From Tilletia caries (Eukaryota > Basidiomycota > Exobasidiomycetes > Tilletiales > Tilletiaceae): 64,000 nucleotides of DNA. The DNA is taken from the NCBI GenBank assembly GCA_032718865.1, contig JALUTQ010000003.1, positions 588,001 to 652,000 of the forward strand. Direction: 5' to 3'. This document shows, one piece after another, positions 1 through 64,000 of the stretch; the stretch's first letter is position 1, and each line of letters starts with the position of its first letter. The notes under the pieces were generated by a model that saw only the letters and a list, made by a program, of their open reading frames with translations, made no database searches and was not told the origin of the DNA. The translations under genes and the position numbers were made by a program.

Positions 1-99
1 GAAGTTCTTCGCTGCCATAGCCAGGCAGAGGAAGACAACGGACGCTGCCGTGTTTCCTACTTCCGGCACATTCGAAGATTCGCTTCCGCCTTGCCAATC

Positions 100-3000
100 A
101 TGCCGACCGAAGTCACCAGGGAAGAACTCGAAGAACTCAAGTGAGTACATGACGTTACGTGCGCCCCTACAGCTCAGAACATTGACAAATACTCTCTCTT
201 CCCCTCTCTTCCCCTCTCTTCCCATAGCGCGCAGCGTATCAAGCTTGGCCTTAAGCCCCTCGAGGTCGAAACCGTCGATTCCAAAACGGATGGCGGCGCT
301 GCAGCTTCTGAAGATCCAGATGCCGTCGCTGAGGCAAATTTTGCGCGCGTCAGAGATGAGGCGCGCAAGGAGCGAGAGGACAAGGCTCTAGACGAACGTA
401 TTGCAAAGTGAGTATCTCCGTTTGCTACTTTGGTAGTCAGACTGGATGCTGACCATTCAGCGCTTTCACGCAGGGCAAAGAATAAGCGCGAATTGGCGCG
501 CAAGCTGGCAGGGAAGGGACTTGGCGAAGCCGCTGACGATCGGGGAGGAGACAGCAAGCCCGAATCGGCATTGGCATGGCTCAAAGCATCCAAGAAACGC
601 GCCAAGGAAAACGCAGCTCGCCGACTCCAACAGCAGATCGAAGAGCAAGAGGCCCAAGTCCAAGCCGAATACGGGCAAGATGATCTCGCAGGTCTTCGCA
701 TTGGGCACGACTACGACGAATTCGAAGAGGAAGGCGAGGAACGTATTCTCACGCTCCGAGATGCGCGCGTCCTTGAAGATGTAGAGGATGAACTTGTCGA
801 CCATGCCCTTGCGCAGAGGGAACAGGATGCGTTGAAGGACGAGCGCAGGAAGGGAGCGAAGAAGTACACCGGCTTGGACGACGAGGAGTTTGGTGAAGGC
901 GTCGGTCCTTCCTCATCTGTCGTAGGCAAAAAGCGCGGAGTCTTGTCCAAGTACGATGGCGATCTTGGCGAAGAGGACCCACTGACGAAATCTGGTGGGG
1001 AAGTAGGCTTTCGTATTGGAGGGCCGAAAAGGAACAAGGAGGAGATCAAGGCGCAGGAAGCTGAGGAGGCGGCACGATTGGCGAACAGGAAGCTGTTAAA
1101 TCTCGATTATGCTAGTGAGTGGACATCCTCGCTCCCTTTCCCAAAAGTTTCCGGAGGCGGGAACAGCAGCCGCTGCCATCGGTGACATGCTGACAGTGCT
1201 CTTCCCCTCCTTGCTGTGCCTGTCCTATAGAAAACGTGGAGGTCTCTGATTATTTGACCGAAGGAGAAGTCGGGTTCAAGAAAAGCAAGGTAAGTCACAA
1301 CATCTGGCCAACGCTCCATTGTTGAGGCCAGACTGAACCACCCCTCCCTCCCTCGATGTTCCCTTTTTCTGACCTAGGCAATCTGTGATTGCATTTGCCT
1401 CTTCCTGAACATGTTCGGGTTTCCTGCCATGTATTTGGTTGTCCCAACAGGGTAAAAAGAAGAAGCGCACGGCAACAAGGGTCATAGTCGATCTGGACGA
1501 CGAAGCCGAACCTGATCAAGCCGCGGCAGCGACAACGAATGGCGGCGACGCGATCATGGCTGAACAAGAGTCTACGTCGATGGCTTCAGGATCCCGACAG
1601 CGGTTGGTTGAGACCGACAATTTCGTTGACGATGACGATCTTCAGGCCAGTCTCGCCAAAGCACGGAGGCAAAAAGCAAAGAAGACTCTTAACAAGCTCA
1701 CGCCTGAGCAGATCGCAGCCAACCTGGCTTCTCAACGAGCCACCGAGGACGAAGAGTCTCGCAAGGATGTTGAGGCGAAGATGGAAGTTGATGATTCTGG
1801 GGACGGGGAACAGCCACTGACGTTCGATAGCACCACTGAATTTGTGCGGAATCTGGCTTTCAAGGCGGCTGCGGAGGAGCCGAGGCGACAGATCAAGTCG
1901 GAACCGTCGGACACTATTGCAACCCTGCCTCAAGAACCGGGACCGTCCGAAGTAGTTCGTAGCAGCGTCAAAGTAGAGGAGCAGCAAGCGGCCCCCCCGT
2001 CTGAGGAGCCTTCCAAGAAAACGCAAGATGGGCACGATGATGAGATGGACGTTTCGGAGGACGAGGACTTCGAGAACCTGGAAGTCTTTGCTGTGCCCGC
2101 CGAAGGAGCTGGCGAGGGCGAGGGTGAGGATGGTGCAGTAGATCAAGCGGAGTCAAGCTCTGAGCCGTTGGCGGGTGGCAGTATGGCTGCGACCGTATCC
2201 TTGCTGAGGCAGCAGGGTCTCTTGCAAGAGTACACGCCCGAGCTCAAACAGAAGGAGGCCAAGCAACGCGAGTACGATCTGTGGATGGCGGAGAGGCGTC
2301 GGCGGGAACGAGTGCGCGAGGAAGAGCTTGCTGCAAGTAAAGCGCGAGGTAGCGCGGTCGACCAGGCTACAAGGGAGTATGAGAATCAGCAGAGGGATCT
2401 AGCTGACGCCAGAGAGGCGCAGAAACGGTTTGCGAATTACAAGCCGGACGTTGAGCTCAAGTACCACGATCAGGTACGTCCTTACGTTGCGTTCAAATTA
2501 CCTGAACAGGTTGTGCTGACGTCTTGTGCCGAAACTCATCTCTGCAGTACGGTCGGGAGTTGAGTCAAAAGAAAGCCTGGAAGGTTCTCAGTCATCGTTT
2601 CCACGGCAAAGCTCCAGGTCACAAGAAGCAGGAATTGGAGCTGAGGCGTCTGGAGAACGAACGGAAGCGCGAGAAGATGGAGTCGGGCGACACTCCGACG
2701 GGTATGAGCAAAGCTTTCCAAGACCGATCCGAACGCACAGGACAGGCGCATATGGTTCTCAGCGTAGGAGCTCGCGGAAATGCGCCCCAGGAGCTGTCCA
2801 TGCTGGGTCCGGATATCACCAAGTCGGCACGACCGCCTCCTGCAGCCGCTGTGGGCAACAACGGCACGAGCAAAGGGAAGGGGAAAGGGAAAGCGTCCAG
2901 TCGTCATCCCGACATGTCATCCTCCATCTCCAGCATCGGGTTACAATCTTTCGTACCTCGCCATGTTGGCGGTGGTAGCGGATTGGCGAGTGTCTTGCCA

Positions 3001-3360
3001 TCGTCGAAGCGGAACGGGAGCACAGGGTCTGGCACGCCGTTGCCTCCCTCGGGTGCTGCTCCGTCAGCCCCGCCCCCGCCACCTCAATCTTCTTCGGACA
3101 CCGCCGGCAACGGAGGAGCCATGTTGCCGCCACCGGCCGTTCGACCTGTGATGAAGCCTGCCTTTGCACCTATCAAACGAGCGGCCGCGGCCTCTACACC
3201 GATCGGTCATGGTACGGATGCAGGTTCTGCTACAGCAGCGGCGCCTGCTCCTGCTGGGGCGGCTGATGGGGCGGGCCGGTTCAAATTGCAGTTGGGCTCC
3301 AAACGGAAGGCGGAGGAGCCCGCAACGGGTAGTGAGCCGCAAGGAAAGCGGCGTGGTTGA
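100..3360 (+). CDS. SNU66: U4/U6.U5 tri-snRNP protein, SART-1/Snu66 family
   Basis: Spliceosome component of the tri-snRNP, acting in the nucleus in pre-mRNA splicing. Inferred exons are 100-140, 228-407, 474-1114, 1231-1289, 1451-2473 and 2548-3360, joined by GT-AG introns that keep frame and give about 918 residues. The start at 100 was chosen because the first exon reads MPTEVTREELEELN and runs into the family's RIKLGLKPL motif across intron 1. Other family signatures seen are ALAWLKASKK, the acidic DLAGLRIGHDYDEF stretch followed by ERILTLRD, LDYA/EVSDYLTEGE, and the C-terminal YGRELSQKKAWKVLSHRFHG block with a basic GHKK tail. The last 200 residues after that block are Ala/Pro/Gly-rich and look disordered. 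Human SART1 is near 800 residues, so length fits. I am sure of the family; exon edges are predictions. Confidence 0.94.
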
Positions 3361-3614
3361 GTGAGGGGCGTCTGCGCTGGGGAACTTCCAAGCTGGGCTT
3401 CGGTTTCGGAGGTATGGGAAAGCATGTCCGAAGCAGCGGCGGGCTTCCTCATCGACCCGGCATCCTGATTCCTGCTCGGTTACTCATCTAGTCGCAATTC
3501 GTACGCACCGTGCGCATTCTGTTCTCCAATAATTCTTGTGATTCATTGATTAGCTTTGAGCCTTACTGAGGGGTCGTCGGGATCGTCGCGTTGAATCGGC
3601 TATAGCCGGCCTTA

Positions 3615-4205
3615 CACCAGCAGACCTGGGGGACTGACTGGGAGTGTCCCAGGGCGGGAGTGTCCCGGGAGAAGACCACGGGGCTGACCGGGACTGACCT
3701 AGCGCAAAAATCCCGGTATTGTCCCACGGGGACCGTCCCAAGACTGTCAATCTAAATAACAGGATAATCACTCCCCTTTCCAAATGCCTATGCTCAGGAT
3801 GGTTCCCTGAGGTGTGATTCGAGACTTTTTGGGCGAGTTTTTCTTAACCAGCCTCGCGATAATGCCAATACTGAGTGTATAAGTACTGATTAGAGAATAA
3901 TTTGCCGTGCTGAAAAAGCACTTATGGTCCAGTGGAAAGCACTGGTCATTCTGATTGTGCGGGTCGAGCGTTCGAACCCCATAGATTTTGATCTTTCGTT
4001 TTTTTTTATTCGAATTTTTTCCTCTTTCTCGGACAGTCCTGGGGCGGTCCCGGTGCCGGTCCCAGGATTTCGCTCCCAGTCAGTCCCGGGATAGCGGAGG
4101 AAACGCCGCCGGGACAGTCCCCCGCTGGCTGGGCCCATACAGATCTGGGACCGCCCCGGGAGATCCCGCGGGACCGTCACGACCTGTCCCCATGGTCTGC
4201 TGGTG
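3615..4205. mobile_element. Non-autonomous inverted-repeat element (MITE), 591 bp, TA target duplication
   Basis: The element begins CACCAGCAGACC and ends GGTCTGCTGGTG, an exact 12-bp terminal inverted repeat that continues imperfectly for about 12 more bases. It is flanked by TA at 3613-3614 and 4206-4207. The undisturbed copy of the target at 11215-11333 reads through as CTTAAG, so the empty site is visible in the window. No transposase is encoded. TA duplication suggests Tc1/mariner-type mobilisation. Much of the sequence is built from GGGAC/GTCCC words, so it should fold extensively. Confidence 0.85.
3912..3984 (+). repeat. Degenerate tRNA-like segment inside the MITE
   Basis: An A-box-like TATGGTCCAGTGG (typical of tRNA-Glu) is followed about 38 bp later by a B-box-like GCGTTCGAACCCC and then a run of T at 3999-4007. 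The anticodon arm does not pair well, so it is not a credible functional tRNA. It may be a tRNA-derived relic trapped in the element. Confidence 0.3.
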
Positions 4206-4232
4206 TAAGACCAATTGTGGGCGATAGCCTAG

Positions 4233-4939
4233 GCAAGTAACCTGAATGTCCCGATCTATGGTCGATTCGCCCCGAGCATGAGGCGATTGGCCCCGTAAGC
4301 GTTTTTTGAATTGAGCCCGTAAGATGAGGCGATTCAGCCCGTAATTATCGGCGACTGAACCCATAAAAAAAGGCGATTGAGCCCATAAAGATGGTCGATT
4401 GGCCCCATAAGGCAGGGCACTGGCCCCATAAAAATCTCAAATCGCCTTTGGCGACCTTCCCTGCTTCCAAATCTTCCAGATAAATTATTCTACAGCGGCC
4501 AGGGTGCCTGAAGTAACTGTACTGAGCTTCCAGGGTCATATCCGGTCATAGGGGGGGGGCCGGGATGGCGGTCTTCGGCGACGTAATTCACTTTGAGAGC
4601 TCGTCGACGGGCGGAAACGCTTCACAGAAGCTCGACTTGTGTGTGAGTCGAACCCTCTTACATACCTGAAGGCCCGACCGGTCGTTTGGACAGTGTTAGT
4701 ACACACTACCGCTCTATCCGGCTGAAATAGACATTACGGGCTCTGTCCACCATCTTTATGGGGCCAATCGACCATCTTTATGGGTTCAATGTACTAATCT
4801 TACGGGGTCAATGCACCAAAATTGCGTTTTTTACGGGCTCAATCGACCATCTTTATGGGGTCACTCAACCATAGATCGGGGTCAGTGCCGGGGTGCTCGG
4901 GGCGAACCGACCATAGATCGGGACATTCACCCGTTCTCG
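4233..4939. mobile_element. Inverted-repeat element, copy 1 (MULE-like MITE, 707 bp, 9-bp TSD)
   Basis: The left end GCAAGTAACC.. and right end ..CCCGTTCTCG enclose terminal inverted repeats of about 46 bp whose core is TGAATGTCCCGATCTATGG on both sides; only the outermost dozen bases differ. Flanking direct repeats ATAGCCTAG occur at 4224-4232 and 4940-4948. Subterminal regions repeat a short unit built around ACCATCTTTATGGG / GCCCCATAAAGATGG in opposite orientations on the two halves. The 9-bp duplication and long inverted repeats suggest a Mutator-like family; no transposase is present. A B-box-like GGGTTCGACTC lies on the minus strand near 4645. Confidence 0.85.
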
Positions 4940-4998
4940 ATAGCCTAGCCTCAGATCACCAGGCTGCCCTCGGTCCGGGCTTTGTGTCGTGATCGCCT

Positions 4999-7727
4999 GT
5001 GATGATCACCCACACTTCAAGTCACGTGACTTTCGTGGCTGATCGGGCTCCGCCGTCGCTGTTCTTCGACCCCGACCCCGGGCCCAAAGTCCCCTTCCCC
5101 AGCGACGAGATGCTTTCCTCCAGCGCTCTCAACAGCCACGAAACCGTCGCGTCCCACACCAGTCAGTTTCTCAGGACGCGCATCAGCCAGTGGCTGGCCA
5201 CGTCGGGTCCAACAGCAGTTGCTGAGAGATGGAAAGGAGCGCCGACTTTCGCGCTCTCTCTCGTTTGCGAGGCGCTCGTCAAGGAAGCAAAGCGAGGAAG
5301 CAAGATCCCCTATCTCGTTGGCGCGGCAGCAGGCAAGACGACAATGGCGGAACTGGAGGAGTTCGATCCAGAGACTTCGGCCGACTTGATCCAGCAGAAG
5401 CTGCCGACCATTCACTCCGTGCTCTCCGCCATCATAGGTTTGGACGCAGCGCAGAAGCAAAACGAGGACGAGCCTGAAGCTTCCCAGGAACAGGAGGACA
5501 GCGAGGACGATCAACCACGCGAGGACGACACAGCTACGCCTCACTTCCAGCTCCACGGTCAACGAGGACGTCCAGCGGTCGTGTCCTCGTGCGCGCATAC
5601 TTTGCTCTTTGCACGCAACTCTCGGTGCAACAGATGGCCCATGCAGCTCAGCGTGGATCTGGTCGGTGCGCGCGTTCCTCGACGCTCTTGCGAGTTGCTC
5701 TCACGACTGGGGTTCATCGGCTTTTGGCGGTCATCGCAGCGGTTGCTCGAGAACATGGCCAAAGACGATCACGCACGGGTAAAGCGACTAGTACGGCTTC
5801 CATCCTCGGCAATCAGCCTCTCCTACGACAACGTCAACTGGCAAAGAGGCGTCAGAGACAAACGCAGCGAGAAGAAGCAGCAGATGATGGCTGCAATATG
5901 CGGCATGGCCTACCTCCTGGACTACAAGGCACAGTACGACGAGAGCCAGCCAATCTGCTGCGACGAGCTCTTCAAGTCCATCTTCCATCCCGACGTCCCC
6001 CGCCCTTCGGCATCAGAGCCTTCGCCGATGAACCCACTCGACGAACAAGGGAGATCTATCGCCATGAAGCGATCTCTGTACGACGATGCCCGTGCGAAGG
6101 TCAAGCTCGACGACATCAAGCTCTCGCAATTTTTTCCTGGACGCGCAGAGGAAGAACACTTCTTGGAGGTCGTGGTTTCGCACGCTATACGAGCGTGGGT
6201 CGACCTACACGACGACAGCGGAGTGGACACCAGCAAGATTCGCCAACCACCACAAGTACTGCCCTTCTTGCCGCAGCGCACTCAGACAATGGGCTTGCCT
6301 GTTCTCAACGAGGATGAAGGATCGGTCTCCGGCAACATCGCCGTGATCTACGCCTACTTGAAGTTCCTCGGCATCGATGACGACGCTCGATGCGGCACTC
6401 ACAATCTTCCAGTGGTCGCCGACGCGTTGACGGTTGGCCATGTTCGATCTGCTTTGGCTCGGAGAGTGCATGACAAGTCGACCAACCCCAAGATCGACCA
6501 GCTTCAGTTCCTGCAACCCATGGCGGCCTTCTTCCACTTGCAGTACAACTTCCAGAAGTACTGGATCGACGCTCATGCCGGCACAGCTCAGCACCAAAGC
6601 AAGATCAGCGCGAGAGTTCTCTGCGATCGCGTAGGGATGAAGAATTTGTGCACAGGCGGAACCGACTTCCACGACATGGACGCCTTCCTCAAGATGCTGT
6701 TCGCTGCTCTGGTGGACGCGAAGGTCACGCCTGTTTTACGTGCGGCGGGGCACGGTGGTGAAGAGGACGACTTCGCGAATCTCAGTGCCGAGGCCCTTCA
6801 AGACACGATCCGGACTGAACTGGCACCGTTGCTGAAGAAAGTGCAGAGACAAAGGCACTCGATCATGGCGATCCGGAAGATGCAGACTTGCTCTGCCTGC
6901 ATACACGTGAGATGTTCCGGGACACCGCTATCTACCTGGAGCTCCGAGACGCTGTCAAGACGGGAGATCCGGGTCGCGTGATGGCTGCATCCAAGTTCAC
7001 CGTACCACGGTTCGCGGCCACCGGACATCACCGATACAGCAGCGAGGTACTGGACATGCTTGTTCAAGTACGCTTTGAGCTTCCACCGGCTCTCGTGACG
7101 ACAATTCTCTGCGCCACCTTAGTCAACCACGCCGGGAAGAAGGACAGCTGGTTTGCGGCCGATCTCGACATTGAGCACCAAGTCAACGAGCTCAAGAACA
7201 TCTTCAAGGTGACGGGTGGCAGCGACGCGGTCGCCCGAGGCCACATCGGCCAAATCATCACACCCCTATGACGACAGCGAGCAAGATGGTATCGTGCGGT
7301 AGGAGTTACAAGCCGTGACAACAGACACGCGGTGCGGTCGATGCAGAAGTCGATCGACATTCTGGCGAGAGACTTCGTCAACCTCAAGGCGTTCGATTGG
7401 ATCCCGCGGCGATCAAGCAAGTGCTTCGAGCTGTACCGAGGCGACGAGGTGCGGCAACGAAAGAAGGACGGGGAGCGCTTTGTCAAGCAGTCGAAGGGCG
7501 TTGCGACCGACTTCCACATCTACGGCTTCGCAAGACTGTCAGGAACGGAATCACTCTCCTTCAAGAACTGGCTGGCCCGACGTGCGCGTGATGCTGGTAA
7601 GGGGAGAGACGCTGAAGTACTGTCTCTGGATGGAGTTGACGATGTCGAAGCCCCGCCCACTACGATCACCTATGACGCGGAGACCGTGATGGACGAGTTC
7701 ATCTCTTTGATTGATGACGAATTCTGA
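4999..7727 (+). pseudogene. DUF6589-family protein gene, frame-broken
   Basis: The first frame is open from 4999 to 6981. It carries landmarks I associate with DUF6589 proteins of basidiomycetes: SSCAHTLLFARNSRCNR, the LSYDNVNW motif, and a VVADALTVGHVR stretch resembling the family's GDQLTV motif. The continuation (MFRDTAIYLELRDAV, GDPGRVM, LVNHAGKKDSWFAADLD) lies in another frame, with the switch somewhere in about 6800-6865 and no plausible intron. A TGA at 7269-7271 then interrupts it before the last part (RHAVRSMQKSIDILARDF to 7727). Function of the family is unknown to me; members are repetitive in fungal genomes. The gene converges with the RecQ-like gene at 8052-10308. Without the breaks it would be about 900 residues. 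Sequencing error cannot be excluded as the cause of the breaks. Confidence 0.75.
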
Positions 7728-8051
7728 TCGCAGGGGCAGCATCTCCGTCACCGCCATCGCCCTCGCCCTCGCCCTCTCCGGCACCGTCCTTGCCGCACCC
7801 ACAGTCGACCTCTCCGTCCCGGTCGACTGAACTACAGCCCCAACCAGACACCCATTCACTTCCTCACCCATTCGCAGTTCAGATAAAAACACACATCATT
7901 TCTCATTCGCGTTGCTGGTACTACTGGATGCAGCCGGAGCGTGGCTCGTTGAAGCTATTCCGATCTTTGCGGGGCAGTTCTTGTACTTGGCTATAACACA
8001 ATGCGAACAATGTGAGTACTCGCTCAAGGATCGCGGCAACGACGTGACACG
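7728..8051. other. Intergenic gap between convergent DUF6589 and RecQ-like genes
   Basis: I see no coding signal, repeat or RNA gene. It must hold the two 3' untranslated regions. Confidence 0.5.
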
Positions 8052-10308
8052 CTAAAGCTCACCTGTATGTCCCACCGCATCCAGAGGTTCCTTGTCAGGA
8101 TTCTCCTGATTCCACTTTTTGCAAGCCCCGCACGTGTAAGCTTGCCTAGCTGGTGTGTACCTGACTGACTGACTGCTCCCCTCTCCAGCATTGTCGGCGC
8201 GTGAAGTCTGAGCCGCACTTTTCCTTGCAGCATGCTTGCTGGCTTTGTCTTTGGCTCGCTCTCGTCGAGCCTGGTCCGCGGCAGCTTGCTTTTCCTGCCG
8301 AGCCTTCTCCTTGTCGGCATCAAACTCGGCGATGATCTCCTTCAGCTTGGCCGTCAGCTGTGGAACGACAAGGGACTTTGCCTCCATGGCGACGAACCGC
8401 TCGACAAAACCGTCTTCCTCCGCAGTCAAGCCTCGGTCGATCTTACCGAGGTTCCGCACCACGTCGGCAATGTCTTCGACTCGCATGTAGAAGGAAACCC
8501 CGAGCCAAGAAGGTGCGTCGAGCTTGCTCCACTCCTCCTTCCACATTGACAACCTCCACTGACGAAGCTTGGGCTCCACCATCTCCTGCAGCTTGGTGAT
8601 TCCGTCCCGAGCCCTGCCTTCCTCTGTCGTCGTAGGAAGATACGCGTCCGGTACCTGGCCGATTTCCCGTTTCGAGCAGACCACACAGCACGGTAAGTCC
8701 TTGGCAAGGGTCGGTCCAAAGATGTCCTGAGGTGCAGGGAGCTGGTCGGGCGAAGGCTGACCAAGGAGATCATTTACCAGGCGACGAATACATCCACGGC
8801 GCAGCAAGGCGGTCTGCACCACGAGCAGCAGGTCGGCGTCCGCCCCCTCCCTCGCCTTGGTCACCTCCGACCGAACAGCAATACCACCTTCCTCTTCTCC
8901 TTCTGGAACAGGCTCAGTGGGGAGCTGCCCGTCGCGGTCGAGTGCCTCTTGCGTGACACGGGGGATGGACCACTTGTCGGCCAGGATGAATGCTTCGGCT
9001 TTGGTCGCAGGATCTCGACCGGCCCGTCCCAGCTTTTTGCATGGCTGCGGCCAAGGAGTCTGTGAGTCTCCAAAGGATGACTCTGAGGATCTTGCGCATA
9101 TCCGAGCCCATACCGAGCACGCTTGTACTGATGATGCACAGGACCTCTCCTTTCTCGACCAGGACCTTTACTTGGCTGCGATGGCTGGCGCTCATGTCGG
9201 CGGAGACAAGCAGCACTGCATCCTCGAGCCCGAAACGTGAGTACCACGACCTAACCTTGTGGAACAGATCGAGCTGCTGAGTTTTGTTGTCGATATAGAC
9301 GATGGTCGGTTTACATTTCGCCTTTAGCGCAGCACGCTGCTCCTCGGTCTCGGGCAGATCCTGGTGAAGCTCGGACAGGCAGGCAAGGACATCGAGGTAG
9401 GAAACCAAACTGTGCTGGATCGGCTGGACTACGAGCTCGATGTTCGGACGGTCCGTTCCGACATCGATAACCACCTCGTTCTGGAGCTCGAAATGGCGTC
9501 GGACTTCCTCCCTGTATGCTGCCGGGAGTGTGCCGCTCATGGCCATCCCTGGAACGCGAGCCTGAAGGAGGCAAACTGGTTCAGCTGTACATGTCTGTGA
9601 GTTTGCCCAGCCGTGTCCTGCTTACCATATGACGGAGAACGCTGATTTCCCTGAACCCACGGCGGAACTGTGAGTCGACAGCCCAATCCTTGAGGACTTG
9701 AGCCTCGTCGAAGATGATGGCGCCGAGGGAGGCCTCGAAGACCTTGTCCATCAAGACTTCCCGGAACGAGTTGCCGATGGCCATCTCGGGGCTGAGGAAG
9801 ATCATCCGGTACTTTCCCTTCCTGATATCCTTGAGGAGCTCCGGAGTGCGGTTGCCCGCATGTACATAGACTGCTTCGCTACCAATCCGATCTTTGAGTT
9901 CCTCTTGCAGCAATACGAGCGGCTCGAGAACAACAAAGCGCTTGTCCGGCATAGCTTTGAGTAGAAGTTTGGGATGTAACCCTTTCCAGAGCCAGTCGGG
10001 GCGATGACTAGCGCATCCTTTCCACTGGCAGTAGCCTCTACGGCATCGATCTGGTATTGCTTGGGTGAATAAGGAAGCTCCTTGACAATTTCTGCCCATC
10101 GCAGTGGCTGCTTTTCCGACCGCGCCTGCTTGTCCGGTGTGGGCCGTTTGTCTGGGAAACCAGCCTGTGTTGACGTTCGTGCGTCGGATGGCTGAGTTGG
10201 CTCCATGGCGAGTGCTGAGTGGCTGCGAGTAGGTGATGACTGAGGATGCTGCTGGTGAAGCTGCTGGCTGTGAGTGGCGAATTTGGTGAATTTCGCTAAG
10301 TTGCTCAT
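8052..10308 (-). pseudogene. RecQ-like DEAD-box helicase gene, frame-broken
   Basis: Superfamily 2 ATP-dependent helicase resembling RecQ. Reading from the ATG at 10308: Walker A as IAPTGSGKG, motif II as FDEAQVLKDW (DEAQ instead of RecQ DEAH), motif III as AMSGTLPAA, IVYIDNK, the motif V region IISTSVLGMGSDM, motif VI as LGRAGRDP, then a zinc-type Cys pattern (RRGCIRRLV..CCVVC) and a late YTCGACKKW. The frame changes just after Walker A (near 9980, beside GGG), around a short candidate intron at about 9585-9635, and at a T5 run (A5 on the coding strand) at 9034-9038. Removing one base there continues motif VI. The breaks sit at short homopolymers, so either a young pseudogene or indel errors would explain them. 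Pairing with DUF6589 inside repeats suggests a mobile or subtelomere-like module. Confidence 0.8.
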
Positions 10309-10448
10309 CGGGCTGTCGGTCAAGGTGAGTCCTTACATTTGGCATCAGGCGTGCTATCGCACAGCACAGAAGTGCACTCACTTCCATTTCAAGTCGGCTC
10401 GACAAGAAATTCACACCGCATTTACACCGCGATAGCACACCTGATAAT

Positions 10449-11197
10449 GCAAGTAACCTGAATGTCCCGATCTATGGTCGATTCGCCCCGAGCATGAGGC
10501 GATTGGCCCCGTAAGCGTTTTTTGAATTGAGCCCGTAAGATGAGGCGATTCAGCCCGTAATTATCGGCGACTGAACCCATAAACAAAGGCGATTGAGCCC
10601 ATAAAGATGGTCGATTGGCCCCATAAGGCAGGGCACTGGCCCCATAAAAATCTCAAATCGCCTTTGGCGACCTTCCCTGCTTCCAAATCTTCCAGATAAA
10701 TTATTCTACAGCGGCCAGGGTGCCTGAAGTAACTGTACTGAGCTTCCAGGGTCATATCCGGTCATAGGCGGGCCGGGATGGCGGTCTTCGGCGACGTAAT
10801 TCATTTTGAGAGCTCGTCGACGGGCGGAAACGCTTCACAGAAGCTCGACTTGTGTGTGAGTTGAACCCTCTTACATACCTGAAGGCCCGACCGGTCGTTT
10901 GGACAGTGTTAGTACACACTACCGCTCTATCCGGCTGAAATAGACATTACGGGCTCTGTCCACCATCTTTATGGGCTCTGTCCACCATCTTTATGGGGCC
11001 AATCGACCATCTTTATGGGTTCAATGTACTAATCTTACGGGGTCAATGCACCAAAAATTGCGTTTTTTACGGGCTCAATCGACCATCTTTATGGGGTCAC
11101 ATGACCATCTTTATGGGGTCACTCAACCATAGATCGGGGTCAGTGCCGGGGTGCTTGGGGCGAACCGACCATAGATCGGGACATTCACCCGTTCTCG
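10449..11197. mobile_element. Inverted-repeat element, copy 2 (MULE-like MITE, 749 bp, 9-bp TSD)
   Basis: Same family and orientation as the copy at 4233-4939, nearly identical in sequence. Its own TSD is CCTGATAAT at 10440-10448 and 11198-11206, so it is an independent insertion and not a duplicated flank. It is 42 bp longer because the right half holds extra ACCATCTTTATGGGG-type units. It lies just upstream of the RecQ-like gene. Confidence 0.87.
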
Positions 11198-11214
11198 CCT
11201 GATAATATGAGGCT

Positions 11215-11333
11215 AAATAATTCTTGTGATTGATAGCTTTGAGCCTTAACCTGGGTGATGCGGTGAGGGGTCGGGATCGTCGCATTGAATCGGCTATAGT
11301 CGGCCTTAAGACCAATTTAGGCGACAGCCTAAA
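11215..11333. repeat. Right copy of the ~110-bp direct repeat (uninterrupted)
   Basis: Matches 3529-3614 plus 4206-4234 in the same orientation. Here GGCCTTAAGACC is continuous, giving the empty site of the TA-flanked MITE. Between here and the next gene (11334-11552) only promoter sequence is seen. Confidence 0.7.
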
Positions 11334-11459
11334 ATCTGGGAGTTGTGGGTCATCATCGCATCATCGACGACATACAACCAGTTCCAACGTCGCAACTACC
11401 ATCTTGACATGTCGCTGAACTCCCAGATTCCAGGCTGACAGGTTCACTTGACGCATACA

Positions 11460-11466
11460 TATATAA
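11460..11466 (+). promoter_or_regulatory. TATA box of the NRPS-like gene
   Basis: TATATAA within ACATATATAAGCTG, 87 bp before the ATG at 11553. Position and sequence fit a fungal TATA element; a pyrimidine-rich stretch follows. Confidence 0.55.
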
Positions 11467-11552
11467 GCTGACCATTCTTGACCCACCGGTCTTCCTCGTT
11501 CTGCTCTCCATCCCCCTCTATTACCAGCTCCGCTTCGCATACCTCCGATCCA

Positions 11553-14500
11553 ATGAGCTCTCACCAACCCAAGCTCTTTACTCGTCAAGAGCTTCCCATC
11601 TTGATCCCCAACTATCACCGATGGATGGCCAAGGAGCATCCCGACTATGTGCTCAAGAAGGATGCTCTTTTCTCGCGAGAACAGATGAACAGTTTCGAAT
11701 TCGACGACGATTCTCAATGGCGCACTGTGACATACTCGAAATTCGCAGAGCTCATTAATGCCGCGACATTCCTACTCGGAAAGGACGACTTCGCGGGATG
11801 GCCGCTCAGGACTGCTAAAGATCCGATCGACACAACGCCACCCAAGGTTGCAGCTTTCCTAGGAACGGATATTGCTTCGGTCGCGACGCTCGAAGGCCTG
11901 ATCCAGCGTGGTCTCTCAGTAAGTCGGCTGCCTATGTGACTTATGGCATCCTAATGGAATCAACACTGACACAATCGCTCTCGCTTACAGACCCTGACTT
12001 TGTCTCCGAGAAACACGCCTGAAGTTCTGATCGCAATGATCGTCGATCAAGGCATCGAGCACATCGTCTACGCACCGGCGTTCGCCGCGGTCACTGCCAC
12101 GGTCGCTGCCAAGTTTGCTGAGCAACACTCTTCCCGCCGCTTGTCCACCGCCGAACTTCCGTCTTTCGAAAAGCTGGGCGCTTATGGTGCCGAAACTCCC
12201 TTCCCGTACGACTTGGACACTACCGCCGAGTACCAAAAGACGGTCCTTTACGTCCACACGTCGGGGTCTTCGGGGAACATGCCCACTTTGTGCCCATACT
12301 CTCACGAAATGCTCCTCAACATCCCGCAATCGTACCAGCTGGAGCATCTTGTCGGGCAGTCGCATTACGGTCCCCTCCCACTGTTCCACGTACGTTGCAC
12401 ATGCATGTGGAGGCACCGTATCATGCTTCGCGGCAAGCTGAATTTTGCTTTCTGCTCTCCTGACGGCAGGTCATGGCGCACTTCTTTGGCATCTACTACG
12501 CGAGTGCTTTCCTTCGGACCATAGTCACTCAGCCCCCCGGGCCACCGCTGACGGGTTCCGAACTCGCAGCGTTCATTATCAAGACGAAGCCGGGTAGTTG
12601 CCTCCTCGTTCCGCAGCAGATCGACACCCTCACTGAAGTTCCCGAGGGCCTGAAAGCCCTCGCTTCGGTCGACACCGTTCTCTTCGGCGGCGCTTCCCTT
12701 CGGCGATCGACGAAGGTAAAGCTCGATGAAGCCAAAGTCAACTACATGTCCGGATACGGGCTATCAGAAGTCACGGCTTGTGCCATGTCATTCACCAAAA
12801 TCCGACCGTCAGGGCTCGATGGCGAGTGGCTAAAGGCCTTGGATGGCGGCGTCAATCTGGAGTTTGACCTTTACAGCGAGGCTTCCGGAGCCGTCCCAGC
12901 ACTGTACACCCTCATCGCACGGAACGGCGCCCTTTCATGCTGCGTAACCAACATCGAAGGCGGGTACGATACCGGCGATCTCGTGGAGCGACACCCCGAC
13001 TACCCTGAATGGTTCAAGATCTACGGCCGCAAGAGTTCCTTTGTGAGTGCTATTTTCCCCCTATCCGCTAAAAAAGAAAAGGCGCGCATCTTTGAGTCTC
13101 ACCCGGACTTATTACAGGTGGTTCTTTCCAATGGAGAGAACGCTCCCGTTCCGCCCATCGAGGACGCCGTGTCGTCGCACGAGTCGGTCGGCACCGCACT
13201 ATTGTTCGGCAAAGGTCAGCCTCAAGTCGGACTTCTGGTCGAGCTCAAGCCGGCGTACGTTGTCCAGCCTGGCGATCATGCGGCCGCGGAGGCTGCGCGC
13301 GACAATCTTTGGCCGACCATCGAGAAAGTCAACAAAAACCTGCCAGACTTCGCCAAGCTCTACAAGAACATGATCATCTTCACCACACCGGATCGTCCGG
13401 TGCCGATGGCGGACAAGGGCTCGCCCAAGCGTCAGGTGGCCCTCAACATCTACGACGATGACATTGAAGCTCTATATGCATCAGTCACCGCTGGGACAGA
13501 CTCCGCTGTCAACCTGGGATCGATTGAAGAACCCGCTCTGCTCGACATGGTAAAGAGTGTTCTTGCCTCCGTCTACGGCACTGAGACACCTATCAAGCCG
13601 GACACCTCTCTCACACTCGAGCTTGGCCAGGACTCGCTGCGCGCCACCATGACTAGGACCTCGATCGTGTCCTCCTTGCGTGCCGCTGCTAAGTCCGGTA
13701 CGATTTCCCAGCTGGCTGCTTTCGATCCCGACACGTTGCCGGCAACTCTTACTTATCAGTATTCGACGCCAGCTGAGCTAGCAGTGAGTATGCCTAGCTA
13801 CTATGCGTACTATTTCTGATCACGACGCTCACACTGCAGATTTTCCCTCACCCCAGACCTTCTTGCACGAAGCTATCACTGGAAATGGCAAAAGCTCGGG
13901 CGATCTGACAGCTTCTCGAACGGCAATGATGAAGGAGCTCGTCGAGAAGTACAGCCAGCAGATCATTGCGTCCCGCCGCAGCACAGACCACAGTACGAAC
14001 AAGGAAGGCGAGCCGCTCAAGCCCGGTCTCCTCGACAGGATTTTCAAACATAACAGCTCGAAGCCCCGGGCGCATACTGTGCTGCTGACCGGCAGCTCTG
14101 GAGCTTTCGGGACCACACTTCTCGAGCAGCTCGTCAATCACTCCGGTGTCGAGAAGGTCATTTGCCTGCTTCGCTCGGAGAACCCTGATCGAAGTGCTCT
14201 ACTTGCTCGTCAGGTACAGGCGTACACCAGCCGGAACCTCGACCCTGCCCCTGCACACTCGCCAAAGGTGGAATACCTCCATGGCACCCCTACCGACCCG
14301 AACCTAGTCATTCCTGAGGTGAGACGACATACGCGAAGAGTCCCCCATCGTTTGTTAGTCAAGCTGCTGACACCCACGTTCTTCTGTGGCGTTTCCCTAC
14401 CTCCCTACCGAAGGTCACAAGCATCATCCATGCGGCTTGGTCAGTCAACTTCAACCTCTCCCTGACCGACTTTACCCCCGAGATCGAAGGCGTGGTTCGG

Positions 14501-15463
14501 CTGCTTCAGCACTGCCAAAGGACTGGCGCTCGTCTGGTCTTTGCGAGCTCAGTCAGCACTGTCATGGCAGCGCCACAGGATGCCGGCAAAGAATCGACCA
14601 TTCCTGGAATCCGGCTCATTGCTGAGGACCTTGAAGTCCCGCTTGAGTGGACGTCAATTGACTACGGAGTGAGTGAAGTGATCTGGATGTTTGCATGTGT
14701 GAGACAGCCACTGATTATCGTCTATACGAACGTTGTGATGACTACAGAGAAGCAAGGCCGTGGTTGAGAAGCTGATCGCAAAAGCGGTTCATGAAGGCGG
14801 CGTTGAAGCAGTTTCCGTCCGATGTGGCCAGAGTAAGTGACGCGTTCTTTTAGCTTGCGCAGTTGTGACAGAAGAAGGACTGACTTTTCTGGTTTGTACT
14901 TCACAGTCATTGGAGATGCTCGTACTGGTGCCTGGAACAAAGCAGAGTGGGCGCCCACCGTGTTCCGTTCCGCCGAGGCCCTCGGCGTGCTCCCGGACAA
15001 CCTCGGCATCGTAGACTGGATCACAGTCAACGACACGATGAAGGTCCTTGTCGCCGCAGCAGTTGAACCTGATGTGGAGAGCGCGACGACCGCCTCGCGC
15101 ACCAACGTCGTCAACCTCGTCAATCCTCAGCGCATGCCCTGGAGCCAGGTTGTCGAAGCGTTCCGCACGCACCTGCCCGCCCACGTCAAGGTCGTCCCCA
15201 GCACGGAATGGCTGGCCCATGTGGAAGAGGCCAGTCGGAAGCTGAGCACGTCGAAGGACCCGAAGGCGGACCTGGCTCGGATCCCTGCTGTCAACTTGGT
15301 GACGACGTATCAGGGCTTGGTGGCGTCCAGGCATCAAGTGCTCCTCGAGGTGAAGGCGGCCAAGGACCTGACGAAGGGTGAGATTGATTCGGCCGTCGTG
15401 GTGGACGAAGACCTGGCCGGGCGCTACGTCCGCTTCTGGCAGGAGCAAGCCTCTTCTTCCTGA
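11553..15463 (+). CDS. NRPS-like adenylation-thiolation-reductase protein (carboxylate/aminoadipate reductase-like)
   Basis: Predicted to activate a carboxylic acid with ATP, load it on a phosphopantetheine arm and reduce it with NADPH. Inferred exons: 11553-11918, 11991-12389, 12470-13042, 13118-13783, 13857-14318, 14414-14668, 14748-14832, 14907-15463, giving about 1,120 residues. The adenylation domain has the AMP-binding loop YVHTSGSSG, the GYGLSE motif, YDTGDLV, and GRKSSF joined to NGENAPVPPIED across an intron. The carrier domain has LELGQDSLRA with the attachment serine. The reductase begins with the Rossmann loop VLLTGSSGAFG and has a YGRSK (YxxxK) catalytic pair reconstituted across the intron ending at 14747. 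Substrate cannot be read from sequence. A truncated paralog lies at 20419-22659. All introns are GT-AG; the sixth exon's acceptor (AAG at 14413) is weaker than the CAG of the paralog. Confidence 0.92.
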
Positions 15464-15664
15464 TTTCTCGCGGTTCATACCTTCATCGACTTAAATCTCG
15501 TCGATGCTTTCTACGGCTTCCGAGCACAGATTTCTGACAGTCTCACTGACGAGCAGTGCGTCCTCTGATTACGAAACCTCCCCTTCCTCTGCGCTCTGTG
15601 ACTCGATACATATCTGTGAAATGAAATAACATTTTAGAATATTTCGGTCTTCATGGTTCTCCCG

Positions 15665-16330
15665 TAGTCTGGTAGAAGACCAGACCGTGTCACGTGATGC
15701 CAGAGCATCTTGCCGTGTACACGGTCTGGCAAGATTCGAGGCGATTTACTTAACACCACCCCTCACTCAGAGGCCTCCGGCGTTGGCCTCCACATTTTTT
15801 CCCGGACGCATGTCACGTATCTGAGCCAATACAACACCTTTTTACAGAACGGAAAGCGGCAGTACCTGCTCCAACAAGTCGCCACCACCTTTGCTTAATG
15901 CTTCAGGTCATGTTGTCCTGTGGCCTGTGGTCTGGTGGTGTTTCCCAGTATTTGACCTTTCAAGAAATGATCAGAAAAGCCATGATCATCGCCGACCATC
16001 TATAAGGAAAGCTTAATCTCGTTGGCAGCGAAGTGCCTCTTACTGCCAGTCGATTTTGACCCCCATTCCTCCAAGTGATCAGGCCAAAGATAACACGAGC
16101 ATGGTCTGTGAGGAGTCGAGCAACTGCTCATGTGGTTTTCTAAGTGTTTGAGTGACATTTTATAAGTGGTCGAAGGTCCACCAGTTGTGGTGCTTCGCTC
16201 AAAATCCGACCCTCAGCGTCGGTGGTTCCTTTAAAATGGTGTTGAGTTCTACCAGACCGTCCTTTGGACGGGTACGCTGCGCCTCCGCTGCTACAAGTCT
16301 GAAGTCACGGTCTGGTCTCATACCAGACTA
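15665..16330. mobile_element. Inverted-repeat MITE, 666 bp, 10-bp TSD
   Basis: Starts TAGTCTGGTA and ends TACCAGACTA. The inverted repeat spans about 26 bp (15665-15690 and 16305-16330) with only two or three mismatches. TSD GGTTCTCCCG is at 15655-15664 and 16331-16340. Removing it joins a flank that matches the region after the second NRPS-like copy (ATTTCGG..TTCATGG near 22905). No coding capacity. TSD length again points to a Mutator-like group. The 15464-15654 stretch before it is the 3' flank of the NRPS-like gene. Confidence 0.85.
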
Positions 16331-16463
16331 GGTTCTCCCGGCCTCCTTCCCACTTCCTGTGCGCATCGATCCTGCCTGCGAGCGCGGTCGTCAGTCCTTT
16401 CGCCGAATGAGGTTGTGCAGCATATCAAAACTGTTCCCATCACTATTCTCACCGGCTGCAGAT

Positions 16464-17876
16464 GCCTCCTTGCGCTGCGTCCTCCCCGTCTACTGCACAA
16501 CCCCAGTAGTGGCGCTTCAGATTGAAGCTTCGGTGCCACCCATCGAGCTTGCACTCGATCGGGCCGCGCGCCGGTTTGCCAAGCGCCTGTGGACTCTCTC
16601 CGACGACCACCCTCTCCTTCTGCGGCTGGCGGGACTGCCTGGACAACCAAGCCCCATCGACCAGACGCTGCTGCCCCCGGAGCACCTCGCAACATCGCCG
16701 TTCTTCCGCCCACCCACTGGTCCGACCCTCTCACTGGACGACTCGCCAGCAGCAGAGGCGGCCGCGCGCTCTTACACCACTGTCCTGGTCAACCACGCCT
16801 CGAGGGTGGACAGGCCGTTAGAGCGCGCTGTCTCAGTCGCCTGGGCGCCGTGGAGCACGCCCATCAATCAGCACCCGCGTGTTCAAGTCATGCTTGGGCC
16901 CCGGGATCAGGCGGTGAGTGCGCACGAGCAGCTGCTGCAGCGAGCCGCTCGCGATGGGGACATGGTAGCATACAGTGATGCTTCATTGATGGGCATGGAC
17001 AGAGGTGTGGGAGTCAGTGTGAGGCATGGGCTCCGACTTTGTGTGGAAACATATTGGGCGGTCACCGCTGAGGCTGAGGTTTTTGACTTGGAGGCTTGGG
17101 GATTGTTTGCGGCGTTCTGTCATGCTGTGGCGGCCCAACGTCCTTTCAGTACTCACATTGTCATCTTCACAGATAACCTCTCGGTCGCGCGATCAGCACT
17201 GGCCCAGCCACGCGGCTCGAGCCAAAGGACCTTCCTGCGGCTGCAGCAACGTGTGCGGCACTGGCTCGCCGTTGACGCCCGGCACCGCCTTACCATCGCC
17301 TGGGTCCCCGGTCACTCGGAAATTGAGGGTAACGAGCGTGCGGACCAGCTGGCAAGAGCTGGCGCAGAGCGCAAGGCGGTGGACGGACGCGCGCCTGATG
17401 AGGCAGTGTGGGAAGAGCGCACCTTCGCCTCTTTCCAGCGTTGGGACCGGCAGCAGCTCCACGAGGTTTGGTCATTGCGGTGGGACCTCATCAAGGGCGA
17501 GCACCAACACTACGCGCAATACAGGGTACGGGCCCCTACACTCCGCCCTTCTCCCGATCTGGGTCTCCCTCGGCGACTGCATGGCTTGCTGCTATCAGTG
17601 CGCACAGGGCACGGCGACTTTGCGCCATATCACGAACGATTCCAGCACGACGACGCGTCTCTCAACTGCCGATGCGAAGCCCTCAAAACTCCAGAGCACC
17701 CCCTACTCTGCGAGACCTACGGCCCCCTCCAGCACCTACTCCACGACGACAACGGTCGAATCTCTCTCCCGTGGCTACTCGACTCTCGGCAGGGCTCTCT
17801 CGCCTTTGCACGGTATGCTCAGGCATCTAATGCCTTCAACTGCAACCACCAGCCTCCTGTCCTCCAGCAGGCATAG
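16464..17876 (+). CDS. C-terminal part of LINE ORF2: RNase H domain and zinc-binding tail (partial)
   Basis: The frame continues unbroken from the truncation point to the stop at 17874-17876. The RNase H domain shows VAYSDAS (first Asp), a Glu in EVFDLEAWG, IFTDN (second catalytic Asp), and WVPGHSEIEGNERADQLA carrying the terminal His and Asp. A zinc-type CRCEALKTPEHPLLC follows. The reverse transcriptase and endonuclease parts are absent because of 5' truncation, so no mobility function remains. The apparent ATG at 16359 lies outside the element in the BPL1 fragment flank and is not a real start. Confidence 0.88.
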   Translation, partial: ASLRCVLPVYCTTPVVALQIEASVPPIELALDRAARRFAKRLWTLSDDHPLLLRLAGLPGQPSPIDQTLLPPEHLATSPFFRPPTGPTLSLDDSPAAEAAARSYTTVLVNHASRVDRPLERAVSVAWAPWSTPINQHPRVQVMLGPRDQAVSAHEQLLQRAARDGDMVAYSDASLMGMDRGVGVSVRHGLRLCVETYWAVTAEAEVFDLEAWGLFAAFCHAVAAQRPFSTHIVIFTDNLSVARSALAQPRGSSQRTFLRLQQRVRHWLAVDARHRLTIAWVPGHSEIEGNERADQLARAGAERKAVDGRAPDEAVWEERTFASFQRWDRQQLHEVWSLRWDLIKGEHQHYAQYRVRAPTLRPSPDLGLPRRLHGLLLSVRTGHGDFAPYHERFQHDDASLNCRCEALKTPEHPLLCETYGPLQHLLHDDNGRISLPWLLDSRQGSLAFARYAQASNAFNCNHQPPVLQQA

Positions 17877-18039
17877 TTAGGACAACGCGCGCCTGCGCAT
17901 CTCTCGGGAACCTCTGATGGGTAGAATGGAGTTGGTCTTGTACTGACTCGGTGCGCCAGTGCTCGTCTTTGTTGAGCATCGAAAGTCTCCGTTGTAATTC
18001 TTTCACCTCGCACTTGAAAATCAATCATCATCATCATCA
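16464..18039 (+). mobile_element. 5'-truncated LINE (RNase H-bearing, I/Tad-like) with 15-bp TSD
   Basis: The insertion is bounded by TCACCGGCTGCAGAT at 16449-16463 and 18040-18054, a typical LINE-length target duplication. The 3' end is an (ATC)n tail at 18021-18039 in place of poly(A). The 5' end starts in the middle of coding sequence, as expected from incomplete reverse transcription. The reading frame inside is still open, suggesting a fairly recent event. Confidence 0.9.
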
Positions 18040-18103
18040 TCACCGGCTGCAGATCGCTCCACCTGCCCTTTTCCCGCTCCGCCTTGACTCCCGACGAGTC
18101 GTC

Positions 18104-20201
18104 AGCTGTGTGATGTCTGTATGTCATCTGTGTGCCATTTGTGCGGTAGTTATGAGGGATCAGGCATCAGGACAGGTATAGCAGGAAATATTGGGTGCAT
18201 TTCGGGAACTAGGAAAGGGTTGCAGCACAAGCAGCGGTGCCTGGTGCGGAGGCTGCGGATAAAAGGGGGACAGCAGAAGTGAAGGGACAGGAACGATCTG
18301 CTGCAGAGCATGACAGAAGGAGGGAAGAGGGTGAGAAAGACAGTTAGCAGTAGGAACATCAGTCGCTGCCGCTGTTGGACCAGCTGACGGGCAGAAGAAG
18401 GCCAGGCGGAAGGAGAAGGGAGAAGGGAGAACGCAGCGGGAAGAGAGTGGGCAGGAGCTGGTGAAAGAGAATGAAGAGAGAACAGCAGAAGCCGGTAAGC
18501 CAGGTGAGATTATGGTCCCGAGCATACGACGTGCTCGGACTGGCGAATGGGACGGAGGAGAGAAAAGATGCGTGACTTGCCCGCTGGCTGATATTGTTGT
18601 CGTTGTGCCTGCAGAAAGAGAGGGAAGAGAGAGAGAAAGAGAGAGGTCTGCGAAGAGACATGGAAGAGAGATGGGAGAGAGAGAGAAATAAGCGAGGCCT
18701 GCAGACAGAGAAGGAAGGAGAGAACAGAGAGATGAAACAAGCGAGCGCTGAGGTGACGATGCAGACGAGAGACGAGATGGCAGGAGACAGGGGCCAGGGG
18801 CAAGGGAGCAGGAAGGGGAAGGGGCGGAACTCACGGAAAGTTGTTGAAGATGCCGACATGATGCGTACTGTGTACTGTGTGAAGGTTGGTGGTGGCGGTA
18901 GTGTGATGAGAAGAGATGGTGAGGGGAGAGGAGAAGGATGGTGGTGGATGAAAAGAAAGGAAGAGATATGTAAATCGTGTGCAGACTGCAGTGCGAGATG
19001 TGCGGATTGGCCTTCTCGGTCATTTTCTTGCGGTGATGCAGGGACATGTCTCGCGCGCTGTGCATGTACAAGTGAAGTAAGAATGAATGCGATTCGATGA
19101 GGAGGAGTTGTATACTTATGCAAAGGGAGTGAAAATATAAGTTTAGAGAGCGCGCGTGGCGCGTGGCGAGTGTGGGAAAATGGCCAGGCGAGCTAGTGCG
19201 CTAGTGCCTGGGTGAAATGAATCGAAAGGAACGGAACGGGAACGAAAGAACAAAGGAGGCAGAGAAAGTGAAACAGAACAAAGGGGAGACAACCACTTGT
19301 CCTTCCAGCACAAGTGTGCAGGCCTTCCGGATGCGGTCGGTGTCATATTTCCGGGCGTCGACAGGCAGGATGCTGCTGTCCTGCTCAGAGTCGGTTGCCT
19401 CGACTGACACTCCGAAGAGCCTCGACTCGCTCCGTCCGAACACCAAACAAACGAATACAGTATGCGCCAGTAGTCTCAGATCTCAACGCTCGACAGAGAC
19501 TGCGTCGCTGTGAAACGGCACCGCCGTTTGCGCGCGTCGGCAGCCCAGGCCAGCCCGACGTTCAAGTGTCGAGACTAGTAAGTGCGGCAGCGCTCTTGAC
19601 CGAAATCTCCCACCCTACTCGCTCGCTCGGTCCCTACCAATAGTTGACCTCGTTCCCGGTTCCACCTCCGAACACCAAACAAATATAATGTGTGCCAGCG
19701 CTCTTGACCGACATCTGCCACTCCTCGCTTCTCGGTCCTTCCTGGCCCTTGCCAATTCCCACACGTCGCTGCATGCATGCGGTAGACTCTGTGTTCCTGG
19801 CCTAGAACCACACCTTGTTCGTGTTGCCCTGAAGTCGCGGTCGAAGGGGCCAGAATCACATCACACAAAATTAATGCTGAGATCCGCCTTCCGACAACCG
19901 ACACATCAACGCATCAACACCATGCATGCTCCTTCACCTCTCTCTCCGCTCCGTCTTATCTGCTTTCTGCTTTCTGCTTCTACTTCTCCCTCTCCCGCGC
20001 TCTCTTCTTGATTCTCGGCCCTCTGGCAGCTGCGCGTTCATCCAACCACCATTCTCGCTCTTATCGCCTCAGTCTCACAATTTCTTCCACTCCTCTTGTG
20101 CCTCGCCTCTTTCCCGCTTCGCTCCTGCTTCCCTCCTACGCGTGTTGCTAACTTCTCACCTTACTCCGCTCACAACCCTTCATACATTCACAGGTCAAAC
20201 G
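18104..20201. other. Gene-poor purine-rich spacer between duplicated units
   Basis: 18180-19130 is strongly purine-rich on the plus strand (GAGA/GGGA words), which leaves long but low-complexity open frames on the minus strand that I do not accept as genes. 19430-19720 holds short imperfect repeats: CCGAACACCAAACAAA at about 19436 and 19670, and CAGCGCTCTTGACCGA at about 19588 and 19697. No RNA gene or transposon end was recognised. The segment has no counterpart near the first gene copy. Confidence 0.5.
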
Positions 20202-20208
20202 TATATAT
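20202..20208 (+). promoter_or_regulatory. TATA-like element upstream of the truncated NRPS-like copy
   Basis: TATATAT in ACGTATATATGAGG. The flank from here to 20418 resembles 11460-11552 before the intact gene, including CTTGTTCTGCTCTCCA..CCCCCT and the CAATGAGCTC start context, so the promoter was copied with the gene. Confidence 0.45.
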
Positions 20209-20418
20209 GAGGGACTTGTCCGTCACTTCTTCTCACTGACCAATCTAAGCAGCGACTACCTCACTTTACCACTTCTCCTCCTCCTCCTCGATCTTCTTCT
20301 CATTCATACTTCCTTCCTAGTCCCACAGGTTCCCCTTTTCTGTCTCTGACAACCACACTCTTCCTTGTTCTGCTCTCCAACCCCCTCCATCACCTCCGCT
20401 TGACATACCTCCAATCCA

Positions 20419-22659
20419 ATGAGCTCCCTCGTCGCAACCCTTCCATGCTCCGGGACGGACTCCGCTGTCAACCTGGGCTCAACTCTGCTCGACATGGTGC
20501 AGAGTGTTCTCGCGTCCGTCTACGGCACTGAGACACCTATCAAGCCGGACACCTCTCTCACACTCGAGCTCGGCCAGGACTTCCTGCGTGCAACCATGAT
20601 TAGGACCTCGATCGTGACCTCGTTGCGTGCCGCCGCTGAATCCGGTGCGATCCCCCAGACGGCTGCTTTCGATCCCGAAAAGTTGCCGGCACTTCTCACT
20701 TATCAGTACTCGACGCCAGCCGAGCTAGCAGTGAGTATGACTAGTTACTCTGCGCACTGTTTTCGATCACGATGTTCACACTGCAGATCTTCCTTCATTC
20801 CAGAACTTCTTGCACGAATCTATCACTGGAAAGGGCAAAAGCTTGCGCGATCTGGCAGCCTCTCAGGCGGCATTGATGACGGAGCTCGTCGAGAAGTACA
20901 GCCAGCAGATCATTGCGTCCCACCGCAGCACAGACCGCAGTGCGGACAAGGAAGGCGAGCTGCTCAAGCCCGGTCTCCTCAACAGGATCTTCAAACGCAA
21001 ACGCAGCAGCAGCTCGAAGCCCCGAACACATACTGTGTTGCTCACCGGTAGCTCTGGAGCTTTCGGGACCACACTTCTCGAGCAGCTCGTCAATCACTCC
21101 GGTGTCGAGAAGGTCATTTGCCTGGTTCGCTCGGAGAACCCTGATCGAAGTGCTCTGCTTGCTCGTCAGGTACATGCGTACACCAGCAGGAACCTCGACC
21201 CTGCCCCTGCACACTCGCCAAAGGTGGAGTACCTCCATGGCACCCCTACCGACCCGAACCTAGTCATTCCTGAGGTGAGACGACAGACGCGAAGGGGTCC
21301 CCCATCTTTTGTTAGTCAAGCTACTGACACCCACGTTCTTTTGTAACTTATCCTCTTCAGACGGTCACAAGCATCATCCATGCGGCTTGGTCAGTCAACT
21401 TCAACCTCTCCCTGACCGACTTTACCCCCGAGATCGAAGGCGCGGTTCGGCTGCTTCAGCACTGCCAAAGGACTGGCGCTCGTCTGGTCTTTGCAAGCTC
21501 AGTCACCACTGTCATGGGAGCGCCACCGAGTGCCGGCAAAGAATCGACCATTCCTGGAATCCGGCTCATTGGCGAGGACATTGAAGTACCGTCCGAGTGG
21601 GCATACCTCGGCTACGGGGTGAGTAAAGTGATTAAGAGAACTGCGTGTGTCATACAGCCATTGATCATTGTCCCTACGAACGTTATGATGACTACAGAGA
21701 AGCAAGGCCGTGGTTGAGAAGCTGATCGCAAAAGCGGTTCATGAAGGCGGCGTTGAAGCAGTTTCCGTCCGATGTGGCCAGAGTAAGTGACGCGTTCTTT
21801 TAGCTTGCGCAGTTGTGACAGAAGAAGGACTGACTTTTCTGGTTTGTACTTCACAGTCATTGGAGATGCTCGTACTGGTGCCTGGAACAAAGCAGAGTGG
21901 GCGCCCACCGTGTTCCGTTCCGCCGAGGCCCTCGGCGTGCTCCCGGACAACCTCGGCATCGTAGACTGGATCACAGTCAACGACACGATGAAGGTCCTTG
22001 TCGCCGCAGCAGTTGAACCTGATGTGGAGAGCGCGACGACCGCCTCGCGCACCAACGTCGTCAACCTCGTCAATCCTCAGCGCATGCCCTGGAGCCAGGT
22101 TGTCGAAGCGTTCCGCACGCACCTGCCCGCCCACGTCAAGGTCGTCCCCAGCACGGAGTGGCTGGCTCACATTGAAGAGGCCAGTCGGAAGCTGAGCACG
22201 TCGAAGGACCCGAAGGCGGACCTGGCTCGGATCCCTGCTATCAAATTGCTGTCGACGTACCAGGGCTTGGTGGCGTCCAGGCACCAAGTGCTCCTCGAGG
22301 TGAACGCGGCCAAGACGCTGACGAGGGACGAGATTGATTCGGCTGTCGTGGTGAACGAAGACCTGGCCGGCCGATACGTTCGTTTCTGGCAGAAGCAAGT
22401 CTCTCCTCCCCGCCAGCAGCAGCAGCGGACCCATCGCCCGGCCAGAAGTCCCGCCGTTTCGACCTCGATCGACTTCAAACTCGTCGACACGTTGGTCTAC
22501 GGCTTCCGAGCATCGAATTCGGACGGTCTCACAAGCGTTACGTCCTTTGATCAGGAGAAATCCCCCTTTGTACGGAGCACCCTCCCCGCCCTCCGTCATG
22601 TTCCCACCTCACGTCGGGGTAGCGAGCCCCTTTTCCAGTCTTTGCCACTTGTAGTATAG
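20419..22659 (+). CDS. Truncated NRPS-like paralog: carrier domain (serine lost) plus reductase, adenylation domain deleted
   Basis: Inferred exons: 20419-20730, 20804-21274, 21361-21618, 21698-21782, 21857-22659, about 642 residues. The start context (ATGAGCTC) matches the first gene, but after some ten codons the sequence jumps to the carrier domain (TDSAVNLG), removing roughly 1.9 kb. The carrier motif reads LELGQDFLRA: the phosphopantetheine serine is replaced by Phe. The reductase is intact (VLLTGSSGAFG, YGRSK). The C-terminus is extended by about 80 residues relative to the first gene because the stop after the FWQ-Q tail is gone. It could act as a free-standing reductase or be decaying; splice sites and frame are preserved. 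It is followed by BPL1 on the opposite strand. Confidence 0.85.
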
Positions 22660-22969
22660 TATGGCGGGCCATACTTCCCGTTATGCAGATACGTCCACGA
22701 ATACACGCTCCTTGAGTCACCGGTCACCCAGCTCTCGTTCCAGTCTCCTCTCTCTCTCGTTCTCAGGCTCCTTTTCTCGTCTTCAAACTCGGTTTCCCTT
22801 GAGCTCAAGGTCAGCCCATTACGTGCGCAGAACTAACAATTTCTCTATGACTCTTAGAATTCTGAAATGCACATGAGTATGTGTGTTATCAATCAATCTC
22901 TACATTTCGGCCTTCATGGTCCCTCACTCCTTCCCGCTCCCTCACATCAATCCTGCAAGCCCGGATCGC

Positions 22970-25963
22970 TCAGTCCTTCCGCCGAATGAGGTTGTGGAGC
23001 ATATCAAAGCTGTTCCCATCCGGCTGAAGATCGATCCACCTGCCCTTCTCCCGCTCCGCCTTGGCTCCGGCTCCCGACGAGTCCGAGTCTCCCCACGCTC
23101 CCGCACTCGCCGTCGTTAGCGTCGAGCTGGCATGAACAGAGCGGAGGAAGCCGTAGTCGGACGAGATGCCGACGATCCGGATGGGCGTGGGCGGTTCGGT
23201 GTCGGCGAGGGTTGCCAGTTGGTTCCTGCCGCAGATCCGGTCCAGAGAAAAGGGAGGTACAGTGTGGTGAGTGAACAGGGGGCGTTGGAAGCAGGGAGAG
23301 AGAGGGGTTAAGGAGTCTCGACTCACGAGTGTAGCCACACCTCCCTGTACGCCTCCAAGAAGGGCTGGAAACTACCCGCCTGCTCGAAGACGCTCCACAG
23401 CCGCTCAAAGGTGGCCAGGACGCCGCCGCCGAAGTCTTCCTGGCTCAGGATGGGCAAGGTGGGCTCGTTGCGCTCGACGGCGGTGCTGTTGGCTGCTAAG
23501 ATCAGGTCCGAGATCGAGGTCGTCGGGCGACGGTTCAGGACATTGACACCACAGCCTTGGAGCGAGGTGGGAAAAGGAAAATGAGAGTCAGTTCAATCGA
23601 GGTACAGAACAAGCTTGGATCGCAGGGTTTGGGGAAGGCGAAGTTCAGTCAAATGAGAAAGTAAGTGAAAACTCACCAACGACGAGCATGAACTCGTTAT
23701 CTGCAAATTGGCTATTGACCAAGATTCCGCCCAGCTTGGCATACCGCTTCCCGTCCTTCACGAACGTCCCCTTCCTCTCGCCCAGCCCCAACGCCGCCAT
23801 CGACGCCTCCAACCCCTGCTCGTCCTCCTCTACCTCCGCATAAAGATCATTCGGCCACTTAATCCGAACCTTCTCCCCGACCCGCCTCCCAAACGCACTC
23901 CTCACCTCCTCCTCCTCCCCCTCCCCTGATGAACCGGCAGGCAAGACAACCCCACTCCGAAGCGCAAGGACGACAGCGAGTGCGGCAAGGTACTGCACGA
24001 AGACGATGTAGGGCGCCGCAGAGACGGGAAGTCGGAGGACGAGGGAGAACTGGAAACAGCCCAGGGGCGAGATCCAGGCGTTCTTGCCGCGACCGCGGCC
24101 GGAGACTTGATGGGTTGCGATGCTGGTGAAGCCGGTGGGTACGGTGCGGAGGAGTTTGAAGTTTCTGTGTTGGTGTGTGCCGAGGAAAGGGAGGGAGGGA
24201 GGGAGGGAGGGAGGAAGAGGTTTTGGACTCAGCATTCATGCGGGATGTTGGGCAACGAGTACAATGAAAAATATCAACGCAGAAACTCACTTGTCAAGCA
24301 TGGTCTGCGTGCTAGTCACGACCTGCCCATACATAACCTCATCCCCCAACCGCGCGCCTCCCCTGCCCCAGCGCGCAGGACCCGCCTGAATGCCAGCGAG
24401 CAACGAAGACTGCTGCTGCTGCTGCTGCTGATGTTGGAGCAGGGAAGTGATGCGCTCCCGTCCGCGGCGGAGCGCAGCGAGGTACGCAAATACGTCGAAA
24501 TGGGGCGCCAGGTGCCGGATCTGCTCTTGTGTGGACGCGTCTGGAGCTTCGGCTGGGATGGGGACGATGTATTTCGGGACGGAGTGCAGGTCGGGTTCGG
24601 CTTCGGCTTCGACGCTTTCTGTCGCCGTTCCAGCTGCTGCTGCTGCTGAGGATGAGGAGGAAGGGGGTCCGTGTGGGACGTAATCGTCGTATGTGGCCTG
24701 TAAAGTCGCCAGCCACAGTGCATCTGCGTCCGACGGGCTCCCGTCCTCGCGCGTGGTGCCGGAGCGAATCGTGTGGGCGGAAAGGATGTGTAAGGTGTCA
24801 TTACCGTCGACGATGGTAAAAGCCGGTTGGCCAAGTTGATCCTTCGCCAAGAGAGCCGCGACCGAAGACAAGTGTTTGACCGTCGGGCCCTTGGTCGAAG
24901 TCGAGGCTCGCTGTAACTTGGCAAGCAAGTTGGGGAGATCGGGCGAGGCTAGCAGAAGTGGCGTCAGTCGTGGGGGGTCTGTGATCGAGGGTGGCATGAT
25001 GGGGGACTCTGGAGGCTGCTGCACAGACGCTGGTCGATCGCTGTCCAGACTTCGAGGAGCGTCCACTTTGAGGCCGAGCAGGGCCAAATGTCGACCAAAG
25101 ACGGCGAGTCGGACTACCTCAGCGCGTTCGAGGTCCGACATGATCGAAGCATCCTCCTTGCTCGGTGATGTTCCATCATGCTGTACACTTTCGGAAAAGT
25201 ACACAGACATTGTCGACAATGGGAATTCGGGATGGACGCCGTACAGAAGCGCTTTCCCGGCACCGACTTGACAGAGCACGGCTGCAGCTTGGCCTGCAAA
25301 TTTGGGTTTTTGATCAGAGGAGGAGGAGGAGGCTTGAGTGAGGACGGGGTCGGAGTGTGAGTATCGAGCGAGGACGTCGACTCCTTTCGATTTGTACAAA
25401 TCGGCCTGTAGGAACGCCCCACCGCCGTTATATTGACACTTGAAAGAGTCCATACTGGCGAACATATCCCGATTTTTCGGATCTTCGCCGAGCTCGAGCT
25501 CAAGATCGATGAGACGGGCTCCCGCATCGGACTCGTACACGAAGCCAGGGTAGACCGTCCCCACGCATTCGGCCGGGAAGAATCGAAATGCCGGCCGATC
25601 ACCGATGACCTCCATCGGCGTACCCGGTTCGAAGACGCAACGCGACGACGCGAAGTACGCCCCCGCGCATATGCCCAGGAACTTGCCTCCCGCATGTACG
25701 AATCTCGCAATCTCCTCAGCGGCCGTACCGGACTGGGATTGGGATTGAAGTTGGAAGCGTTCCGCGAGCGAGGACAGGTATGGCAGGTCGCGTCCGCCGG
25801 GGAGGACGAAGAGGGCGGTGTAAGATTGCCATGGTTCGAGGGCGATTTGCCTTGCGTTGATGGTCTGGACGTCGTATGCTGCTAGGAGACGACGGAGGGA
25901 GCGGAGGGTGTGTTGGAGGGCGGAGTGGGAGACGCCTGGGCCGTCGTACACGAGCACGTTCAT
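22970..25963 (-). CDS. BPL1: Biotin--[protein] ligase
   Basis: Attaches biotin to carboxylases (acetyl-CoA and pyruvate carboxylase) through a biotinyl-AMP intermediate. Inferred exons on the minus strand: 25963-24291, 24164-23677, 23555-23327 and 23225-22970, about 881 residues. The ATG at 25963 gives MNVLVYDGPG, the usual fungal Bpl1 start. The N-terminal half is a glutamine-amidotransferase-like domain (FVLPGGRDLPY, GGKFLGICAGAYF). The catalytic domain has GRGRGKNAWISPLG, IKWPNDLY and KLGGILVNSQF, continuing as GCGVNVLN after an intron, then WLHS/NQ and the C-terminal cap (IRIVGISSDYG). A poly-Gln tract coded by CAG repeats lies at about 24410-24433. An in-frame upstream ATG at 26056 exists but extends beyond conserved sequence. 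The 3' end is duplicated at 16391-18103. Confidence 0.93.
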
Positions 25964-26126
25964 GGTCAGATGCCTTCTGTCTATGGGAAGGGAAAGAACG
26001 CAGACGGTGGGAGGGGGAGGATCAGCGGGAAGCACACGGGGAGAGAAGCAGCCCACTCGGTCCGGTCAGTGTATGTATTTGAGATCTTCGTCCGTTCGAG
26101 CTTCGAGGTGATGGAGATGAGTCGAA

Positions 26127-26167
26127 ACCACCATCATCACCACCACCACCACCACCACCACCACCAC
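26127..26167. repeat. (CAC/ATC)n microsatellite upstream of BPL1
   Basis: CACCATCATCACCACC-type triplets, about 40 bp, between the BPL1 start and the LINE reading frame beginning at 26245. It could be a flank of the LINE insertion; no TSD was found. Confidence 0.7.
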
Positions 26168-26321
26168 CGAACCTCCAGATAGCAAGAAAAAACAAGAAAA
26201 GAGTCCACATTCCTCCCCAATTCTGAGGCCTTCGCTCTGCCCCCATGGTGCTGACGCGCAAGGCCTGCCCGGCTACCGAGTGCGCCGGTTCGACATTCGC
26301 TCACCTCGGGTCACACCTGCG

Positions 26322-28107
26322 CAGTGGTCGGCGTGACTATGTGACATTTAGACTTACTACCTGACTTAAAGTCAAAGTCTAGACTTTTTTGTGACTTTGA
26401 CTTTGTGACTTATAATGTGACTTAGACTTAGACTTTTTTTTGGTCGGCGCAGACTTAAAGTCCAAAAAGTCTACTAAGTCTCGACCGAAAATCACCTTTA
26501 AAACTGACCTACCACGGCCAAACATGAATCTGTCATCTGCAAATGGCCATCGATAATCATTTTCGACATCTACGAGCGATACGTGGTGTTTAAATTTCGC
26601 GTGAAAATAAGTCGTCAATAAGTCGCTTAGTCCGACTAAAGTCAGACTGTAAGTCTTCAGAATGACTTAAGTCAGGACTTATGTCAGACTTTATGTCACA
26701 TTTAGTCCTTTATCAGACTTTAAGTCTGACAATAAGTCAGTAAGTCGCATTACAGATGTAAGAGTGGCAGTGCATTGCTACGTGTTTCTACTAAGCAGGA
26801 GGCTTCTCATCACTGTGATGCTCGGGAAACAAGGGTAGGGGGTCCGCATCTTTCCTGTCGAGGCCATAGAATCGATCATTCAAGACCTGATCCATAGTTG
26901 GTCGCCGATCCGGATTCCGGATCCAGAACCAGCACGAATCCCAGAAAGCGGATGAGTCCCGCATAATTGAAGGTGTGCAAGGCAAGACGTTCTGCCAAAG
27001 AGCTTGAAGTGGTACTGCCGTCGGAGTTGAAGAATCGATGTTTACCCCGCCAGAGAGAGTTGTACGGCATCTGATCGTCCGGTAAAGCGCCAGGAAAAGA
27101 GTCCGAGCCTGGCCAGAGTTCCACGCCCATCCGTCCCAGGTCTCTCACCTGTTGACACAACAGTTCGTGCGGGCGCCCCGCGTACCAGAGCGGCTGACCA
27201 TTCGGTGGAGCTCTTCCCAGCACAGACGCGTTGTCGGATCCTGGACTGTGGGCTGGATTACGTGTGACAAAGGAGTTAGAACGACGTACTGCTGGGAGCG
27301 GAGGAGGGGAAGGGTGTTTCTGCTCACGAGTCGCTTGAGGATTTCGCCCGGGACCTGCGGGGATTCGGGGTCGTCCCGGTTCAGGGACTGCTGACATTCT
27401 TGTGAGAATTCCGACCATCGCTGGCTCTGGTTCGGAGGAAGGCCAAGCTCTTCTAACTGCAGCTGGAAGGGACCAACTCCAAGATCTCCAAAGGTGTGTT
27501 GTCCGAAGATGTCGAAAATGACGGGGTCTGTTTCCCTTGGCCCTTGGGTCGGGTTGAGAGCCCGACATCGGTGGTCGTTGAGGGGTGGGTGGGGCTGTGG
27601 GAAGAAAGGGATAGTGGTCGAAGGGTGCACGGGAAGAGGGAAGTGACTGGTTGCTGGTGAGGAAGATGATGGGGCTGCCTATTCAGGAGCTGCTGGAACC
27701 GGCGTGAGAAGCAGACGTGTGAAAAAAAACGACCTTGTGACTTAGACTTTTTACCGTTGAAAGTCACATGATCGGAGACTTGGGGATTTTAAAGTCTGGA
27801 AAAAGTCAGGTGACCGTGGGACTTTGAGAAATGAGACTTTCAGTCGTGACTGTAAGTCTGACTTTTTTGACTTTAAGTCGGAACATTAGATCATCCGGGA
27901 TATGTGACTTTTGCTACGACTGTAAGTCTGACTTTAAGTCGGAAAGTCTCTGCTTCTCGCTCGAGAAAAAAAACGATGTGACTTAAGTCAGACTTGGCAA
28001 CTTAAGTCCGACTTAGACTTGACTTTCTGAAAATTTCTAAAATGTGACTTAGACTTTGACTTAGACTTTTTGAAAAAATAGCGACTTAAAGTCAGTGCCG
28101 ACCACTG
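26322..28107. mobile_element. hAT element A, 1,786 bp, 8-bp TSD, carries a kinase remnant
   Basis: Terminal inverted repeats CAGTGGTCGGC and its complement; TSD CACCTGCG at 26314-26321 and 28108-28115. Both subterminal regions (26340-26760 and 27720-28100) are saturated with GACTT/AAGTC words. No transposase is inside; the middle holds CDK-like kinase sequence on the minus strand. Insertion is within a zinc finger of the R2-like LINE and its removal restores that frame. Eight-base TSD and the CAGTG-type end define hAT. Confidence 0.92.
26791..27630 (-). pseudogene. CDK-like protein kinase C-lobe remnant inside hAT element A
   Basis: Minus-strand frames contain CQQVRDLGRMGVELWPGSD..LPDDQMP, which resembles the CDK segment around LGTP..WPG..LPD, then LIRFLGFVLVLDP in one frame and NPDRRPTMDQVLNDRFYG in another. 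The latter is kinase subdomain XI with its conserved Arg. The switch between the last two coincides with a 7-bp tandem duplication (TCCGGAT twice, 26909-26922). I cannot find a G-loop, HRD or DFG region, so only the C-lobe is present. It is not a close copy of the kinase in hAT B, which suggests an independent or old acquisition. Confidence 0.6.
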
Positions 28108-31070
28108 CACCTGCGACATTGGCACAGCAGCGGTAAGGCCTCGCGGCTGACCGAAGAGCAACTCGCCAGTATTGGATGCGTCGAGTGTCGCGCTGGTGGA
28201 CACTACTACGGGCGTGGCGCGGATGGTCTCCCCAACGATCATAACTGCAGCTGCTCGACCTGCGGTGCCGACTTGGGTCGCGGCCGTCCTCTTCCTCACC
28301 AGTGTTCCTCCGCATCTGCACCTATCTCTCAAGACGCCATGGACGAGGCAGACGTAGCGGCTTTACTCGGCGGCAGTGCACCTCCTTCTACCGCAGTTCC
28401 GATCCCGTCCACTATCTCCTCGGCCCCGGTTGACAGCTTGTCGGATGAGGATGCGCTCAAGGAGTTCACTTTGCTGCTCGATATGGCGAAAACGACACTC
28501 TCAACCGGCCTGGTCAAAGATTGGAGAGCCTTGTGCAAGAAACTCGCTCAGGCCTACATCCTCAACCCGTGCAACCGCACCTTGTTGGACGTTCTCGGCG
28601 CCCCCAAGATTGCGCTTGCTCGGCTCCGATCCCCTCGGCCTCAGCACAAGATTGGCGCCCGTATTCACAGCTATCCGGATACACCCCGCCCTCCGCCTCG
28701 AACCCGCTCGAAGGGTCCTAGTTCCGACCGCCAAGTTCCTGAACTTGTGCATCGCCAACTCAAGAAGGGTTACGCGCGGCGCGCGGCACGACTCAAGAGT
28801 CCTCCGTGCGGAATCGTCAATTGCGCCGCTCACGGACGACATCATTGCCCAGCTCCGCAATAAGCACCCCAAGGGCCCTGCGGATGCGTTCGCGGCGGAA
28901 GGTCGGAATCCGCGTGACCGCGTCAACATCAGCTGGCCACGCAAAATCTTGACGTCTTAGGTGCCTTCAAGTCTTTCAATCGTGAGGTCAGCGGAGGCTG
29001 CTCAGGTTGGACTCAACCTCTCCTCAAAATTTCCTTGGAGGAAGCCGCCTTCGTCGAGTTTGTTCAGCTCCTCTGTCGCCAGATGGCGTTGGGGAATGCT
29101 CCCGGACAATCTCTACTTGGTGCGGCTGCTCTTACTCCTCTCAACAAACAAGGGGGTGGAGTACGGCCCATTGCAGCCGGCGAACTCTTGTACCGCCTCT
29201 GCGCCAAGGTCCTGTTGAAGTCGCTTCCTCCGGCTAATGCGTTGCTCCCCTCGCAGCTCGGTGTGGGCTCTCCCGGCGGTGTGGAACCGATTGTGCGCCT
29301 CCTGGAGCGATTTGTGGACGAGGTAGAGGGAGAAGGTGAATTTGAATTTCTCATTTTGCTCGACTTCTCCAATGCTTTCAACGCGTTGTGTCGAGCTGCG
29401 ATGAGTAAAGCCATTCTCAAGCATTGCAACAATCTCCACCGCTTCGCCAAATGGCGCTACAACAGCCCCTGTCCCCTCTTCTTCAACGGTTGCGCCCCGG
29501 ATCAACCTCTCCTCTCCTCCCAAGGCCTCCCCCAGGGTGATCCGTTCGGTCCCCTGTTCTTCTCGGTCACGGTGAGGGACCTCGCGGCGGAGCTGCAAGA
29601 GTTCCTAGGTGAAGATGCGCTGCTCGTTTGCTACTTCGACGACTGGACCATCCTGGCCAAACGCCCCGGAGTTCTCGAACGAGTCAAAGCTTTGTTTGCA
29701 GCCAAGGAGGCGGAAGGTCAGACTTGTGGGCTTGCGCTGAGTAGCGGCAAGTGCAAGGAGATGAGCAGGGAAGAGGTACGCACAGAAGGAGTACAGGTGC
29801 TTGGGACGATGATTGGGGGTGTGGCGCCGCGGGCGCGGTTTCTCGCGGAGAAGATCCGAGAAGAAGTCGAGGTTCTCGGTCGTTTGCGGTCGTTGGGACG
29901 TCAGGATGCGCTGCTCCTTCTTACAAAATCAATTCAGCACACCCTGCGTCATCTCCTCCGGACGCTCAGTACCGACGGCATCGATTCTCATTGGAACGAA
30001 CTGGACAACGCGCTGCACGAGGCGCTGGTGTTCCTTCGCGGGTCCACTGCACACAACAAAGAGGTCGATCGAATCTTGTTCTCGCTGCCGGCGCGTCTCG
30101 GGGGCTGCGCGGTCCCTCAGTTTGCGGATATCGCTCCCCACGCCAGGGACTCTATGCGCATGGAATCGGATCACACCCTGGCTATCCGCCAGTTGCTCCG
30201 TCCCTACACGTCGCCCGCGTTTCCTAGGCCTTCCTCCTTGGATGATGACGCAGAAGAAGAGCGGGGTCCTCGGCAGCGGGACCGGCTCAAGCAGGTCTGG
30301 ACGGGGATGCTCGTCAGCCTCGCAGTCAGCTCGGATGATTATCCTCCCCTCCTTCCCATCGACCAACTCATCTCGGTGCTCGGCCACCGCTCGCCTCTTG
30401 GCCGCCGCTGGCTCTCAGTCTTCCCTTTCGACATCAACACAGCATTATCTGATCGGGAAATTCAAGTGGGCCTGCAGCCCTGCAGCTTCGTACCTTGCAG
30501 CCGATGCACAATCTTTGCTGCTTGGATTGCGGACTGCGAGCCCCGCATGGCCACGACCAAGGCTCGGCAACTATCTTCACTATGTAACTATGATAACTAT
30601 ATAGTTATAACTAATAGTGATAACTTGACTATACTTTGGGCGGCGGAGCCGCCTAGAAAAAATAGTGGCTATAACTATCTCAGATCGGCGCGGAGTGACT
30701 AATAGTTATGATAGTTATGCCTTTATGCGGCGGACGCGCAGTCCACTTGGGCAGGCCGAGATAGCTACTAGATAGTGGTTACCCAGTAGCTGCCTAGTAG
30801 CTGGGAGTCACTCCTTGCCACTAGTAGTAGCTATCTTACCTAGCCACTAGCCTCATCAACTGACGAGCGACTGCTAGTCGATCCGAGTAGCTCTAGTTCG
30901 CTGGCTGTGGCTAGGAGTCGCTTTCTCAGTACTGCCGCCGCCCTGCCTCAATCAATCCCTCATCTCATGCGCAGGCGCTCCCACCTTGCATCCACCACCT
31001 CCCTTCCATGGATGGCTCATTCTGATGTCTTCCAGCACCGCTCCACCACATCGTCGCACCGAAGAACGTG

Positions 31071-33413
31071 ATGGTGTCCTACCGCGAGCTGTCCAAGGAG
31101 CCATACTGTGCGCTCTCGGCTCAGAACATCAAAGTTATTCGCGCGTACGGACAGAAACAATGCTGGCCTGATCAATCCTACGATTTCGACGACATCCAAG
31201 CCCGACTGTTCTCGAGACCAGATTCCCCCGCCTCGCGGTGTATTGCCTCACTATGGGCCGCCTACCGCGATTTCGACCTTCTCCAGCTCCCGGTGGACGT
31301 CAGAGGGGCTGGTCCGTACGGAACGATGGGAGAAGAATGTCTGGCGCAGGCCGCATGTCAAGAATTCCTCACCCTCGACAGTACGGATCCCGAACGCGCT
31401 CGGCGTCTTGCTCTTCTCGCCGTTACGGAGCTAGCTGAGCTTCTCCTATCGTCGGACACCGGATTTCCTTTGGCCACCGTCCGACGGTCGATTTTCGATG
31501 GTATCCTGTACGGACGAGTCATGTTTCGCATACTTCCCTTAGCCGTGCTCTCCCGCCGCGACTCGCCAAGACCCAACTCCTTTTACGACATCATGGATCA
31601 CGACGCAGATCCATCCGATCCGGTTTCCCCTTCGCAACCGGATTGCGGTTACGATTTCGACAACTCTTCCGCGCCAGACGTGTTCCTAACCCCGCCTGCC
31701 CCCCCGACCGTCTCCCCCTCCGTCCGTCGTTCCTGCCTCCCCGAAGCCGCTGGTCCGACTCGTTCCGACCAACCTCCCAAGGCAACGTTCGAGGCTGGCC
31801 CGTCGAATGCGGCTGCGACGGCAACCCCGGAGATTGCGGACGACTTAACTATAGTCCCAACCCTGGCCACCGCGGCGGGCTGCGATGCATCCTCGGAACG
31901 GGCGAACATCGACACGTCCACCGACCTCGTTGCGCTTCGGAAGCGGGAGGCCTGGATGAAGGTCGCGTTAGCCGCCGCTTTTCGTAAAGGGTATGTTCTA
32001 GCTGAAGAACTTTGGGATCCTTCCGAAGGAGGGGTGGGTCGGATTATCTTCCCTCCGTCATCGACGGAGCTCGCTGCTATCCACGAATTGAGTGGTCAGA
32101 TGGACGTGATGGATGCAGACACGACCGAGGCGGCGATTGGCGAGCCTGGGGTTACCGAGTCCACAGGTTCCGACGGGGCGACTCTCCGCGTGATGGTCGA
32201 AGTTGGCGTTTCTCCTCCCTCGCGGATGATAGGGTCCCCACCTCACTGGGTCGCGCAGCCGTCTTGGCTTCCCATCAGCATCTGCTCCCCCGCTGTGGCC
32301 AATAACTACGGCCCACTTTATCAACCCTTCGACCCACCGCCCTACTACCAAAGCTTCGGTCGATACGAGCAGGGCGATCGCATCGGCGCCGGCGTACATG
32401 GGCAAGTGTACAGATGCCGGGATCGCCTCACTCAACAGGTTGTCGCTGTCAAGTGGTCGAAATGCGAGGAAGCCAGACGGCCTCCGAATTCGACGCTACG
32501 GGAGATCAGCGCGCTGAAACGACTGCAACACAAGAGCATCATGTACTTGCATGCGGTAGTGTACGACGGCATCGGAATCGGTCTCGTCTTCGGATTGGCT
32601 CAGCAAGATCTACGGGCGGTCATCAATCTGCGTGGCCGCGGATCTCTCAACGTCCCTCTCATCAAGCTGTATATGCGCCAGCTCCTGGAGGGGTTGGCAT
32701 ACCTCCACGAACAAGTGAGTATCACTACGTCTTGTAACCTGGTTTCCGATCCTCTTCATACTGATGGCACACAACTTCGTGAACGTCTTCGCCACTAGAA
32801 GTACGTGCATCTGGACATCAAACCAGAGAACATCCTTTTGAATGCCGATCATCGCCTGAGGATCACGGACTTTGGTCTGGCCCGCCGGGCGGGTCCAGCA
32901 GGTGGTCAGAGGTCCGTTGTCACGATGTCGTATCGTCCTCCTGAGGTGTTCTTTCGTACACCCACCTTCACCTCGGCCGTTGACGTATTCTCGGCAGGCG
33001 TTGTACTGGCAGAAATTTTGGGTTCAGTACCATGGAGCCAGTCCGCGTGGCAACCTCTGCCTTGCTTCCAACACATGCTGGAATACCTAGGGTGTGGACC
33101 TGGAGAGGTATGGCCCGGCGCGGATAACAACCCCGGTGTCTGGCATGGCGACGATGTCGTGGGAGACGAGCCGATGCTCCTCGCCAAGAAAGGCCGGATA
33201 CGGTTCCAACCACGTCCTCGGCGTATCCCGCAAGACCTGCGGTGTGTCTTCGACCATGCTGGAGACCTTCTCAAGCTCGTTGATAAGTGCCTAGAAGTCG
33301 ATCCAGAGCTTAGGCCGCGAGCGAAGCATCTGCTTCGGGCCCATCCTGCATTCCAGCGGGACCCTAAACCGGCCGTTTTCGGTGTGCGTCCAGCTGTTGG
33401 CAGTATTGTATAA
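31071..33413 (+). CDS. CDK-like serine/threonine protein kinase carried by hAT element B
   Basis: Two exons, 31071-32714 and 32799-33413, about 752 residues. The first 440 residues match nothing I know and are Ser/Pro-rich in the middle. The kinase domain starts with GDRIGAGVHGQVYR (G-loop), VAVKW (Lys), and PNSTLREISALKRL, which resembles the PSTAIRE helix of CDKs with its Glu. After the intron come VHLDIKPENILL (HLD in place of HRD), ITDFGLA, and SYRPPEVFF (activation segment end). CFQHMLEYLGCGPGEVWPG resembles the CDK LGTP..WPG segment, and PELRPRAKHLL gives the subdomain XI Arg. All catalytic residues are present, so activity is plausible. The GTG before the ATG is not used. It sits between the hAT left end and the zinc-finger-like gene, in the same direction. 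Confidence 0.85.
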
Positions 33414-33910
33414 CAGAGGCATACCTTCGAAGCATAGAACTTGAGCTGGTCTGTTCGATACAGCCATTGACTGCGACTTGTAGTGGCTAAACGGTGTGAA
33501 CTTGTGGCATACAGTCACCGAATGTGACTAGTAGCAGCTTGCCAGCTTTACGGAACCCGCAAAACTTCTCGTCACTTCTAGCCTTAGATTGGTGATATAG
33601 CTGCTACCAGTCGCAGGTAGTCGCAAGTAGTAGCTATTCTAGTCACTACTAGTTACAGGGAGTGCTTAGTAGCCGCTAGTTTGCACCTGGAGAAGTGAAA
33701 AGATCATGTAATTGATTCCAGCAAAACATTACAACACATGAGTCTCTTCTCATCTTTCCCAACGTCCATCAAGTCTTACCAGTCTTCGACGGCCGTCGAC
33801 AGTCATCGAGACAACGTCATCCGTACACACGCAGTCGTCTATACACACGCCTCTCACGTTGAACAACACGCCTTCAACAGTTCGCCTTGAACAGTCCGCG
33901 CACCGCATCG

Positions 33911-34810
33911 ATGGCTGGACGCGTTCCACGAGATCAACGAGTCGTCTGCGTTGTTCGCAACGAAGGGGGCTGGACGGACACCCTCACGCAAGGGGGCCGG
34001 GTTTATTCGCGAGTGGAAGGAGGAGAACTCGGTGTGGTCCTATCACAAGGTCGACTTCGTCTGGAGGTACCTTCCGACGACGAGGATGCTGCGGGTACTC
34101 ATACCGTTAGCGCAACCGGTCCGCCGAGCTTGTTGAGCTTGTCTCTTCCCCCCGTCGTCAACCCTGGCGCGACAGCGATCACAGGACCCGAAGAAGTGCG
34201 TTCTAACACAGGCAACCTTACCACGCCATACAGCGGTGAAGGAGGAGCAGTTGGAAGCGTACCGAACGACTGCTCGGACGAAGAGGACGTCGCCGCACCT
34301 CCTCCTGGGCAGTCATCCACTACGACCACCGTTCCCAGCCTGGACCTACCTCTGCACGCCGCCCACCTCACCCTTCAAGATGCGCGGAGCCCAGCGGCGC
34401 GACGGGCGCTCAAGGGTACAGCCACTGGTCGAATGACGCAGTGGCACCTTGAAGACGTGGTCGTCTACGACCCCGATACACCTCCAGCGGGGATCAAGAG
34501 GACGAAAGGCAGCAAACGGGCAAAGTTGGACAAGGACGGAAAACAGATCAAGGAGATTTGGCGGTGCCGACGAACAGGATGCGATGCCGTTCGCACGGTG
34601 GATCCCGGAGTGACGAACGTCATGACTCGCCATCGGCCATACTGCCACCAACTGCCCTTCTCCGAGTTGATGCATCGCCCACAGCGCTCATATCAATGCC
34701 TCGGCCATCGGTTCCACCCCTTCCATCCTTCGTCAGACGTCAATCACGTCAGACAAGGGGCGCATTCAAGTTCAACACAATCAACAGAGCATGGCACTTT
34801 CAAACGGTGA
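33911..34810 (+). CDS. Zinc-finger-like protein of unknown function inside hAT element B
   Basis: Single open frame of about 300 residues starting MAGRVPRDQRVV. The middle is Ser/Thr/Pro and acid-rich. The conserved-looking part is MTQWHLEDVVVYDP, a basic stretch (GSKRAKLDKDGKQIK), then IWRCRRTGCDAVRTVD..NVMTRHRPYCH, a Cys-Cys-His-His arrangement like the BED-type finger of the transposase encoded opposite (WQCRLCGG..NLALHL). I infer DNA binding, perhaps to the element's own motif arrays. The last 60 residues after CHQLPF look like read-through, and an intron there is possible. Confidence 0.5.
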   Translation: MAGRVPRDQRVVCVVRNEGGWTDTLTQGGRVYSRVEGGELGVVLSQGRLRLEVPSDDEDAAGTHTVSATGPPSLLSLSLPPVVNPGATAITGPEEVRSNTGNLTTPYSGEGGAVGSVPNDCSDEEDVAAPPPGQSSTTTTVPSLDLPLHAAHLTLQDARSPAARRALKGTATGRMTQWHLEDVVVYDPDTPPAGIKRTKGSKRAKLDKDGKQIKEIWRCRRTGCDAVRTVDPGVTNVMTRHRPYCHQLPFSELMHRPQRSYQCLGHRFHPFHPSSDVNHVRQGAHSSSTQSTEHGTFKR

Positions 34811-37800
34811 GAAGCGGTAGCAGAGTGGTGGGGTTACATCGAGCATAGACGATAACCGATGGCGCTGTCTGAGTCTTGGGGCAACGCGGTTGGTGCACCT
34901 GTCCCCACGAAGACGTCGAGCAAGAGCCATATCCTTTGGCATGACCGTCACGCGCTTGGCATGAATGGAGGCGGTGAAGCCTCTGGCAAGAAGCTGACTG
35001 GTGACGACGAGTTGTTCCAAAGCTGTCGGACCCAGCGGACGGCGTCCTGACACGTAACGTCCAGCACGCGAGAAGACGCGCTCAACCTCGGAAGTCGATC
35101 CGGGTGCAGAGAGACCCTACGAGCAAGCTTGGCGAGAGTTGGGTAAAGAGCCTCGTGTGATTTCCACCAACCCAGCACCGTATCACCAGGGACCTTTGAC
35201 CCCTTCTCGGCTAGTTGATAAGGGTTCCGATTCGCAAGGTAGGCGTCTACCTCCGTCTGCTCGGCCCGGATGGTCGCCGCTGAGCTGGCATTCGGCAGCT
35301 CGCGCCTCCACTTTTTCGGAAGAACAGACTTATGCTTGGAGGAACCTGGAACGGCGGGCTCGGACGGACCAGATGGGCTGTCAGAGAGTGCTCGCACCTC
35401 TTCATTGAGCAATGTCTTGACGCGTTCCACTTTGTCCGGGTAGTCGGCTTCGAAAGGGTCGAGGCGGTATCGTGGGTGGAGGACGCCAGCGAGAAGCAGC
35501 GTCTTGTTCTGAGCGGCCGCCTCCTGGTAACGTTTGATCTTGGTCCGCATCTGCATCAACCCAGTCTTCAGTTCCGCAGCAACGTCGCCGTTCTTGCTGC
35601 CAGCCTCCTCGATCTCGACCGAGAGGATGTGAACGAGTTCTCCGAACCGATGTAAGACCAAGCAGGCGTTGCTCGCATTCCGCTCGAACAGCAATGTTTG
35701 CCGGTGCACATACGACGATACCAGCGGATTTGTTGAGCAATATCGAAGTCGCGCTCCGTCAGGCCGATCGCGGTGACCTTGGGGCGAGTGGAGTTCTTGC
35801 TGTAGAGCAACAGGCCTTCTCGGATCTTGAGTGCGGCCTGCACCTGCTTGTAACGGCTGTTCCATCTCGTTTGATTCAGCTTGGGAGGAACCTTGTCGAC
35901 CAGCCTGGGGTTGTCATGATCGCGGTAGGCCATGGACATCCACTTCTTAAACTCTCGCAGCGAATCGGACGAGCTGTAGATCTGGGTGACGACGCTGGCG
36001 ATCTTGTTCAGAGGATTGGCCAAATCTTCGTCGTCCTCGCCCTCGACGTCGGCCGCTCCCGATTTGGTGCCCTCGCCTTTATCCCCCTGTTCGGCATCAT
36101 CATTACCTTCGTTACCGCCCTCTCCAGGCCCTCCGTCTTCTTCGTCTTCCTCAACCACCGTCGCTAACTTGCAGCGAACGTCCGCAAACATCACAAGGGC
36201 CTCCTCCGCTTCCGGATCGTCTGGCTCCAGTTCGCCTTCACGAACCCCTCCCGCCTGAACAACCGCAGCATCGTCTCCAGCCCCTCCCTTCTCTCCTTCG
36301 GCACCTCCGATTCCGTTGCCCGCAGAGGTGATTTCGGTCTCAGCGGCACCTTCGTCGTCCGACAGCGGCTCGTTATCCGAGTCATCGACGGGATCGTCGG
36401 CAACGGACTCCTTGGACTCCTCTGGGTTATCCGCGGACGCACGAAGAACACCATCATTGGCATCGGCTTTGAGGCCCATTCCGCTATAGAAGTCGACCAT
36501 GCCTCGATTGAGGACATGGTTAAAGCAAAAGATGTTGTGGTCCCCGCGTCGATGCTCAACCGCCTTCTGAGGGTCGTCTCTATCCTTGGCGAATTCGTAT
36601 TCGAGAGCGTCGCACATCCGCCTGTTCGCCGAGGCGGCGTCGCCGACGAGAATGCCGGACCACAGATCGAGCAGGTTGTGCTCTGAAAGAGCGCGGATAA
36701 GGTGCCCAGCGAGAGCAGCTCCGGTGTGTGGACCGCGTAAGACGGTGAAGCTGAGGATAAACTGCTGGAAACTCCAGTCGGTGTCAACGTAGTTGATGAC
36801 GAAGGCGAGGAACGTGTATCGCCGAGACGGCGACGTCCAGCCGTCGTGGGAGACACTGAAAGTGAGCTGATTCCGCTTTAAATGATCAACCGCTTCGCGG
36901 AGGATCTCTCCGTGGGCGGCTTCGAGGTCGCGACGAACCGTCCGGGCCGAGGTGAGTGCCGGAGAGAGGGAAGGGTTGATTGCTCGGATGATCTCCCTGA
37001 AGTGGGGGTTCTGAGGCTCTGTGAACGGCTGGTTCGACGCGATAACCCACTTGAGTACCAGTCGGCGTACTTCGGTGATCTTGGCCTCCGTCGCCTGAGC
37101 TTTCTGTGAGCTCATCCAACCGTCGAGTCCTTGCTGACCCCGTCCCGGCCGAACCGATGGAGTCGAGAAAGATGACATGGCGGGCGACGCGAGTTTGTCC
37201 TTGCCGGCGTCTTGATTCGTGCGCTGGAAAGTCCCGGCGAAGGACTTGTCAATGGGGTCGAACAGCCGGCTGCAGAACGAGCCGTTGACCTTCTAATTGA
37301 GATGTAAGGCCAAGTTCGAGCGGTTCTCCGGATGGGCGGTGTAGTGGCCACCGCAGAGACGGCACTGCCAAGTCTCGTCCGTACCGACGTACTTCTCGCC
37401 GGTCCGGCGAGTCTTGGGCTTCTTGGTCGCCCGGACGAACTTGAAGAACCGCGTGGATGTCCGATTCTCCATCTCGGGGAGATCGTCATCCTCGTCATCA
37501 CCCTCCGAACCCTTGTCCTGTTGATCGACCTCGCCGGACTGGGTTGATGCGGTCTCGCCGGCCGTGCGTGTGCGAGCCGACGGGCCGCGCAGCTCCTCCT
37601 CTTCTTCGGAGGTCATGCCCCCGTGGGAACCTGAGTCGGACCCTGGCTTCCCCGACCTGGCCTTTGTCATGACCCGTTTCTCCGACGCCGTAAGGGCGCG
37701 GCGCTTGTCGGACAGCAAAGGGTTGGTGGTCTTGCTGGTCGAGGACTGAGTTTTCTTCGGGGGAGCCTTGGGTGGGACCGCCTTGCCCTTCCCCTTCGAG

Positions 37801-38530
37801 CGCCCAGGAGGAATGGGGCGCTCGGTCTCGTTGCCGTCTGAGCCGGTGATGGGGGCGCCCTTCGGCGCAGCCACATAGCGAGGCTGCTTCGCTTGCCGGA
37901 TGGCCGTGGCGCTCCCAGATGCTGCCGTTCCCTGCCGGCCTGATGATCGCCCCTCTCCGTCGCCGTCGGTCGCATAGTCGGAAAGGCCGCTGGGCGCCCG
38001 ACGCCGACGCTTGCCGAGTGCCGACTCGCCCGCCTGGTAACCCTTGAGCAGCTGCCGACTGTTGCCGACAGTGGGATCCGCCTGGAAGGCGGCCCATAGC
38101 TTGTCCCCTTCTTGCGTGGCAGACGCGGGCTGAGGGACAATCAGGGGGACAATCAGGCGTGAGTCGACAGTGCAATGAGTAATGACCACGGCAAGGGTTA
38201 GAAAGAACTCACCATAATGGTCCAGCAATCTGACGTGGTCGTCAAGCCGTCGGTGGACTTGGCCTCGTCGAGTCCGCTTAAGAATGCGCCAAAGTTCTTG
38301 CGGCGCAGAGGTCCGAGAGAGAGGGCGTCGAGTTGTTCGCCGGCCTGCATTAACGTGAGATCGCCGAATAGGTAAGAGCAGGCGATGTCGAAGCACCGCC
38401 GGTCTTGCTCGGCTGGCGCGATCGCGGCGGAGGCGGCGGCATTGTCTGGCTGGTCTTGTTCGGCGGCGGCCTCGCGTTGCGCGACGGCCTGGGTTACGAA
38501 CTTGGGCAAGGCCCGCTCGTTGCTCGTCAT
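34781..38530 (-). pseudogene. hAT transposase of element B, disrupted
   Basis: Minus-strand gene: exon 1 38530-38213, intron to 38130, then a long frame from 38129. A BED-type finger (ETWQCRLCGG..NRSNLALHL) is followed at 37293-37295 by an in-frame TAG. The same frame continues with the RNase H-like region (FSVSHDGWTSPSRRY, GDAASANRRMCDAL, FCFNHVLNRGM, TRWNSRYKQV). It shifts frame near 35735 (TLLFERNASNACLVLHRF, then VLGWWKSHEALYPTLAKLARR) and again near 35105 in a (TC)3 run before the hATC dimerisation motif (STSEVERVFSRAGRYVSGRR). A long acidic insert (about 36000-36420) separates the catalytic blocks. One nonsense and two frame changes mean it is probably inactive, although each could be corrected by a single small change. 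Confidence 0.88.
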
Positions 38531-39503
38531 GTCGGATGCCAGCCTTGGGCTGGGCGATAGAGTGGAGAGTTGCGGTGAGGGGGGATATGGAATAGTGGCA
38601 GGCTGTGGCAGCTTGTGGACTCTGGGAGTCCGAGAATTGGCGTGAAAAGTTTCAAGTAAGAAGCCACAGACTGTGACGTGACTCGATGGTCACTGGGAGT
38701 CACTGTAGCTGCTAGCTCACGTGACCGTAATTTGCACTGAAATAGTTACTAGTAGCTACTACGAGCCAATATAGCGACTATTTCACCAAAAAGCCTGCCA
38801 AAATTTTGCACATCTGAAATAGTAACTATTAGTTTTTATAGTGGCTAGGTCTCACTTGACTATACTATCTCGCGCCGGGGCGACCACTCACTATAACTTG
38901 ACTATACTATTTCAAAAAAAAAATGGTAACTCTAGTAGCTTGCCGAGCCTTGGCCACGACGACACTTGCACGATGGTGTCTCACCGACGTGTCAAGCGTC
39001 ATAATGCTGTGGGATATTTCGTTGAGCAGGGCTTGGATCGGGTGCCTGGGACGATGGTGGTGCGGGAACCTCATTTGATTGGGGACAACCATCGCACAGA
39101 TCTGCGCGTCTCGGGGCCGGGCGCTCCTCGTGGGGTCCTTACCGAGTTCGACCTCACCTTCATCTCCACCACCTCCAAAGTCGCCCAGGCGATTGCGCAC
39201 CGCACTGAGCGTCAGCTTCTTCCCACGGGCATGGACAGATGGGCTATTGCAAGGGCGGCATTGGATGCCATTTTGGATAACAAGGCGGAGTCCAAGAGAG
39301 CTCTCTACGAGCAGCTGCTGGAGCACCGGGGAACGGCCTTCACCCCATTGGTATTTTCTCTGGAAGGCGCCTCACACCATGCGGCGACGACTGCCCTCAG
39401 GCATTGGAGGGGCTTGATGCACTCTTTCTCTTACATGTTCAACGCTATTTCAATCACTCTCCTTAGGTCTCGAGCAGAGACATTTGCACTCCGTCTTTAC
39501 TAA

Positions 39504-41076
39504 GTTCTCGTATTTGAGTTCTTTTGTCCTTCTTCTTTGTCTGCCATTTGTACTTCCTCCTTCCTACCACATCAATCCCACTCTTTCACCACCACCACCA
39601 TCACCACCACCACCACCGACGTCCTGCGCCTCGCCTCTCGATGTTTCCAACCCCATGAGGGTTTCACCATGCGGCACTACCCGCATTTCTTACCTCCCAC
39701 CCCTCTCCCGGTGCGTACATCCCCTCCCCTTTCTCCCTTGTGCGCTCGTCTCTCGCTCTCCCACTGGCTCCTCTGTCCTTTCTCCCTCCTTTGCAGCATC
39801 CCCGTCACGCCCGCCAACCGCTCTCCCCATCTTCCCGCCCTCGGTATCGATTCCCCTTGATCCGGTCCCTCGTTTCCTCGCTCTTCTCTCTCGGCCCGAC
39901 CTCCGTCCATTCGCGCCCTACACTTGTCTGCACCCGTCTTCATTACCTCGTCAACCGGCTTCACCTTGTGCCCCCGACCCGGCCACTCCTGCCTCCGCAC
40001 TTTTCTTTCCCCCCTTTCTCCCTCTCCTCTCTCTCTTACACAAATTTCCGAGCTCGTTCCTTGCGAACCAGGCTCTGTTCCTCGTGAACCACACCTCGTT
40101 CCTCGCGAACCACACCATGTTCCTCCGGAACCATACCCTCCCACAATGCTCCCTCGGCTTCTCATCTCGGCACTCTTCCTCCTGCTTCCCGTTCCCTACA
40201 CTCTCTAATGCTCGTCCACTGCGGAACGTCACTCGCATGTGCGCTTCTCTCTCTGGTTCTCCTCGTAATACCACACTGTTGACCCACCATCTCTCTCCTC
40301 TAACGTTACCGTCTTCAGTTCTCCTCATTTCCAAGCCAGTCCTGCCAGTCGCTGGACTTCTCCTCCTCCCACTGCTTTCTCACCTTCTCCTCTCTCGGCT
40401 CCTCCCCTCACCCCCTCCCTATGATTGCTCTTCCTTTTCTCATGCTCCATCCAGCCCTCACGCCGTCTCAAACCAACTCAGACCCGACTCGCTCCGAAAT
40501 CTGAACATGTCTCGGAATGTGTCTCACCCTCTCATGTCTGACCACCTCCCTCTCACAGATCCCACCCCTTTCTCCCTCTCTCTCCCTTCACCAAAGCTAA
40601 CCTCTCTGCCTTCCCCTCGACCTCGCCTCTCTGATACACACCCCTTTTCACCTCCGCATACTCACTTTCACACCTATCACTTCCCGTCCGACCCAAGACT
40701 ACTCTCCCTCCTTCTTCGCTCACTCACAGATCCATTACACCTCGTCTCGACCTTGCCTTTTCCACCTACCCGAACAGAAAGACTTGACCCGCGTCCTTCC
40801 GATAATGCCCCCTCTGGCACCTCTCCCGTCTCTCTCGCTCCGACCACCCCATCCCACTCAGCCCTAAGTCGACACACACTGCCTGAGTGCACTCTCTCTC
40901 ACGGGCAATCAGCTTCTCATCCTCCCAATCTCGGTACGCAGCTCTCTCCCCACTCCATCATGATTTTCCTCTTATATAACCTCGCCCCAGCTGACATTGG
41001 TCTTCCCACCTCCCTCTCCTCACCCCACACCCCCCCCTTCGCTCCCCCACCGACCTTCTACTTTGCCTTCTCTACC
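39504..41076. other. Pyrimidine-rich region, probable 5' flank/UTR of the second LINE
   Basis: CT-rich throughout, giving long open frames without protein-like composition. It contains a four-unit tandem repeat of about 21 bp (units like GTTCCTCGCGAACCACACC) at 40060-40135. The boundary between the R2-like LINE 3' end and the next LINE 5' end could not be located. Confidence 0.45.
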
Positions 41077-41280
41077 ATGGCTACTCCGCCCCCCTTCTTT
41101 TTCCCGCCTCCTCTCTTGGACGCCACCGCCGGCTTCACCCCTTCCCAGGCCATCTCGGTCGGCGGCACCCAACCTCAGGGTGATGAGTTTCCTCGTTCTC
41201 CTACGTCTTCATCTGCACCTCTTGCGGGCACAGCTCACCCCGTTCTCGACGATGACCTCGCCGAGTACGAAGATTCAGCA

Positions 41281-41675
41281 TACCTAGTCACATATAGTCG
41301 CTATCTCAGTTACTCGTAGCCACATATAGTGACTATTTCACCCAAATGTAACTGTTTGTGTTGGACAGGGGCTGGCTGAGACAGCTGCTGGATAGTTACT
41401 ATATGGTAGTTCCAGTCACTTATTTCCACATATATTGACTATGTCGATCTCACTTTGTGCTGAACCAGCCGCAGGTAGCTACTGGAAGTGACTATAGTGG
41501 CTATTTCAGCGAAAAGCCAACGAAAATTTTGCATGGCTGAAATAGTAACTATTAGTTTTTATAGTAGCTATATCTCACTTGACTAAACTATTTCCCGCCG
41601 AGGTGACCACTCACTATAACTTGACTATACTATTTCGCAGAAAAGTGGCAGCTCTGGTAGCTTGCCGAGCCTTGC
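41281..41675. mobile_element. Orphan right end of a hAT element (same family as element B)
   Basis: 41539-41675 is closely similar to 38817-38952, ending in the same TTGCCGAGCCTTG terminus. No matching left terminus or TSD partner of CTCGCACC is present at 41280, so the left part was deleted or the piece arose by recombination between two copies. Confidence 0.8.
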
Positions 41676-42218
41676 TCGCACCACTGCCGCTACTCTTGAG
41701 GACGATCTCATCGACTACGACGAAACAATGCACCCCGGTCACCCGACAACGAAAGTACCTCTCCTTGCGAGCCCCGCCCCAACACACCGGAGCAACTCCA
41801 CGACCTCGTCATCACACCTCCTTGGCGGAACACAGGATAGCATCATGGATGAGGATCAAGACTTCATCGCTCCAGACACCCAGCCCGTCGTCCCTAACTC
41901 TCAGCTCCCCGACGAGGCTGCCACCCTCTCCCAGGAAGTCGCTGGCCTTAGTCCTCCCAGCTCCTCACCCGTGGATCGATACCTCAACCGCCCCGCCGAA
42001 GGTACCTACGCTGAAGTCGACGATGACGACGAAGATTACACGGACGACGAGCAAGACGATGCGACTTCTTCCTCCTCTGCTGAGCCCGAGGCCATTCTCC
42101 CTCCCGCTGCCGTCCCTCAAGTCTCTCCTTCCAGCGTCAACGGCCTGGAAGCTATATCCTTCTACCGCTCGCGCAGGGGACGACACCCCCTCTGCGACCC
42201 TTTCACCATTCGCGCCGC

Positions 42219-42967
42219 CAAGGCTCGGACAGTTACTTACAGTTGTCCATTTTGGGTATACAGTACAGTACAGTTACAGTTATAACTTACCGCCAGCGCC
42301 TACAGTACAGTTACAGTTACAATTAAGTTACTTTAAGTTACTACAGTTACTGTATTTTTTTCGCCGCGCACGGACCTCCAACCTCAGTTTAAGTCACTGC
42401 TTAAGTCACTGTAGCAGTAACTAACAGTTACTGTAGACAAAGTCTCAAAGTAACTGTAACTTAAAAACTTTTTAAGTCACATAACGGTAACTTAAAAACT
42501 TTTTAAGTCACATAACGGAATTTAAAAAGTGTTTTAAGTCACAGTGCTGCCCTTCAAAATTGTCACCTAACAGTCCTCGAAAGTGACTGCAACTGTAACT
42601 CGATTTCCGGGTAAATGTTTTCGCCAAGGAAATGAGATTTGACTTAAGTAGGTGTGATTGTGTGAAGTAACTGTAAGTAACTGTACGCGGCTGTCAGTGG
42701 CTGTAAGTGCTTTCTCAAACTGAAAGTGGCTGCCAGTAGTTTTGTTCAACTTAAACAGTGATGTATAGTCATAGTAAGTTTGAACAGTTTGGGGCCCGAA
42801 AAATTCCAACTTAATCAACTATTAAGTTGACTGTACCCGGGCCCTACAGTTACAGTCAATCTAATTTTTTTCCGGCTCCGCCGCGTACAGTACAGTTACA
42901 GTTATGACTTATTAAGTCAACTTACCTACAGTTACAGTGGGCACAGTTATACAGTCGCCGGGCCTTG
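42219..42967. mobile_element. hAT MITE C, 749 bp, 8-bp TSD
   Basis: Left end CAAGGCTCGG, right end CCGGGCCTTG; TSD CGCGCCGC at 42211-42218 and 42968-42975. The body is filled with CAGTTACAGT / AAGTTACTTTAAGT words and has no coding capacity. The LINE ORF1 frame (FTIRAA / AGAYGGIPPG) is continuous once it and one TSD are removed. Confidence 0.9.
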
Positions 42968-44599
42968 CGCGCCGCCGCCGGGGCCTACGGAGGAATCCCT
43001 CCGGGCGCCTGTCGGTATTTCCTGCCTACTTGGTGGAAACACAACAACGACGCTCACCTCCAATGGGCCGAGGACGCTTTTGAGGAGGCCCTCACCCAAC
43101 GCTTCGCCACCTTCCCAATGCCTCGCGAATTCACTACCTTCTTCCACACCCAGGGCAGCGAGGCACGGCAGAAGGCCGTTGACGTCTACACGGCCCACAC
43201 TGAGCTCCATTTGGCCCTCGTCGACTCTTCCCTGGTTCTTCCCGGGAACGATTCGTTCAGTCACGCCATCCTCTCCCCACCCAAGGCTGGCCTGGCTATC
43301 TCCCCGCGATATATACCTTGCCGGGTTCGTTTCGACGCCAAGACTACTGGCGATGAGGCCAAGGCCGCCCTCCTCCACACCTTCTCCAACATTCACACTG
43401 CTTACGTTGTGGAGGCCTGGGAACTCGTGCGGCGCCGCCCGAACGGCCTCGTATTCAAACACGAGATCATATTCCTGGTCATGGTACCCGTCCCTCCCCT
43501 TGGACCTCGCGCTCCGGACGCGCCCCCATACACAGGCATGGCCGATCCAGTCTCCGACCATCAACGCGGTGGGATCCCTGCCTTTGCCTTCCAAATCGGC
43601 ACCGCTGACGTACAGATCGACTTCCCCTTCCGACCGAAGCACTGCTGGGGCTGCAAAGGTTTCTCCACTGCTTTCCACCGCACGGAAATGTGTATCAACG
43701 CGTCTGTCCCCTGTGGTCTGTGCCAAAAACGCGACCACACCGGCATTGCCTGCCCCCGGAAAACATCGCTCGCCAACCTTGGGTTGCTCAACCCCCCCCC
43801 CAGCCGGTTCCTGTCCTCCCCAGTCACCTCTCCTTCCCTGAAGCACCCGAGGTTCTTGGCCCCGACCCTGCGGTCCAGACTCATCAACAGCCCGCCCCGA
43901 CGCCCCCTGTCACCTCACACACAGCCGGCGATCATCCCTCCGGTTCGACGAACAACCCCTCTGCTTTCAACTACGCCTCCTTCGTCCAGGGCACCCCCGG
44001 ACCACACCCTACCCTCGCCATTTCCTCCTCTTCCATGGATCCCCCTCCACCCATCCAGTCGGCTCCACACTCCTCAACCCCCACAACGGCGAACACTCGT
44101 CCCTCCGGGTCAAAGCCTCGCGGTAGCAAGCGACCCTCCTCCTCTGGCGCGACGCCTTCGCCCTCCCTGCCCCGTGTCGCATCCTCCGGTACCGCTGCCT
44201 CTTCCTCCTCGACGGGCACGCACCCCCCCCCCCCCCCATCTCAACACCTCGCTCCCCAGCCAAGAAAATCCCTAAGGGCAAGAAGAAGGCGACTGACGGG
44301 CTCATCCAAACCTCACTCACCTTCGCCCGCCCGGCCACCTCCACTACCTTCTCATTCACCAGTTCCACTGTCGCATCCTCGTCCGCCGCAACCCTGGAAC
44401 CCACTACCCCTACCACCACGTCCACTACAGCCCCCTCTACCCCCTCCACCACCTCATCTAAGCGCTCTCGTATCATTCGATGAATCCCTCCTGCTATCTC
44501 CTCACAATGTTCCACGATATCGCTCCTATTCTTTCTGGCTTCTTATCGTTCTTCGTCGCCTCTCTATTCTCCTCTACACCCTCCTAATACTCATATCCG

Positions 44600-47500
44600 C
44601 TGTTTCCTCTCGCCTCTGTGGCTCTCGTCCACCCACTCATGTCTTCTTTGCCTCTGTGCCTCTTATCTCCGTCCCTATATCCGAATCTGATCAGACTTCT
44701 CTCCTCACCTCATCTCCTGTCTCCTCTGATCTGCTACCATCTGCTCTGGAAAGCCTGCACGTCGTCACACTCAATTGCGGCCCTGGTGGTCTTCGCGCCC
44801 GCCAACGGGAGTTCACCCCTGCCGCCCGCAACCTCCTCGCCACGGCCGACACCATTTGCCTCCAAGAAAGCCGCGTTCGCTCGCCCATCCTCCCCGACCA
44901 ACCTGACTTCCTTCGTGCCTACTTCAACACCCCTCTTTCACCGACCACGCGCGCCCTCCTCACCAACGACTGCAGCATCCTCATCCGCAGCCCCTCCCTC
45001 GTCATCGAGGACTGGGACTTCGGAAAACACTGGGCATATATCCGCGTGAGTCTCCCACTTCCCCCTTCCTTCTCCCTCTCCCGACCTTTTCCACCGCCTG
45101 TCTACTTCGGCATTTTCTCCATCCACGGTCCCTTCACCCACAACGACTGGATCCCTATCCGGACTGCTGTTAGTCGCCTGCATCCAGACGCCACCCTGCC
45201 GTGCATCTTCGGGGCCGACTGGAATTCCATCCCCGACGCCATCCTCGACTCCTCTAATGCTCGACCTACCGGTACCCCCTGCTCCACCCCTGCTACCTTC
45301 CTCTCCCCTCTGCGCCTCACTCATACTTTTCGCTCCCTGCACCCCACAGATTCAGGATGGACGTTCTTTCGCATCACTCGGGCTGCCGACGCCCCCGTCC
45401 TCACCAGCGCGCGCCGCCTCGACAGCATCTTATGCTCTGGATCTTTCGTCCCCTCCCTCCACACTTCCACCTCGGTGTTCACGTCCTCGGACCACCACGC
45501 AGTCTCCGCCTCCTTCGGCCTTCCCAGCACCTCCTCGACACCCTATATCGCCACCACCGACCCCTCGACCAACAGGACTCTCACCTGGGCCCTACACCCT
45601 GGCCTCTGGCAGTCCATCCCTTTCCTCCAGGATGTCCGCGCCTTCGTGGCTCGCTACCAGCCCACATACGACTCCCTCCCCCTCACACCCCTCCAAGCAT
45701 GGAAGCTTCTCTCCGTCACCACGCAGGACCAATTCCAACGCCTCTCAATCTCTCATGGCTCTACGCAACGACTCCTCCTCGACGACCTCGCCGCCGTATC
45801 TGCAGCGTTGGTGTTGCTCGACTGTCGCTCTCCCCTCGACATGACGGCTCTTCCCTTCCTGTTGGCCCGATTCCGCAAAGCCTTAACCGCGCTCGACCTC
45901 GCACTCACACTCCCTTACGCCTCTCGGCTGGCCGCAGCCGAACTTCGCCTGTCCTCCTGGCCTCCTGGCTCTCCAAGGCCTCGGCTTCACCTCGCACCAC
46001 ACCACTCCCAACCCTTATGTTCGATGGCCATCCCTGTGAGTCTCCAGACTCCAAACTTGCGGCCATCTGCGCTTTCTACACGTCACTGTACACGCCTCCG
46101 CCCCTTCCTCATACCTTCGAGACTGACTGTGCCACCCTTTTCCACCACCTGCTTTCCTCCCTCCCTCCCGCACTAGCCGAGCAGCTCTCGTCACCTTTCT
46201 CGACCGATGAAGTCGCCAGCGCCCTTCGCCGAGCCAATCGGAGGGCCTCTCCCGGGCCTGACGGCCTTCCCTATCGCGTCTGGTCGGAGCTCCTGCCGGT
46301 TGCCGGTCCACTCTTGGCTTCCCTCGCCAACGCCCTCGGCGCGGGGGCCTCTCTTGAGGTCAGCGCCCGCACCATCCTACTCCCGAAGACCGGGGACCTG
46401 TCAAACCTCGCCAACTATCGACCGATCTCCATAAGCGATTCCTACGTGCGTACTTTGGCCCGCATGCTCTCTGCCCGATTACTCACCGTAGCCTCTTTCC
46501 TCTTACCGTGGAACCAGGCGGCCTTCATTCCCGGGCGCCGCACCACCCTCGTGTCCGGCCTACTCCAAGGCCTCATCGACACCACGACGGCAACCCCGTC
46601 CCATCCGGCTGCACCCGCCGCCTTCTTCGTCATCTCACTGGACCAGCGCAAGGCGTACGACCGCGTCCGCCACGAATGGCTCTTCGCGTGCCTCCAACGC
46701 CTGGGGATTCCTCGCATCTTGCTCCTGCTTCTCTCCGCCCTCTACTCATCGGCCTCAACCCGCGTCTCTACCGCCGATGGTATGACCGCCCCCATTCCCT
46801 TCCTCTCAGGCGTCCTTTAGGGCGACCCATCGTCCTGTATCGTCTACAACCTGACCCTGCAACCCTTCCTCGACCTCTTACGCGCCTGGGGAGTGGGCAT
46901 AACGGTTCCAGGACTTGGCTTCCTCACCTCTCTCGCCTTCGCCGACGACGTCCTTTATCTTCATCGACGCCTCCAGTCGTGGTTTCCAGCAATGGCACGC
47001 CCTTCAGTCCGCCCTCATCCTCTACGAGCGCGCCTCAAACGCTCAGATTAACACCACCAAATCCTCCTTCTGGCTCGTCGGTTCCCCCACCGATGCCACC
47101 GCCGCCTCCGCCCTAGCCGCCACCATCGCGTCGTACGGCCTCGCGAATCAAAACCACCGCGCTTTCCTCACCCACCTGGGTCACCCCATCACCCTGTGGC
47201 CCAGGCCTCCCACGGACGCTCTCGTCGCCCGTCTCGCAGCTATCCGCACTCGCGCCCTCTGTTTCCCCACCATTGGCGTGAGTATCCTGAGCCGCATACA
47301 AAAATCTAAGCAATTTCTGACATCGCGCCTCTGGCACTCCATCTCCCTGGGCGGGCTACCTCACGATTTCAACGACCTCTACTTCGAGGCTCTCAACCCT
47401 TACATCTTCGCCCCCACCAAGCCATACATCTCCCGGGACGACCTCACGCGCCCTCGCTCCCTCGGTGGTTTCAACCTCCTTCATCCCGACCACATGGCCA

Positions 47501-48921
47501 TCGCCCTCAGCATCTCGTTCCTGCGGAACTACCTCTCGGACCCCGGCCCCATCGGCTCCTGGCTTCGCCTAAATCTGACCGCCGAGCTTCGCCACCGCCA
47601 CTCGGCGGTCCCAGCCATCCTCCTCGCACGCTCCAGCCCCTCCTTCACAGCCCTCCAGCATGCCGACGCGCGTGCCGAGGGACTGTTCGGCCGCCTCCTC
47701 CACGCCCTGGCCAGCTTCGACCTCGGTATCGCCCCGGAGTGGAAGGAATTGCCGGCTGCAGCGATCATCACCCTGCCCTGGCTCCTCCTCTTCCCTTCGC
47801 CTGAGCTCACCGACCAGCGCCAGGTCAAATACCTGCGCTCGCACTGGGTCACGGTCGGTGACATGCTCTGGCTCGGCCCTCGTCCGCGCCCTGCTGCGCC
47901 CGTCCATACCTTCTTGGGCCTACCGCCGAGTCGCTCAGCAACGGCCCACAACCGCCTGTCCTCGGCGCAAAACTCCTTTGGAGGTGTCCCCTCCCTCCCG
48001 TGGTCTACAATGTGGTCCCAACTCGAGCCACGACTCGCTGCCGCCTTGACCGCTCACTGCCTCGGCTCGCCCAACCCCTACCGGCTCCTCACACCAGACG
48101 CCTTGAGCTCTCGAACACCGTCGGAAACCTGGATCCCCCTCTCGGTGGATCCCGCGTACCCCTCCTTCCCCTGGCATCTCCTCACAATCGCCGGCCGGCC
48201 CCTCCTCGCCTCATCCCCACGCTCCGTCCGCCGCTCCCTCACCCCACAGGAGCCCCGGATCCCTGGTTGGACTCTCGACCCTCCCGTCCCTTCCAGCTTC
48301 TGGACGACGGTATGGGCCGAGCTCTAGGCTAGCCCTCTGCCCGTGGACATGCGCTCCGCCTGCCTGTTGGTCTTGGGGCGAAATCTGTGGACATACCGGC
48401 CCACGCCTCCCCGGCTCCTCAACTGCCCGGTCGGCTGCATCGAGGCGGACTCTCCAACCCACGGCATTTGCGTATGCCCCGCGGCCCTCCGGGTCTGGTC
48501 CGCTTGTCTGCCTCTTCTACAGGCGATGGGGGTCTCCACTCCCCTCTCCTTCGACCCGCGGACCATCATTGGAGCCTGGCAACACCTGCCTGGCCTCCGC
48601 GGCCGCCTCGTGCTATGGAGGAACGCCGTCCTCGTCACCCTTCACACGGCTCGCACCATTGCGGGCCGCGACGCCCGGACTAGTGCCTCTCCGCCCAACT
48701 TTCATCACTGTGACGCCATGGACGTCCTGTCCTTCACCACCGCGTCGGTGGTGTCGGCACTCACGTCCGCCTGGTCCAGGCTCCCGCAAGAGTCAGACGT
48801 GGCCGTCGCCCGTTTCCGCGCGCGATGGGTCCTGGGATCATCCCTCTTACGCATCGAGGGCCCCTCCCTGGCCGTATCCGCCCTCCCCACCGCACCACCG
48901 CCATCTCCTCCGGCACCGTAG
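44600..48921 (+). pseudogene. LINE ORF2: APE-type endonuclease and reverse transcriptase, with stops and frameshifts
   Basis: Endonuclease motifs: VVTLNCGPGG (Asn), CLQES (Glu), IFGADWN (Asp/Asn), and SSDHHAVSA (terminal Asp-His). Reverse transcriptase: RASPGPDGLPY, ILLPKTGD, NYRPISI, the ISLDQRKAYDRV catalytic Asp, GVL-stop-GDPSS, and SLAFADDVLYLH. The stop is a TAG at 46818-46820 where the family has Gln. Frame changes occur at 45953-45968 (an exact 8-bp tandem duplication) and near 46970. A second TAG lies at 48325-48327. The C-terminal zinc-type CPVGC..HGICVCP is in the last frame. No RNase H domain was seen, unlike the truncated LINE at 16464. The true ORF2 start is unclear: no in-frame ATG lies between the ORF1 stop and the endonuclease. 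48922-49412 is 3' UTR. Confidence 0.85.
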
Positions 48922-49414
48922 TCACCCCCATTGACCCCGTGCCGGCCCCATTCAAGCTCGGATTGTCCATCCGCCTTGGACAACGACTCATCCTCTGCCC
49001 ACGCTTCCCACAAACCTTTGCTCCGGCCCCTGGCCGCCCCGAACGCGCACCTCCACACTCGTTTCCAGAACCCAAACCTCCGACATCGAGACCCTCGACT
49101 CCTCGCCCCACACCTCCTCAATCTCCCCCAGGGCAACTCCTCCGCGTACGACTCCTCGGCGAGGACCTCTTGGACTCCCTTCGGTTTTTCTCACCCCAAC
49201 GCTGCGCTTCTCACAACCCTTACTACTTCATAGCCCCCAAAAAAAAACGCCAGCACGATGATCTACTCCTCGGCCCTAGCCTCCTCTTCCGGACCCCCCT
49301 CCCACCACCCACTTCTCTCTCTCCATTGCACCACCCTCACACCCCGCGCCCGAGTCCTAGAAGTTAGCCGAATGTTGCGATGTATTCTCCCACACTGTAT
49401 TCCTCCCCGCACTA

Positions 49415-51512
49415 CTCGGGCCCAATGGTTGTAAACAATTTTTTTTGGCGGTCGCAAAAAAAGCCCTCTCCTGTGGAGAGGGCCTGCAAGCTCCATGCAC
49501 ATTCCTAGCTCAATGCCCACGTCCCCCGAACAGATCGTAAAGACGTGAACGCGTCCCTCCCTCTCTTTTCTTCTATGTACCACCAGGCTTCAAACACAAT
49601 TCATCATTCAGGAATCAACACTATCGCGCTCGTTTTCGACATGATATCGAAATACAAAGAGGAAGAAGAAGCCGTCGAGTGCGCGGTTGAAGAGGCACAG
49701 GCTATCGTTCGGAATGGAGGCAAACCAGATTTTTCAGCTCTTGGCCGCAAGCACAAGGTGGATCGCCAGCGCATCTCAAGGCGATATCATAATGGATTAA
49801 GTAGATCTACACGTCCTGCGAACAATCGGCTGCTCTCAGACAGTCAGGAGGCCGCGCTTGTTGCTTGGATTCGCGTGTTGGACGATCTCGAAGTAGCTGC
49901 TCGCCCGGCATTGATAAGGGCCTCTGCAAATCAACTCCTTCGCGTTGCGTGGGAGAGCAACACATCAACAAAGGCCACAAATGAGGCGAATGCGCCCACG
50001 AAGTGGGCGATCACTGGGTCCATAACTTCGTCAAAAGGCACGAGGAGCTTCATTTCCTCAAGCAAAAATCGAGGGAGCTCTCGAGAATGACTATGGATTG
50101 GACAACAATTAACTGGTTCTTCGTCAAGCTGGATAAAGTCATCAAACAGCATCGAATATTGCCTGAAGACATCTGGAACGTTGATGAGGTCGGCTTCCGT
50201 GTAGGCATAGGAGGGCGACAATGGATCATTACGCTGGTTCCATCAAAAGACGCACACCTTGCGTCGGAGACCTGCCGGGATAGCATCACCGCTATCGAGG
50301 CCGTCAATGCAACAGGACAGCATATTGAACCGATGATCATTATGTCTGCAAGCGTGCACTCTGAGGCGTGGGTGGACAACAAACTCGAGGACGAGACTCT
50401 CCTCGCCGTTTCTCCCAAAGGATACACCGACGATATCATTGGCCATTGCGTTAAGGTGGATCAAACACTTCGCTGCCCGGACCAAAAATATGACCAAAGG
50501 CAGCAAACGGCTCCTCATTTTTGATGGACACGGTTCTCATTGCACGAAGCAATTTTTGGATCACTGCGAGAAGAATGGAATCATACCCTTCAGCCTTCCG
50601 CCTCATTCGTCCCACGCCCTGCAGCCTCTCGACGTCTCTGTCTTTCAGCCGTATAAGCATTGGCACAGAGAGGCTGTCGATGCTGCAACACGAACCGGCT
50701 GCACAAACTTCAACAAGATAGAATTTTTGGCAGCCCTCCATGATATTCGAACGAAGACGATGAAGCCCAATACGATTAAGGCGGGATTCAGGCGCACGGG
50801 AATCTGGCCGTACAATCCAAATGAGGTCCTGTCCAAGTACCCCAACCCAAAGTACTCCGGTACTTCATCTCACCAGGCCACCTCATCTCAGCCTAATGTT
50901 CTTTCTTCGCCGAGTCAGCCCGAGCCTCCAGTCACGCCGCGCAATGTCCGGTCCATCAGGCGCTCTGCTCATGAGATAGAGAAGCGATACGATCTCTCGC
51001 CGACTTTAGAGAAATATATCAGAGGCACCGTGGAAAATGCGCAAACAGGGAGCCTCGCAATTTCGGCGCTCGATCAACAAACAGCAGCACAAGTGGAACG
51101 AAACAAGCGTAACGAGCGGCAGCGCAAGGTTACGCAGTCGGGAGGGGTACTGTACGCGCGGGAGGCCAGAGAGATAGCTCAGGAGAAGTTGCAACAGGAG
51201 GAAAAGGAAGAGGCAAAGCGGGAATGGGTGAAGACGAAAAAGGAGATTAAGAAGCGCAAAGATGAGGGATGGGCTAAGGTTTTTGTCGAGGTGCGCAAGG
51301 TAGCCGCAAAGGAGGAGGTCAAGCGGGCGGAAAAACGAAGGCGTCTTGAGTAGATTCTCATTTCATGTAGTACAACGACGAAATGAAGAGGGACTGTTGG
51401 GGGACGTGGGCATTGAGCTAGGAATGTGCATTGAGCTTGCAGGCCCTCTCCACAGGAGAGGGCTTTTTTTGCGACCGCCAAAAAAAAATTGTTTACAACC
51501 ATTGGGCCCGAG
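49415..51512 (+). mobile_element. Fot1/pogo (Tc1/mariner) DNA transposon, 2,098 bp, TA TSD
   Basis: Terminal inverted repeats of about 110 bp start CTCGGGCCCAATGG and are almost identical at the two ends. TA is duplicated at 49413-49414 and 51513-51514. Each repeat holds a perfect hairpin, GCCCTCTCC-TGT-GGAGAGGGC, beside a poly(A)/(T) run. The right TA is also the left TSD of the next element, so the target was that element's junction. Confidence 0.93.
49641..51353 (+). pseudogene. Fot1/pogo transposase (DDE endonuclease), two frameshifts
   Basis: The N-terminus from the ATG at 49641 has the pogo-type helix-turn-helix features (DFSALGRKHKVDRQRISRRY, then RLLSDSQEAALVAWI). Next come a CENP-B-like second DNA-binding part (GDHWVHNFVKRH) and the DDE catalytic core: DIWNVDEVGFRVG (first Asp), RLLIFDGHGSH (second Asp), and SHALQPLDVSVFQPYK (third acidic position, Asp). 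The C-terminus is a Lys/Glu-rich coiled region. Frame changes near 50008 and near 50430 separate the three pieces without usable introns. All catalytic acids survive; the gene is inactivated only by small indels, so degeneration is recent or partly artefactual. Confidence 0.88.
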
Positions 51513-51723
51513 TACAGAGACTAACCAGTCCGTGGGTCAGCCACCAGTCGGTGGGTCAAACACGATAACTGACCAACACCATGATCAAATCTTGTTCGGA
51601 GACATGCAATGGATTCCTGACAATAGCACCACTGTACCCTTGAAATCTCAGCATCATTCGTTCAGACCGCTTCGGTGCTGTGGTGAAAGAAGTTTGGTGA
51701 GGTCTGCTTGAATCGACGGAAAC

Positions 51724-52437
51724 CAGGGCTCGGCTCCGACTATAGTCGCACGTTTTTTGGCATAGTCATAGTCGTAGTCGTAGGCGTTTTTTGAAAATTC
51801 GAAATAGTCATAGTCGCAAGTCTGACTATAGTGCCATAGTCGACTATAGTCGCAGGATTTTGCGCAGCCAAATTTTGCACTATAGTGTGACTATAGCCAA
51901 AATTGGAACGCCAGTGCGCCACTATAGTCGGACTTTGGGACAATAATTTTCACACTATAGTTGCACGCCAAATTTCAGATTATAAATAATTATAGTGTAG
52001 GTCGCTTTTAACTGTTTAATATTGGATATAGTCAGGCTATGGTTCGACTATCCAACAATAATAGTCGCACTATGACTGGCTATAGTGTTTCATGGGCAAT
52101 GGATGTCATAGTCTGACTATAGCGGTGGCGGTCGGGCCTGCGGCTATAGTCGCAACTCCAAGCTATAGTCAGACCATGACATGCTATAGTCGGACTATAG
52201 CCGAATTGTTTGCTGCGACTATAGCCTTGACGTCCAGCTATTGTCCGACTATAGTCGCAAAATCAATTTTAGACCAGATTTTTAACGACTATGGCGACTA
52301 TTGTCTTACATTTTCTGGAGCATAGTCATAGTCATAGTCGTAAGTGCGACTATCAGCGGCTATGACTATAGTCGCTCATAGTCGTATGAGGCTATAGTCG
52401 TAATAGTCGTAAAATCCCATAGTCGTGCCGAGCCCTG
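51724..52437. mobile_element. hAT MITE D, 714 bp, 8-bp TSD
   Basis: Ends CAGGGCTCGGC and GCCGAGCCCTG; TSD ACGGAAAC at 51716-51723 and 52438-52445. Nearly the whole body is a patchwork of TATAGTCG / CGACTATA words in both orientations. No open frame of note. Confidence 0.92.
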
Positions 52438-52630
52438 ACGGAAACAATCGAAGAAAAAATGTGCAATCTCTTCCACCACGAACACCACGCAGAGCAGCAA
52501 AGAAACTGGATTTGAAGCATAGAGATGATAGACTGGTATATAGAAGAAGGAAACAGAGCGCTTTAATTCATCAGAAAATGTTGAGATCCTGCTGAGCTGT
52601 GTCGCTGTTGGTGAGGGGTACTTCTGTTGG

Positions 52631-52927
52631 TGTGCTGGACGGCCACGTGGTCACACACGTGGGTCCAGTATCTTATCTCTTTCCCATTATCTCTCTCTAG
52701 TCTCTCCCTTCTCTCTCACGCACCTTTGCATAGCAACACCCTACCTCCACTTCTCCCCACTTTTCCCACGTCACACTTTTCCCTCGCTCTCATCCTTACC
52801 CTTCCCGAGCTCATCATTGTACTTAGTTCTCTCCCTTGTCATATATTCACTCTTCATTCTCTGCATCTTGCACATTACGGTTCTACAGGCTCCCTCTACT
52901 GGCTCCCTACAAAGGCTCGCTAGTATA
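52631..52927 (+). repeat. Left LTR
   Basis: Begins TGTGCTGGACGGCC and ends GCTCGCTAGTATA. It is identical to the right LTR apart from about two single-base differences (for example ACCCTACC versus ACTCTACC), indicating recent insertion. Confidence 0.9.
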
Positions 52928-54896
52928 TGGTGATGAGAGGATTCTCTTGCTGACCATCGACCCGACGATCCTCAGCAGCCCACGACGATCACAACTTCCA
53001 AGTTCTCTCGTCGAGACACCAACCACTTCAGACCGCCTCAGCTCTTGCTCCGGCCCTCTGCTCCAGACCGCCCCAGCTCTCGCTCCGGCCCTCTGTTCTC
53101 ACCGTCGCCAACGCCGAGCCTCATCTGGCCCTCGCGCGTTCCCGACTTCTTCTCCGTCGTCACCGCCGAGCCTCTTTCGACCCTCGCGCGTTCCTGACCA
53201 CCCTTCCCTCGCATTTCTCTTCGCATCTCTTCTTCCTAATTCCTTCGCACTTCTTCTCTCTCTTCTCCTCCGCCTTATCAGGCTCAAGACATCAAGATCA
53301 TCACCGTCGGCCTCGAACGCGACCCCGACTACGGCCTTGATATTCTCTCGCCTTTCCCGCACCTCCTTTACTTTCCGACGCACACCCTATCGGCAAGCCT
53401 ACCCACAAGTCTTTCTATTGCCCTTTGATCTTACAGATACCGACTTCAGGGCCGGGCGCAACGCGCTGTCGCGCTCCCACATCGGTACCAACCTCGCCAC
53501 ATTGTTCCGGCCATCGCCTATCGGACCGGCCCTCGTCTTTTCTCTCCGGTGCAGTCGCAAGCGCAACAACATCCACTCCTTCCCCTGCTGCTTCCTTGTC
53601 GGACCGCTCCCGGCCGCCGGCGCCACCCTTGCCACGATCCTCACTGGACTCAGAAGCTACCGCCGCTTGATGTCTCGAATGGACGGCCGGTTGGACACGG
53701 TGGTGAATGGCTTCGCCTTGCCGCGGGAAGGGAACAAAGGGTTCGACGGTTGGTTTCCAGCATCTCAACAAGACAACAAGCCGGAGCTGGGCCTCGGCGC
53801 TGCATCCGTGGCGGAGATCGGCGACGTCATCATCCAGCCGCTGCCCGTCATTGCGGACGCGTTGTATCCGACATCAGGGTTTGGCGCGGACGCTGCTTTC
53901 GCGGCGGCACACACAGCACACGACAGCCGGTTTACAATGCATCATGCCGAGGGAGAGCCTGATAGCGACGGCGGATACCCGGTCGACGCAACATTGGCGT
54001 TCTTGCCCGACTCTACTCCCGCTCATCACAACCGTCGGACTCACTTCCGGACGCGGCCTCACTTCCGGACGCACCTCCGGAAGTCCGGATGCGCGTCCCC
54101 TGCTGCAAGAGCATCCCTCCCTGTGCCACGCTTCAGTTCCGACACCGTCACCCGTTCACCCCTTCCGGTCGAGTGTCGATACATTCGCAAACCGGCTCTC
54201 TACACCCGTCCTCTCTGCGCTGTGACCCCCGGTGCCCAATGCACCTACTGCTCCTGCCTCTGATCCGTGGTTTGCGGCCGTTTCGGACACCATTTATTGG
54301 CCTCCTGCCCCTGCCACGCACCAGACCTTCTGCAGAACTGCAATCTCGCCCCTGTGCCTTTCGGACCGATCAGTATCAACCTCGTTATCGACCTTGGTAC
54401 TCGGTCCGGGCGGTCGGACGCGCATGGGATGGCGGTCACCGCGTCATCATCGTGCTCCCACCGGTGACCGGAGTGTTAGACACGGGTGCGAGGGACCTGC
54501 TCGTGATTCTTCGTCTCCGAGCTGCTGTCCGCCCAGGCCCCAGCCCGCCATGAACGACCTTCTGCTTCCGGCTCTTGCGTTTCGGATCTTGGCTCTTCCC
54601 GCTTCTTGCCTTCTCGTTCCCTTCAGGCTTCCTGGTTTCACGCGCTCATCCGACATCCACTCCCAAATCCAAGATCGAGTACAATGACCCTTGGGCCTTG
54701 TGGTACATCGGTACTCACTTCGATGTCAATTCCCTTGCCGCTTTCGCTTCACAGTCCACACAGCTTCTCTCCCCTGCCCGTCCTGGCAACGCCTTCGTCC
54801 CATGCGCTCGTCGCCATTCCTTTCTATTCCCCCATGCTCGTCGCAGTTCCCAGTCTCGACCACGACTCGGGACAGTCGTCTTTTTCTGGGTGGGGA

Positions 54897-55891
54897 TGTG
54901 CTGGACGGCCACGTGGTCACACACGTGGGTCCAGTATCTTATCTCTTTCCCATTATCTCTCTCTAGTCTCTCCCTTCTCTCTCACGCACCTTTGCATAGC
55001 AACACTCTACCTCCACTTCTCCTCACTTTTCCCACGTCACACTTTTCCCTCGCTCTCATCCTTACCCTTCCCGAGCTCATCATTGTACTTAGTTCTCTCC
55101 CTTGTCATATATTCACTCTTCATTCTCTGCATCTTGCACATTACGGTTCTACAGGCTCCCTCTACTGGCTCCCTACAAAGGCTCGCTAGTAGGGGTAGTC
55201 ACAAAGTCAGAAGAACCGCTTTTTGAGGGCGTCAGAGGTGGGAGTTCTGGAGCTCTATTAGTAAAACCCTCCAGAGCTCTTACTCGACCAAAATCGTCTG
55301 AGTGAAAACCACCTCTGTCCAGAACTCTTCCGTCGCACCGAGCGAAGAAAAAGTGCCCCCTCTCACTCAAACCGACACAGCTCCATGAGATCTCAACATT
55401 TTCTCTTCAACCAAAGCGCAGTCTCTTCTTCGTAGAAAGTTCTACTCAGCCTCTCTTTGCTCTGGGTGTGATTTGCCTACTCTTTCTCGCGATATGTCTC
55501 GTGGAAGAGCTCGAAGACATTTTTTTCGGACGGTTTCGATGATTTTTTGTTGATTCTACCAGACCTTTTCTCACTTCTCGCACCATGGCACTGAAACTTA
55601 CTTAACGACCAGCTATGAAATTTCAATGGCGATATCGTGCTGCATCCAGGTATCCACTGCAGGTCCAAGTACAACGATTGGTGATGTTGTTGGGTAGCTA
55701 TCGTGTATGATCTGCGGATTTTTGACCTCTCTGGGGGTGTTGCGCTATATTAGCAAATGAATAACCATCGAAACTCTACCAGTGGTCTCTGGACCAGTTC
55801 TGACTGTCTGACTTTGGGGGCCTCAATAAGGGAGCCCAAAATGGAAGAACTCTGGAGCTTTAAAAAATACTTTGTGACTACCCCTAGTATA
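54897..55891 (+). repeat. Right LTR, interrupted by a MITE
   Basis: LTR sequence is 54897-55191 plus 55890-55891. The two parts join to give the same GCTAGTATA end as the left LTR when the MITE and one TAGTA copy are removed. Confidence 0.88.
55192..55884. mobile_element. MITE, 693 bp, 5-bp TSD, inside the right LTR
   Basis: Ends GGGGTAGTCACAAAGT and its exact complement (16 bp). TSD TAGTA at 55187-55191 and 55885-55889. No coding capacity. The TSD length is deduced from the LTR comparison; reading only TA would leave the LTR end mismatched. Confidence 0.85.
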
Positions 55892-56475
55892 GTTGGTTCT
55901 GCGAACCTCAAGAAGATGCCTGGTCTGTTTTTGAGAAGAGTTGTCCAACCTGTGCCAAAGTGCCCGAGGTTTCATCCGACCCTAGCCTCAGAAACTCAGG
56001 CGTGTGTGTGTGCTGTAATGTCGCTCACGTGATGCTCTCTCGGCCGTAATGAATTGCTCAATGGCCAGAAGCCGCGGCGTGCGTCTATCGCGGTGTCTCT
56101 GTCTGCTCTCTAATTGAATTCATCTCGGCCGATAAATTTGCCACGTGACAATGCGGCAACGCCGTTGCCGCGACCGCATAGACACGCCTGAGTCAATGAG
56201 GCTAATCCGACCCACCGACTGGTATTTTTTAAATCAAAATATTGGCCCATTTGCACATTTCAGAAAGAGCACTCCTCAGTGGGTGACCTCAGTCAATACA
56301 ACTCCAATCTCAGATCTGGAAGTGGGAGCGGCTTTCTGACGCTACCGTACACAACTCCCTTCTTATGCTCAAGTTGTGTTGTGGAAGTCAGTTTTGTGTG
56401 GTGGTGCGTTGAATTTCAAGTTTTGACCCACCGACTGGTTAGTCTCTGTACACCGCAATCCATTCTTACGATATC

Positions 56476-56493
56476 AAAAAAAAAAAAAAAAAA
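56476..56493 (+). repeat. Poly(A) run upstream of kynureninase
   Basis: An uninterrupted A run of about 18 bases, outside the nested transposons and about 230 bp before the kynureninase ATG. It could be a poly(dA:dT) promoter element or a retro-insertion tail; nothing distinguishes these. Confidence 0.6.
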
Positions 56494-56722
56494 GACTCGA
56501 GATAACAAACAAACGCGTTATTTTATCAATTTCGCTGGTTTATCGTTGATCCCTGGCCGCCTGGCCCCTGCTCAACAAACAGCCGCTCTTTACCGGGTCC
56601 GCTTCCCATAAGTACCAGCTTCCCTCGCCCTCGGAGATCTCGTGCACGACCATCACCATCAGCTTCAGCTTCAGCTTCAGCTTGACCCTCTCTCTCACAC
56701 AAACAGTACAACACACGAAAAG

Positions 56723-58555
56723 ATGACAGACCCCAACTTCAGCACCGCCACCTTCGAGGCCGAGCTCCACTCCCTCGCCTCCCAGCACAACCTCGACTCC
56801 ACCTCCCACGCCCAGATCGCCGCCTTGCTCGACGACGCAGACCCGCTCGCCCCGCTTCGGAAGGAGTACAATCTCCCCAGTATGAAGGGCCTGAAGGCTG
56901 CCTTGGCACGCAAGGCTGCGCGTGACGGCGGCGGCGGTGGCGGTGGGGCTCCCACTTCGACTTCGACTTCGACCGATGGAGATGCAGATGGAGACGCAGA
57001 CGCAGACGCAGACGCGCTCTACCTCTGCGGCAACTCCCTCGGCCCGCAAGCCCGGCTCTCCTCCACCCTCCTCAACCGCGAACTGGCCGTCTGGTCCTCC
57101 GTCGGCGTCCTCGGCCACTTCGACCACCCGCACGACGAGCCCTGGCTCCGCGCCGACGAGGCGTGCGCCGAGCTCATGGCCGATCTCGTCGGCGCGAAGA
57201 GGGCCGAGGTGGCTTGTATGGGCACCCTGACGGGCAACTTGCATACTTTGCTCGCGACGTTTTATCGGCCGGGCGTCGAGGGTGGTGTGAGGTTACCGCG
57301 GGACGGGTCGATCAAGCGCGATGAGAGTGCGGGTGAGAAGGGGAAGAGGAGGCATAAGATCGTGTACGAATGGAAAGCCTTCCCCTCGGACCAATACGCC
57401 CTCCAATCCGTGGTCCGACTGGCAGGTCTAGACCCTTCCACCTCTCTGATCGCCCTCCGCCCGCGCCCAAGCGAAGACACCCTCCGCACCTCCGACATCC
57501 TGCACACCCTCCAAACCCTCGCCGCAGAAGGCGAGACCGCCCTCCTGATGCTCTCCGGCATCCAGTACTACACCGGCCAATTCTTCGACATGCAGCAAAT
57601 CACGCGCGCGGCGAGGGAGTGTGGGATTGTGGTCGGGTGGGATCTGGCGCATGCGTTCGCGAATGTGCCGTTAGCGCTGCATGATTGGGATGTGGACTTT
57701 GCGGCTTGGTGTACGTATAAGTATGGGAGTTCGGGGCCGGGGGGGATTGCGGGGCTTTTTGTGCATGAGCGGTGGACGAAGGGGGTGGGGGTTGAGGAGT
57801 TGCCGAGGTGAGTTCACCCACACCCCACCCGCACCCGCACCCCTCCTTTCCTTTCTCTGCCTTCGCTCATTTCTCTCTTTCTCCTTTTTTTTTTGGATTC
57901 GGGGTCCGACAGACCGGCAGGTTGGTTCGGACATAACCGCGCCACCCGTTTCGCCATGCCCTCCCAATTCGACCCCATCGACGGCGCAGCAGGCTTCATA
58001 ACCTCGAACCCGTCCGCCCTCGACCTCGTCGTCCTCCGGGGCTCGCTCGAAACCTTAGCCCGGGCACCTCAGCTCGCCCCCGCCGCCGCCACCAAGGAGG
58101 AGGTGGGGCAGGGGATGGTGGGATTCGGGAAAATCATGGCCCCCCTAAGGGCAAAATCACTCAAGTTAACAGCATACCTGGCACACCTCCTCCTCCTGCC
58201 CAACTTCCTCCCGGACGAATGCGAAGCGGTCCTCGTGACCCCGCGTGACCCACACCAGCGGGGATCGCAGCTTTGCGTCCGGATCGTGGATCACCGGCCT
58301 TCCTCCTCCCCCTCGCAAGAAAGGGAGGAGGAGGAGGAGGATGGGGAAGGGATCCCACCCCCACTCTCCCCGACCTCCCTCCTCGCCCGCGCACACGCCC
58401 GCGCCGAGCGGGAGCACGGGCTCATCGTGGACGTGCGTGCGCCGGATGTGATCCGCCTCGCGCCTTTGGCGCAGTATTCGACATTCGAGGAGGTGTGGCG
58501 GGCGGCGCATGCGTTGAGGGATGCGTTGGTTAAGGAGCTTGCTGTGATTGCTTGA
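56723..58555 (+). CDS. BNA5: Kynureninase (L-kynurenine hydrolase)
   Basis: PLP enzyme of the kynurenine pathway, converting 3-hydroxykynurenine to 3-hydroxyanthranilate on the route from tryptophan to NAD. Exons 56723-57807 and 57913-58555, about 575 residues. Signatures: LYLCGNSLGPQ, WLRADEACAELMADLVGAKRAEVACMGTLTGNLH (PLP phosphate region), VYEWKAFPSDQYALQS, VVGWDLAHAFANVPL (the Asp that contacts the PLP ring), FAAWCTYKYGSSGPG with the Schiff-base Lys, and GWFGHNRATRFAM after the intron. Two low-complexity inserts are unusual: a Gly/Thr/Asp-Ala stretch at residues about 72-97 and an acidic/proline stretch near the C-terminus (REEEEEDGEGIPPP), which make it longer than the usual 450-480 residues. 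The transposon nest ends only about 270 bp upstream. Confidence 0.95.
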
Positions 58556-58945
58556 ATCGATTGTCACACCCGCCGCGGGCCCCGAGGATTCTACATACTT
58601 CTGAGGGCTTGGGACTGCTGCTGTGATCTTTTACCCCCCCTTTCTGCCTTGCGCCTTGCAACCTGGACTGTACTTTGCGTGGTCCCCGTGAATCCATTCC
58701 TGCCTTCCTTCCATGAACCACTCTATGGACATCCTCGAGATTCTTTTTCCAGTTATGTTATCAACGTCGATTGCCCAGGAGGTAGAGAATGAACAGATGG
58801 TAAGGGGAAGAGGAAAGGGCGAGGGACCGAGTGAGATAGGGAGGGAGAGATAGAAAGAGCCGGTGGCGTGCGTGTTTCATGAAAAGGAGAGAAGACCGAG
58901 AGAAAGAGAGAGAGAGAGGGAAAAGAGAAGGGGGCGAAAAGAGCC
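58556..58945. other. Intergenic region between convergent kynureninase and SDH1 genes
   Basis: Two 3' flanks. 58790-58935 is purine-rich with a (GA)n run. No gene or repeat boundary recognised. Confidence 0.55.
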
Positions 58946-60978
58946 CTAGTACGTACGCGCAAACGGCGGCACACTCTTCGCCTCACTCTCATCCAGCGTG
59001 TTCATCTGCACCGTCCGATAATCAAGCTTGACAGGCTCATGCTCCGACACCTGCCAACTCAACGTATGCTTCATCCACTCCTTATCGTTCCTGTCCGGGA
59101 AGTCCTCCCGGGCATGCGCGCCCCGCGACTCCTTGCGCGCCGCCGCACTGGCCACCGTCTGCTCGGCGCACGTGAGCAGGTTCTGCAGCTCGAGCCCTTC
59201 GACCAGGTCCGAGTTCCAGATCATGGACCGGTCGACGACTTTCAAGTCGCGCACCTTCTCGTGCACCTTCCTCATCTTCTCCACGCCCTGGTCGAGCGAG
59301 GTCTGCGTCCGGAAGACAGCGGCGTCGTCCTGCATCGTCTTCTGCATCTCCAGCCGGAGCTGAGAGACCAGGGTGGGGCCGTTCGCATTACGGACGGCGT
59401 CGAGGCGGTTGATGCCCATCGCGCCCGCGTCGCCGGTGAGTTCCTTGTGGGGCTTGCCGGGGGAGAGCTCTTCCTTGATGGTGTTGGCACAGGCGCGGCC
59501 AAAGACGACGATGTCGAGGAGCGAGTTCGCACCAAGACGGTTCGCGCCGTGCACGGAGACACAGGCCGTCTCGCCCGCAGCGTAGAGGCCGGGGACGATC
59601 TCGTCGCGGCCGTCGGAGGTGGTGCGGAGGACGTGTCCCTTGTAGTCGGTGGGGATGCCGCCCATGTTGTAGTGTACGGTGGGCAGGACGGGGATGGGCT
59701 CCTTGGTGACGTCGACACCGGCGAAGATGGCGGCGGTCTCTGAGATACCGGGGAGACGCTCGTGGAGGACTTCCGGGGGCAGGTGGGAGAGCTGGAGGTA
59801 GATGTGGTCCTTCTCGGGCCCGACACCGCGTCCCTCGCGGATCTCGATGGTCATGGAGCGGGAGACGACGTCACGGGATGCGAGATCTTTGGCGGTGGGA
59901 GCGTATCGCTCCATGAAGCGCTCACCCTCGGAGTTGAGGAGGTAGCCGCCCTCACCGCGGGATCCCTCGGTGATGAGACAGCCGGCACCGTAGATGCCTG
60001 TGGGGTGGAACTGGACGAACTCGAGATCCTGGAGGGGCAATCCAGCGCGGGAGACCATGGCCATGCCGTCACCGGTGCAGGTGTGTGCGGAGGTGGCGGA
60101 GAAGTACGCACGGCCGTATCCTCCCGAGGCAAGGACGGTCTTGTGGGCGCGGAAGCGGTGGATGGTGCCGTCCTCCATGTTGAGAGCGACGACGCCGACG
60201 CACTCGCCGTCCTCCATGATGAGGTCGATGGCGAAGTACTCGATGAAGAAGTTGGTGTTGTGGCGGAGGGACTGTCCGTAGAGGGTGTGGAGCATGGCGT
60301 GTCCCGTCCGGTCGGCTGCGGCTGCGCATCGGTATGCCTGTCCTCCCTTGCCGAAGTTGAGGGACTGGCCACCGAAGGCGCGTTGGTAGATCTTGCCTTC
60401 CTTTGTGCGGGAGAAGGGGAGACCGAAGTGCTCGAGCTCGATGACGGTGCGTGGTGCCTCGCGACACATGTAGTGGATGGCGTCCTGGTCGCCGAGCCAG
60501 TCGGAGCCCTTGATGGTGTCGTACATGTGCCACCTCCAGTCGTCCTCGGTCACTGTGTGGGGGAGGAGTGTGTGGTGGGGTCAGCATTTGGACTTGTGTG
60601 GCAGAAGAGAGTGAGAGTGAGAGTGAGAGAGTGATGGTACTGACTGTTTCCGAGTGCTGCGTTGATGCCACCCTGTGCTGCGACGGTGTGTGAGCGTGTG
60701 GGGAAGAGCTTTGTGATGCAGGCGGTGGAGAGGCCAGCCTCGGCGAGACCGAATGCGGCGCGGAGGCCACTTCCCCCTGCGCCGACGACGATGGCATCGT
60801 AGTAGTGGTCGATGATGGGGTAGCCGGCTGTGGCGCCGAGCGGGGTGGGAGCCTCCTTAGCGCGGAGGGGCTGTGTGCTGATGATGCGGGATGCGGGTGC
60901 TGATGTGGAGAATGCTGCTGCTGCTGTGGAAGCGAGTGGCCGCTGGAGTGCGCGTGCGAAGGCGCGTTGGGCGAACAT
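58946..60978 (-). CDS. SDH1: Succinate dehydrogenase flavoprotein subunit, mitochondrial
   Basis: FAD subunit of respiratory complex II, oxidising succinate to fumarate in the mitochondrial matrix. Exons 60978-60645 and 60552-58946 on the minus strand, about 646 residues, the normal family length. The N-terminus ([15 protein letters not shown], Arg/Ala/Ser-rich, no acids) is a mitochondrial targeting sequence. [21 protein letters not shown] is the FAD dinucleotide fold, and [16 protein letters not shown] has the His that carries covalent FAD. The intron falls directly after it, leaving a split Met codon. [69 protein letters not shown] and the closing VPPFARTY are canonical. It is divergently arranged with the gene at 61150, 171 bp apart. 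Confidence 0.97.
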
Positions 60979-61149
60979 CGTGTGTGTGATGGAATGGGGA
61001 GATCGGAGATCGTCGACGTCGAGCTCCAGGCTGCTGTTGCTGACCGTGCCGGGGGGAGGGTGGAGAAGGCGGGAGAGAGACGCTGACCAATCATCACACG
61101 CTGCCACGGACCAAGCGGGGGAAGGAGCAGAACTCAGAAGACTCTCATC

Positions 61150-63675
61150 ATGTCAGCCGCATCACGTGACGCAGCCAGCATCCTCGGAGGGTTGGCACTT
61201 GGCAGCCATGATCAGTCACCGATGATCATCCGAAGATCGACGCGCCTCAATCCGCAGTACTCGTACTCGTACGCAGCACAGAAAGAACAGCGACAACGAA
61301 AGGAACGATCGATGTTCGCAGCAGGGAGCAGTGGGAGTGCCAGTGGGAGTGCGAGTGCGGGTATGGGTATGAGTGGGGCTGTGCCAGGATCGCCAGCACC
61401 GTCCCTGCACGACAGCACACAGCACGGCAAGGCTCCAGGCGCACAGCTCTTCTTCCTCCCGCCCAGTCCACCACCGACAACTCCAGGCGCAGACTCCATA
61501 TCCACATCCACAGCATCAGCATCAGCATCAGCATCAGCATCAGCATCGACCGCACGCCCGCCCCCAAAGAAGAAGCACAGGAAGAACGATCAGTCGCTCA
61601 TCACACCGCCCATCATCACACCAGCACCCTCTTCCTCAACAGCGGCAGCCAACTCACAACTGCACTCGCACCAGCTGCTCCTCAGACACGCACACGACGA
61701 ACTACGCATCGACACCGCAACACTCACACTCCAGCGCAGAGAACTCAAACACGCATCACACATAATCAACACACACATCGCACACCTCACAACCCGCATC
61801 CACTCGCGTCTCCAGCGACATGCAGACCAGCACCGTCCCACCCGCACTGCTAAACTCATCATGCCACAAGGAACACACAAGCGCTGCGTCACTCCCGCTC
61901 ACATCGCACAGACCTGCTTCGATCGTCAAAAAGCAGCAGGACCAGAACAGCACCAATCATCCAAACACGAACTCGCCCTCCTCAACCGGCTCAGACCAGG
62001 AACTTCCACTTCCACTTCCACCTCTGCCAACACAGACGCTCCCTCCCATCCGGACGACCTCCTCATACACGAAGCACTCCAGCGATATCTATACCCAGCA
62101 AATATCGACAGAGGCAAGTCCTTCCATCCACCACCACGCAAGGTACGCGTCCGGAAACCACAGCCACGCCGCCCATCCTCCTCCTCCTCCACCACCCAGC
62201 AGCAACCACAACCGCAACCGCAACAGACGGAAGCTCAAATCGCTCGCAATATCGTACACGCGTCCTTAGCGTCCATCATGGAGGTCTCAGAAGCTCAATC
62301 GACGATGTACGAACCTTCCGCGCAGGCTCCTCCTCCTCCTCCTCCTCCTCCTCCTCCTACTCCTACTCCCATGATGACCACACAGCCTAATGACGGCATG
62401 GCCACTGGGACCGAGGATCGCTGGCATAGCTTCATAGAAGAGCTCTTGGCCGCTGCAGCTACCCAGGCCCAGCCCGCTGCCTCTGTAGTGGCTGTGGCTG
62501 GGCACGACCAGCAGTCCGGCGCAGAGGCGCAAGGGGGAATCGAATCATCAACAGCGGCGCTCCTCCTCTCCTCAACAGCGGTATCACAGTCCGAGGCGGG
62601 TGGAGCAGCGTCACTCCCCTCTTCGAACGCGCCCTTCTCGGTTGCCGATGCCGATGCGGATGCGGATGTGCATGCGGAGATGGACATGGCGGCATGGGGA
62701 CACATATTCGCGTCGGCCGCTGCTCGATCGGCGGCCCGTGATGCAGAAGACATGGGAGACGAAGGCGACGCGAAGGGGGGGATGATCATACCTCATCGCT
62801 TCCTGATCACAGCTGAACCGGCTGGTGGGGACGCGGCGGTGGTGGAGGGGGAGGAGGGTCAGAATGGGGATGGGAATGGGGATGGGGACGGGGACGGGGA
62901 CGGGGACGGGGATGCACAGCTCGCTTCGTTACTCTTGGCGTCTGCCTCGGGGGACACATACCCTATAAGCGAAGAGAGAGCAGCGGTCGATCATCCGAGT
63001 GGTGGGATGATCATACCTCATGGCTTCCTGATGGCGGCTGGACCGACTGGTGGGACGGTGGCGGCGGTGGTGGAGCAGGAGGAAGAAAGAGAGGGAGGGA
63101 GAGATGGGGAATGGGATGGGGATGGGGACGTGAGTGGGAATGGGCAGGCACAGCTCGCTTCCTTATTCTGGGGAGCAGCGGTCGATCATGCGAGTGGTGG
63201 GATGATCATACCTCCTGGCTTCCTGATCACGGCTGGACCGACTGGTGGGGCGGTGGCGGTGGCGGAGGTGGGGAAGAAGGAAAGGGGGGAAGATCAGAAG
63301 GGGGATGGGGATGTGGGTGGGGAGGCACAACTTGCTATGTTACTCTTGGCGTCTGCGTCGGGGCAAGGATACCCTACAAACGGAAACGGAGGAGGAGGAG
63401 TAGCGGTCGATCACGATCACGATCACGATCAGCAGGATGGATCGTCTCATTGTCATCCTCATCACCATCATCCGACTGGCTCGGACGAGGCGGAAGCAGA
63501 GGCTGGCATGCTCTTGCTCAGCGCCAGTGGAGGAGGAGGAGGAGGAGGAGGAGGAGAAGCGGGGATGGGGATGGGGACGGAGATGGAACCGGAGCTCACG
63601 CCTTCAAAACGGCGCGTCGAGGAGATCGACATGAATCTCGACTTTGATACCCTCATGGAGCGTCTGGCCGGGTGA
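61150..63675 (+). CDS. Low-complexity protein of unknown function with internal repeats
   Basis: Single 841-residue open frame starting [14 protein letters not shown]; family not recognised. Parts in order: a basic N-terminus, Ser/Ala- and Pro-rich linkers, a helical His/Arg-rich segment around residues 178-225 ([31 protein letters not shown]), a basic segment ([11 protein letters not shown]), a poly-Pro run near residue 395, then three imperfect repeats of 70-90 residues. Each repeat is built on [18 protein letters not shown], an acidic/Gly spacer and [13 protein letters not shown]. Near the end are (HD)n and HCHPHHHH stretches and a charged tail ([23 protein letters not shown]). Composition suggests a regulatory or scaffold protein, but that is only a guess. 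Simple repeats such as (GCATCA)n at 61515-61545 and GGGGAC units at 62880-62915 make it prone to length change. Shares a short promoter with SDH1. Confidence 0.7.
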
Positions 63676-64000
63676 CAGGATCGAGCAGAACCATTCGTAT
63701 ACTATTACCGAAGACGCGCCAACCCTAGGACCGCTGGCTCTGTCGGGACGGACGGACTCCCCCGGATCATCGCTCGCCTCGTCATTGAATTACGGACGAA
63801 AATACCCCCCCAAAACCACGAACGCACCGCGTCCCCCCCTTCTTCAGCTTATCCACACGAATAACGCCTACGCCCACTCTCCGATCTCTCTCCTTCCGCA
63901 ACGCAAAACAAAACACAGCATAGGCCCCTCCTCGCCTCCTTTACCCCTTCGGCAAACCTGCTTTCGAATTCATGTCTAGACCCAACCACACACAAATCTC
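63676..64000. other. 3' flank, no feature seen
   Basis: AC-rich sequence after the stop codon to the end of the window. No convincing gene, RNA or transposon end. Confidence 0.5.

What the first reader, a model, noticed from the sequence alone, without database searches (positions are those of the whole stretch)
30558..38952. hAT transposon carrying a CDK-like protein kinase and a zinc-finger-like gene
Seen: an 8.4-kb element with exact hAT ends and an 8-bp TSD holds, besides a hAT transposase, a kinase with all catalytic motifs, a PSTAIRE-like helix (PNSTLREIS) and a CDK-style WPG segment, plus a Cys/His protein. Known: autonomous hAT elements normally encode only a transposase (sometimes one accessory gene). 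Inference: the kinase could tie transposition to the cell cycle, phosphorylate transposase, or act as selectable cargo. I know of no described fungal hAT with CDK cargo, but could not search.
Basis: partly seen in the sequence, partly recalled or inferred. Interest (0 to 1): 0.9.

Follow-up and report, generated by a model that had tools for sequence, protein, structure and literature searches.

The report
Jumping genes carrying kinase and histone
In this fungus most of the transposons found of one cut-and-paste family carry their own protein-kinase gene next to the transposase, and some also carry an altered histone H3, which suggests that they bring their own tools for working on the cell's chromatin or on the transposition machinery.

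Summary
The window has an 8,395-bp hAT element (30558-38952; 13-bp ends; 8-bp duplication) with an intact CDK-like kinase. Five of five full-size copies found carry the kinase between the same ends, each with its own perfect duplication. It is no one-off capture: 37 of 47 transposase loci of this clade have a kinase within 9 kb, 36 of them convergent. Between type-B families the kinase is under purifying selection comparable to the transposase. Two main kinase types occur; one subfamily has both. Strong database matches to the second type are all Tilletia. The window copy is defective: its transposase is interrupted, and a deletion of about 1.3 kb removed most of a histone H3-like gene that the other four copies hold. 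The H3-like tails read keep K4 but lack K9. hAT elements with H3-like genes are published for ascomycetes (PMC3538342, PMC6710886); my searches showed no report of a hAT element with a kinase. Most likely it is a conserved accessory kinase acting on transposase or chromatin; the substrate is unproven.

The parts
30558..38952 (.). whole hAT element, 8,395 bp
   Evidence: ends and target-site duplication; homology to full-size copies begins and ends here
30550..30557 (.). left target-site duplication GCCACGAC
38953..38960 (.). right target-site duplication GCCACGAC
30558..30570 (+). left terminal inverted repeat CAAGGCTCGGCAA
   Evidence: I10
38940..38952 (-). right terminal inverted repeat
   Evidence: I10
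31071..32714 (+). kinase gene exon 1: N-terminal helical domain (about residues 1-160), linker, kinase N-lobe
   Evidence: Pfam kinase; domain alignment and model
32715..32798 (+). kinase intron, 84 bp, GT..AG
   Evidence: same splice in P0001
32799..33413 (+). kinase gene exon 2 with stop: C-lobe (HLDIKPEN, DFG, YRPPE, WPG)
33911..34810 (+). gene 3: Cys/His protein (BED-finger-like by my reading), 299 aa
   Evidence: ORF; no Pfam match; relatives elsewhere in the genome
34898..34972 (-). 3' remnant of a histone H3-like gene (IHAKRVTVMPKDMALARRLRGDR)
   Evidence: Pfam Histone 29.2 bits against 26.4
34967..34972 (.). junction of an internal deletion of about 1.3 kb (6-bp overlap), relative to four other copies
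34951..35913 (-). hAT transposase, 3' part (RNase-H-like end and dimerisation region), frame interrupted
   Evidence: weak Pfam matches
35571..37292 (-). hAT transposase core with the first two catalytic Asp
37296..38651 (-). open frame holding the hAT transposase 5' part with a BED-type finger (WQCRLCGGHYT..NRSNLALHL); true start not determined
   Evidence: finger named by my reading

Best explanation
The element belongs to a clade of hAT transposons whose usual gene set is a transposase and a convergently placed, catalytically complete CMGC-type kinase; some families add a finger protein and an H3-like histone without K9. Shown: the kinase lies between the ends in several independent families, travels with the transposase, and in type B has been under purifying selection. 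Inferred: the kinase is an accessory protein of transposition. As a non-RD kinase it may need no activating kinase. It probably phosphorylates the transposase or chromatin proteins at the element, so that expression or transposition happens in a permissive state. I put about 0.9 on 'conserved working accessory gene' and about 0.4 on 'acts on transposase or chromatin to license transposition'.
For: Five of five full-size copies found carry the kinase between the ends. 37 of 47 transposase loci of the clade have a kinase within 9 kb, 36 convergent; of 7 weakly matching 'other' hAT loci none is convergent. By Pfam, 39 of 74 hAT-dimer places have a kinase within 6 kb (2.9 expected from the genome fraction), 36 convergent (binomial 3e-35). 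Further bounded elements with a kinase inside: C33 (perfect duplication); C9 (duplication read at the right end and then found at the left end, which has one mismatch in the repeat); C34 (7 of 8 duplication letters plus two empty sites). Kinase dN/dS between type-B families 0.071, 0.098, 0.244, as for transposase 0.096, 0.095, 0.175 (dS near saturation). Kinase and transposase distances: r = 0.968, p = 5e-5, 11 elements. HxD and DFG in 18 of 18 element kinases. H3-like genes in two kinase-hAT families.
Against: Ten of 47 clade transposase loci have no kinase found; two were read for 3.4 kb on the 3' side and held none, so transposition without it may be possible. One pair (C28) is not convergent. 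Within type B alone kinase and transposase histories agree poorly (r = 0.41, p = 0.09), so kinases are sometimes swapped, and the high r for all 11 rests mostly on the A/B split. Type-A comparisons between families are saturated at silent sites. Recent copies of the window family evolve near neutrally in kinase exon 1 (dN/dS 0.60-1.71 in 10 pairs). One of 18 element kinases, and four database ones (P0007, P0009, P0020, P0023), have T for the lysine after HxDx. No enrichment of proline-directed sites in 4 of 5 transposases. No expression or activity data.
Confidence: 0.72

Rival explanations
1. Chromatin-evasion kit: the H3-like protein puts K9-less nucleosomes on the element (or poisons the H3K9 methyltransferase), and the kinase modifies histones, so that the element escapes silencing.
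For: The H3-like tails read lack K9 and keep K4: F in 4 of 4 window-family copies, Y in L052, and R (4) or F (1) in the five rows with Tilletia in their shown names among the 120 listed. [quoted passage not shown]
Against: An H3-like gene was found in 2 of 4 bounded kinase-hAT families (not in L053 or L054). The same paper reports that hht3-K9R had little effect on silencing. Whether this fungus has H3K9 methylation was not tested. PMC3538342 says that its H3-like genes may have undergone drift.
Confidence: 0.3
2. Passenger: host genes were captured by transduplication and are carried without function, as for the ruined H3-like copies in Pseudocercospora fijiensis.
For: hAT capture of host sequence is published (PMC3538342, PMC6710886). 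The linker of the window-family kinase resembles a piece of a host kelch-like ORF (L028). Kinase exon 1 of recent copies decays near neutrally.
Against: Conserved layout over families with transposases about 30% identical, purifying selection between type-B families, catalytic residues kept, no source gene of either main kinase type recognised among the places listed.
Confidence: 0.08
3. Selectable cargo or drive: the kinase benefits or poisons the host cell (compare the kinase-bearing Spok spore killers of ascomycetes, recalled) and so keeps the element.
For: Many copies, and a kinase family whose strong matches are all Tilletia.
Against: No toxin-antidote pair seen; tight pairing with the transposase favours a transposition role.
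Confidence: 0.1
4. Coincidence of a host kinase gene and an element inserted around it.
For: None remaining.
Against: Five copies with different duplications hold the same kinase; 36 convergent pairs genome-wide.
Confidence: 0.01

Closest known systems
hAT superfamily transposons (hobo/Ac/Tam3)
   Same: 8-bp target-site duplication, short inverted ends, DDE transposase with BED-type finger and Dimer_Tnp_hAT region
   Different: a conserved, convergently placed protein kinase gene (one, in one subfamily two) as part of the element
H3L-bearing hAT of Pyrenophora tritici-repentis (PMC3538342; part 1 of 2 of one section, and passages, read)
   Same: hAT ends and transposase, an H3-like gene with altered tail, a further ORF
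   Different: the word kinase does not occur in the text; ascomycete; about 5.6 kb; described as transduplication
H3-bearing hAT of Pseudocercospora fijiensis and relatives (PMC6710886; abstract, part 1 of 2 of Results, and passages read)
   Same: 9.5-9.9 kb hAT with 8-bp duplication and H3-like sequence
   Different: H3 copies ruined by RIP and mostly truncated; captured without introns; the word kinase does not occur
Cyclin-dependent kinases (CMGC)
   Same: PSTAIRE-like helix and WPG segment in type A; best PDB sequence matches of exon 2 are 6z3u (a CDK7-type complex, recalled) and CDK2
   Different: non-RD (HLD/HFD), no T-loop threonine equivalent by eye, extra N-terminal helical domain without a PDB fold match at E <= 0.001 (model pLDDT 73)

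Membership tests
hAT transposon | 8-bp target-site duplication | tested here: met
   5 of 5 full-size copies found, perfect
hAT transposon | short terminal inverted repeats | tested here: met
   13 bp, exact
hAT transposon | DDE transposase with hAT dimerisation region | tested here: met
   PF05699 over cut-off in the four sister copies; DDE aligned in 11 of 11; window copy itself just below the cut-off
hAT transposon | mobility | tested here: inconclusive
   copies differing by about 1-2.5% at silent sites sit at different places; empty sites for one relative; no excision seen
active protein kinase | G-loop, VAIK Lys, catalytic Asp, DFG | tested here: met
   activity not measured
CDK | groups with CDKs in a kinase tree | tested here: inconclusive
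   types A+C with CDKs at 78
CDK | HRD arginine | tested here: not met
   HLD in the window; non-RD in 18 of 18 element kinases
CDK | cyclin binding | not testable with these tools
   only a PSTAIRE-like helix is seen
hAT with transduplicated H3 | H3-like gene between the ends | tested here: met
   four full-size sister copies and L052; remnant in the window
hAT with transduplicated H3 | intronless (captured transcript), as described for P. fijiensis | tested here: not met
   two introns read in the H3-like gene of L039

The most novel reading that the evidence does not exclude
A lineage of DNA transposons carries its own signalling and chromatin kit: a kinase that may need no activator plus, in some families, a histone H3 lacking K9. 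With these it re-marks the chromatin of its own copies, escapes silencing and times transposition; the hAT elements with H3-like genes in ascomycetes would be other cases of the same strategy rather than accidental gene capture.
Probability: 0.25. Interest if true: 0.95.

Novelty: new variant of a known kind. Interest (0 to 1): 0.86.

Why it matters
Autonomous DNA transposons are thought to rely on one or two proteins of their own and on host signalling. A clade in which a protein kinase is kept beside the transposase over a long time would be, as far as my paper searches show, the first such case, and would make testable whether transposons control phosphorylation themselves. The absence of H3 K9 in the element-borne histones read here gives a concrete hypothesis for how elements could resist silencing, and a new reading of the ascomycete H3-hAT cases.

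Tried and rejected
Host gene with a nested element: rejected by five copies with different duplications. N-terminal domain as a cyclin fold: the AlphaFold model (mean pLDDT 73) is all-helical, and Foldseek gave 0 PDB matches at E <= 0.001 (124 at E <= 10). Single origin of all element kinases: neither supported nor rejected (AU p = 0.32). Transposase enriched in CDK-type sites: not seen in 4 of 5. For the H3 count I used all 31 rows and 30 of the 65 rows, leaving out C-terminal pieces of the same loci and rows that looked like other histones. The last protein search (H3-like) was flooded: 7,357 matches, 120 listed. The kinase tree was given 54 sequences (18 element, 6 host, 30 of the 97 database proteins then held); 3 short database rows were dropped. 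The transposase tree used 11 elements of the 47 loci, chosen because letters could be had; the window kinase was paired with the transposase of a sister copy (L040). One search stopped with an error after its trees; the distance test was rerun.

Paper searches bearing on hAT with a kinase: (listings only; others returned no paper); on histones and silencing: 76, 77, 89, 92. No title or abstract start in these listings describes a hAT element with a kinase; one library of open papers only.

Full report
What is there. The element lies at 30558-38952 (G000:C3:618558-626952). Its ends CAAGGCTCGGCAA/TTGCCGAGCCTTG are exact and flanked by GCCACGAC on both sides. It sits in a retroelement with a reverse-transcriptase ORF (PF00078). 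Plus strand: kinase (two exons, intact) and gene 3. Minus strand: the remnant of an H3-like gene and a hAT transposase in several interrupted frames.

Other copies. Searches with the left and right ends find four more full-size copies: C40 (9,687 bp), C25 (9,271), C32 (9,749) and C30 (10,913). Each has its own perfect 8-bp duplication (AGACTCGG, CCCAGTTC, CGCACAAC, CTCGACCA). All five hold the kinase. The frame is open through both exons in the window and C32 copies; frameshifts or stops hit it in C40, C25 and C30. Two derivatives of about 0.7 kb and at least 12 short copies of 613-622 bp, paired from the top-40 lists of left and right ends, carry neither kinase nor transposase. So copies without the kinase exist; those seen are short and non-autonomous.

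The clade. The kinase query hit 59 places in the genome and the transposase query 87. Merged, there are 47 transposase loci of the clade (E < 1e-12) and 7 weak 'other' hAT loci. Of the 47, 37 have a kinase within 9 kb and 36 are convergent (the exception is C28); of the 7, one has a kinase near, which is also the convergent partner of the clade locus C40:1834343, and none is convergent. A second route (Pfam kinase and Pfam hAT dimer, with 8 kinase places added) gives 39 of 74 within 6 kb, 36 convergent, where the genome fraction predicts 2.9. Ten clade loci lack a detected kinase. Two of them (C4:2222680, C4:2373753) share their right flank and so look like duplicates of one locus (L048, L049). 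For two others (C5:1625749, C1:245737) I read 3.4 kb on the 3' side of the transposase and found none.

Boundaries in other families. C33 (L052): 9,034 bp, ends CAGGGCTCGGC, duplication GTCACTAT. C9 (L053): the right end was seen first; its duplication CTCAAGGT was then found beside the left end, CAGGCCTCGGC, in letters fetched later. C34 (L054): homology to a second copy spans 604-6996, with an imperfect duplication (7 of 8) and two empty sites in copies of the flanking repeat; its exact ends are uncertain by a base or two. The motif GCTCGGC stands at ends of the window, C33 and C34 families and at the right end of C9. For L051 (C4:1626k) and L050 (C32:806k) I found the left end but not the right one.

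Kinase types (my grouping). Type A (window, L050, L051a, L052/L031, L053): N-terminal helical domain with the motif D-x-RGAGPYGP, linker, CDK-like kinase with an intron. Type B (L051b, L054-L059, L066): no such domain seen. Type C (L034, L065, L069) and D (L068) are smaller groups. L051 holds a type A and a type B kinase before its transposase; at C22 and C40 the kinase hits lie in the same way. In the tree A+C are one group (100), join CDKs at 78, and B+D are a group (99). One origin of all is not rejected (p = 0.32). In the protein database the type-B profile has 17 strongly matching clusters, all named Tilletia, then a drop from E 2e-53 to 2e-26 (only the 7,996 candidates sharing most words were scored). 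For type A the only near match of 6 was one cluster of 10 sequences named T. controversa. With 98-99% matches to T. controversa and T. laevis the host is most likely a Tilletia of the wheat-bunt group; the species is not settled.

Selection. Between type-B families kinase dN/dS is 0.071, 0.098 and 0.244 for three pairs, a fourth being saturated; transposase is 0.096, 0.095 and 0.175. The two window/L050 kinase comparisons (pS 0.83 and 0.86 against pN 0.30 and 0.42) and the window-family/L050 transposase were saturated, and the near-identical pair L052/L031 gave 0.745. Within the window family silent differences are about 1-2.5%; kinase exon 1 is near neutral (0.60-1.71 in 10 pairs), exon 2 has too few changes to say, transposase 0.25-0.82. 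Mirror distances: all 11 r = 0.968 (p = 5e-5), A only r = 0.93 (p = 0.018, 5 elements), B only r = 0.41 (p = 0.09, 6 elements), B with L051b r = 0.52 (p = 0.013). The value for all 11 rests mostly on the A/B split; within B a swap is visible (the L054 kinase is nearest L057, its transposase nearest L055).

The histone. The stretch of about 1.3 kb that the window lacks holds, in C40, C25, C32 and C30, an H3-like gene on the transposase strand with two introns (in C25 the first exon has a stop). Its tail reads ARTKQTARFSTGGK in 4 of 4. L052 has a divergent one (ARTKCVARYRS). I count 34 H3-like loci in the genome: 7 in kinase-hATs (window family 5, C33, C27), 8 others within 7 kb of a gene-3 relative, 3 that look canonical by open single-exon cores, 16 others; of the 34 I read letters only for 6 (C27 was not read). 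The five rows with Tilletia in their shown names among the 120 listed all lack K9 and keep K4; two canonical H3 of other fungi read beside them have K9. The pattern is small in number, and P0132 is the window family itself.

Prior art. Manning et al. 2013 (PMC3538342; part 1 of 2 of the transduplication section, and passages) describe hAT elements with an H3-like gene and an unknown central ORF in an ascomycete, with ESTs. Dhillon et al. 2019 (PMC6710886; abstract, part of Results, passages) describe H3 in hAT elements of Pseudocercospora and relatives. Neither main text contains the word kinase. A genome paper on bunt fungi (PMC9172201, passages) counts hAT elements; 'kinase' and 'histone' do not occur in its text. 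Work in fission yeast (PMC5030085, passages) shows H3K9M to be dominant and K9R to have little effect.

Mechanism. Shown: co-location, co-inheritance, selection (type B), catalytic residues. Inferred: that the kinase is active without activation-loop phosphorylation (non-RD), and that it acts on transposase or chromatin. A histone lacking K9 in some of the same elements tilts me towards chromatin; but the L050, L051, L053 and L054-L059 stretches that I had show no H3-like gene (several are partial), so the kinase must have a use without it.

Noticed in passing
L051:4392-5408 (C4:1629529-1630365), C22:1177307-1178143, C40:619857-620693: A second, type-B kinase between the first kinase and the transposase; read in L051, seen as Pfam hits at C22 and C40.
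   Followed up: partly
L028 (C32:896003-896218) against kinase linker residues 276-347: The linker of the window-family kinase resembles part of a host ORF that looks like a kelch-repeat, Tea1-like protein (my reading, no family search succeeded): a likely captured piece.
   Followed up: partly
C19:343722, C23:898191, C30:498158, C5:1644247, C3:1289042, C25:548178, C39:102814, C22:1171082: H3-like loci within 7 kb of relatives of gene 3 and, except C22, with no kinase or hAT-dimer hit within 15 kb: another mobile element type with finger protein plus H3 may exist.
   Followed up: no
C21:1099232, C21:1119075, C21:1138935: Three kinase-hAT loci about 19.85 kb apart, apparently a tandem array of a larger unit.
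   Followed up: no
L053:7718-8458; C40:378337-378950; C24:3956-4570: Short non-autonomous elements inserted in or beside other kinase-hAT elements: the L053 one (TSD GACTAAGA) shares the CAAGG/GCCGAGCCTTG ends; the other two match both ends of the window family.
   Followed up: partly
C4:999128-999802 (L034): Intact type-C kinase with a weak N-terminal domain match and no transposase found near: a stranded or domesticated copy.
   Followed up: no
window 28918-30555 and 38985-39503: The element interrupts a retroelement-like reverse-transcriptase gene; joined flanks do not keep one frame.
   Followed up: partly
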